Shown here one piece after another: positions 1 through 64,000 of a DNA stretch of 64,000 nt. The stretch is from Syncephalis fuscata (Eukaryota; Zoopagomycota; Zoopagomycetes; Zoopagales; Piptocephalidaceae). The stretch lies in the NCBI GenBank assembly GCA_025786725.1, contig JAHLTZ010000001.1, forward strand, positions 434,001 to 498,000, in the 5' to 3' direction. The translations under genes and the position numbers were made by a program. Position 1 is the first letter of the stretch. Each line of letters opens with the position of its first letter. Below the pieces are notes generated by a model. That model was not told the DNA's origin. It was given only the letters and a program-made list of their open reading frames with translations, and ran no database searches.

Positions 1-3000
1 GCCATTCTACGTAATACACGCTGGATCTACGGTGTTGTTGTATTTACTGGGCACGAGACAAAACTGATGCGTAATGCCAGGTAATTGCTACATATTAATT
101 GCACAAATTACCTATTACTAATCATCATTATTGCTATAAACAGTGCCACTCCAATCAAACGTACTAGTGTTGAAAAGATGACCAATGTTCAAATTCTCTT
201 TTTGTTTGGTTTGTTGATCGTACTAAGTGTTGCCTGTGCATTAGGTACATTTATCACGGATTTAAAATACTCTAATACAATGTCCTATGTTCCGCGTGAA
301 AGTTCTGTTAAGGATTTTTTTTATAATATCCTTACTTCCTTATTCTATTTAACAATCTTATTCCATCAGGTAAGATGGCAAAAGCGATTTAATTATCATT
401 TACCTGTTATACTAATACAAATATGACAATAGTTTGATTGTAACGATGGAAATGGTCAAGTTTATCAATCAACGCTTATTAACTCGGATCTTGACATGTA
501 CTATGAACCAACTGATACGCCCGCATTGGCTCGTACGAGTAGTTTGGTCGAAGAACTTGGACAGATCGAGTATATCTTTTCGGATAAAACTGGCACTTTA
601 ACCTGTAATATGATGGAGTTTCGACAGAGTAGTATCGCTGGTCTTATGTATTCAGACGCTGTGGATCCATCACAACGAGCCAAAGTGATTGATGGTGAAG
701 TGGTCGGTCTACATGACTTTGATCAACTACGTGAACATACTAAAACGCACGAAAATCGCAATACTATGGTTGAATTTCTTACCTTACTTTCTGCTTGTCA
801 TACGGTTATTCCTGAGGTTAATAATGGTGGTAAGTATATATATATATATATATATAAGTTAATGATAATGAACTGTTTATTAATAATTACAATGATTAGT
901 CATTACATATCAAGCATCGTCGCCAGATGAGGCTGCTCTTGTAGCAGGTGCACAACAACTTGGCTACGTATTTACCGTCCGTCGTCCAAAGTCGATCACT
1001 ATCGAGATTAATGGAGAGCCATCCGAATTTGAAATCCTAAACATTTGTGAATTCAACAGTACACGAAAGAGGATGTCAGCCGTTGTTCGTGGACCCGATG
1101 GCCGTATTAAACTCTATACCAAAGGTGCAGATACAGTCATTTTAGAACGACTTGCTCCAAACAATCCATTCGTTGAACCAACGCTTGAACATCTTGAGGT
1201 AAGTGTAGTACAGTTTAATCGTTCAATTAATACGGTAATTATTAACAAATGGCCATCTACTATTAGGAATATGCCACTGAAGGTCTGCGCACACTTTGTC
1301 TGGCTATGCGTGAAATCCCCGAAGAAGAATATCGCCAATGGTCTGTCATCTATGACAAGGCAGCTACTACACTTGTGAACCGTAGTGATGAGCTTGACAA
1401 AGCAGCCGAATTGATTGAAAAGGATTTGTTTTTACTTGGTGCCACAGCCATTGAAGACAAGCTGCAAGATGGCGTACCTGAAACCATCTACACTTTGGCA
1501 CAAGCTGGTATTAAGATCTGGGTCTTGACAGGTGATCGTCAGGAAACAGCGATTAATATTGGCTATAGCTGTAAATTAATTCAAGAAGATATGTCATTGA
1601 TCATTTGTAATGAAGAGACCCATTGGGAAACAAAAGAGTTCCTTGAAAAGAAACTAAATGCCATTCGCTCTGCACGTAGTGGATTTGAGAATGAACCATT
1701 GGCTTTGGTTATCGATGGCCATTCGCTTAAGTTTGCGCTAGAGAAAGACATTGAGCTTACACTACTTGAGTTGGCTTGTATGTGCAAGGCCGTCATCTGT
1801 TGTCGTGTATCGCCATTGCAAAAGGCATTAGTGGTTAAGCTTGTTAAAAAGCACAAAAAGGCCATTCTTCTAGCCATTGGTGATGGTGCTAACGATGTTA
1901 GTATGATCCAGGCGGCTCATGTAGGTGTTGGCATCAACGGTTTAGAAGGTATGCAAGCAGCACGTAGTTCCGACTTTGCCATTTCTCAATTCCGCTTTTT
2001 GCGCAAACTTCTTCTTGTTCACGGTGCTTGGAGCTACCAACGTTTAAGCAAACTTATTCTATACTCGTTTTACAAAAATATCTGTTTGTATATGACACAG
2101 TTTTGGGTAAGTATTCGTTTATACACTGCTACTAATAACTAATTAAATACACTCTAGTTTGCCTTCTACAACGGCTTCTCTGGTCAAATTATCTACGAAT
2201 CATGGACTATTAGTGCCTATAATGTCATCTTTACCGTTTTACCACCATTGGCCATTGGTATCTTTGACCAGTATCTAGGTGCACGTATGCTTGATCGTTA
2301 TCCAGAATTATACCAACTAGGACAAAAGAAAGAGTTTGTAAGCACAATACTTTGTTTGTATTTAGTAATAACACTAACAATGCCATTGCTACTATTTAGT
2401 TCAATGTACGCAACTTTTGGGGCTGGACAGCCAATGCCTTTTACCATTCATTGGTAAGATAGTTTGCAACTACTTTGATCCAGTATTAACTTATAATATG
2501 TTATTAGGTTCTTTTCTTTGCAGCAGTGCTTATTTTCAGTCAAGATCTTATCTTACCTAATGGCACTACTGGAGGCCATTGGGCATTCGGTACCACACTT
2601 TACACTGCCGTGCTTGGCACAGTACTATTAAAGGCTGCTCTTATTAATGAGTAAGTTATAGTAGACATCATCTAATACGGCCATCATCTAACCTAATAAT
2701 TACAGCCTATGGACAAAGTTCTCATGGGTCTCTATTCCTGGTTCATTTATTGTTTGGATTCTATTATTTGCACTATACGCATCTGTAACATCCTATACAT
2801 CCAACTTTGCACTCGAATATAAGGGTCTTCTACCGGTACTTTATGGAAGCGGTGTATTTTGGTTTACCATTATTGTACTGCCCATTTTTGCATTCTACGT
2901 GATTATGCATGGAAATAGTAAGTATTAAATATATATATAATATATATATATATTATAAATACTAATCATTTCACCTATTTAGCATTAAACGTATGTACTT

Positions 3001-3211
3001 CCCTCGTACCTATCACTACATTCAAGAGATCCAAAAGTTCAACATTCCCGACTACCGACCACGTATGGAACGTTTCCGCAAGGCTGTTCACAAGGTCCGT
3101 CTTATCCAACGTCTCAAGCGCAATCGCGGTTTTGCCTTTTCACAAAGCGAAGCTGGTCAAGCACATCTTATCCGTGCCTACGACACAACGATGGAGAAGC
3201 CACGCGGTTAA
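1..3211 (+). CDS. drs2: P4-type phospholipid flippase, Drs2-like (5' truncated)
   Basis: C-terminal part of a type-4 P-type ATPase that moves aminophospholipids to the cytosolic leaflet of Golgi/endosomal membranes. The 5' end lies outside the window. Visible: the LRNT..GVVVFTGHETK actuator segment (1-80), the phosphorylation motif DKTGTLT (~583-603), the TGD and GDGAND hinge motifs (~1528, ~1880), the C-terminal membrane helices, and a tail with GFAFSQ (~3127-3144), the autoinhibitory motif of Drs2/ATP8A proteins. Exons read about 1-80, 144-369, 433-829, 900-1198, 1267-2106, 2158-2337, 2400-2453, ~2509-2650, 2706-2917, 2983-3211. Two places do not read in phase: around 370-480, where conserved TM4 sequence lies in another frame, and at the 2917/2983 junction, where one missing G would restore it. 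Class assignment to Drs2 rests on the DLDMYYE, SSLVEELGQIEYIFSDKTGTLT context and the tail motif. Confidence 0.9.
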
Positions 3212-3578
3212 TGAAGAAGAGAGATTTCTATTCATTTGTTGTTATTTCATCTAATGACTCTTATTCTCGTTTCATATTGTCTATGTCCACATCATCATCA
3301 TCATCACTCTATCACTTTACAAATATATATCTCTATGTGTGCGTACATTCATGTCTATCTATATGTGTGTGTACTTTTCTATTCATTATTTTATTATGGT
3401 AATGATAGTCATTAGCGTATATTAATAATCATATAGACGTGTTTAATTTGCTATCATTATTACTATAACCATATTTAAGAACTTTAATAACAAGACTCTA
3501 CTACAAAGGTAATAACAACAACGCTAATAATCTACATTTACATTTATATCTTCATTGGACAATTAATTTATTCCAATG
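3212..3578. other. Convergent 3' intergenic region
   Basis: AT-rich spacer between the convergent flippase and coronin genes, about 370 bp. It should hold both 3' UTRs and poly(A) signals. It contains CAT/TCA microsatellite sequence near 3290-3306 and no coding signal that I can support. Confidence 0.6.
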
Positions 3579-6446
<2,868 letters not shown>

Positions 6447-8078
6447 TTATTCAGATTGTCCGTCTGGTTTATCCTCATTCTCAGCATCATCTTCTTCACC
6501 TTCTTCACCTTCATCGTCATCGTCATCGCCATCGCCATCGCCATCTTCAATCGATAACATGCCTGTCGCATTACATAATTGCAAAATACGTTCCGCTTCT
6601 TCTTCTTCAAGTGTTTTTAATACGGTATTAACTCGTTCTAAATCACCAGACAATAATGCATGCTGGAAGGGTGCAGGGAATGACTGGAATGCCGTAACAC
6701 GGGCTAGGTCAGATTCTGTCGCTGTTTCCGGTACAGCAATATCAATGGGCTCATTGGGATCACGTTCATCAAGTATTTGTTGTCGTTTTGCGTCACGTTC
6801 CTCTTGCTCCTTTCGCAACACAATGCAGCGCTCTTTAATATGTGCATGTGTTTTAACAACATCATCTTCAAACACTTCAATAGCCCGTCGATCTGGTCCC
6901 AATAATCTAAATAAGCAATTATAGATGTAAACGATAAGTATTACCGATGATATAGCCACGTGAGTCTATTATTGTGTATTACCGTTGAAAGAACTTTTCA
7001 AAGTAACGACCATCGCCTAATTCCGAACAATACTGCAGTATCTTTGCTTGTCGAATATATTGTTCAACTTTTTCCGGCTTATCGGCCAATTGAAGCGTAA
7101 ATGCTTCAGATAAAATTTCATCGGATATTTCAGCCGATGATAACCAAGGATTAGCACGCATAAAAGCATAGCTTTTCTCAAACCCTTTAATTTCTGCAAA
7201 TTCTCGTGCTTCTTTTGTCTTAATATACTGCTCATCACCTTCCTCTTCCTCTTCTTCCTCTTCCTCTTTTTCTTCTTTTCTTCTTTTGCTTTTTCTTTCT
7301 TGTTCTTGGTTTTATCTCCTTTACTTGTCTCTGCTGTCTTTTCCTATAATTCAATTATTAATATATTTCTATATAATAAATGTATATTTACTTTGTTAAC
7401 CGTATCGTAGCCTGGATTCAATACCTCCACCGTGGATTCTTTAGCTTGATTGCTTTTTTTAATAATCTATTATTTTTGTTAATAAATCAATCAAATAAAT
7501 TGACACTATCCTACAGTTTTGTTAAATCCATCATGGCAAAGATTATCCATAGTCAATTTGCTTGCTTCTTCCTTTTCTAACTCTTCCAGCTCTTTCTTTA
7601 CTTCACTAGAACGTTGGTTCAGTTTGTCTTTATGTACTCGCAGTTCGTTTAATAGTCGTGTTTTTATCAACACATCGCTTTTATCTCCAAAAACCTCTTT
7701 GGATACTTGAAGTTGCATCAAAAGTGCAGCAATCATATCGTCATATGGTGGACTATTGTCTTGTCGTTCAGCATTTGGTGCCTTTCCTTGTTCGCGATAC
7801 ATCTCTATCCATGCATTCATATCGTCTGCCTTGGTAACCGACGTTTCCTCACGTTGTACTTTTTCTACAACCTGTCCCAATCGTTTTAACAAAGCTGCAT
7901 TCATTGTAGATTCTGCCTTGAGTGCTTCAATCTTATCTCGTCGTTCCTGTCGCTTCTGATGAATGTCCTCTTGTCGCCAGCGAATAAACGACGCCTTGTC
8001 TACATTAGGATGACATTCAAAATCCTCGTCATCGCTCAGCTCCAACTTGTCCCACTTTGAATAATCCAAGCGGCTCAT
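6447..8078 (-). CDS. cdc37: Hsp90 co-chaperone Cdc37
   Basis: Cdc37 recruits protein kinases to Hsp90. The start at 8078 is chosen because it gives MSRLDYSKWDKLELSDDEDFECHPNVDK, the family's hallmark N terminus with the CK2-type Ser in LSDDE; an in-frame upstream ATG gives unrelated residues. The next exon block (6979-~7160) holds the Hsp90-binding region (MRANPWLSSAEISDEIL, GDGRYFEKFFQR). The last exon (6447-~6909) is LLGPDRRAIEVFEDDVVKTHAHIKERC and ends in an Asp/Glu-rich tail. Introns lie near 6910-6978, ~7320-7385 and ~7440-7528. In the Lys/Glu-rich linker at about 7240-7320 (an AAG/GAG microsatellite) the frame switches from Lys-rich to Glu-rich, which needs one missing base; this is probably a sequence error. 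Confidence 0.92.
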
Positions 8079-9688
8079 AATGATAACACTTGAAAGGCTG
8101 TAGTAATTCAAGAATTACGAAAATAATAATAATAACAATAAAAGAAGAAACTTCGTCTCTCAACGTAGAACATCATGGATTATTATCGTCAATCACGTGA
8201 TACCAAGTACGTCATGTGTTTAGTTTACTGGTTTTAATCTTGTTAAAAGCTGACTAATATTCTAGTGGTCTACATTTTCTTAGTAATGTTAAAACGCGAA
8301 TGCTGTAGATTAATTGTACTTTTGGAACTTAGCTTAAATTAGTTGCATACCATGTTCTCTAGGTCCTGCCCTCTACAGACAGAACGGCTTTACGCTTCAT
8401 AGCGCTAATATGTAGTAGTAGTCACAATATTTGTGAAACTTGTACTTATAGCGTATACGTAAAAATAGAAAATAAAACGTACACCTTTGTTCAGATATAA
8501 TAGATCATAATATTTATGCTATAAAATATGCCATCTGATATATGATCAGTATTCGTTACACTGCGTTCCTTCTATCCAATTTCCTTTGTTATTCTTTATT
8601 GCTGCATTCATATTCCATTTACTGTTTATTTGTGTTCCATTTATGACAACATTTTTGTCCCATTTATTACTACATCTTTATTTTCTATTTCACAGCAACT
8701 TGTTGCAATGAACAATCTAAAACAGTGCTTCTTCTGTCTAACTATGTAAAAATAGCTTTTACTATATCTCTTGTATTAATGAATATTAATTTCGTCAAAA
8801 ATATTAATTAAATTGCTATTTTTTACTTTCCTTTTACCATTGTTGCTTGTTTATTTGCCTATTTCCTTGTATCTTCTTTAGTTACTTGGAGTTATTGTAC
8901 TTTGAATTTTACATTTTTATTTATCCATTTCACCCCTCAACACTTTTAGATACAATTAAACATTTACTCATCACTATTCTATGTATAACATTACATCCAA
9001 CATTAACTAATTCATGTGTAATTATCAATACAATAATGTAATGTAATTAGTTATTTTTATTATTGTTTTAATATATACATTGTCATTATGATATTAATTG
9101 TTCAAATGTCATTTATTTAGTCAGATTGGCTATAAAGGAAGTGGCTGTTTAATAAACGACATTTGTATTAATTATATTGATTTGAGCTTACATTGCAAAT
9201 ATGCCTAAAATGCAACAGTAGAATATTAGAAAATAGAAGAGGCCATTCAGATACAATAATTTATGTTGTACATAGATGCAATAACAACAAATGCGGAATG
9301 ACATGAAATCACAATCATGTGGCTTTTATTAATATTCAATCAATCTTTCTACACATGGCCAACAATAATAATGATCGACCTCAAATGTTTCAAAGAAATC
9401 AAATAGTATGTTAAATTGTTTATTTAAATTAATTTATTAACAATATTTTAATAGAAAGTAATATAACTATGTTGTGCATAACAGTGCGACTTCAATTGGA
9501 ACAAATTTTACTTTAAGGACTTAAAATGTAAGAGTTGGTACAATTCAGCCAGCTATTTTGTATACTTAGTTAAGTATTATTTATTATTTATTTTTAGTAA
9601 TAGCATAGATGCTACAAATGTTTAGCATCAGATCACGTCATTAATGATTACATTTATACCTAATGCGTTGAATATAATTTGTTCCAAT
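8079..9688. other. Gene-poor AT-rich region
   Basis: About 1.6 kb with no supportable gene. A 20-codon open stretch starts at 8174 (MDYYRQSRDTK, then stop at ~8237) with a weak donor-like GTACGT; it could be a first exon of a divergent gene, but no continuation was found. The rest is low-complexity AT-rich sequence. Confidence 0.4.
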
Positions 9689-10228
9689 TTTAATTTTAAA
9701 AATGCAACTTAGATGACCAAAAACATCTTATTCTAAAGCTATTTTATAATGCTAGCTTTTAATGCTTATTAGCATTTACCTTAACGCTCAAAATACAATG
9801 CGTTGCTTTGTTGTATTGATTTAATAATAAACTTATTCCTTATTGATCAGCAATTAGCACAGTTTAATTATAATAAACTGAATAGCTTATGCCACACTAA
9901 CTAGAAATAACCCGTTTTGATATTCAATAAAGGTATCATTTGTAATAGATATAGCTAATAGCAGAACTTGAACGCTTTGTGATATTTCATTATCAGTATA
10001 TTGTAGCAGTTTGTGTAATTTTTCATATGCCCAAATTAGCAGATATTCATTAGCTACATTTTGTACTAATTGTTTGTTATCAGCCATCGATGCTAATATC
10101 CAATATATATATATATTACTCTTGTGACCGACTACATATTATGTTAACAGATTTGTCTAGTTGCATTGCATATTTCTTAGTTACACTATAACAAGACTCT
10201 GTCGATAATATCAGGATAGTAACAACAC
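9689..10228. repeat. 540-bp direct repeat, copy 1 (left flank of subtilase locus)
   Basis: Aligns with 13353-13892 over about 540 bp with only a handful of substitutions and one extra A in copy 2. Both copies have the same orientation with start points 3,664 bp apart. The repeat begins TTTAATTTTAAAAATGCAAC and ends near GTCGATAATATCA. It has no TG...CA ends and no obvious target duplication, so an LTR is not supported. It includes a small open frame on the minus strand. Confidence 0.9.
9887..10087 (-). CDS. 66-codon open frame inside the direct repeat (unknown)
   Basis: Encodes MADNKQLVQNVANEYLLIWA at the N terminus and ends ENQ-free in FLVSVA. I do not recognise it. The identical protein is encoded by the second repeat copy at 13552-13752, even though the surrounding repeat has several substitutions; that could be chance or recent duplication. 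The protein is acidic-neutral, has no signal peptide and could be the last exon of a longer gene. Expression is unproven. Confidence 0.35.
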   Translation of the reverse strand: MADNKQLVQNVANEYLLIWAYEKLHKLLQYTDNEISQSVQVLLLAISITNDTFIEYQNGLFLVSVA

Positions 10229-10435
10229 TTGACTTATTTAACATCAAATAATAAACAAAACTGCTTTTATTTAATCAATATCAAATTGTTGCTCTAATTG
10301 TTTTATTAGTAATTTCAATATATGAGCGTAAAAAGCATTATACGCCAGTATGGATGCAGTACTTGTATTAACATTAATTGGAATATAGCTAGAAAGAATC
10401 TATGGTTGCTTTTATTTAATATCAAACAACGAGCA

Positions 10436-12425
10436 TTATTGTGCTGGATTTATAATTCCAAAATATGGAATACGCACAGCATCATACGACAGTAAGGGTG
10501 TAATGCTTATATCAATATCGACTGTAATATAACCGGAGAAAATTAAAGTTTGGTGATTACGCAATGCTTCTGGTGCTATGATTTTAACAGTTATTTCTTT
10601 TATCTCTTTGTAGCCCAATTCAAATCTTGTCTCGGAAAATAAAATCTTTGCATTTGAAAATGCACGTTGAAACATTTTTGGCTCATCTTTTTGATTGGGA
10701 TGTAAGCGACTAACAGAAGCAACCGGTGTTTGTCCCATTATATATTTGCGTCGTTTATGACTGATATTTTTAATACGGATCGTTCTAGTGAGGTGGCCAT
10801 CGGCATTTCTGACCCAAAATCTATCATTACCAAGACTAATTGATGATGGTATAACAACCAGCTTATCGGTAACAATACGGAAGGCATCGAGTAAACCGGC
10901 GCCTTGGTTAACCACTGATTCAGCCTCTAGACGTGCAGTGTTTAGCACTGGCGCAGCAGTATTGTGAAATCTAGCTTTTAATATAGCAATATTTACTCTT
11001 TTTTTGTCACTAGTATGACAAGAAGAGCAGCAGTACCTGCAGCATAGGCAGCTGCAAGTGATGGTCCATTGGCCAGTTCATAGAAGCCTTTCCTTACTGG
11101 TATAGTCGTAAATAACATGGTGCTTGGCGCTGAAACATCCGGATAGGATAAAGTATTTGACGAAAAGTCTTGTACTGAATTTTTATCTACATGCATCATT
11201 TCAGGCATATCCAATTGCCCTACTTTTCCTTTAAAATTCATTTGTATTGTTTGGGTTATTTCTAAATGCTCCGATATTTGATCAAAATAATATGGCCAAA
11301 CATAAAATAGAGGAAGCTCACAAACAGTTGTTCCTGATAGCTGCTCCTTTAATTCCGTAATAACGCCTTTGGCACCATGTTTGTTTGCTTCAGCCAGTAA
11401 TTGACTAGAAGAACAGCTGTTAAGCTTTATAAAAGCAACCTTTCCTTCGACATCTCCAATAAGTTGACATTTGCCATCATTGATAGTCTACCAATAGCAG
11501 GAGCAGCGTTTACCAAATCCAATTTATGATTTATATTACGGCAATTGGTTTTATAAGGAATTGGCACGTCATAGATGCTTTTTAGTGAAAACCAGTAAGT
11601 CATATCGAATGGCATGACAATACCACCAACTAGCAACACATAGGGTCGAATCAGCAAAGAAATGTCCATCATATTTTTGTACTGATTGCCACTAGCAACT
11701 GGCATTACAATTGCTACACCAAGGTTAGTCATTTCTTCAACTATTGTTACTATGTCATTCATAGCTGGGCCGGCTCTAGCATAGGTTGGCATAATAATAA
11801 TGTCCATTTCGTCATCCTTTGCTTTTTTGAGTGCACGGTAGATAATAGATGTAGTAGTAGCACCAACACATCCAAATACACGGTATGCACCCAACGTTGC
11901 ATCAGGTGCAACACCGTAGAATGGGTCCTGTTTACCGGCAATAATACCGGCAAGTCGAGTACCTTGACCATTGCAAGTATCAATGGGATCATCGCTTGGT
12001 ATCGGATTATTAAAGCCAGTAAAGTCGTTACCAACAAAGTTATAACCAAATGCAACTTTATGGCCAGGACCAAAGTGGCCACCAAGAGCAGGATGCGTAT
12101 AATCGACACCACTATCTATAATGCCTATTTTAATACCAGCCCCAAAGTTGTTTGAAGCATGAAGTTTAGATACTTTGGTCGCTTTATGTGGGCTAGGCGG
12201 CTTTAATAGGCGGTTTACACCATAAGCATGCACATATGGCTTTGTTTTATCGGGTATGGCAATAATAGTCTGTTCTTGCACATCACTATTTACTGCCATA
12301 TAGCCTTGATTTGGAATACTTGAAACTATTGGAGAACTACCCAGCGAGTGCTGGTTGATAGACTGAACTACCATGTAGTCGGACAAAAGTAAAAATAAAG
12401 CACCAAGTGCTGATGCTAGCTTCAT
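10436..12425 (-). pseudogene. Secreted subtilisin-like (S8) protein lacking the catalytic His; frame broken twice
   Basis: Starts MKLASALGALFLLLSDY, a signal peptide, at 12425 (an ATG ten codons upstream gives no hydrophobic leader of its own). The S8 domain is clear: Asp motif GIIDSGVDYTHPALGGHFGPG, then where subtilases have HGTHVAG this reads QGTRLAG, so the catalytic His is Gln. The oxyanion Asn is kept (ASGN) and the Ser motif reads GPSLAAAYAAG instead of GTSMA.P, so Ser remains. A PA-like insert (GDVEGKVAFIKLNSC) lies near 11,460. The C-terminal part (10436-10948) is a fibronectin-III-like Fn3_5 region. The frame shifts near 11,488 and in a 7-T run at 10,999-11,005. The usual I9 propeptide is not recognisable. 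Either a dead gene or a secreted pseudoprotease with assembly indels. Confidence 0.8.
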
Positions 12426-13352
12426 ATCTATAATTCTAATTATGAAGAGCAAGTTTAAAAATCAAGGCAGCAAGACAGCCGTCTATAGTTTTCTAGTATG
12501 GGACGTGTATAAGCGTATAAAATTTGTAAAGTGAAATAAAAATTAAATCTTTTGAATTATTCGATGCATCTTATTTAAATATACAATATATGGACTCCGT
12601 CAGCAACTATGTAGAAAAAATAATTTCAAATTTTTATTTTAAGATTTAAAATGCTATAAAAAGATCAACAAATTGAATCGGGTACTAAACACATGGGCTA
12701 ATCTCGATTAAACCTAAATTGCACATTATTACGACCATTTCAGTATGATTTGGTGAAGATGAGATTTTTTCTTCGCATCTGTTGTATATTCTTTCTACGA
12801 CCATGATGTCATCATCTCTACGTCTTCTCGTAGTGTGTTTTCTCAGTAACATTGCTGCATGCCATGTATCTTTATAGCTGCTTGATAATTTGCATTAAGA
12901 GGTATAGTACTTACATTTTTTATTGCTGTAACTTGGTTGTGGTATGTCTGAGTTACAGCTCCATTTTCATGTTTTCTCTTTAAATCCACAAACTTGGCTA
13001 TATTTGAGATCGCTAAAAGGGTGATCGCGTTTCACTTTGTGTTTGATCCCAAAAAAGTTAAACATATTTTGTTATCGTATTGTCATACATGATACCACTG
13101 GATTGCTTAGCATCTGCAGATTCTTTGCACTATTTCTTGTTTAGCAATAAAGTTTTATTATAAAAAGCCAGCTTATACTTAATTGATGGGTGCTAATTGG
13201 AAGGATTGATAAAAGATAATGAGCACGTATACACTTGATTTAACTAAGATTAAATAATTACTATGATTACAATTGGCTAATACATTGAATAGTTAACAGA
13301 GCTATTTTTATTTAAATAGCATTAAATAATGAACATGATTGCACAGTTAAAG
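12426..13352. other. AT-rich spacer between subtilase relic and repeat copy 2
   Basis: About 930 bp, AT-rich, with no coding or RNA signal that I can support. The part near 12426 is the likely promoter of the subtilase relic. Confidence 0.5.
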
Positions 13353-13892
13353 TTTAATTTTAAAAATGCAACTTAGATGACCAAAAAACATCTTATTCTA
13401 AAGCTATTTTATAATGCTAGCTTTTAATGCTTAGTAGCATTTACCTTAACGCTCAAAATACAATGCGTTGCTTTGTTGTATTGATTTAATAATAAACTTA
13501 TTCCTTATTGATCAGCAATTAGCACAGTTTAATTATAATAAACTGAATAGCTTATGCCACACTAACTAGAAATAACCCGTTTTGATATTCAATAAAGGTA
13601 TCATTTGTAATAGATATAGCTAATAGCAGAACTTGAACGCTTTGTGATATTTCATTATCAGTATATTGTAGCAGTTTGTGTAATTTTTCATATGCCCAAA
13701 TTAGCAGATATTCATTAGCTACATTTTGTACTAATTGTTTGTTATCAGCCATCGATGCTAATATCCAATATATATATATATTACTCTTGTGACCGACTAC
13801 ATATTATGTTAACAGATTTGTCTAGCTGTATTGCATATTTCTTAGTTACACTGTAACAAGGCTCTGTCGATAATATCATGACAGCAGCAACA
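13353..13892. repeat. 540-bp direct repeat, copy 2 (right flank of subtilase locus)
   Basis: Second copy of the repeat at 9689-10228, same orientation. Differences include one extra A in the run near 13,383, GCTTAG for GCTTAT, and a few changes near 13,826-13,880. Downstream of GTCGATAATATCA the two copies diverge abruptly. Confidence 0.9.
13552..13752 (-). CDS. 66-codon open frame, duplicate of 9887-10087 (unknown)
   Basis: Same 66-residue product as the copy at 9887-10087. No recognised family. It is duplicated as part of the repeat rather than independently. Confidence 0.35.
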   Translation of the reverse strand: MADNKQLVQNVANEYLLIWAYEKLHKLLQYTDNEISQSVQVLLLAISITNDTFIEYQNGLFLVSVA

Positions 13893-15919
13893 TAATGAGT
13901 AAACATCCTATTTGCATTTCTTTTAAATAAGTATTTTTACTTGAATATTTAATCTGTATTCAAATTGCTTGTATTATTTGTAACTAACATATTTTATTGT
14001 ATTAATTTAAATAATGGCATTAATGGTGGCAGTATAGTTTAGCATACATATACGTTGTGGGGAATGCTGTAATGTAACTGTCAATTATTACGCTTAATAG
14101 TATGTTGATTTTCGTAATGTTGATTATTGTGATAAATAAATTTTAAATAAAAATAAAAGTATGTTAATTTTAATTAATTCATTCAATGTATACATATAAT
14201 AATGATATTTGAAAAGTAGATAAATAATAATAATAATTCATATACATTGTAACATCTCTCACAAAGTATATGTATAAATATGTACACATTAAATTACCTG
14301 TTGTCGTTACAGTCATTGTTTGTCAAGTCATTCCTAGTGCTGCCTGCCTTTGTATGTGAGTTGGCCTTTTAAACTTGATATATACATATATATATATATA
14401 CATTTCAGAAAGCCTTTGCATTATTTCATTTTCATTTCTCCATCAATTCAATTTCAATTTTGTCTTTATTCTTTGACCTTCTACTTGTGCGAATAAGCAG
14501 TGTTGGCGGAATTTGACATATCAGCATAGTCTTCTGCTTTCCCACGACTATTATTAGTTCTTTTCTTCCGACTGAAGCTTACTGGCGCACGCTTTCTCTC
14601 ACTGTTCCTGTGTGAATAGGTGTGTTTGTTCAACTTGGCGGTATTACAATTTTGGTTAATGCGCTTGGGCTGGTGCGTCTATTTACCCATATTTTTTTCT
14701 ATTTGTTACGCTTATTGCAGACAAAAGCAATCGTCAAATTGCACGTTATTCTACTATTGGCCCTTATACTGCTAATGTCTACTGTCTATTATTTGTTATT
14801 TTATTAGCAGACACGCTCTATTAGTTATTTTGCTGTTTATTTTACGCTATTGTAGACTACGCTTTTATTGTCAACGTGTGTTGATATATAGTGACGATCA
14901 CAGCTTGCCTACGTTGATACCACTGTTTTTACTTTTCCCGCCAAAAAGCAATAGCCAAATTGTGTGTTTAGTATACTTGCCGTAGTCAATATAGCCAAAC
15001 GACTCCCATTTATAATTCTTTTATATTTGACGAGGAAGCTGGTTACGTAGCTACATATTAATCTATTCGACCATATCTGCGCTATTACACCAAATCTGCA
15101 CGCAGCAGTTGAACACTCCTCTCTTTCCCGATTGGTAGCAGTACGCATTAACAACAACGCCTGTATTGGTTTGGCCCATCTTGGCTTGAGCAGTTATCTC
15201 TTTTATTTTACACCTTTATTGCATCCCTTACTTTGCTTTTTCTCATTACTCAGTCATCAGGCTATTTTCTTTCTTTGAATAGCTGTTGTCAGCACGTGTA
15301 GGTACGTATTTTATTTAATACAGGTTGTACTGTGGCTGACAGTCACGTTGTAGCAAAAACGTACTATTCGGCATATTGAAACGCCTTTGGAATCTGCACT
15401 ACAGCTACCGTCTTACTATCCAAGAATAGGAGTTGTTTTAATTGAATATATATTTGAAATAGTAAGTATACATGCTGAAACAATGGAAGGTCGGACAATG
15501 ATCATCCTGGGCGTGCATGGATTTTCTTTTTTGGTCGTTATAATTAGATATCGTGAATAGCTATTACCCTGCTTACTACATTAGTACTTTTTATCTTTTC
15601 GGTAAGTCTGTCAATTTTACAGACTGTCTGAGGGGAGTGAAACTCACGTTACAAACACGTGAACACTGAAAAAGACGAATACCAGAATTAATATTAATTG
15701 CCATGTTGTGGCTATTTTGTTCCGCCTTTCACGCTTATGTCAATACTTGATATCCACTTTCTTTCAAATCGATTCACGCTAACGAACAATTGAACAACCG
15801 ATTGCTGCAGCTATTGACTTGCTGGACAGTCGTTTTATTTTATTTTTATTTCATTTCACTTTCACTTTCTTAGTGGCCACCTATTGTCTATTTACTTGTA
15901 AAAACACGAATTCCACACC
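13893..15919. other. Long upstream region of the second P4-ATPase
   Basis: About 2 kb without a supportable gene. It is AT-rich to ~14,450 and then less so, with TC-rich tracts (15,830-15,875) just before the ATPase start, as expected for a promoter and 5' UTR. A TA microsatellite sits near 14,380-14,402. Confidence 0.5.
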
Positions 15920-18900
15920 ATGGACAATAGTCAGCATCATAGCGCTGAATTGCGCACATTTTCCGCATCCGCATTAACATCAAGTGCCAGCATTGGAGGA
16001 GGAGAAGGAGGAGAAGCAGAAGCAGAAGAAGCATTACCACCAGTACCCGTCAATTCAACCATTTCTTTAACATCGCCATCGTCTACAACCCCGGCCACTT
16101 CATCAACTATTATTGCCAGTGCCAATAACATTGAAATTACAGAAATTGTCGCTGAATCACCCAATATTGTACAGCCTGATTTTACTGAATCAGATTCGAT
16201 TGAAATAGCTGGTTCAAAGGAACCAATCTATCCAGATATTGACGCGGCAGAGGCAATTATTCGACGTCGTTCACAACGCCGTTCCATCTCTTTGCTTTGC
16301 AAACTTTCTCGAAAATTAGGATGGGATAAAGCGGACACCCCTGCAACAGTAAATAACGACAGCACTATTGACATCAATTATGAAACGTCAATAGGCAACA
16401 CCACCAGATTCAATAATCATGAAACAAATAATGATGACTATGGTAAAGAAGAAGCAGGAGAGAAAGAGGAGGAAGCAGGTATACAAATTCTATTACCACA
16501 CACCTCTAAAAGTCCATTACCACCGAGTAATTCTATCCGTACATCACGCTATACTGCACTCAATTTCTTTCCACGTCAAATGGTGGCCCAATTCTCAAAG
16601 GTGGCCAATCTTTATTTTGTATTTATTTCAGCTCTTCAGCTTGTGCCCGATTGGTCACCAACCGGTAGATTCACCACTATACTACCGCTAACCATTTTTG
16701 TTGCTATTGCTATGGCCCATGAAGCCTACGATGATATTCGACGACACCGAATGGATAAAGTGGAGAATGAGCGTCGATGTGAAGTGCTACGTGTTTATCG
16801 TAACCGATCTACCATGAACCGTGCACCTACCATGACTTCAATGGATACAACAAGTGCCGCCGCCCAGCTTACATCAAATGGCAGCAGTATGGCTATTACT
16901 ATGCCTGAAACAACACCTGCCTGTGTTTGGCAGGACATTCGATGGCGTCAATTGGCAGTGGGCGATGTTGTGCGTATTAAACAAGATGACTGGATACCCG
17001 CCGATTTATTACTACTACATTCATCTCATGATGAGCATATGTGCTATGTAGAAACGGCTGCATTAGATGGTGAAACGAATTTAAAAGAAATGCGTGTACC
17101 TGAAGCACTTTATGGACAGAGTAATACACCAGAACAAATAGCTGATCTAAGTGGCAAGTTGTTAATAAATAACAATAATAATAATTTATACTAATAATAT
17201 GTATTGATATTTTATTTAAATAGGTTATGTACAAGTTGAAGATCCAAACGACGATCTTTACGACTTTAATGGATGTCTTCGCTTCTACAGCAATGCAGCC
17301 CAGGCAAAAAGACAGCCATCGGCCAATTCTAATGATATGACCAACAATACGGTTAGCCGTCATTCTAGTGCTCATTCAACACGTAAATCAGTATCAAAAG
17401 CCGCAGTTCATTTGTCGTTATTATCGCGTGCATCATTGGATATTCGTAATTTGTTATTACGTGGAACAATTCTTCGTAACACACCATACGTCTACGGATT
17501 AGTCGTTTATTCGGGTGAACAAACAAAAATTCGTCAAAATGCTTTGAAAAATGCTCGAACAAAAGCACCAATGTTGCAACGACAAGTCAATCGTGCCGTC
17601 ATTTCTGTATTTGCACTCCTACTTGTTCTAGCCTCGTTGATGACTATTATGCAGTCAGCATGGCTTAAAAAGACCAGAGCAGCTTATTTACCACATGACC
17701 ATTCGGCCAAATCAATTGTTGGCGTCTTTTTCAGCTTTACAGTTCTATTCAACACAGTCATTCCTATTTCGTTATATGTTACACTAGAATTGGTAAAGGT
17801 TATCCAGGCCTATTTAATTGGACAGGATATTGAAATGTACGACCCAGCATCCGACACACCGGCCGAGGCACGTACAAGTGCTATTAACGAAGATTTAGGC
17901 CAGGTACGCTATGTATTTTCAGATAAGACCGGTACTTTGACAGAGAATGTTATGGAGTTCCGTGCTTGTTCTGTGGCCGGCGTTGCTTATCGAAGCACCA
18001 CGGCTACGCCTAACGAGTTGTCTACGACTACTACAGGCGAAGAAGGCTGTCCATTACCTATGTCGACCGTCGTATCAAACATATTGACTTCACGGGCCAT
18101 TACTCGAGTTGAAAGTAACGAGTGGTGGTTTTTACGTGCACTTAGTCTGTGTCATTCGGTAGTACCGAGTATCGAATCAGATCCAACAAGCGGAGAAGAG
18201 ATTGCCATTCATTATCAAAGTCCTTCGCCGGACGAACATGCTTTGGTTGGTGGTGCAAAAGACTTTGGATTTGAATTACGTGAACGTCAAGGACAACGAC
18301 TTAAATTACGTATCAGAACTGATACTGTAGCTTCTATGCCACCTACCGAAAACGATGTTACCACGCCAAGTTCGCCAGTGGCATCTCTATCACCTTTATT
18401 AAGCTCAAGTGCTATTACTGATACGCTACACTCACCAAATAACATTCTATTACCACATGATTTACTTGATGGTCATCATTACACAGCTGGACGAGATGGA
18501 CATGGTATAACGGAAGAATACCAAATACTTGATGAGCTAGCATTTTCAAGTCGTCGTAAGCGTATGTCGGTTGTTGTTCGTCTATTTGATGGTCGTTTAG
18601 TGCTGTTTTCCAAGGGTGCCGATAGTGTTATGCTTAATCTACTGGCTCATTCGCCGAATACCGCTGTGGATACAACAGCAGCAAATGAAAAGAAATCTAC
18701 TTTAAGTGAAACAGGCACTGATGAACGTAGTATGGCAAAAGAACGACAAACACTACACCATCTAGAGCAATTTGCTCAAGTTGGTCTACGCACATTGGTT
18801 TATGCCTATCGATTTTTGGATCAAGAGGAGTACACAACATGGCATAAACAATATGCAGATGCTCAAGCAGCCATTACTGATCGAGTTCAACGAATGGAGG

Positions 18901-20585
18901 CTGTTATGGATCTACTAGAACGCCCGTGTTCATCCACTGGTCAAGGATTACGTATGTGTGGTATTACCGCAGTTGAAGATCGACTACAACCAGGTGTACC
19001 CGAAACTATTGCTGCTTTACGTCGAGCTGGTATCGGTGTATTTATGCTAACCGGCGATAAACTAGAGACAGCCGTCAATATTGGTCGATCCTGTTCGCTT
19101 ATTTCATCCAAGGCTCGTTTAATCACCATTTGCGGTGAAACATTATGTGAGCAAAATGGTCATAGGCCAGATAATACGCGCAATGATGCCAGCAACACTG
19201 AAGCGGCAGCTGCTTTAGCCGTAAGAAGTCAGCTAGAATGGGCGCGTGACAACCTACCTTGGTCTTCACGCAATACATTATTCACTACTGGTCGTAAATT
19301 AGGTGCTAAGCCTACCGTTACTCGAGATGGTACAGGCTATGTACTGGTTATAGACGGTACTGCTCTACAACTATGTCGCAACGATCCAGTAGCCAATAAT
19401 GTTATTGTCGAACTGGCCTCAGTTTGTGATTCGGTTATTTGCTGTCGAGTATCGCCATGTCAAAAGGCCACTGTCGTACAGCTTATACGTAAAGAACACC
19501 CGCAAGCAGTTACTCTGGCTATTGGTGATGGTGGCAACGACATTGCCATGATCCAAGAAGCCCACGTTGGTATTGGTATTACAGGTCGTGAAGGTTTACA
19601 AGCAGCTCGTGCTAGTGATTATAGCATTGCTCGATTCCGATTTCTACAACGTCTGCTATTTGTTCATGGCCATTGGTCTTATGTGCGAGTGTCTAAATTT
19701 ACACTTGGTACATTCTACAAGTGCATTGCTTTTTATTTGACTCAAGGATCTTTTCAAGCATTTACCGGCTTTAGCGGCACTAGTCTTTACGAGCAATGGA
19801 CGCTTAGTCTTTACAATACGCTCTTTTCCGCATTACCTGTCATTATTTTGGGCGTTACCGAGCAGGATTTGTCAGCGGCAACACTAATGCGTGTACCTGA
19901 GCTCTATCGCATGGGCCAGACCAATACAATGTTTAATATGAGGCGATTCTGGTCATCAATGCTTCATGGTATGGGCCAGTCAATCAGTCTTACACTTATT
20001 CCGTTCGTTGTTTATGGTGGATTACCCGGTGGACTCTCACGCTATTCTTCACCACAACTATTCCAAGTAGGCATTGTTGTTTATACATCGGTCGTATTGG
20101 CCGTTAATGTTAAAGTAGCGCTACTTGATGCCAATTACTGGTCATGGCTTACCGCAGTGGGTATTATCGTTGAAACGGCAGCCTGGTTTCTATTTCAAAT
20201 GGTTTACGCAATGATTTATCCGGCCAGTGGCTCTTCAATGGGCTACGATGTACATGGTCAATTTATACAAGCTGCTTCACAATACCAGTTCTGGGCACTT
20301 GTTATTATCAATTGCACCATTGTATTAATACCAGAAATCATTGTACGCACGCTTAAAACGAGTTGGCATCCCACCGACGTAGCCATCTTTCAACAACTTG
20401 AATATGAACAACGACAACAGTGTAAAAACCCCGCCGTCAATGCATCAGTTAGTAGAACTGGAACACAACGTGAACCACTCTCTACATCTTCACAGTTAAA
20501 CAATGCTACTACAGCCCGTGAATCGGCGATGCTTGGCCTTGTAACTTCGCATCACAATTCAAAACTAGAAGAATTTTCTTACTAG
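15920..20585 (+). CDS. P4-type phospholipid-translocating ATPase, possibly Dnf3-like
   Basis: Complete flippase of about 1,530 residues from two exons, 15920-17153 and 17224-20585. The N-terminal ~190 residues are low-complexity Ser/Thr/Glu-rich; the conserved core starts at YTALNFFPRQMVAQFSKVAN. Motifs in order: LDGETNLK (actuator), PISLYVTLELVK (TM4 with the P4 PISL motif), DKTGTLTENVMEF (phosphorylated Asp), MLTGDKLETA, GDGGNDIAMIQEAHVGIGI, then six hydrophobic segments. It lacks the GFAFSQ tail of the Drs2-like gene at 1-3211 and has long insertions in the nucleotide-binding domain (around 18,330-18,520). The class (Dnf3-like) is an inference from the DIEMYDPASDTPAEARTSAI context and is less certain than the family. 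No frame breaks. Confidence 0.93.
17154..17223 (+). other. Probable GC-AG intron in the second P4-ATPase
   Basis: The donor GCAAGT at 17154 joined to TAG at 17223 gives DLSGYVQVEDPND in frame. A GT donor three bases upstream (GTGGCA at 17151) would also keep frame but fits the donor consensus worse. Another GC-AG intron in this window, at 23447-23495, is unambiguous. Confidence 0.65.
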
Positions 20586-20883
20586 CATATCATCTTATTG
20601 CATTTTTATCTGTTATGTTTTAAAGAAGTTATACGACAATGTCGAATCATTTCTATTATATCAAGTATACATTTATTAATAAATATTAATAATTAACCAT
20701 TTGATGCCACGTCATCATTGAACAATATGTAATACAACAGCAATGAAAATAAAAGCAAGTCACTTGCGAATTACGTATATACTAATAACATAGACAATAC
20801 CCATTTGCGTATACATTAAATTGCCTCTTTCTATTATTGTTTTTTTGTCAAAGGTTTTGTTTGATAGTATATTGAATAGTAAT

Positions 20884-21738
20884 ATGAATTCTATACTACC
20901 CGAAAATGACTGGATTATGGTCCAGAACCTTACTGTTCAGGCCACTGTCGGTCTAGATGCATGGGAAAGGGAGGTGCCACAGCCAATTGTCGTATCGATG
21001 GCTGCTCAGATTAATGTGACACTGGCTGGCGAGAGTGATTTACTTGATCATTCAGTCAGTTATGGTGATTTAACAAGAGTAGCGCAAAAGTTGACTAAAA
21101 CAACGGATTATGCATCGATGGACGCATTGGCCAATATACTCGCTCATCATCTACTTTACACGTATAAAATGATTGAACGTATTTATATACGTATTGAAAA
21201 GCCTGAAGCATTACTACATGCTGAAATGGCCGGTCTTCAAATAGAACGCACACTTAAAGACTTTGTGCCCGTTACCGATAATGATTGTGTTCATCTGACT
21301 GGAAAACTTGCCAAAGATAATAACAGTAATGATGATACAACCACATACAATACTATTTATCGAAGACACGATCAGATATTCGTTAAAGCACTACGCATCA
21401 ACACGATTATTGGCATCCATCCTTGGGAACGACTAAAGAAGCAAGCGATACTCGTTAGTCTTTCTCTTTATCCGGATCTGAAACGACCATTATCGCTATC
21501 GTTAAGCGGATCAACTCCTTCGGCCAATAGTTCTGACTTTTATATTATTTCTCAAAAGGTAATGGAACGTATTGAGCATAGCAGTTACCAAACGGTAGAA
21601 GCCATGGCCACCACGATTGCCGCCATTTGCAACGATGAGTGCGGCATGTTAAAAACGACCGTCCTTATTGAGAAGCCGAGTGCACTAAGATTTGCATGTG
21701 CAGCAGTGCAAATTACTCGTAGTCGTACGGATATTTAA
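20884..21738 (+). CDS. Tandem dihydroneopterin aldolase (FolB) protein
   Basis: Intronless protein of 284 residues with two FolB/DHNA domains in tandem. Dihydroneopterin aldolase cleaves 7,8-dihydroneopterin to 6-hydroxymethyl-dihydropterin in folate synthesis. Domain 1 (residues ~10-120) keeps the Glu of GLDAWERE, Tyr of SVSYGDL and Lys of IEKPEAL. Domain 2 (~150-280) keeps Glu of IHPWER and Lys of IEKPSAL, but the Tyr region is altered (SSDFYI). In fungal Fol1 proteins two such domains are followed by HPPK and DHPS domains on the same chain; here a stop follows directly and the next gene is unrelated. The start at 20884 precedes the first domain directly. Either a split folate gene or a regulatory or single-function paralogue. 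Confidence 0.85.
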   Translation: MNSILPENDWIMVQNLTVQATVGLDAWEREVPQPIVVSMAAQINVTLAGESDLLDHSVSYGDLTRVAQKLTKTTDYASMDALANILAHHLLYTYKMIERIYIRIEKPEALLHAEMAGLQIERTLKDFVPVTDNDCVHLTGKLAKDNNSNDDTTTYNTIYRRHDQIFVKALRINTIIGIHPWERLKKQAILVSLSLYPDLKRPLSLSLSGSTPSANSSDFYIISQKVMERIEHSSYQTVEAMATTIAAICNDECGMLKTTVLIEKPSALRFACAAVQITRSRTDI

Positions 21739-21966
21739 ATCAATTAATAAAAAAATGGTTTTCCATCATCGTGCTATTACCGAAATAGTGCTGTAGAATT
21801 TAAAAGTGTCTATTGCCATGTTGTACTTCTAATTATAGACAAAAGAGGATTCTTTTGTATAAATTACTTATTGAAGTGGTCATTTTGATACTATGTTATT
21901 TCACCGCTCTTAACCTTTCACTCTACTACTCTATCAATTTACGCTTAGACACAGGTCTACACTACA

Positions 21967-22455
21967 ATGATGTTTGCCCGCTTTATGATGATAGCTATAT
22001 TTATGGCATTGGCTATGCTAGTCAATGTTCATGCAGAGGACACTGCAGATCCAGCAGTTTTATTAGAAACAATGATAAACAGTTTCCGTACTACTAACGG
22101 GCTTAAACCATTGACATCCGACCACTTTCTTACCAAGAATGCTAAAGAACATACAACGCACATGGCCAGTATATTAACACTTTCTCAATCCTCTCCCAGT
22201 TTACAGCGCTCTTTATTTAGCAATGCTGCTGATGGAAGAGAGCTACTTAGTTATCGTCAGTTTATTTCCGACCATTCGGATGCTCAGTCCGTCCTTAATG
22301 CTTGGACCAGTGGTTCACCAAAGGAAAATAGTCCATTTATGTCAAAGGATTTGACGCATATCGGTGTGGCTCATGAAACTGCCCATGCATCGGAGGATGG
22401 CAAACCAGTCACTATTCATTACTGGACGGCGATTCTTGGCAAATTTACAGCATAA
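21967..22455 (+). CDS. Secreted CAP/SCP-like (PR-1 family) protein
   Basis: 162 residues: signal peptide MMFARFMMIAIFMALAMLVN ending around VHA, then a compact CAP domain. CAP features include an early helix with FRTTNGLKPLT, THMASI with a His, HIGVAHETA (the second conserved His-x-Glu-like segment) and the final strand VTIHYWTAILGKF. It has almost no cysteines, unlike plant PR-1 but like many fungal CAP proteins. CAP proteins act outside the cell, often in sterol or lipid binding. It lies 229 bp after the FolB gene on the same strand; no functional link is implied. Confidence 0.8.
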   Translation: MMFARFMMIAIFMALAMLVNVHAEDTADPAVLLETMINSFRTTNGLKPLTSDHFLTKNAKEHTTHMASILTLSQSSPSLQRSLFSNAADGRELLSYRQFISDHSDAQSVLNAWTSGSPKENSPFMSKDLTHIGVAHETAHASEDGKPVTIHYWTAILGKFTA

Positions 22456-22651
22456 AATCCTAGTTCAATAAATAGCTTACGTATTTACACATAAAATGAT
22501 TTATTTATACTAGAATATTATTTAAATAAGTAGTAATAATATATATTTATCTATGTATGTATTAGCAATTAAATAGATATAAACTTTGTAACACCATAAT
22601 GACATCTAATAATAATTGACACCTTTATTTTTATTATTTACATTACAAACC

Positions 22652-24488
22652 ATGAATTCTATAAAAATCTTACAACGAGATGAATCTATACGTTGCTATT
22701 CAGAGCATCACTTACGCGGCGTACTACAGTTCCTCGGCTGTAAACAAAGCCGCACGCCAGGTATTGCCGGTATGTTTATTCTAGATTATGGCTATTTTTC
22801 CAATAACAGCCGGCTTGGCTATCTAGCTGCTATTCTTGAAAGAACACACGAATATTTGCTACGGTCAACGTCTAAGCAGGAGAACGGTCAGAATATCGAC
22901 TATATTAGCCGTGAAGTGTTCCAGCAATGTGTGCAGACTGTGTTAACAGAATGGCATTATCACTTACCAGAATCTCATCAACAACTAGCATGGAGTGTAC
23001 GTAATAGAGAAAGGGGAATTTGTATTTTGTTAGGTGGCACGTCAGGCTGTGGTAAATCAACACTGGCCTCTCTTTTAGCCAGTCGGTAAGTAACAAAAAT
23101 GACATAATGAGCTGTACTAAATAGCGTATTGCTACTACTACATCAGATTAGGGATCACTACGGTGCTGTCAACCGATAATATCCGAAATGTTTTACGTAG
23201 TTTTATTAGTGAAGAAGATAATCCCGTGCTATGGGCATCATCCTATCATGCTGGTGAATCGAGTATCGATGATTTAGAAGATACTAGAACGAATGAAGAG
23301 CGGGTAAGTGTTTGTAGTCATTAATTCTAGTATTTATGGTTGTATAGGTCATTCATGGCTATCAAAGTCAAACAGAGACTATTTATCCACAGTTAAGAGA
23401 AACAGTTCGTCGATTATTAGGCAGAAATGAATCGGTTATTATTGAGGCAAGTATATCTATAATATTGCTAATATTATTAACAGTAAATGTATTAGGGCGT
23501 ACATCTTTCAGTTGATGTTATGATACGTTTGGCCAAAGAATTCTCAATGTGTCTGCCATTTGTCATTTATATCAACAAAGAGGTAAGTAGTTGTTATTGC
23601 AGTAATAGCATAGACGGCATACTAAGCACTAGATGATGATAAAGGCTAAACATGCAGAAAGATTTGCTACAAGGGCAAAATACATGACACTCGAACCAAG
23701 ATTTAATAAATATATGAAATACTTTGAAAATATTCGAATGATTCAAAGTCATTTATGTAGAAAGGCTGACGTTCATTTAGTAATTATTATTATTTAACAT
23801 ATATTACGTGTATTATACTAACTAGCTGTTAATAACTAGGTGCCCAAAATGGATAATACAAACGTTGATCAAAGTTTGGCGGTCATTCATTCTACTATGG
23901 TATGTAGTATATAGATTGATATTATATATATATATATATAAACTTATTAATAATGTATTTGAACATAGCTCAATGTACTATCTCGTATAATGAATGAATC
24001 TAACATTCAATTAGTAGATGACACTACCAATGCTACTTCTATGCTACATGAAGAATATGAACGAATGAGAAATAATAGTCGTAATTCAAAAGCTATGATG
24101 CTTCGTATGATACGTGAACGAGTAAGTCAATTATATAATATTATGGCTCATACTTATATTTAACAACTAGCCAACCCTTGGTTCTACATCAACTGATCCT
24201 GAATTACCAGTAACAGCAATAGAAACAACAGCAGAAACAGAGGCAGAAGTAACAACAACAACAACAACAACTGTAACAGCTGTAACATCAGACCCATTAA
24301 TAACCAGTAATACTTCAACTGATCCATCAACGGATACAACTGATAACAATGAACAGGAAATGAGTAGCCATGAAGAGGATGATATTAATGATACTACTGA
24401 TATAGATACATCCTCTAATGGCAGTAGTAGAATAAGAGACTTTATTCATTTCTTGGATGAAGTAGATTATGGTTCTTTAGGATCTTAG
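22652..24488 (+). CDS. 2-phosphoglycerate kinase-like P-loop protein (LPA1-like)
   Basis: Multi-exon protein with an N-terminal ATP-cone-like region (residues ~1-120), a Walker A motif [10 protein letters not shown] (~23,034-23,060), then [22 protein letters not shown] and [21 protein letters not shown], the arrangement seen in archaeal 2-phosphoglycerate kinase and plant LPA1-type proteins. The reaction in fungi is not established; the plant homologue affects phytate level. Exons read 22652-23085, 23147-23303, 23348-23446, 23496-23582, 23645-~23791, 23840-~23899, ~23969-24120, 24172-24488. The intron at 23447-23495 has a GC donor (GAG|GCAAGT), required to give EGVHLSVDV. The tail is Thr-rich with a CAA/ACA microsatellite and then acidic, ending [12 protein letters not shown]. 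Confidence 0.8.
23447..23495 (+). other. GC-AG intron, frame-verified
   Basis: GAG|GCAAGTATATC...GTATTAG|GGCGTACAT. Only this pair gives the conserved EGVHLS reading; the nearest GT donor breaks the match. It shows that GCAAGT donors are used in this genome. Confidence 0.85.
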
Positions 24489-24544
24489 CGCTATACATAT
24501 TCATGTAGTTATTCAAATAGATTTTATTTTGTTTATTTAATTGG

Positions 24545-25990
24545 CTATACATTTTGATTATTTTGTTCAATTAATAGTTTTTGACTATTAATAAGCTGTG
24601 TTACTATAAATTGATCTACTACTAAAATGTCGTCTTTACAATCTAGTAATTCATTAATGACCCTTAACAGCTGTTCTAGTGTAAATGAACGCATACATAA
24701 CTCTGCTTCACAGAGTTGAATGGATGGTCGCCAAGTCACTTGATCATCCCAATGATGATCATGTGTACTCATCGTATCTTTACCTAGAAATCGATTAGTG
24801 GCCATAATAAGCATTTGGGCAAAGTCTCCATAATGCCAGCCACTATTCGCACGTAGAATGACTTGACAATAGCATCAAATTCATCCATATCACTACAATC
24901 GCGTAATGCATATCGTACATCCTTTAGATCAGCCTTTAAACATTGATAAAGTGGCAATAGATTGGCAGCATTCAACCAATTATGATTGATTGATATCGTG
25001 TTGCCCTACAAGTAAATAGATTAATTAGATCATAATATTACTGTTATAAGACGTACTATATTTTCTACTTGATGATACCATCCTGTAGGTACTAGAAATG
25101 TTAAATACAATTAATCAATACACTTGCCTATTAATTACATCTAATTTACCAAAAATGTTTCTCCAGGTTCTTGTATGATGACTACTCTTTTTGCTTGATT
25201 AAATGTAGGAAATCGGTGTGGATCTACACATCTTATATCTTCAATTAATTGACCATAGTTATCATAAAAGTGTATTTCTTCACCGGGCGGGAAGAGTGTC
25301 CAACGTTTACGACCACAAATATTGGCACTCCAAGAAAATGATCTTTTAAATGTTACATTACTAATACAATATAACTATACAATTAAATAACTTTACCTAA
25401 ATACATCAGTATGTAAGGGTGTCCATGTACCGTCACCTCCCATATAGACGAAGCGATAATCATCGTCAATATCAACCCGTTGATCCCAGAACCGATTTAA
25501 CCAATCATCTATAGTATCTAGTATATGAATAGGTTGACTATGTACTAAATATGTTAAATCTACCTTGAAATAAAGGGGAAGGAGAGTAGAGTGGCTCATG
25601 AGGAAAAGTACGTTGAAAATGCCAATCTTTTAGATAAAAGCGCCGTCTACATGCTAGCGTAGTATTAATGTCGTCTGTATTTGGTGTTTGCCAGTAGGTA
25701 AGAAACTGCTTAAAAGTCATTTGCTTTGTTGAGTCTGTCGTCTCGTCTAGATTAGTTGCCTGTTGAACTGCTGCTACAGCTTTACATAGAGTAACCGTTA
25801 CAGGTGTTTGACCGAATCGAGTCCGCAACCAATCTATACGCGGCTCTGACGTATGGGTCAACCAACGACTGAATACCGGCCAGTGTCGAGTAAGAGCAGG
25901 TCCAATAATTACTGGCCGATTAGTACGCAAATACTCGTGAACAAAGGTCAATACGTCAAGTTGTTCACGACGATCTATAACCACTGACAT
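24545..25990 (-). CDS. JmjC dioxygenase, JMJD4-like
   Basis: 2-oxoglutarate/Fe(II) JmjC oxygenase. JMJD4 hydroxylates the release factor eRF1 in animals. Start MSVVIDRREQLDVLTFVHEY at 25990; then NRPVIIGPALTRHWPVFSRW, MTFKQFLTYW, VYMGGDGTWTPLHTDVF (iron ligands His and Asp of HTD), SFSWSANICGRKRWTLFPPGEE, PTGWYHQVENI, and ISINHNWLNAANL with the third ligand His. The JMJD4-type C-terminal helices follow (YGDFAQMLIMATNRFL). Introns are at about 25,540-25,570, 25,345-25,395, 25,090-25,150 and 25,010-25,060. The frame changes near 24,862 (DAI to CQVILRANSGW), where one missing T restores it. It is convergent with the P-loop kinase gene, with stops 57 bp apart. Confidence 0.88.
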
Positions 25991-26823
25991 ATTAACAGTA
26001 GATATGTTCAAGTAGTCGTCTGTTATTATTATAGATAAAATATTAATAACGACTAAATATAATTCAAAACTCAGATAAAACAAATTTGTATTATTATCCC
26101 ATCACTCATACTAGTTATAGTAGGAAGTTAGTATCAACTATTGTTACACATTTAAAAAGTACCTCACGTGAATACTTGTCTGTATAAAACACTTGACATT
26201 AATAATGCCATTATGAATAACTAATAACGATCATTAGTATATTGGCATACTATTAATGAATTATGTCATATATTAGCTGATTTCTTAAGACGGAGATTCA
26301 TGCTCTATTAGTATTGACTGGATTGAGCGGTGTCTTTAATTCGATCACGTCGATGGTCATGTCTCCTTTTTGTATAGTCATATTTCCACAATAGCGTACA
26401 GCCTTGACTTTTATGCTCTCCCTCTCTTTCTCTCTCTATCGCTTGTCTACTTCACAGTCCAGAATTCATTCTTTTGCTCTGTGCCTTTGTTTGCATTATC
26501 GTTTTGTTGTACGCATAACCGTGTAACCTGCGATTGCCAAGACTTGCATTATTATTGTAGCAGCCCCAAGGTAAGAAACTTGTGGTATAGTATGTACAAA
26601 CATCTGCAATGGCCCATGCCGTTTTACAATGGACTTGAGGCCGAGATGTGGCTTTGTCGCTTCTTAGCCTGTTTTCTAATATTGACTACTTAGATCTCAT
26701 CTTCATCTCTACTACTACTACTTTCAAATAACACCAAGCGATAGAGATTAAGCAATATATACTATTGCTTGGTGTATTTTTAAAACACGGCTGCCTACTA
26801 TCAGCCATACTGTCTATACAGCT
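25991..26823. other. Divergent promoter region between JMJD4-like and PTP genes
   Basis: About 830 bp between divergent genes. It contains a TC-rich tract (26,415-26,435) and a strong inverted repeat close to the PTP start (separate entry). An open stretch at 26370-26693 has no family resemblance and is not called. Confidence 0.5.
26732..26774. repeat. Inverted repeat upstream of PTP
   Basis: CACCAAGCGATAG at 26732 and its near-perfect complement CTATTGCTTGGTG ending at 26774 (12 of 13 positions pair) enclose a 17-nt AT-rich loop, 49 bp before the PTP start. Could form a hairpin in DNA or the 5' UTR, or bind a dimeric regulator. Confidence 0.6.
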
Positions 26824-28384
26824 ATGAGTCGGAATCGCACTCAGGCTGCTGCAAGGGCCGAGCGTGTACCGGAGTTTCTACGCGCCGTGTATTCAGGCGA
26901 TAATTCTCCTGAAGGGCAGGCCAAGGTTGTAAAAGCATTCCAAGAGCTGCAAGACGATGAAGACCGTCACCAGTCCAATGCTATGGATGATCCCACTGGA
27001 GAGGATCCATACAGCTGGTCGGTGGCAATCGAGCAGGACAACCGTGAGCTAAATCGCTACTCTAATATACTGCCGTACAATCAAACACGCGTTCTTTTAG
27101 CACCAATTCGTAATCCAGAAACGGGTGCTGTCGTTCATGGCGACTACATCAATGCCAGCTGGGTACGGCCACCAGGGGTATAAGAAGCTATATTGCCACA
27201 CAGGGCCCATTGCAGCGGACCGTTGTCGACTTTTGGCGTATGGTATGGCAAGAGAAGGCACGAGTACTTGTAATGTTGACGGATACCCACGAGCGTGGAA
27301 AAGCCAAATGCAACACTTATTGGCCGGTCCATGTCGGTGATACACTTACCTTTGAGACGGCAGGTTTACAAATCAAGCTACTTAGTGAAGAGAAGGCGTT
27401 AAATGGTGAAGCGGTCGTTCGTCGTATGGAAATTATTCGACGTCCACCCAATCTAGCCGGTCTTTCATCTAACCCAAATTCATCGTTATTGTCGACACGT
27501 AGCGATGAAGATGGTCATCCTCGTCCAAACCGGCCACCACGTCGTTCAAAAGATCTGGGACCACCGGATCGTAGTAGTCTATTACTTAAAGATCTGCGTG
27601 CACCAGCTATACGTTTGGCACCACCACCACCGCGTACACGCTTGAATGCCCATCTTCAACAGCCACCACCTACAGCAGGACTGACTGAATCGATTAATAT
27701 ACCAAATAAACGATTGGCCAATGAAGAAAGTAAAGGCACTAAGCTTACAGGATCAGCTCCTACAGCACCACCAGCCAACTTTATGCTTTCTAAACCGCCA
27801 CCAGCTCGTAAAGTTAAGAAAACAAAAAGTCCATCTCCAATTGCCATCAATACTACTACCAATACCACTACCGATACTACCATTAATACCACCACAAATA
27901 CCATTACCGATACTGACATTAATAACGATAGTGGTGATGGTGCTATTACAGTTGATAATAAGAATACTACAGCTGTCAATGTTAATGTGACAACTAGCGA
28001 TAAACCAACTACATTAATGGGTAGATCTAAATTTAAAGCACTTAGTATGTTTAAAAATGGATCAACAACAGAATCTACTTCTACAACAACAATAACAACT
28101 AATCAATCTGAAAATAATGACATCAATGGTCGGTCCAATAAATCACAAGCTACTAATAATCTATTTCGTGGTATTGGTGATTGGTTTCAATGGCTGACAC
28201 GCGTCAATAATGCACAAGAACGCCAAGAGCATGGTGCAAATAATAGTGCACAACCACCGCAACAACTTATTACAAGATCTTCATCTTTACCAGCACTTGG
28301 TCAAAAGATTAGTACATTGACTGCTTCAACAGATTTAACAAGTATTCAAGAAACAGTCGCTACTACTACTACTACTACTACTAC

Positions 28385-28416
<32 letters not shown>

Positions 28417-29201
28417 GTAATCCAAGTGAAAAACTAGTTATTAATACTAACAACATTAATAATAATGTTAATATTAGTAATGATAATAATCCAACTAGTC
28501 TAGATAACACTATTAAGCCAGTACAACTTACAGCAAGTCAAGCACGAAATCGAATGAGCGCACCACCTGCCTCTGCCCCTCTACCTGATTTCTCATCAGT
28601 CTTCACTCATGACGATGTTGTTATGAGTCCACCACCAGCAAGTGCATCGGTCCATAATGCCGAACCAGATCCAAATATGCTTAGTCCAATGATTGTACAT
28701 GATCAGGACCCAACGGCAGCAATAGCCGCTACAGCAGCATTAGCCGCCGGTATTAATAATGACCATGACAATCTAAGTGCACTTGCTTCCTCAATGGAGG
28801 AACACCTTGGCAATGAACCCCTCGTGCAACATGCCATCATTACACAGATTCACTATTTAGGTTGGCCAGACCATGGTGTACCTGAACAGCCAGACGGTGT
28901 TCTACGACTTATTCGACTGGTCAATAAAGAACAAGGGGCAAGTGATTCTTCCGGTCCGGTCGTTGTCCACTGCAGTGCAGGCTGTGGCCGTACCGGTACT
29001 TTCTGTGTCATTGACTCGGCCATTGCTATTATTACAGCCACCCGCGATGGTTCAGTAGATCTAGTCCATCAATTAACCCGGCATTTCCGTACCCAGCGAT
29101 GCACTATGGTGCAAACATCGCAGCAATACTGGTTTTGCTATGTAGCTGTACTACGCCGACTACTTAACATGCTACAGCGAAATCGATCGATGTCTCTTTA
29201 A
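26824..29201 (+). CDS. Protein tyrosine phosphatase with ~465-residue insert
   Basis: Classical tyrosine phosphatase: [44 protein letters not shown], then the WPD loop [10 protein letters not shown] (~28,860) and signature [14 protein letters not shown] (~28,963-29,004; HC-x5-R with catalytic Cys), ending [18 protein letters not shown]. Between the [10 protein letters not shown] strand (ends ~27,445) and [13 protein letters not shown] (~28,845) is a low-complexity insert of about 465 residues: Pro/Arg-rich, then Thr/Asn-rich with a CTA and AAT microsatellite. The frame breaks at ~27,178 in a GGGG run: the upstream frame stops right after WVRPPG and the downstream frame resumes with the conserved YIATQGP; one missing G explains it. 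Single exon. Substrate unknown; fungal PTPs of this type act on MAP kinases. Confidence 0.9.
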
Positions 29202-30660
29202 GCATACAAACCTTTACTTTTATACGTACACTTTTACTTTTTACTTACATGTTTGTTTTGTAATACATTAGCTATTAATTACTATTACATATAATAAGAT
29301 TATTAATAATTAACTAATTAATTAACTAATTGACTAGTTTGCTAGTTTATATTTTCCCAGTTTTATATTTTACTTTATACTTTTCCTTCACAACCCACCC
29401 ACCCACTTGAACTTTACGATACAGATAGATCGATAGAATAATCGATTAATTAATTGATAGCTAGATATACATAGTATATGTAGGGGTGGTAATGGTTTGT
29501 AGTGTTATATGGACTTGGAAATAACCACGTCCAATTAACTAGTTTTTCTACATATCTTTATTATAAATAATAGCCATTGATTAGTGTTAATAAAAAGCTG
29601 TTGTAATACTAGTGTATCCTATTGATCTATATATATATGTATCATAGTGTAGTGACAACAGTGTCTATCAAAGTATCATTAATCATGTGTGTACACCACA
29701 CTCATCACGACCCTTCATTTATAAAACAACTCACCATGCTTCCGGACGTCTTTTTCCTTCTCGTCTGTATTTCCCAATACTGTTCAATTGGGGAAATTCG
29801 GTACTTTTCTCTTCTCTCTCTTTCCCTTCTCCTCTTCTTCTCCTTCATTATAATCCTTTATTTCCCTTTGGTTTTGTTAGTACGACTGTAGTGATTCGTT
29901 GACCGAAAACGAACTGCTACATTCTCATCTATCCTCGGGAAAAGGACGAAAGAGGAAAAGCGTAGTTTATTGGATCGTTGAGTTATCCAACTACTTTCAA
30001 TAGTTTAAGTAAGTGTTTGGCAGTGGATATAAATATACATATATACATATATACATATAGTGGTGCTATACAGTATATAGTGGCAAAATAGTTGTTATTT
30101 AGAGTTGTGTATAGTACTACTGGCATAGTATTGGATCTTTTGTATTAAGCAACTACTTTTATTAACTTTGATATACTGAGAATACGTATACAACTATGTG
30201 TCATAATGACGGTATTTGTGTTGTATATTATTGTGCTGAGTTGTCGTTTCTGTGTATGTGTGTATGTGTGTGGGTATGCAGATGTTGTGCAGGCGCGTGT
30301 TTGTGTGTGGGTGTGTACACAATTGTTTGTGTGAGAGTATATATTTGAGTGTATAATTCAACGAAAAGGTTACTATTCTTCTTTATGCTTTTTTAATCAT
30401 ACTTGATCATCTAGCACTTGTATTATTGATCTTCTAATCATCTGAACTCTTTAATACTAGATTCTCCTGCGTTTGTGTTTTTTTCAGCATATTACGCCTT
30501 TGTTTGTTTATCTGCACGATATCACAGTCGTCGATCGACTCGTACGTTATAGAGCCAGCCAGTTCCGCACGGTCCAGCCTTGCTCAATCACGAACGACCT
30601 TTTGTCAAACACCTTGATCGCTCGCAAAGACAATCGCCGTCTGCTACTTCGCCACCGTTC
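29202..30660. other. PTP 3' region and long eIF4G 5' region with TG-rich tract
   Basis: No gene supported. Contents: AT-rich PTP 3' UTR, pyrimidine-rich tract (29,815-29,865), repeated ATACATAT (30,037-30,060), and a TG-rich tract at 30,225-30,345. The last ~400 bp are the likely 5' UTR of eIF4G. Confidence 0.5.
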
Positions 30661-33600
30661 ATGAGTCGCCGCGCTAGTAATACTCCGTCGCAGTTTACCT
30701 ACGCGCAACTCGCTGCGCAGAAGCCAGCACCACCACCGCCAGCTCAATCGCAACCGCCAACGCCAACCCAGGCAGCTACGCCTCCAACTGCACCTCCCAG
30801 TACTGGTAGTGCTAAAGGCGCCAACGTTGCCAATAATTCGTCTGCTACACCGGTCAACGGTCGTTCCCGCGCCAACTCCACGTCGCACACCCCTACAGAA
30901 GCTCCAGCAACTACGACTGCGGCTTCTGCTACTAACGCTACCGGTAACACAGTGAATTCTCAGGCGCGCGGTAATGCCGGCGCAAAGCCGCCCGCACCCG
31001 GACCAGTTCCGGTAAAGACAACTGGACAGCGTATGAACTTTGCCAACGTGGTTGCAAAAGCGCCACCTACGCCTACGCGTACTACTGCTGCTCCACCACC
31101 ACCACCACCAGCAGCAGCAGCAGCAGCTAACAAGACTGCATCGTCAGCAACGGCAGCACAATCATCGCAACAGCAACGTGGCGGATCTAATGCAGAAAGG
31201 TAAGCTAAATATTGGTTTAATATACGCATATTATACTAATTTTCTATTATTAGTGCACCAATATCACGTTCTGGATCACGTTCATCTGCTAAATCAGCTG
31301 CCAATACACCTAATTTTGCCAGTGCCGTCAAACGAAATTCATTAACACCTGCAAGCAAGCAGCAACAGCAAGGGTCGTCTGGTGCATTATCATCATCATC
31401 ATCTGCTGCTGCTGCTGCTGCTGCTGCTACAGCTAATCCAGCGGGTACTTCTAATGCAACACGTGGACGTAATCCAGCCACTAGTGGTAAGTAATTGGTT
31501 TATTTGATTGTTTATATTCTACGGGCATTGTTTGTGTATAACACGGCAATGACAAAGCAAATTGGGTATTTTGAAATGGAGTGCTTACACTGGTTATATA
31601 TATACATATATACTATTTGTTTATTTGTTTGACGTCGAAAAGCTAATATTCAGTTTGGCTCTATTAATGCGGCTACTGCATCAGGTGCGGCTACTAGTGG
31701 ATCTACTCAGCAACCGGCTCAATCCGGCCAACAAGCAGCGGCAGCTTCTAATCAACGCAAACCAGTAAGTTATTTATTAATAGATAAACGATTGATTTAT
31801 TAATTTGTTATTTATTAGATGCAAGCAAGTCCAGCTCCTGCAAAGGCAAGCCAAGCAATTACTGGACGTGCTGGGGTACGCGTTCCTGACATTCCACGTA
31901 CTATGTCTGCACCACCCGAGTTGGATCAGCAACAAAAAGCGCAACAGGCTAAAACGTTGCCACCGGGTAATGTTTGGCAAAATAGGCCAACTATTAAAAG
32001 TAAATTAGGCCAAGAAGCAGCCGGTACACCTGCTGCTAATGCTACTGCTAATAATGCTAATCCAGCACGTAATCAACAGCAGCCACAGCCACAACAGCCA
32101 CAGCCACAACAACAACCAGCTGTGCCGGCACAGCCTCAAACGACGCCAGCGGCAGTGCCACAACCGGTAGCTCAACAACAACCGCAATCTAATAATAATG
32201 CTGCCAAGCCTGCTACTAGTACTACTACTACTACTACTAAACCAGCTCCAGCACCTAATGCTCAGCCAAGCTTTGCTGCGGCCGCGGCCGCTGCAGCAGC
32301 CTCTAACGTTGCTCGTTCTGTTCAACAACAACAGCAACAACAGCAACAACAGCAGCAGCCACATCAACAGCAACCAGTGCCACAGCAGCAACAACAGCAT
32401 ATTCCTCATCCTCAGCATCCTCAGCAACAAATGACGCCGGTACAAATACATATGACGCCAGTCCATCCACAAGCTGTACCCGGTGCACCAGCAATGACAC
32501 CACCACAAGGCTATATGATTCCTCACAATAGAGCTGGTCCACACCAGAAAATGCAACAAACACCACAAATGGTTATGCAAGTACCACAAATGGCTGGTAG
32601 TCCAGGTATGGCATATGCTGTCCCAGTTATGGCACATCAAATGCCACATCCACATCAACAGCATGCATATCAACGCGGTCCACAAAAGCATAATCAGCCA
32701 CAAGCTTCCATGTCACCTCGTCAAATGCCAGCCTCACCAGCTATGGCTATGGGCCTTCCTCCTGGTGCTATGATACCACAAGGATGGAATCAATATGCTG
32801 TAAGTAACAATGAATACTATTTATTAAAACAATACTAAATATTAACATTAATAATAATAATAGCAATTTGGTTATAATCCACAGTTTGATCAAGCTCAGC
32901 CTTTATATTATGCACCAACGCCATATCATCAACAAATGGCCTATCAGGCTAGTTATATGAACCAAAATGCAGCCAATGCACAAGCAATGCGGCCACCAAT
33001 GCCACCTGGCCACCTGGCGCTGCCGGTTCACCACGTATGCCATATGCTGCACAGCCATTTGTGCAACCAACTAAACAGAGCCATGCCATAAAGATTGTCG
33101 ACCCCACCACTGGCCAAGTCATTTCAGACTTAAGCAAGTCAGGCGATAATGGCGCAGAGAAGCCCGCTGGCTCACCGGCTGCTGGCTCAAGAGCTATTCC
33201 TATTATAAAGCCAGCCGAAGTTGTAAAGGCTGAAGAAGAGGAAGCCAAACGTAAAGAAGAGGCTGAACGTAAGCGTAAAGAAGAGGAGGAAGCCGAACGC
33301 AAACGCAAAGAAGAAGAAGAGGCTGAACGTAAACGTAAAGAGGAAGAAGAGGCTGAGCGTAAACGTAAAGAGGCTGAAGAAGCCGAACGTAAACGTAAGG
33401 AAGAAGAAGAAGCAGCCGAACGTAAACGTAAAGAGGAGGAAGAGGCAGAACGTAAACGCATAGAAGAAGAAGCTGAGCGTAAACGTAAAGAGGCTGAAGA
33501 AGCCGAACGTAAACGTAAGGAAGAAGAAGAAGCAGCCGAACGTAAACGTATAGAAGAAGAAGAGGCCGAACGTAAACGTAAAGAAGAGGAAGAAGCGGCC

Positions 33601-36600
33601 GAACGTAAACGTATAGAAGAAGAAGAAGAGGCTGAGCGTAAACGTAAAGAGGAAGAAGTTGCTGCTGCTGCTGCTGCTGCTGCTGCCGCTGCAGCTAAAG
33701 CTCAAGAAAAGATACTTGAAGAACGTGCACCTCTTTCTATACCAACTTCGCCTACATTCACTACTGATCAAAGTGGCGATTCGACTGGTAAACGTCCAGC
33801 TGCACCACCTGGTCTTAGTGGCGCTACAGCTGGTAAAATGATGCGTCCACCACCTGGTCTAAGCATGGGTCGTAGCAATTCCGAATCAATGGTGGCCAAT
33901 ACAAGCGGTAATACCACGCCTACAGCAGTGCGTAATCCACAGGCCCTAGAAGCATTTGCCTATCCACCTGGCATTAAGTCACCATTCTTAGGTGATCCAC
34001 AGGCATCAACCAAATTCAAATACGACCGCTCTTTCTTATTACAGTTCAAACAAGTTTGTACGGATAAGCCAAATGGCATGCCAAACCTTGATAACTTTGC
34101 AGCTGGCGATCGTGCTGGTGGTCAGCGTGGCGGCGCACAACGCGGTCGTCGTGGTGGAGCTGGCAGTGCCGGTGCACCACCTGGCATTAAAGCACCTGGT
34201 GACCGTGTCGTTGGCAAAGATAGTGAAACACGTTTCAAGCAATCTACACTTGGACTGGGACAGAATCCAGTTACCGGTTCATTTGCCGTCCCATTGAATC
34301 GTTCATTGGGTGGCAGTATGCGTGGTGCACCGCCTGGCTTGGCTGCTAAACCAAATGCACGCAATAATAATAATAATAATAGTCGTGGACGTGGCGGTCG
34401 TGGTGGACGTGGTGGTGGCGGTGCTGCCGCTATCGATCAAGCATTGGCTATGCCATTAACAGACTTTAAGCCTTAGAAGCATCTGAATCTGGATGGAAGC
34501 CAATGTCCCGCGATAAGAAGGAGGTTGATGAAACGAGTCCAGAGATTGTTACACGTAAGATTAAGTCGCTATTGAACAAGTTAACTTTGGAAAAGTTCGA
34601 CAGTGTCAGTAACCAGATTGTCGAAATTACAAACTATTCAAAGAACGAATCGGATGGCGCTACATTGAAATTGGTTATTCAGCTTGTATTCGAAAAAGCT
34701 ACTGATGAACCAAACTTCAGTGCTATGTGGGCCCAATTGGCTAGCAAGATGTTGGCCAACATTAGCGCAGAAGTACAGGACGAATCGGTGCTTACCCGCG
34801 ACGGTAATCCAATGTGTGGCGGTGTGCTATTCCGTAAATATCTATTGAATAGATGCCAAGAAGAATTTGAAAAGGGCTGGAAGGTGATATGCCAAAGAAT
34901 CCATCAGAAGACTATTTAATGTCTGATGAATATTATACTGCAGCCAAGGCCAAACGTCGTGGTCTTGGTTTGGTTGAATTCATTGGTGAATTGTTTAAAC
35001 TCGATATGTTAACGGAGAAGATTATGCACGAATGCGTACGTCGTTTACTTTCAAATGTACAGGACCCAGAAGAAGAAGAAACCGAGTCGATGGCCAAGCT
35101 AATGTCGACTGTTGGCAAGCTACTAGATCATCGTGCAGCACGCAACTACATGGATGCCTATTTCCATCGCATTCAAGAGCTATCGGTTAATCAAAAGCTA
35201 AGCAGCCGTATTCGCTTTATGCTGCTTGATTTGATTGAACTACGTAACGACAAATGGGTACCACGTCGAGCAGCGGCCGGTCCAAAGACAATTGCCCAAA
35301 TCCACGAAGAGGCATTAAAACAGAAGCAGGAGGCTGAGGCAATGCGTCGTGCTAAGAGTGGTGGTGGTCGTACTGGTGGCGGATCTGGCGGTCCACCTAT
35401 GGGCCAGCATCTTAATCGCTCGGATTCACGCGGTGGCAATAGCAATCGTGGTGGCGATGGCTGGAGTACCGTTGGTGGCGGTGCAACACGTAAAGTTAAC
35501 GATCTATCTAGCTTTGGCAATCTTGCCCGTAGCAAGACAGTATCTACTGGTATGAGTCTTGGTCCAGGTGGCAATGTATTCAATGCACTTGGCGGTGGTG
35601 CTAAAGGTGGCAAGACAGAGCCTGCCAAAGACAAAGAAGAAGGCAAGCCTGGTAGCAATCGCTCCAGCATCATCGGCACTGGCAACATGTTTAGGTAAGT
35701 ATACGGTATTAGTGACTAATTAATAATGACATGTAACTAACATTTATTTATCTATTAGCGCACTTATGGGTGCATCACCGCCAGCATCTGGTCTTAAGGA
35801 GGCTCATTAAGCTCGATGACTGCCAAATCGATCACGAATGAACGACCAAAGTTGAAATTACTGCCTCGTAGTAAAACAATGGATGCGAAGAAGAGGCCGA
35901 TCAAGTGTCGCTGCTCCCGCACCATCTTCATCGTCAAGTGTCAAGGTAACTAAACAACAGGCCAAGAATAAGATTGATAGCATGGTCAAAGAGTTCCTAC
36001 AAGTTAACGAGGCCGACGAAGTTGTCGAGTGCATCAAAGAGCTGGGCAGTACTGAGTATCACAAAGATGCCATTATTGTGTTTGCCAACCAAGTTATGGA
36101 ACGTAAGGTTGATGATGTTAATCGCGTTGCTTCACTATTCAAGAAGTTAGTCAGCACAGATACTGTTTCAAATGCATCAGTTTGTGCGGCCTTTACTGAT
36201 TCTTCAACGATATTGAAGATATGGCGATTGATGTACCATCAGTCTACAAGTTTACGGCCATTTTACTTGCTGGTGCTAATGTAACCGCACCACAAGTAAT
36301 AACGCTACTTAAACCATTACAAGATGCATCATCACTAAGTCCACCAGCACCAAACTACTTGCTGAATACTTGAAGGCCGTACGTGATAATGAGGTAAGTT
36401 CTAATTGCTTATCAATCGATTGTTTACTAATACAAACCTCTTAATATTATTATTCAAATCATTATTAGGGAGAAGAAGTAATGGTAAATCATGCTAAAGC
36501 AGCTCATATCGACTTTAGACCATTGTTCCCTGTAGCTAAACAAGGCGACGATGTATTGGCTGACTATCTAGATATGCAGAACCTACTTATACTCTACCCA

Positions 36601-37095
36601 ACACTTAAGGTAGCCAAGTCATTGAAACGTGCTATGGGACGCGATTCAACCGATGAACTTATTGCTCTATGCGAGAATGAAGCAAGCGATAATGTACGTA
36701 ATTCAGACGACTTTGTACAAACTGTTGCTGGTGCCGTATTCCGCTACATTGTTCTACAAACAATTATGGCAAATGGTGTCCGTCAAGCAATCACCCCTAC
36801 ACCAGAGATTGAAGCGAAGGAACAAGAACTATTGGTATCGTTCAAACCACTACTTATTAAATATACCGAAGGACGTAATACAGCCGCTTTGACACGACTA
36901 TTATTTGCAGCTCAACAAGTTGCATCGACTCTTTCCTTCCCCAAGGACTGGCTTCTGCGCAGCTTCAAACTGCTGCTAGCAGAACAATTAATTACACCAG
37001 ATGTGTTAACGGCATGGAAGAATGATACACAACACGAGACAGCTACCAAATCGACCGCACTTAACGAAGTAGACGCGTGGCTATCTTCACTATAA
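30661..37095 (+). CDS. Translation initiation factor eIF4G (scaffold of eIF4F)
   Basis: Scaffold joining eIF4E, eIF4A and PABP on mRNA. Start MSRRASNTPSQFTYAQLAAQ. Order: Ala/Pro/Thr-rich N terminus, ANIQFGSIN box (~31,643), poly-Gln (~32,322-32,400), charged repeat of RKRKEEEEAE type (33,225-33,657), eIF4E-binding YDRSFLLQF (Y-x4-L-hydrophobic, ~34,021), RGG-rich stretch, MIF4G domain (~34,530-35,260: KIKSLLNKLTLEKFD, RRGLGLVEFIGELFKL) and MA3 domain (~35,950-37,095). Exons read 30661-31199, 31254-31486, 31643-31764, 31819-32799, 32864-35694, 35759-36393, 36469-37095. Eight single-base deletions seem present (near 33,021; 34,474; 34,883; 35,799; 35,887; 35,915; 36,196; 36,353), each restored by one base to a conserved reading. 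For an essential, otherwise conserved gene these are most likely assembly errors. Confidence 0.93.
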
Positions 37096-37800
37096 ATCTA
37101 TATCTTTTTTCTTATTATTTCACTTTAACACTTTTATCTTTGTTTCCCATTCCATTCGAGCTCATTTATAGTTTGCAGTCGACTTTTTGTGATGGCACGT
37201 CTGTATTTATCTATGCTTAGATGCATTAATACATAGATATTTATTTTCTTGTCATGTATCCATTCATTTATTCTACATTCTATGTGCGTGCCGATATTTC
37301 TGCATCTACAATTATATCTTTACAACACTATATTATGTTTATCCTTTCAATTCCTATTATCTCTACCCGCCTTGGTATGACTTGCATTTCTATTATACGG
37401 CGCTCTATAAAAGCGTTTCTCTCCCCTCTACTAGTTTATGTTTTCTCCTACGTTTCTATCTTGAATGCAAGTTTGATTGTATTTACCAAAATAGGATAAA
37501 TATAGGCTGTTTTGTTTTATGATATGCGATATTTTACTATAGATCCGGTGGTATTGCCATTGCTGGAAATATTAACCTGTTTCAAATGTTTAATAACTTG
37601 TAATGTAAAACGCGACAAATCTCCTTACTCGAACAGCAAATAATACAAATAGGCACATTTGTTTATTGATTTTAGTATTTTATTATCGCATCTTTATTAT
37701 AACTACTCAATTACACTAGCACACTTTTATTGCTGTTAACAGTAAAAGTATACAGATATATTTTTTTGCATTCGACTATTTTCAATATTTACTATATACT
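37096..37800. other. Intergenic region after eIF4G
   Basis: About 700 bp of AT- and TC-rich sequence: eIF4G 3' UTR followed by the promoter of the next small gene. Nothing else supportable. Confidence 0.5.
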
Positions 37801-38195
37801 ATGAATATGACATTATTCAGCACTATTTATTCATTCATTACAGTATTACTATTAATATTAAACATTATTGGTATCAATAATCATGGTGGAGCAATGGTTT
37901 ATGCTGCTGCCAGACCTATGGCTACTACTACTACTACAATTATCGCTACAGTGACTAGAACAGTTACGGCGATCGCTACTACCATCGTTACTACGACGGT
38001 TAATATCGATACCGCCACGGCTACTCCTATCGCTACAACTACTCCTATAAACTACTTCGATGATGACGATGATAGCAATACATGGGTGGCACCAAGTCCG
38101 TCATTCGGTCAATTAAACAGTAAATCAACTGAAGCTACAACTTTGATACTATTAAATCTCAGGCTGATGGTATGCATTCAACTGGCAGATCATAA
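37801..38195 (+). CDS. Small secreted Thr-rich protein (unknown)
   Basis: N-terminal hydrophobic leader MNMTLFSTIYSFITVLLLIL followed by a Thr/Ala-rich stretch and an acidic FDDDDDSNTW segment. No family recognised. As given, the frame runs to 38,238 through a hydrophobic tail, but in the +1 frame from ~38,138 the end is hydrophilic (DTIKSQADGMHSTGRS, stop at 38,193-38,195). A missing T in the ACTTTGAT run would give that ending, and it matches the deletion pattern elsewhere, so I set the end there. Thr-rich, probably O-glycosylated, cell-surface or secreted. Confidence 0.5.
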
Positions 38196-38614
38196 AACGT
38201 GTCGAGTAGTAAAACTATTGTTAAAAATCATTAGATAAATACGTTCATTACTAAAATAAACATTAATAATTTACTATTACTGATCTAGCTATCTATTAAT
38301 GCCATTACATTTATTTATATAAATATGTATATGTGTATGTGTATAATCCATATGAACATCGGTAATTGACCATCTACTTTAATCCCCTTGGGGCAGTAAA
38401 TCATTTTACGCAATTAATTGTGGCGATTTAAATAGTTGACGAGTTGATTGGGTTAATTTGTGTTTAAATAACTATTCACAATAAATATTAATGCAATATA
38501 ATAATATTAACATTTCCATAAAATAGAATTGAATGTAATAAAACATTGTATCAGTAATAACATTAAATATTTAAATAAACACTGTAACAGGCTATTTGAT
38601 TTCTTTAAAACACT

Positions 38615-39225
38615 TGAGGCCAATCATTGTTATTGTTGATCATGCGTAGAAAGATTGATCGAATATTAATAAAAGCCATTGATTGCAATTCCATGTCGTT
38701 CCGCTGTTGTTATTGCTGTTACTACAACAATGTGGTTTCTTGCGTCTGAATGGTCTCTTCTATTTTCCAATCTTCTACTGTTGCATTTTGGGCCTATTTG
38801 CAATGTAAGATACTCGTCTATGGTGACAAAAAGGTAGAACGACTAGCATTTCTGATGTTCGCCATTGTCTTGAGCATTCTTGGTATCAACTTAATAGGCG
38901 TAGTTTATTTGCCGACCATTGATAAAGCAAATTGGCCTCCACCATATGCAATAATGATAGGTTAAGTGTTTTTACCAGGAAGAGCTTGTGATGACAGTTG
39001 TAGTCAGAATATATGGCATGCCGTTGAGGTTGCTTGAACAGGTGTTGATGTAAATAAAAAATAAAGACTAAGGATTGAATAGTGTTATTTATTGATGTTC
39101 AAATACACATGTTATTTATATTGCTATATTTGGCATTATTATATAATATATTACTAAATAGAACAATAAGATAGCGATAAGAAGACAATGAAATGATTAA
39201 ATAAAAGATGTAAAAGTCAAGCTAA
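38615..39225. repeat. ~600-bp direct repeat, copy A (left of the microexon locus)
   Basis: Highly similar to 45871-46465 in the same orientation, over a membrane-protein fragment and its downstream ~230 bp. Copies differ by scattered substitutions and several one-base gaps. The pair brackets the locus at 41.3-44.3 kb at a distance of about 7.25 kb. Confidence 0.88.
38750..38965 (+). pseudogene. Membrane-protein gene fragment, copy A
   Basis: Open frame with AFWAYLQCKILVYGDKKVER, then a hydrophobic helix LAFLMFAIVLSILGINLIGV and NWPPPYAIMIG. It reads like two transmembrane segments of a larger fungal multi-spanning protein that I cannot name. In copy B the end carries an intact donor (ATAG|GTAAGT); here an inserted T (ATAGGTTAAGT) destroys it. 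No other exons were found, so I treat it as a fragment. Confidence 0.55.
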
Positions 39226-40985
39226 AAATGACATGACCATATAGATATTACGCGCTCAATCCAATGTTTTATTTAATATATAGCTATACAGCTTTTATTA
39301 ATGATCAATAAATAAGAATAATATGTTTTGCTATTAATGCAATAATGTACAATATTAGCTGTTTACTTTGATAAATAACTAAACTAAGACTTATAATAGT
39401 TGGCTTAGTTGGTGGTCATGTACATGTAAGTATATAAGAAGTTACAATGTATTTGTAAATATTTATTCATACAAACAACTATAATTATAAATTATAGCGA
39501 CAATAACAAGTTATTTAACTAATAACTCATTAATTCAATTTTATTTACAACTCTCTGTTTTCTGTGCGTTATCTCGGTTTAACATTGCTGCTGTTCTGGT
39601 CGCATCAGCAACAGTCTACTTTTGATAAACACAGTCTAGGTTAGCATAGTTATAATGATTTGCCATATGTTAAATCACTAAGCGTTTGAGCTGCCAATTG
39701 TTTTTCCATTGGTTTCTGCTTTGGCTTGTTCTTCTATATTCCATCTTGCTTGACTTGCCAGGATTGGTTTCAGAAATGTAAGTAGCAGTTAGGCCTTGGA
39801 TAATTACCAATTGATACGCAATTCATTGACATTATGCATTCAAAATTGCCGATATTTGCCGAGCTATTTGATGTGTCTAGTCTAGTTTTTGTATATTTTA
39901 TTGTATAGAATTTAGCCGATGCAATCTATTTTACAGCTGAAAAACCGATGACGAAAATAACTTGTTGGAATGTTTCATTGCTCAAAACTCTGCGATGCAT
40001 CATGATACAAACGGTAATTATTGTATAGTCGATTCCGGGTGCTTTAGATTGACTGTCTTTGACTGCTGGTGGTTGCACAACCTGTTACATGTTGTACCTG
40101 GATGTAATGCATTTGTGAATTCAAAACAATTGTTATCCCCCATAACAATGGGCATAGTGTCGAATGAAATGCATGTATGTACCAATCAACACATTTTATA
40201 ATTTAAAGAATGACGATTAATTTATATATAGCATTAAAAATTTGTATAAAATACCATTTTAATATATTAAACTTGTTTTTGCATCAGTATTGTGTGTTAT
40301 TTTGGATGCATGCGGATATTGAGGACCAAATCGGCAGAAATGACAGCAAAGACATCATTATTGTTTTCACAAAGCCAAATAATATACTTGTTTTTACCAA
40401 ACAGTTAAACCGTACAACATGTAAAACAATATTTTAAATAAACTAAACTTTTACAACTAAATGGCCTAAATCTTCATAGAAAAGCAAATAAATTTTTATT
40501 CCAATGTGTTTAATGACAACTATAAAATAGTTGTAATTATAATTAATAATTTAAATAACAATGTGGTAATTTCCTTAAAAGAAAATTGGTAAAAGATCGG
40601 CATTGATCTTCCGCTACCTTTGTGCTACCTCGGTAAAAGCATACTTTTACCGAAGCAACGACAATACTAAATGTTACAGATCGTATAACAGAAAACACAG
40701 GCTAATATATCTATTTTTATCCCATATATACTGGGTTGGGTTGTGCTATAAACATTGTTACATCATTCGTGCGGGTAACTGGCAGATTGAAGTAAAGACC
40801 GGACAGGTTATGTGTTATTTTGTATGCATGTAGGTATTGAGGACCAAGTCATTCAGTGGAAACAACAGTAAAGACATCATTATGCTTCTGCAAAACCAAA
40901 CAATATACTTATTTTCATCAAATAGCTAAATCGTGTAACAAAAAATACAGGATGATGTACATGTCTCTATCGCATATGTACTGCT
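39226..40985. other. Gene-poor region with diverged tandem repeats
   Basis: No gene supported. About 40,268-40,440 and 40,805-40,960 are diverged copies (shared: TGTGTTATTTTG.ATGCATG, ATTGAGGACCAA, AAAGACATCATTA, CAATATAC..TTT). 40,690-40,935 also resembles the start of the leader-associated repeat that begins at ~40,935-40,986. A perfect short palindrome (CGGTAAAAG...CTTTTACCG) lies at about 40,630-40,652. Confidence 0.55.
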
Positions 40986-41430
40986 CATTGGAATTGCCGC
41001 GTTATTTGTGTAAATGCTGAGCAGGTTGAAATCAAAACTGGGAGTGTTCTATTATGCCATGAATCTATTGGTACACGCGGACCTCAAAGCATTGTTTGGA
41101 TTGCTTTATTGGTTCATGCTACACATCAATGGTATATCTCGTATACTACAGTATACTAGCATCTCAGCATAATCATAAGTATAAATAGCCCGCAAAATAT
41201 ACACAACCCACTGCAATATCCTCATCACACTCTACTTCTTGCTACACGCGCACTACTCCCCACTCTATACCAACCACACTCTACTATCTCTTTTATTTGT
41301 TTGTCTTAACAAATCAATATCACCATGAAGCTTTCCATTGCCGTCGTTTGCACCATTGTCGTGGCTCTTGTGGCCAGTACAGCCATGGTGGATGCTAATC
41401 CAGTCTTAGTCCGTCGTGGTATGTTGCAAT
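40986..41430 (+). repeat. Promoter-leader duplication, copy 1
   Basis: Collinear with 62101-62550: distal promoter (GGAATTGCCGCG, GAGCAGGTT), proximal promoter (TCTCAGCATAATCATA, TAAATAGCCC), AAATCAATATCACC before the ATG, leader exon and the first bases of intron 1 (GTATGTTGCAAT). ATG-to-repeat-start distance is 339 and 341 bp in the two copies. Confidence 0.9.
41180..41187 (+). promoter_or_regulatory. TATA box of the microexon gene
   Basis: TATAAATA 138 bp before the ATG, followed by GCCCGCAAAA. The equivalent site in copy 2 is TTAAATA at 62300. The element CTCAGCATAATCATA just upstream is conserved in both copies and may be an activator site. Confidence 0.65.
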
Positions 41431-44255
41431 ATTACTAAATATAACAGCATTTGTTTATTAACAGTATTTCTAACTAATAATTATAATAGCTGGCAAGTAA
41501 TATCATATATTAATTATTTACACGCTAATTGTATACTATTTATTGTGTTTATAAATAACTTAATATCAATAGATTGTAAGTTGTATTGTATATGAATTGT
41601 TTACTTACTAATTATATATTACATGTTATGCATATCAATAACTTAATACTAATAGCATATGTAGCATTGTATATTCTGACTTCTAAATTAATGATATTTC
41701 ATGCACTATGTGCTTGACAATTAATATAATAGAAGTAAGGTATTATATATCAACCAATTACTTATTAATTATATGCCATGCATCGTGTATATCAACAATT
41801 TAATATCAATAGCATGTAAGTTATATTGTATATTAATTGAGCATTGGCTAATTGTATATTATTTGTTGTGCATACCAATAACTTAATAATAATAATAGGT
41901 CGTAAGTAACATTGTATATCAACTGACTTATAAACTAATTATATGCCATGCACTATGTGTATCAATAATTTGATGGAATAGTGAGCGAGTAACATTGCAT
42001 ATTAATTGACTATACACTAATTATATATTATGTATTGTGTGTGTTAACAATACAATAGGTCGTAAGTTGTATTATATATCAATTAATTACTTGCTAACTA
42101 TATCCATGTACTGTGTGTATCAACAAATATTAATAGATTGTAGGTAGCATCATATATTAAGTAACTATTGACTAATTGCATATCGTGTATTGTGTGTATC
42201 AATGATTTAATATTGATAGGCAGTAAGTTATATTATATGTCAACTGACCGTACATTAACTATGTTATTTACTGGTTACATCAATTGTTTAATATTAATAG
42301 CTCGTAAGTGATATTGTATATTAACTGATTATACATTAATCATGCTATTTATCGATTGTACCAATTATTTAATACTAATAGGCGGTAAGTGACATTGTAT
42401 ATTAACTGATTATACATTAACTATACTATTTACTGATAATGCCAATTGTTTAACATTAATAGGCGGTAAGTAACATTGTATATTAATTAACTATACATTA
42501 AATATGCTACTTACTGATTGTACCAATTATTTAATACTAATAGGCGGTAAGTAACATTGTATATTAACTGATTATACATTAACTGCTACTTACTAATTGT
42601 ATTAATTATTTAATATTAATAGACAGTAAGTGATATTGTATATTAACTGATTATACATTAACACTATTTACTAATTGTGATAATTGTTTAATATTAATAG
42701 CTAGTAAGTTATATTGTACATTAATTAACTATACATTAACTATGCTATTTACTAATTGTATCAATTGTTTAATATTAATAGAATGTAAGTTGTATTGTAA
42801 CTTAACTTATTATACATTAACTATAATTTTGGTTATACCAATTATTTAATATTAATAGTTTGTAAGTTGTGTTGTATGTTAATTGGTTATTTGCTAATTG
42901 TATATGATGTACTATGTGCGCCAACAACTTAATATAATAGGCAGTAAGTAGTATTGTATATTAATTGACTATTAACTAATTATATACCATGCACCGTGTA
43001 TATTAATAACTTAATATTAATAGGTCGTAAGTGATATTGTATATTAACTAATTATATATTGACTATGATATTTACTGATTGTGCCAATTATTTAATATTA
43101 ATAGACAGTAAGTTGTATTGTATATTAATTGACTATACATTAACTATGCTATTTACTGATTGTACCAATTATTTAATATTAATAGATTGTAAGTTGTGTT
43201 GTATGTTAATTGGTTATACATTAACTATGATTCTGGTTATATCAACTATTTAATATTAATAGATTGTAAGTGACATTGTATATTAACTGATTATACATTA
43301 ACTGCTATTTATCGATTGTACTAATTATTTAATATTATTAGTCCGTAAGTAATATTATATATTAATTGACTACATTAACACTATTTACTAATTGTACTAA
43401 TTGTTTAATATTAATAGCTGGTAAGTAATATTATATATTAATTGACTACATTAACACTATTTACTAATTGTACCAATTGTTTAATATTAATAGCTCGTAA
43501 GTAATATTGTATATTATTTTTTTTATTTTTATTTTGAAGAGCTTGTGAGCCCCCGCTGCGCATAATTAAAGAATTTGCGCTGCTTCCCACTATATTTGGA
43601 CTTTTCCAAACTTTTAACGGGTGGACTGCCACGTTTTTGCGCAAAATCTGGTCCATATAGATTTTACACGGGGGCCATCTTCCTTTAAATGGTGCTACAC
43701 AGCACTATTCTCTTGAAGTTGGTCCCAATTGGGTTTTCCTCGGCTATTCTGGCCAAGGTCTTGTTTCCGGACCTACTTATTGGGTTCTGGTTTGCAATTT
43801 GTTAACTAGAGAAAACTGGAGGGGGGGATTTTCCACTTAAGGATTGATTCAAACTGAGGTTTGAACCCGGAGCCTTCAGCTCGGGAGACGCTGCCTTACC
43901 AACTGGGCTAGCAACGTCCCCCGAGTAATATTGTATATTAGTTAACTATACATTAACTATGCTATTTACTAATTGTATCAACTATTCAATATTAATAGAA
44001 TGTATGTAAATTTTTGTATTAGTTAATTACTCACTAATTGCATATTATGCACCATGTATATCAATAACTTAATATTAATAGGCTGTAAGTAGCATTATAT
44101 ATCGACTGGCTATGCATTAATTATATGGCATATAATATTTTTATTTATAAATACAGAATAATCGATGGCTTCAAGACATCAGCATTGATAGTGCAATCAA
44201 ACCACTATTCCAATACACTTTAGGTATATATTCGGTGAAAAGCAAGACCATTTGA
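41325..44255 (+). CDS. Secreted-peptide gene built from a chain of single-codon exons (proposed)
   Basis: Exon 1 (41325-41418) gives signal peptide MKLSIAVVCTIVVALVASTA, MVDA, then NPVLVRR, a Kex2-type dibasic end, plus a lone G before GTATGT. Then 28 islands lie between consecutive TAG acceptors and GTAAGT-type donors, starting at 41490 CTG, 41573 ATT, 41656 CATAT, 41733 AA, 41813 CAT, 41899 GTC, 41982 TGAGCGA, 42059 GTC, 42137 ATT, 42220 GCA, 42301 CTC, 42382 GCG, 42463 GCG, 42544 GCG, 42623 ACA, 42701 CTA, 42782 AAT, 42859 TTT, 42941 GCA, 43024 GTC, 43105 ACA, 43186 ATT, 43263 ATT, 43342 TCC, 43418 CTG, 43494 CTC, 43999 AAT, 44082 GCT. The terminal exon 44157-44255 ends in TGA. Islands 1-7 close phase 1 to phase 0 (ADSYNMSER); islands 8-28 are one codon each (VIALAAATLN, then FAVTIISLLNA). 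Predicted product ~93 residues. Competing model: acceptor at 41464 gives a two-exon product stopping near 41,593, with the array non-coding. RNA evidence is needed. Confidence 0.6.
43500..43516. repeat. Target-site duplication, left
   Basis: AGTAATATTGTATATTA, identical to 43924-43940. Consistent with staggered-cut insertion of the SINE between them. Confidence 0.92.
43517..43923 (-). mobile_element. tRNA-derived SINE, 407 bp
   Basis: On the minus strand the element begins with a tRNA-like head: box A TAGCCCAGTTGG (43899-43910) and box B GGTTCAAACC (43858-43867), spaced 31 bp apart, with internal Pol III promoter layout. A ~320-bp unrelated body follows, and it ends in an A-rich tail (complement of the T-run at 43517-43535). 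It is flanked by a perfect 17-bp duplication and is GC-richer than its surroundings. No coding capacity: it depends on a LINE elsewhere. It interrupts the intron between microexons CTC (43494) and AAT (43999), lengthening it from ~78 to ~502 nt. Confidence 0.9.
43924..43940. repeat. Target-site duplication, right
   Basis: Perfect 17-bp copy of 43500-43516. Removing the SINE and one copy restores a normal ~80-bp unit of the array. Confidence 0.92.
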
Positions 44256-45870
44256 CAACTACGCCGCCCAGTCTATTTATACATCAAGTTTTGGCCAATG
44301 CTTGGTTTATCCAGTCTTTAATCAATGGAATCATCATTTTATTAACAAGACTGCATTTAGTTGTTTCTATTCAACTGTGCAAGCTTATAGTAATAAATTG
44401 TGATTTCATCTTAACTATATACAATCAAATTGCTATATCTATAACCATGTTCTATTTGTATCCAATAATGACAACCATTAATCAAATGGTTAAATTAATA
44501 ACAAAATGTGTATAATTATATCGCCTAAGCTATAGGCATAATTGGTATGGATAGTAGCAAAGCTATCATTATCATATGGCCAAATAATATTATACTGAAG
44601 TTAGAATAAATACGCTTATTTAATAAAATATGGCAATAAAGCATAGAATATTATAAAACAAAATAAATAAACAAAACAAATACGTGAGTAGCGATAATGA
44701 GACTATACTGTATGCAAGCGACCAAGACTAATGAGTGAAATTAATCAAAATCTACTAAAAAAATGTAGTTAGCAATTAGTTTTTAGCCTTAATATAGTTT
44801 CTACAATTTACAATATTAATATAGATGGACATATAGCATATGTATACATTATAGATATGTACAGTACAATAATAATAAATAAATAGTTTAATAACCAATG
44901 ACACTCATCACTCAGTTTTATTTTCAATAAAGCGGATATTCCGTTTAAATGTGTGGCTATTATAGCTATTTAACCGCCAAATCACATTATACAAGCAACA
45001 ATATGCTTAATATTGTCGAAAAGTTGTCTTTATTTAGTTAATAAAATATCATAAGATTTAATACAAATCAAATGGTTTAAATAATTTGTTGCAGCACTCT
45101 TTTAAGCTTCTTTCACCATGTTCCATGACTTTTCTAAATTAGAACATTGGAGCGACTACTACAACATTTAAAATAGATGTTACGAGTGGATTGTTTTAGT
45201 TTATCAATGACAATTGTCGTGTTGACGATTTTATTTTGCATATATTCACGCTTGCTTGATACACCAACTAATTAGTTTGAGTTGATCAGATCAATAATAC
45301 TTTTATGTAATTCGGAATATTTAATTGCTAAATTTAATATCTGAAACGCTCTAAATAAGCCAGCCTAATTTTATTTGTTGATTAAAGCTTAAATTAAAAA
45401 AAATCTATTAATCAAATAATTTTTGCCTGCATTACAATTTATTTATTTTGATAGCTGCTTCATTAGTGATTTGTATTTATTCAATAAAAACGTTTATTTC
45501 AAATTAACTACTGTTTCAACACAATTAGTGCTAATCCTTACATAGCATATTTTTGTATTGTATTTTTTAAGTAGCATTTGCCACAAGTATATTGTCGAAA
45601 GTCTTTTAACAAATAAATGCGATTGGCATTGCTGTTGATGTTGCTACAATGAACCAAATTACGTAAATAAGCAAAACTTTAAACTAGAGCTTGTTGCATT
45701 TATTGTAATTAACTTTTTTCTTATCAGGCATTTTAGCTTTTTTAAAATTTCCGATTTTACTTTGACTCTCATAATTTGGATCCTCAATGTAAAATTGGTT
45801 TTAATTGAAAACACACTGTTATGTACAAGAGCATAGTTATAATGTTTTATTTAACTACTTTGCAATTCAC
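44256..45870. other. Gene-poor AT-rich region
   Basis: About 1.6 kb of AT-rich sequence. The open stretch at 44252-44515 lacks an ATG start; it could be further 3' sequence of the microexon gene in another frame, but there is no support. Nothing else seen. Confidence 0.5.
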
Positions 45871-46465
45871 AAGGCCATCATTGTTATTGATCATTTGTAG
45901 AAAGATTGATCGAATATTAATAAAAGCCATATGATTACAATTCCATGTCGTTCCGCTGTTGTTATTGCTGTTACTACAACAATGTGGTTTCTTGCGTCTG
46001 AATGGTCTCTTCTATTTTCCAATCTTCTACTGTTGCATTTTGGGCCTATTTGCAATGTAAGATACTCGTCTATGGTACAAAAAGGTAGGACGACTAGCAT
46101 TTCCGATGTTCGCCATTGTCTTGAGCATTCTTGGTATCAGCTTAATAGGCGTAGTTTATTTGCCGACCATTGATAAAGCAAATTGGCCTCCACCATATGC
46201 AATAATGATAGGTAAGTGTTTTTACCAGGAAGAGCTTGTGTGACAGCTATAGCAGAATATATGGCATGCCGTTGAGGTTGCTTGAATAGGTGTTGATGTA
46301 AATAAGAAAATAAAGACTAGGGATTGATAATGTTATTTATTGATGTTCAATACACATGTTATTTATATTGTTATATTGCATTATTATATAATATATTACT
46401 AAATAGAACAATAATATAGCGATACAAAATAAAAGTGAAATGAGTAAATAAAAATGTGGGTCAAA
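45871..46465. repeat. ~600-bp direct repeat, copy B (right of the microexon locus)
   Basis: Second copy of 38615-39225. Relative to copy A it has lost a G in TATGGT(G)ACAAAAAGG and single bases in several AT runs downstream, but keeps the GTAAGT donor at its membrane-protein exon end. Confidence 0.88.
45982..46211 (+). pseudogene. Membrane-protein gene fragment, copy B
   Basis: Same two-helix fragment as 38750-38965, but the one-base loss near 46,078 shifts the frame between LQCKILVYG and the MFAIVLSILGISLIGV helix. The exon end ATGATAG|GTAAGT is intact, showing that the fragment derives from an internal exon of a spliced gene. Confidence 0.55.
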
Positions 46466-46578
46466 GTACAGTAGCTCATTATAGATAATTAAGTAACTAG
46501 CTGTTATTAATGATAATGATTCAATTTTTATTATTAATGAGATATATTTTGTTATTATAATGATAATGGTTATAATGA

Positions 46579-49221
46579 TTATTGTTCAGTATCAACAATA
46601 GTTGAAGTTGCTATTTTATCCGGTGTTGCTGTGGTTGTATTATGTTCTTTATCGCTATTCTCTTTATTCGTCTTCTCTTCTTTCTTATTCTTGCTAGTAT
46701 CACTATCATTTTCTCCTTCAATATCAGTGTCAACACCCTCTCCATCAGATGGCAGCTCATCCTCGTCACTTAATTCTTCAAAACGACCAGAAGCCACCGC
46801 TTCAGCCAGTGGATTAACCGCTTTTATTACCCCTGTACGATTTAATCGGTCAAAAAGTACGAATAATCGCTCAGCTTCACGCTCCTTCTCCGCTTGTGTC
46901 ATCTCTCCCGATGCAGTGCCCGTTTTGGAAGAACTGGCACGTGCTTGCGAATCAAGTCGTTGTCCAGTAATTGGATTAACTGGTTGACCTGTTGCTGTAT
47001 CGACCATTGAAGATTGAGCTGGTGGTTTGAATTGGATACCTCTCATGACAAAGAATCCGGCCACATTACCGAATCCAACTCGTTCAACGAGGGCATCCGC
47101 TATAGTATTGGTAAACAGACATATTGTTATTAACACTGTATTGATTATATAGTTAAATACTTACGATTCTCATCATGTAATATATACAAGAATTCGCTAA
47201 CCATATTACGTGATCGGGTTAAGAATGGTGCAGTCATTGCACGAATAATGCGTGCTGCTAAAGATGTACCTTGATGAATAGGATTGGTCCGATCACTAAT
47301 CAACAATATGATTAATATATTGGTATTTGCGTTATTAATATTATCAGTTACTTACATATTATCTGGCGTAAATGCTTCCTTCAATCGTAATTTAGACTCT
47401 ACATCACCACGAGCTAATGATACCAAAAGTGTAATTAATGGTAATAGCTCTTCGTCTATTTGACGTTCATTAGTGCCTCCATCCAAATTGCGTTCAGAAA
47501 CAGTTAGATTAGCAATATAGATCAATTGATCAACCATAGCATATGGATGCGTAGCAGTAGGCGGAAACCAGATAGACTTCAATGGTTCAACCACTGGAAA
47601 GTGGAGTAAAGCATGTACAGCGTGTGAGTAGGGTGGTACTAATGGATTGCCTGTAGTTAATGGTCGCCAATTAAGTAACATGTTAAGTATAAATGGCAAT
47701 AATCTGTTAAATAGTAAGTGTAAATAATAGAAAATTAGATTACAAAATACAGCTATTTAAATATTTACCGTTCAAACTTCAATGCCACTTTACGCTGCAC
47801 ATATTCGAGTGCCAAACGCTTACGCTCCTCTTCACTTATATCTTCAGATAAATTGGGCGAATCTCGTCGTGAAGAAGAGACACGGCTATCACTACTAGCA
47901 ACACTATTCGATCTTTTTCTAATGGGTGATCGACGGAAGCGTTGCTGTAGTTTTGCTATAGCATTTCGTGAATTTTGAATAGATTTACTTAAAGGTGAGC
48001 TGGGTGAAGTATTTGATGATATACTGTATGTATCTTCTGGCTGACTTGCTGCACCACCTTCCTGCGAACTTGATGCACTATGGCTGCGATCTGATAATGC
48101 AGGTGAAATAAGTCCAGATGTTATATGCGGTGTTTCTTCAGTTTTTGGTAAATGCATACACAAGTTGTAAAGTAGCTTTAAACACTCGCTAGTCGTCATC
48201 ATACTCATGGCATTCGTGTAATCGGGCTGTAAAAACTATAAATATATGTATAAGTATTTGTTGCTGTTATTATACACTCTACTTACTTGAACCATTACTG
48301 TGGCAATCGAAAGCTGATCAGCAAGATGTCGACAGTGCTCAGGATCTGCCACAGTAATAAGAAATAATAGACGTAGCAATATAAAGTGGCACTCTGGATT
48401 TAAATTTTTTTTCTATATACAAATAAATATTACTAATATCTATGTAGATGAATAACACTTACTAAAAGTAATTCACAGGCAGCGTCAGAGGCACGTGTCT
48501 TTACAAACAGCTCACGTGTTGGTTCCTCTAATAGCATGGCATTGGCCACACATTTAACGGCTTCTCTTTCCCATTCCGTGTCTCCAAATGTAGAGATGGA
48601 CTTGGCGGATCCGTGACTAGGTGACGCTGTAGATGGATTTGCTACTGGTTGTTGTTGTTGTTCACTAGGCAGTAAACCTCCGAGTTGTAATAATGTATTA
48701 AATCCCTAGTATATATATATACATATATATGTGTATAATGTTAATTAATTGTTATCATTTATATAAATGTGTATCAACCTACATTTGATTCAAATATAGG
48801 ACTGGCTACAATACGATCACGGCATTGTATTTTTAATAAGCGAAGAGCGGCCAGCCGCGCTAAATAAAGCATAAATAATGTATTAAAGACCATGGATTTG
48901 ATTAAATCGTATATCTGTGTACGCCACTTACCTTGAGGTGTCCAGGTCGACCATACAGCGGTATTCTGTATATCTGATAATAGACGTTTAACGAATTGTT
49001 GTCTTTCGGTAAGATTGGCATAGGATTTGTCTAGCGCAAGTCATTAGCCGTCATTGTTCTTGCTTCTTTATTACTCAAACAATTGGCTGTAGCAACTTAC
49101 TTGGCTGGTTGGCTTGAACAAGTGACGTTTGTTCAATTTCAGCAAATAATTCGGCCAAAGCCGCTGCATCTCCCAAAGCACCGCCTACTCGTCCGTCATC
49201 CGCAGCTAGATAGCGTTCCAT
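46579..49221 (-). CDS. ric8: Synembryn / Ric8-like G-alpha chaperone and exchange factor
   Basis: Ric8 folds and activates G-protein alpha subunits in the cytoplasm. Recognisable parts: PPYSHAVHALLHFPVVEPLKSIW with LLPLITLLVSLARGD (47,352-47,699), then SDRTNPIHQGTSLAARIIRAMTAP followed by LFILHDEN-type sequence, and the hallmark VERVGFGNVAGFFVMRG near the C terminus (47,050-47,100). A Ser-rich insert (47,860-48,130) and an acidic tail (46,582-46,760) are extra. At least eight short introns are visible as TTAC...CTA pairs on this strand. The start at 49221 (MERYLAADDGRV) is preferred over a hydrophobic upstream extension to 49284. Confidence 0.87.
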
Positions 49222-50053
49222 TAAGTAGAATGTAGAGAAATTGGACCAGTAACAAAAATAGGCAAGTGCATGCAATAAACTCAATTATTAATGCGAATCC
49301 AAAATACTTATGAATATAACGAAATAGGAAAAGAAAACGGGTTAACGCCAACAAGTAACGCAGTGGTAGTGTCTGTGTGTGTCTGTGTGTGTAGGAACAA
49401 GAGTGGTAAATAAGTAAAGAATAGGCGGTAAAATGTTGTGATCACCAGAAATGTGTTTTAAGCAGGTCCGTCATAATAAATACGATCACTCCTTTCTCAT
49501 CACACTAATCAGAACACTGCATCACTTTTAATGACCACACTGTCTAATAACTATGCTGCTGTTGTTAATATGTGTGTAATACACATCATTACATTGATAT
49601 GATTAATATTTCATCCATCTTTTCTACACAAAGAAATAAGGGAAATAAGACTATTGATCCATTAATATTAATATATTAATATATTAATAATATACTATTG
49701 GTATTAGTACTAGTATTATACTGTTACATTTACTATTGACTTCTTTGTGGCCATACAAGAGATCACCGCTGGCGACCCTCCATCCAATCCCTTTACTACG
49801 TCTATTACTTTGCAGAATAGCTACAAAGTTACACGCGTTTCAGATATTCAGTTACATTGCGTAAAAGACAGGTAGATTGCCGTTGTTATATTGCCGAGAC
49901 GACTATTCTGTTCATAAACGAGATCTTTCGAGGTTTAGTTGTTTCTATATTGTATAGCAATTGAAACAATTCAATAGGCGGTCGTTGTACAGTTTAGAAA
50001 TAGCCAAGTTTTTATTCATAGCTTGTTACAACTTTGTGAAATAAGCTTTTACT
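49222..50053. other. Divergent promoter region of RIC8 and CFIm68-like genes
   Basis: About 830 bp containing a TG-rich stretch (49,370-49,395), an ATTAATAT palindromic run (49,665-49,690) and 5' UTRs. No gene supported. Confidence 0.5.
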
Positions 50054-52435
50054 ATGGCTGATGAGCTATTTGATATTTATGACGACGCCTTTGGAGACGA
50101 CGTAGGTTATTTAATATGATATAATAATGTATAATAGTTTGTATTAACTATAGCATGGTCTATATTATTAATATTAATATTAATATTAATAGGATCATCC
50201 AACAGCGTTAACTACTATTACGGACGATGTTGTATTAAATGATCCACTGGGTATACTTGATCTAGATACAGCAGCTACTGATTTAGCTGCTGCAACAGCC
50301 ACAGTAGATGTAACTACGGCGGCAATAACGGCGGCGGCAGCGACAGCGGCAGCAACAGCAGCAGCCATCACTAAAACGGCCATCAATAGTACAAATAATG
50401 CAGAAGATGATATGTTTGATAATTTCGGTGAATTGGAAGCAATTAGCAAGGTAGTTTGTAGTAATAGAATTATATAGTAATAAGATATTAAGTGTATATA
50501 GGATATTGAACCAGAAGATAAGACAAAATCAAACACAGAAGAGAAAACTGCAGCCAATGATAATAGTAAAGGTATAGTTAATAAAATAAAATGTTAATAA
50601 ATATATTATTAAGTAATATAATATAATATAATATCAATAGGTAATTTAACAACAGGTCGTGATCGACAACGAATCAATCAATCACGTAAGTTTATTAGAT
50701 TGCGTTATTAATATTAATAACTAATTTAATACATTATTGTAATAGCATCAGTGCCTATTTCAGAAGCAAACATGCTTTTACTTTCATTGCCTGGTAGTAT
50801 AACACCATTCTCGAGTATAGGTCATAACAGTAATGGTAAATCAACACAAAATATAACTGCTACTAGTCTATATATTGGTGATTTAACCTGGGTAAGTAAC
50901 ATTTAAGTATATGTATGTATACTAATTAGTAACTATATATACATATATATATATAGTGGACCAGTGAAGATGATATAAGAAAAATTGCTGAGAAATCAAA
51001 CATTAAAGACGAAGATATTAAAGATGTTATATTCCAAGAACATCGTAATAATGGCAAATCTAAAGGGTAACTATTAAATTAGTATCAATAATAGAATAAT
51101 ACTTAACAAAAAAATAGAATTGTTTATATACAATTTAATACAACAGATGCAGCAGAGATTATGAAATCAACGCTGGAGACAAGGTACGTACCAACTATTA
51201 ATATAATAATTGATATTAATATATAATATAGTAAAATTGAAGGTGTCCAACCATGTGTGGTATTTACAGCTGCTATAGGTAATCCATTCCGTAATATGAC
51301 AAAAGGTAATAGAATAGACTAATAGGTAATTAATACTGATAGCCATTTATTATAATAGATACAGACTATCGAATGAAACGACATGGTGGTGGCGGTGGTG
51401 GTGCACGGCATAGTCCATTAAGTGGCACTAATGTGCCTGCCACAAGTATAGGACAACGTAATGTTGGTAATAATATGGTATTGCCTATGGCTGCGCCACT
51501 TCATCACCACCACCATCATTCTATACCGCCAAGCTTCCGTATAGGCAATACAGCTGGTACAGGAAGTACAGGCAGTGTAGGAGGTGCCAGTAATACTAGT
51601 AACAGTAATACTAGTAACAATAACGGTAACGGTAATAACAATAACGATACAATAGCTAATATGTATTTATAATTTAATTTAATTTAATTAACTTTTTTAT
51701 TACAGCTTATGTCAATCAAGCCAATTATTTTGCCCAATCTCAAATGATGATGGGTGCACAACAATTTGCTGCTGTGGCTGCGGCAGCTGCGGCGGCGAAT
51801 CATCAACAAGTACCTCCTCCGCCACAACCACATACTGCTTGGATGAGTGCAATGCAATCATCGGCTGCTGCTGCTGCTGCTGCTGCCGCTGCCGCCGCTC
51901 AAAATGCTCATCGTAGTAAGAATAGCAGCGGTGGCAATCATGGCAATGCACCTAGCACTAGCAATAACAATAATAACAATAATAACAATAACAATGGTAA
52001 TAAAAGCTCAAGTAAGCAATAGTATAACAGTATTGTATAACAATAGCAACTATTTACTATATAATTCAATAGATACAAAAAACAATCACCGATCTCATAA
52101 TAAAGAAGATACTAAACCATCCTCTTCATCTTCATCAGCTCATCACCAGAAATCACGACATCAACACCATTCAAGTAGTCATAGGCAAGTATAATAAGTA
52201 TTTATTAATAATATATAATATCTAATATATATATATATTAATAGGGATCAAGCATCTTATCGATCACGTCATCATCAACAACAACAACAACAACAACAAC
52301 AAACATCTTCACATCAAAGTGGCGGTACAAAAAGACGGGCTACTGATGATTCAGATAGTGGACATCATCGAAGAGGTAAATAAATCATTATAGTAATGAT
52401 AGAAATTGACTTGTATATTAGATCGTAAACGATAA
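50054..52435 (+). CDS. CPSF6/CFIm68-like pre-mRNA 3'-end factor with RRM
   Basis: RNA-recognition-motif protein resembling CFIm68 (CPSF6), which selects poly(A) sites with CFIm25. Start MADELFDIYDDAFGDD matches the acidic DLYDD N terminus of the family. The RRM reads TSLYIGDLTWWTSEDDIRKIA (the W-W pair is typical), KDVIFQEHRNNGKSKGI and VYIQFNTTDAAEIMKSTLE, then GVQPCVVFTA. It is followed by Gly/His-rich, poly-Ala, poly-Asn and poly-Gln low-complexity regions, and a basic end (HHRRDRKR, last exon ~52,422-52,435). Many short introns, several bounded by ATTAAT repeats. Confidence 0.82.
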
Positions 52436-52574
52436 TCGATTAATTATAATGTTGATCATAATAACTATGACCATCTTAGTAATAAATAAATAAATAAATA
52501 ATACACTTTTTATTCGCGTATTTATACGTTTGACTCAGTTACTTTTATTGCAATTCACTACTACCACTACTACT

Positions 52575-53648
52575 ATGGATATTAGTTCACGTTATTCGGA
52601 ATTCTCTTCTATGAGCTTATTGCGCAATGATCCACGTCGTTCCTCGTCTATTCATATTGGCAATAGTAATAATACGGCTACATTGCCTCATATTACCTTG
52701 CCCACTGCAACACCATCAACAACTACTGTAACTCCCGAGATTGCTTGTGATGACTTGCGTGAACAGTTAAGCCGGTTTACCGCTCAACTAGATCAATATG
52801 TTGTCCATTGCAAGTCCAGTGCACAATCACAAGATAATGATTGGCGAAGTGAATTGAAAGAACAACGTGGCCGTATCCATCAATTGGAACAAGAAGTAGC
52901 AACTCAAATGGAGCGACACCAACAAATGACGCAAGGTAAATATTATAGTATATACACTATGTAGTTACTAATGCTATATGGATAGCCCTGGAAAAGGAAA
53001 AGAAAGAGACGCTTGTTATTAAAGTGGCCGTACAACAACTTGAACAGCGTCAATTAACGGAAGCTGAACATAACAACGAGTTAAATAGATCGATTGAAAC
53101 GGCCGAACGTATTTTGCAACAACGACAACAATGTACGTATAGCCATGTTAATCTACTTTATTCACTATTAACTGTATTTATAATTATAATTAGTAATTCG
53201 TGATCAAGAGAGAATTATGTCGATACAACGAGAAAAGAATCAATTGGAACAAGCATGTTATGAGAATATACTTGGTTTAAAGATACATAGTCCAGAAGGT
53301 AAGTAATTACTATGAAAAACGTTTATATTTAATAATATTAATATATAATTGTTATTATTAGTGGATGTTATTGAATTTATATTCAATTTAATTGATGAAC
53401 AAAAACCAAATCGTTTATTTAAATTTACACTTTGTGTAGCTCAAGAACAGTATGAGGGTAGGTTAATCTATTCTATACAAATATATATATATATATATTA
53501 ACACTTAATAGTATTGGCATGTGAGCCTCAAATTGATACACTTGACTCATTAGTTGGACAATTAAATGAATATCGACACTTTTACCAATTCTTAAAACAA
53601 ATGAGAATGGCATTTGTTCAACTTGCAAGACAATTAAATGGTCAATAA
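52575..53648 (+). CDS. spc25: Kinetochore protein Spc25-like
   Basis: Ndc80-complex subunit linking microtubule-binding Ndc80/Nuf2 to the inner kinetochore. N terminus low complexity (start MDISSRYSEFSSMSL), then a coiled coil (ELKEQRGRIHQLEQEVATQM, EKEKKETLVIKVAVQQLEQR) and the Spc25 globular domain: IEFIFNLIDEQKPNRLFKF, VLACEPQIDTLDSLVGQLN, and FYQFLKQMRMAFVQLARQL to the stop at 53,646-53,648. Introns at about 52,935-52,984, 53,134-53,195, 53,300-53,361 and 53,459-53,511. Family call is from the globular domain; the N-terminal part is not diagnostic. Confidence 0.8.
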
Positions 53649-53723
53649 CATTTATAACATTCTATTACTATTTTTATAATAAACAAATTGTATTAAAATA
53701 ATGACATTGTTATCAGTATCTTA

Positions 53724-54183
53724 TTAATTAAGATTCTTTTCTGTTATGGTTGTTGTTTCTTTCTTCTCTTCATCATGAACTTGTTCTAATTGATCATTGT
53801 AACCAAGTTTACGTAAATCACGCCATGTTTCTTCAGGCTCTGACATAGTTTGAAGTGTATACATTTCAAGGAAGCCACGTAGAGTTAGATCATTATTGTC
53901 GTTAACATCAAAGTTCTCTTGAATCTCTTCAATAGTCTCTTCTGTAAACTATTGTTCATATTATGTTATTACGTTATTACATTATTATGTTTATATTCCT
54001 ACTATTAAAGACACTACTACTTACTGAATCGCCATTGGTAGCTACTGCAAATGCATTCAACTCTTTTAGTGATAGTGCACCATCTTTATCTACATCAAAT
54101 CGATTAAAGATCTCTTTAAGAGCTGCTTCACACGCAGGTGTAAAAAAGTCTTCTTCGGTGTCAAATAGTTCGATTGGTGCCAT
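53724..54183 (-). CDS. EF-hand calcium-binding protein
   Basis: About 125 residues in two exons split near 53,950-54,025. Start MAPIELFDTEEDFFTPACEA; a canonical EF-hand loop DVDKDGALSLKE (D-x-D-x-D-G...E), then a second, degenerate loop DVNDNNDLTLRGF and the segment FLEMYTLQTMSEPEETWRDL, which resembles the EF-hand-associated part of Miro-like and related fungal proteins. No signal peptide or membrane anchor. Cytosolic calcium sensor of unknown target. It is convergent with SPC25 (stops 75 bp apart) and divergent from SMC3 over a 199-bp shared promoter. Confidence 0.8.
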
Positions 54184-54382
54184 GATCAATAAGTGAATCG
54201 AGTAAAAAAAAGAGTAAAAGATAGACAAATAGAAGAGGAAAAGTAATAAAATAAAAAGACGCGCTATCTTTACGTGATTTATTTGGTTCTTTTATCGTGT
54301 CATTATTAGTCCTTTTTTCTCTTTCTTTGGCTCGTTTCATACTGTCAAGTATTCTATCAATTACGACTCTTACCAGTACAAT

Positions 54383-59625
<5,243 letters not shown>

Positions 59626-60565
59626 ACCAATACTGTTCATTAAACAAATTTCAAGTAATACTGCTATTAATGAGGCACTAGCAGCGTGTGCTCCTAGTAG
59701 AACGAGAAGAGTGGATAAATAAAATGTCGTTGTGTCAAAATAATCCAAGAAAGAAAAGGGATGATGGCCGCTAGAGTCAAAAGTGGCATTGAATCGATGC
59801 TGTACACCGGCAGTCGGTCCTGTGTAGATAGTTGTAACGGGCGTGATAATCTCAAGCGTTGCTGTTGCTTGAGCCTGTTGAATATATTGTGTTGTCATCA
59901 TTGGTGCGGCAGTGGCAGCGGTAGCAGCTGTAGCTGTAGCCGTAGCCGCATTAACAGAAGCTGATCCTAAAAGAGGCGAGGGATGCAGAGAGAGTGCGGA
60001 TGCAGCGCTAGCCACTGAAGCGCTAGCCGCATTACCAGAATTATGAGCTAATTGTCTGTAATTTAAATATTTATATCAATAAATGTACAAATGCTATGTC
60101 ATGTTCTACTTACGGGTTAGCAGCATTGGATGCTGAAGCAGGTGTAGCGTGTGTTGCAGCAGTGTTTGTCGCTGCAGATGCTGCTGGTGTAGCACTGGCT
60201 GCCACGGCCATCATGTGTAAAGTAGGAGCGGCAGTAGCGAATGAAAGCGATGTGCCAGTTGGTGCTATAGCTCCAGCAACAGTAGGCGTAGCGTGTCCTA
60301 TCGTATAATTAGTATACATTTATCATTTATATTAAGTTTGAAATTGTCTAGTTTACCTTGGGCAGCATGAGTAGGCGCTAGTGCTTTGGCCATGGTGCAG
60401 TAGTAGCGGCTGTTGCCGTAACAGCTAATGTATTAGTAGCACCAATATTATTGGCTAATGTTGGTCCATTGTGGCCATTGCCGGTAGATTGATCGATTGC
60501 CCAGTTACCATGACGGCCATCGTTATCGTACATAGGTAGATTGATACAATAAGCCATCGTTGCTG

Positions 60566-62100
60566 ACGGCCATTATCGCTATAACGAGGCAATGCATAGT
60601 AATTATAAGAAGACACAAAGCTTTTTCCTAATAGTATAAAGAGGCGCAATACGCTTAAAGAATAACTAAAACAGAGCAAACAAATTGAAATGTATAAATT
60701 AAGGATAGCTTGCAACTAACTAATGTTAAATTTTTAATACTAGTTCTATCCGTGCTTTGTTTTCAAGGGCTGTACTGCCCTGCAATTATAGCAGTATGGC
60801 TGTAATGCAAGCTATGTCATGGCTATTACTCAATGCTTTTATCTTCAGGGGATATGCAAATAAGCACACTTTTATTAAAGCATAATTATCTAAAGCCTAT
60901 AATAAACATATGCGTATGCACGGTACTCCTGGACTCCTTTTAAAGTGCCATTACACGCTCCTTTTTATACTCATCAACTATGTGCTACTAACCTTAATTA
61001 CTAAATATTGTTACACTTGATCTTAAAAGGCGTGAACTAAATGATTGGGCGACATTTTGTTTTAACGTTATCTTATAATGTTAGTTTTTGGTATTATAAA
61101 TAAAATCTTTATTGCATTTATATGTTTATCATTTTATAATTAGATAAACATAACAATTTGTTGAAAATAGCAATCGAAAATTGATTATAATGTACATATT
61201 ATTACTATTTTATGCAATTAATCGTTTATTATATGGCTAAATATGCTACCAAATAGCATATTGCAATATGGTTTATTTGTTCGAGCATCTGCTGCCTGGA
61301 TGATACTTTACACAACTACAGCAATATCGAATCGTAAAAGTGATAGCTTTGATGAAGAATTTTAATTTTTGAAAATATGCCGATATACTATCATTGATTT
61401 GCAGAATAGAGAAGATGTATATGAAATCCATAGTCTTGTTCTAGTGCATTTATAATGAATTATTTTTGTCATTGCCAAATAAGCCATCTATACACTAGAA
61501 CTGTCACTAGTTAATGTGCCATGCACTGCTTCTGTGCATTCAATTTTAACTATATATATATAACTGAAACGGATTGCTGAATACGTTATAATATTAACAT
61601 TATTTTATGATCAAGCAATCGATGACATCAATGTTTGAACCCAATGATTTAACATCGAAAATGCCATTACATAAAAATCAATAGCTAATACCAGCAATCA
61701 ATTGTTAACAATAATAATTGCAGCAATAGTGGATAGTACAATGTAGAAATGAGCTGCTCATTTTTGCAGATAAACCACATTGCCAATTTGAGTGGACATG
61801 CAAACCAATCAGTATATTGCATGATTTAGAAAACTACAACATGTTTATGCATAGTAGTAAATACTAGTAAAAAAGTACAAGTTTAATGCATTGACATTGC
61901 TGTTGCATCGGCGTTAAGCGGCGTTTGGAACGCATGCAGATACTGAGAATTAAGATTGTTGAGTAAAAGCGATAACAGACATAGTGGTGCTTTATCACTG
62001 TGTTTTAAAACCAATATATTTATTTTGCATCGCATGGTCAGTTGCATGCAATGGTATAATATCCAGCAATAAGTAACTTCTACCACATGTGTACTAGATG
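60566..62100. other. Gene-poor AT-rich region
   Basis: About 1.5 kb of AT-rich sequence with no supportable gene. The open stretch at 61883-62119 on the minus strand has no family resemblance and partly overlaps the leader repeat. Confidence 0.5.
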
Positions 62101-62550
62101 ATTGAAATTGCCGCGTCATCTGTGTAATTGCCGAGCAGGTTAAAGCAAAAACCTCGGCAGCATGTTATTACGTCATTGCTATGTTGGTATATACGTATGC
62201 TCCAAGCCACCATGCAAATGTGCTGTTATTGGTTCACGCTGTACATAATGGTATGACCTATACAGCACAGTATACTGGTATCTCAGCATAATCATATACT
62301 TAAATAGCCCCAAAATACACACAACTAACTAGCGATATCATCGCCACATTCTAATCTCTGCCAAATACTCACTATTATCTATTTTATATTACCGAATTTA
62401 TTGTTTAATATACTTTATTATTTTAGCAAATCAATATCACCATGAAGCTTTCTATTGCCGTCGTTTGCACCATTGTCGTGGCCTTTGTGGCTAATACTGC
62501 TATGGTGGATGCTAAGCCAAACCGAATCCGCCGTGGTATGTTGCAATTAC
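62101..62550 (+). repeat. Promoter-leader duplication, copy 2
   Basis: Second copy of 40986-41430, direct orientation, 21.1 kb away. Conserved: TCTCAGCATAATCATA, TAAATAGCCC, AAATCAATATCACCATGAAGCT, and intron start GTATGTTGCAAT. Similarity stops within the first intron. Confidence 0.9.
62300..62306 (+). promoter_or_regulatory. TATA-like element of leader copy 2
   Basis: TTAAATA 136 bp before the ATG, aligned with TATAAATA of copy 1; followed by GCCCCAAAA. Confidence 0.5.
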
Positions 62551-62634
62551 TATATATACATATACAAATTGGTATATCATAATAAATAAATAGCACACAT
62601 TAAATATGCAATTAAACTTTTTGAATATATTTGA
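62442..62634 (+). CDS. Short secreted peptide, paralogue of the microexon-gene leader
   Basis: Exon 1 (62442-62535) encodes MKLSIAVVCTIVVAFVANTA, MVDA, then KPNRIRR and a G before GTATGT. It matches the leader at 41325 closely except for the residues just before the dibasic site (NPVLVRR against KPNRIRR). No microexon array follows. The nearest plausible acceptor (AAATAAATAG, 62,584-62,593) gives a second exon AHIKYAIKLFEYI with TGA at 62,632-62,634, so a 44-residue precursor that could release a 13-residue peptide. Intron 1 would be 58 nt. It could instead be a solo leader left by rearrangement. Confidence 0.5.
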
Positions 62635-62779
62635 TTCATCACTTATATTTTCAACAATTATAATAAAATTTATTTGGCATGAAAATTTATATTAACGAAT
62701 ATCAACATGACACATTATCGCAATATCAAATAGATGTATAATAAGCTGTTTAGTAAAGAATAAAATAAATTAATAGCAA

Positions 62780-64000
62780 TTAAAATGACAAATCTATTAT
62801 TTTATAATCTTTGCCACGAGCTATTAACATCGCGTTTCTCGTGTTAAATGTATCGTTTAATAATAAAGGATGATTAATCAGGCGGTCAAGCCTTACAATA
62901 ATAGTACGACGTCGAAGCACTTGTTTGTATAAATACTCTGAATTTTTCTTGCCCAACTTTCTGGTACGATTTGAATTAATTAAATCTATCGCTGTAAGTG
63001 TGCCGTCGTCTTTAGAGCTACAAACAATAAATCCTCCAATACATAATGAAAAATGCTTAGTATACTTGTTTATATTTAGCAGGCGAGGAGCTCCAGGCAC
63101 TGAACTTAAGGTTTCTACGTCGATATGTGCTAGTATAGCGCCATCGGTTAGGCTGTGAATTGCCCAGTTTTTTGAATACATAACAAGAATGCGGTTAAAA
63201 CCAAATAGCGGTACTGTGCTATAACGATAGTTGTTAAGTAGCCAAATGGGTTCTACGTTTTTAATACAAGCATTTGGGCTGCCGCATTCTGTTGAAATCA
63301 TAGCTAAGCTTATTTCATCTGCTCTGTCTTTGTTCACTATATTAACAGCTAGCTTTGAGTTATTCTCAATTAAAACTCGATTGTCATCTAGTTTTCTAAC
63401 AAGAATTTTAAAGTCTTCAAACCTTTTAAAGCATATTTCTCCTTGCATTAGACAACGCGGGCCATATCCTAGATGGCGAGCTGAAAACTCCCATACGTTC
63501 CATTTAAGCGTGGTAGTGGTATCAGAATAATGCAATGATCTACTAAATATAGTTACTGCTTCTTCGGTAGCTTTCAATAAAAATGTTTCACCATGATGAG
63601 TTGTAATAGTACCCATGCACAATTGACCGTTAGCAAGATCAAAAACGTGAGTTGCTAGTACATTTGATCTATCTGTTTCTCCGGTTGTTGGCTTTAAATG
63701 ATTAATCATCATCCAGCGACCACGAATGCTTGCACTGTCGCATAAACAGGAAAATTGACGCGGTCGTATAAGTGAGATCAGATGCAGCGGCCAAATGTAA
63801 ATGATGCATGGCTCTGTAATAAAATCTGCGTTATTTGCTTGTTTAGTAATAGCCACTACAAATCTATCTGATATCAACATTGTTTTGCGTAATATTTATA
63901 GTTTGCATCATTTTGAAATAATTTACGTAAGCGCCAAAATCGCTCAGTAAACGCTTCTCCTATTGGCTGACATTGTTCAACAATAAAGCATTTACGCAGG
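62780..64000 (-). CDS. Uncharacterised protein, possibly F-box/beta-propeller-like (5' truncated)
   Basis: Runs off the right edge. The open frame from 63,880 gives LISDRFVVAI, several strand-rich segments (HVFDLANGQLCMGTI, ILVMYSKNWAIHSLTDGAIL, FIVCSSKDDGTLTAIDL) and stop at 62,780, suggesting a degenerate beta-propeller. Upstream, in another frame from the window edge to ~63,875, is FWRLRKLFQNDANYKYYAKQ, which reads like the region after an F-box; one missing A in ACAATGTTG joins the frames. Function not recognised; the F-box suggestion is inference from this layout. Confidence 0.5.

Follow-up and report, generated by a model that had tools for sequence, protein, structure and literature searches.

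A Syncephalis fuscata family of secreted-peptide genes very probably built from runs of 3-nt exons

The window analysed here, a 64,000-nt stretch of the genome of the mycoparasite Syncephalis fuscata, carries on its + strand an array of 28 short islands lying between a signal exon (exon 1) and a terminal exon that starts at 44157. As a first-pass annotation had counted, 25 of these islands are 3 nt long. In the promoter region, a TATAAATA box was read from the sequence (41180–41187); either TATAAATA or TTTAAATA occupies the same place in the three array copies compared and in eight of the ten intronless copies described below (not L048 or L049; L numbers designate copies). Exon 1 (41325–41418, 94 nt) encodes a signal peptide, as judged by eye, and a pro-sequence ending in RR, followed by the G of the next codon. 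The first intron, GTATGT...TAG, spans 71 nt (41419–41489), and the introns of the window copy measure 64–83 nt, with the exception of one of 502 nt.

The first of the putative 3-nt exons, CTG (41490–41492), is followed by a GC donor, GCAAGT, and the second, ATT (41573–41575), lies where about one unit is missing in the alignment with the twin copy L010. The next unit is irregular, with an island of 13 nt as scored (41656–41668), an uncertain exon end and a donor unlike that of L010, and is followed by a 2-nt island, AA (41733–41734), where L010 has 3 nt; together, the 13-nt island, at its scored length, and the 2-nt island would preserve the frame. CAT (41813–41815) and GTC (41899–41901) precede TGA (41982–41984), which has a weak GC donor, GCGAGT (score 4.8), and makes no stop in phase 1; inclusion of this exon gives the arrangement C-x2-C-x3-C in the twins L010 and L011. 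The series continues with GTC (42059–42061), ATT (42137–42139), GCA (42220–42222), CTC (42301–42303), three GCG exons (42382–42384, 42463–42465, and 42544–42546), ACA (42623–42625), CTA (42701–42703), AAT (42782–42784), TTT (42859–42861), GCA (42941–42943), GTC (43024–43026), ACA (43105–43107), two ATT exons (43186–43188 and 43263–43265), TCC (43342–43344), CTG (43418–43420), and CTC (43494–43496).

The 502-nt intron (43497–43998) holds a 410-bp SINE-like insert on the − strand (43516–43925), which bears on that strand what we take to be tRNA-like boxes, and at which ARAGORN found no tRNA. Inserts 87–98% identical to it were found in seven of the ten other introns longer than 300 nt. Downstream, the island AAT (43999–44001, donor GTATGT) was extended to 7 nt, ending at 44005, in the reading favoured by the splice model, and the last 3-nt exon, GCT (44082–44084), ends in a T that would be the first base of a TAA stop completed by the AA that opens the terminal exon (44157–44158). 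This stop requires that the island at 43999 be read as 3 nt, in phase 1. The first-pass annotation had treated the terminal exon as coding; with the phase-1 stop at its start, the sequence beyond is better taken as 3' UTR. Compared with its twins, the window copy has six fewer islands, two irregular units and the SINE-like insert, and it is probably a decaying, partly damaged member of the family.

The signal exon occurs in at least 150 copies in the S. fuscata genome, that of the window included. Reading 41 of these copies revealed 30 arrays, of which 22 are distinct, and the window copy has both exon 1 and the 3' block that characterize this family of RR-processed peptides. These counts exclude L029, L050 and the short pieces L051–L058. 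Across the 150 copies, the open frame measures 43 aa or less in 82, 50–62 aa in 14 and 65 aa or more in 54, which is only a rough proxy for array versus intronless structure, as L050, with a frame of 61, is an array. In 25 of the 30 arrays, all of the islands are multiples of three and the stop is in place, when AAT is taken for the 7-nt reading that L010 and L011, like the window copy, give unless the 3-nt alternative is chosen. The count leaves out the window copy, L013 (which has a 2-nt island), L014, L040 (altered exon-1 donor) and L044 (different from the others and partly low-scoring). The terminal-acceptor pattern missed L014 and L022; the terminal exon of L022 was then read by eye, and none was found for L014.

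Searching the whole genome for the pattern ATAG-n-GTAAGTNRYRTTRTATRTTA gave 842 exact matches for a gap of 3 nt, compared with six for n = 0–2 (four of which coincide with 6-nt islands after TTAG), one for n = 4–5 and one for n = 7–12. A further 45 pattern matches were 6-nt islands after TTAG. The island length was a multiple of three at 888 of the 891 exact-pattern places. The backwards control gave 0 matches for each of the five patterns, indicating that the island array did not arise by chance. A splice model blind to reading frame, with a flat prior on exon length and matrices trained on the sequences flanking 762 three-nt islands, assigned 3 nt to 814 of the 858 islands in the 30 array genes, 6 nt to 37 and other lengths to 7, with the 7-nt readings retained for the window copy, L010 and L011. 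Of the introns measured in the 22 distinct genes, 635 are 57–85 nt long (most commonly 78–80), so that an intron-plus-codon unit takes up about 81 bp per residue, and each array contains 14–50 introns. These introns form one sequence family, with a mean pairwise identity of 0.73–0.77 by category, and for 164 of the 635 the most similar intron belongs to the same gene, versus 30 expected.

In all 30 array genes, exon 1 has a length of 94 or 97 nt; the search pattern presupposed these lengths, and the raw letters show the same ones. Because of this length, the introns are in phase 1, not in phase 0 as the first-pass annotation had it. Joined in phase 1, the islands of the 22 genes would encode mostly cysteine-rich peptides downstream of the RR site, with 1 stop, against 38.0 ± 4.6 (minimum 21) when the island order was shuffled 5000 times within genes, and 113 cysteines, against 57.0 ± 5.3 (maximum 78). 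These tests omitted eight near-duplicate arrays (the window copy, L011, L013, L032, L038, L040, L045, and L047); in all 30 genes, the corresponding observed and shuffled values were 2 versus 48.6 stops and 149 versus 77.0 cysteines. A framework of C-x2/3-C-x3-C is present in 16 of the 22 genes, compared with a mean of 0.41 and a maximum of 3 in 2000 shuffles.

The peptide proposed earlier, from single-codon exons in phase 0 with about 33 residues encoded by the terminal exon, would contain 3 cysteines in 677 codons, and is extremely unlikely. Stop triplets are indeed few in that phase (1 in 610 three-nt islands versus 9.7 expected), and the terminal-exon DNA is conserved and, in the window copy, open in phase 0. 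However, L019 and L045 differ by 1 nt in the length of the terminal region, which would break that frame, and in the intronless paralogs the sequence related to this region falls 3' of the stop codon. The paucity of phase-0 stops, although striking at first sight, is the weaker signal given the phase of exon 1, and may reflect the rarity of NTA codons and the creation of a second acceptor by TAG islands.

The ten intronless paralogs have exon 1, the cysteine framework, as judged by eye, and the 3' block in common with the arrays; they resemble the spliced product of the arrays, and eight of them retain the arrays' promoter block. None of those read is an exact cDNA of any array gene read. If the whole array were excised, with exon 1 joined to the terminal exon and the islands left as relics or as recursive-splicing steps absent from the mRNA, this agreement with the paralogs would go unexplained, as would the multiples-of-three lengths, the avoidance of stops and the placement of cysteines across junctions. 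The back-to-back acceptor and donor signals do resemble ratchet sites, but translation would yield a signal peptide and hardly any sequence beyond RR, and we consider such removal scarcely credible.

In a tree of the flanking sequences (L009 and L014 without the 3' part; L034, which is cut by a contig end and whose tail matches L035, omitted), the ten intronless rows are scattered, with five changes on the tree, two of them forced by well-supported branches. Recombination with cDNA probably gave rise to intronless members on more than one occasion. The opposite origin, in which intronless genes are ancestral and introner-like elements inserted an intron at each codon, is unlikely but deserves some weight, since the introns are one sequence family and the flanks are common to both kinds of gene. 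It would need dozens of insertions, all between the first and second bases of successive codons, in many genes, and the scattering of the intronless rows is easier to obtain by repeated one-step loss.

Islands and introns diverge at different rates in several pairs of copies. In three comparisons, the island divergence exceeded that of the introns (0.277 versus 0.066, 0.464 versus 0.113, and 0.437 versus 0.139; Fisher p = 8.6e-9, 8.7e-15, and 5.5e-11, respectively), and splice sites changed little in several pairs of this kind. Outside the Fisher-tested pairs, the window copy differed from L010 and L011 by 0.212 and 0.235 in the islands and by 0.116 and 0.131 in the introns. The difference was not significant for L010/L011 and L040/L041, and no island base was changed in L031/L032 and L020/L047. 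Islands outpace introns in the more diverged copies, not in every pair, and the earlier description, in which islands vary but the introns and splice sites around them are conserved, is borne out by the sequence. The irregularity of the window copy, the SINE-like inserts in 8 of the 30 arrays and the presence of one intron sequence family throughout the units might instead suggest non-coding or decaying satellites in which the coding signal is a remnant of the past. This is very unlikely, given the 25 arrays that retain frame and stop and the pairs in which the islands change faster than the introns while the splice sites are little altered.

The array genes thus very probably encode secreted peptides with an intron after almost each codon of the mature peptide, the 3-nt exons being joined by splicing, as the signal exon, island lengths and splice sites of the window had first suggested. 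This reading draws on sequence features, namely exon lengths, phase, an order-dependent joined frame, the cysteine framework and the match to the intronless paralogs. Exon 1 would supply the signal peptide and a short pro-sequence whose terminal RR is likely a Kex2-type cleavage site, and the mature-peptide region that follows would be split by short phase-1 introns. The spliceosome would excise the 14–50 introns of each gene, and the exons so joined, of 3 nt or in some cases 6 nt, would form an mRNA that encodes a small peptide, typically rich in cysteine. In vivo, splicing probably proceeds by intron definition, with exons joined 5' to 3'; each tiny one would in turn be fused to the growing upstream exon.

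Searches with family proteins matched S. fuscata proteins only. Pfam (five proteins) and PDB (one protein) searches gave sub-threshold or weak matches, to the Anosmin cysteine-rich box (E 0.0012 and 0.018) and TIL (0.018), and structure prediction for the intronless family reached moderate confidence (mean pLDDT 67.6, pTM 0.40), with helices at 27–44 and 52–61. Among the matches listed, the 13 public S. fuscata models include none that matches any spliced product over its full length; model P0004 contains letters matching a translated intron of the window, as by eye does P0007. Such genes can therefore be missed by annotation. Common RNA-seq aligners become less sensitive under 8–10 nt (PMC7821500).

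Introner elements are families of near-identical introns scattered over many unrelated genes; the array introns likewise form one sequence family, whereas the copies read here stand in tandem within one gene family. Aphid bicycle genes are marked by paired CYC motifs, and their exons are larger than one codon. In PMC9168663, bicycle genes are putative effectors with unusually small internal exons, almost all of which begin at codon position 2, the same intron phase as here, and with about 17 exons on average. The micro-exon genes (MEGs) of Schistosoma, described in PMC10526429, encode secreted proteins, are similarly hard to annotate and combine a signal peptide (judged by eye in our case) with a chain of 10–20 tiny exons, mostly multiples of three (6–81 bp, also given as 3–81, and mostly 15 bp); their introns are 0.1–5 kb long, unlike the mutually similar introns of about 78 nt, up to 50 per gene, that separate the runs of 3-nt exons (814 of 858 islands) described here. 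In PMC8831610, plant APC11 and VPS55 show that exons of 3 nt or smaller can be spliced, in the form of isolated 1-nt microexons in conserved genes rather than arrays, and intronless APC11 copies, comparable to the intronless paralogs here, are attributed to reverse-transcription-mediated intron loss. Our literature search found no description of the S. fuscata array family.

If this reading is true, the family represents a new extreme of eukaryotic gene structure, with 14–50 introns packed into a peptide-coding stretch a few dozen codons long. It raises the question of how the spliceosome handles runs of 3-nt exons, which the coexistence of intron-full and intron-free relatives would allow to be tested. 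Since no unit alters the frame, single residues could be gained or lost through unequal recombination between near-identical introns; L012 and L013 differ by three stretches (79, 163, and 82 nt) that correspond to whole units, whereas four twin pairs are equal in island number and show small gaps only. The earlier proposal that the peptide changes one residue at a time is thus supported as an evolutionary process, by whole-unit gain and loss, in some pairs. That each residue is a genetic cassette, with almost all codons of a secreted, disulfide-rich peptide each lying in a frame-neutral intron unit, and that intron recombination and possibly exon skipping edit the peptide by single amino acids against a fixed background of signal exon, splice sites and cysteine framework, is a plausible proposal on which we are evenly divided. 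These arrays suggest a route to hypervariable secreted peptides through the gain and loss of single residues.

The array in the window comprises 28 islands, preceded by a signal-peptide exon (41325-41418) and followed by an exon that begins at 44157, and our recount agreed with the first-pass annotation, which had described 28 islands, 25 of them exactly 3 nt long, between back-to-back acceptors and donors. Each island follows a TAG acceptor and precedes a donor, which is of GTAAGT type except for two GC donors. Of the remaining three islands, one measures 2 nt, another is irregular and was scored at 13 nt, and the third allows a reading of 3 or 7 nt. The introns are 64-83 nt long, except for a single 502-nt intron that holds a SINE-like repeat of 410 bp (43516-43925, reverse strand) bearing tRNA-like boxes. 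No further copy of this repeat was found within the window, and inserts 87-98% identical to it were present in introns of seven other arrays that share the signal exon (L018, L021, L022, L027, L038, L044, and L047).

Island lengths were estimated with a splice model whose donor and acceptor matrices were learned from 762 three-nt islands, with an exon-length prior flat over 0-15 and without use of the reading frame. In the 30 array genes, the model placed 858 islands, of which 814 were 3 nt, 37 were 6 nt, three were 7 nt, two were 2 nt, and one each was 13 and 15 nt. Genome-wide searches with exact patterns returned 842 places for 3 nt, 45 for 6 nt (pattern after TTAG, not ATAG), six for 0-2 nt (four of which coincide with, and were counted as, 6-nt islands), one for 4-5 nt, and one for 7-12 nt, with a length of 9 nt. 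Thus, 888 of the 891 places were multiples of three. The introns ranged from 57 to 85 nt without such a constraint (length modulo 3 of 0, 1, and 2 in 219, 164, and 252 of 635 introns, a set that excludes those >95 nt), and 511 of the 635 would introduce an in-frame stop if retained.

The first exon measures 94 or 97 nt across the 30 array genes, and the introns are therefore phase 1, not phase 0 as first annotated; L040 has an altered first donor base. Read across the junctions, the L009 and L028 arrays give GSYEECKACMVVCKDRGELSKEQCQGKCYNQC and GDPAQCAACVENCKRRTGLDWGKCRNGSCRTIC, respectively, each preceded by the RR that ends the pro-sequence, and the intronless paralog L036 encodes GACEDCINSCRINFPKPQYPAHYCLNKCKAEGKCQ. 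When island order was shuffled 5000 times within each of 22 de-duplicated genes, stops rose from 1 observed to 38.0 ± 4.6, and cysteines fell from 113 observed to 57.0 ± 5.3. In addition, C-x2/3-C-x3-C was observed in 16 of the 22 genes, compared to a mean of 0.41 and a maximum of 3 in 2000 shuffles. Because the bases of each codon come from two islands separated by about 80 bases, these effects are strong sequence-based evidence for the joining of adjacent islands. The single remaining stop, in L020, was taken as the natural terminator of that gene.

The short arrays L020, L047, L019, and L045 have predicted two-cysteine peptides (e.g., RR-DPCDPFHPCTS), in contrast to the six-cysteine members. 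The predicted product of the L044 array is not cysteine-rich and contains an internal KR, and the model scores low in parts of this array.

For the window copy, the 28 islands compare with 34 in each of its twins, L010 and L011, and the differences from the twins include one unit with a changed donor (the 13-nt island) and the 2-nt island, which combined would preserve the frame. The TGA island at 41982, which has a weak GC donor, is no stop in phase 1, and the twins show C-x2-C-x3-C when its counterpart is included. The window copy has probably suffered damage.

The terminal exon was located by pattern in 28 arrays. The phase-1 stop lies 2-17 nt inside it in 22 of these, directly upstream in two (L020 and L047), 67 nt inside in three (the window copy and its twins, with one island read as 7 nt), and 99 nt inside in L013, whose frame is broken. 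The frame had been described as open through the window's terminal exon to a TGA; with that one island read as 3 nt, the stop is immediate in all three copies. In the intronless paralogs, sequence related to the 3′ end of the arrays directly abuts the coding region: TAATCGATGG occurs exactly in L017 and L030 and as variants in other copies, and a AGCATTGGTAG-type block is found in 10 of 10. The stop positions and this related sequence suggest that the long terminal reading frame is most likely untranslated.

The signal exon was matched at a minimum of 40 places at the DNA level (40 of 40 scored, among 237 candidates) and at least 150 at the protein level (150 of 150 scored, among 322 candidates), the window's own copy included in both. 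Among the 41 copies read (the window, L009-L028, and L030-L049), 30 carry arrays of at least 8 islands and 11 are intronless, namely ten complete copies and L034, which is cut off by a contig end and whose tail matches L035. Protein searches with a paralog's spliced product and with an alignment of the ten intronless relatives returned four and 13 proteins, respectively, exclusively from Syncephalis fuscata, a mycoparasitic zoopagomycete fungus; one, P0001, is identical letter for letter to the L035 product.

The same exon also heads the intronless linear peptides L051 and L055, further arrays at L050 (by scan) and at L052, L053, and L057 (by eye, in 501-base pieces), and the annotated proteins P0008 and P0010 (106 and 111 residues), indicating that it is a common secretion module. 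A second copy in the window (62442-62534, forward strand) is followed by intron-like sequence. Since no array was found after it by pattern, and a reverse-strand reading frame ends just beyond it at 62780, this copy looks like a remnant. Elsewhere in the window, 33254-33658 (forward strand) contains tandem repeats within a reading frame encoding a long charged run of KRKEEEEAER-type repeats, and 11427-12452 (reverse strand) contains a reading frame resembling, by eye, a putative secreted subtilisin-type protease.

Differing runs between L012 and L013 were 79, 163, and 82 nt, that is, whole units. Runs of 82 and 81 nt (window and L010) and of 79 and 71 nt (L026 and L038) were accompanied by many smaller ones, gaps were small or absent in L010/L011, L019/L045, L031/L032, and L040/L041, and L020 and L047 differed by one 414-nt insert. 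The best-matching intron in sequence lay within the same gene for 164 of 635 introns (30 expected). Islands diverged more than introns by 4.2-, 4.1-, 3.2-, 2.5-, and 1.7-fold in five comparisons (p < 0.02), which are partly non-independent as L012 and L015 were each used twice; the excess was 1.7-fold and non-significant in two others, island divergence was zero in two more, and some ratios may be inflated by misaligned units. In a tree of flanking sequences, the 10 intronless rows of 40 are scattered (5 changes, 2 forced by well-supported branches), so we read these copies as products of repeated intron loss via cDNA recombination.

The nearest kinds of gene are the schistosome MEGs (PMC10526429) and the aphid bicycle genes (PMC9168663), and plant 1-nt exons indicate that exons of such sizes can be spliced (PMC8831610). 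The literature searched, which covered few subscription papers, yielded no account of 3-nt exons following one another in runs, or of this family. The introns, about 78 nt long with strong and similar ends, could be recognized by intron definition, and if splicing proceeded 5′ to 3′, each 3-nt exon would fuse to the growing upstream exon before needing to act alone. Skipping any number of units would preserve the frame, and therefore unit skipping may make single-residue isoforms possible.
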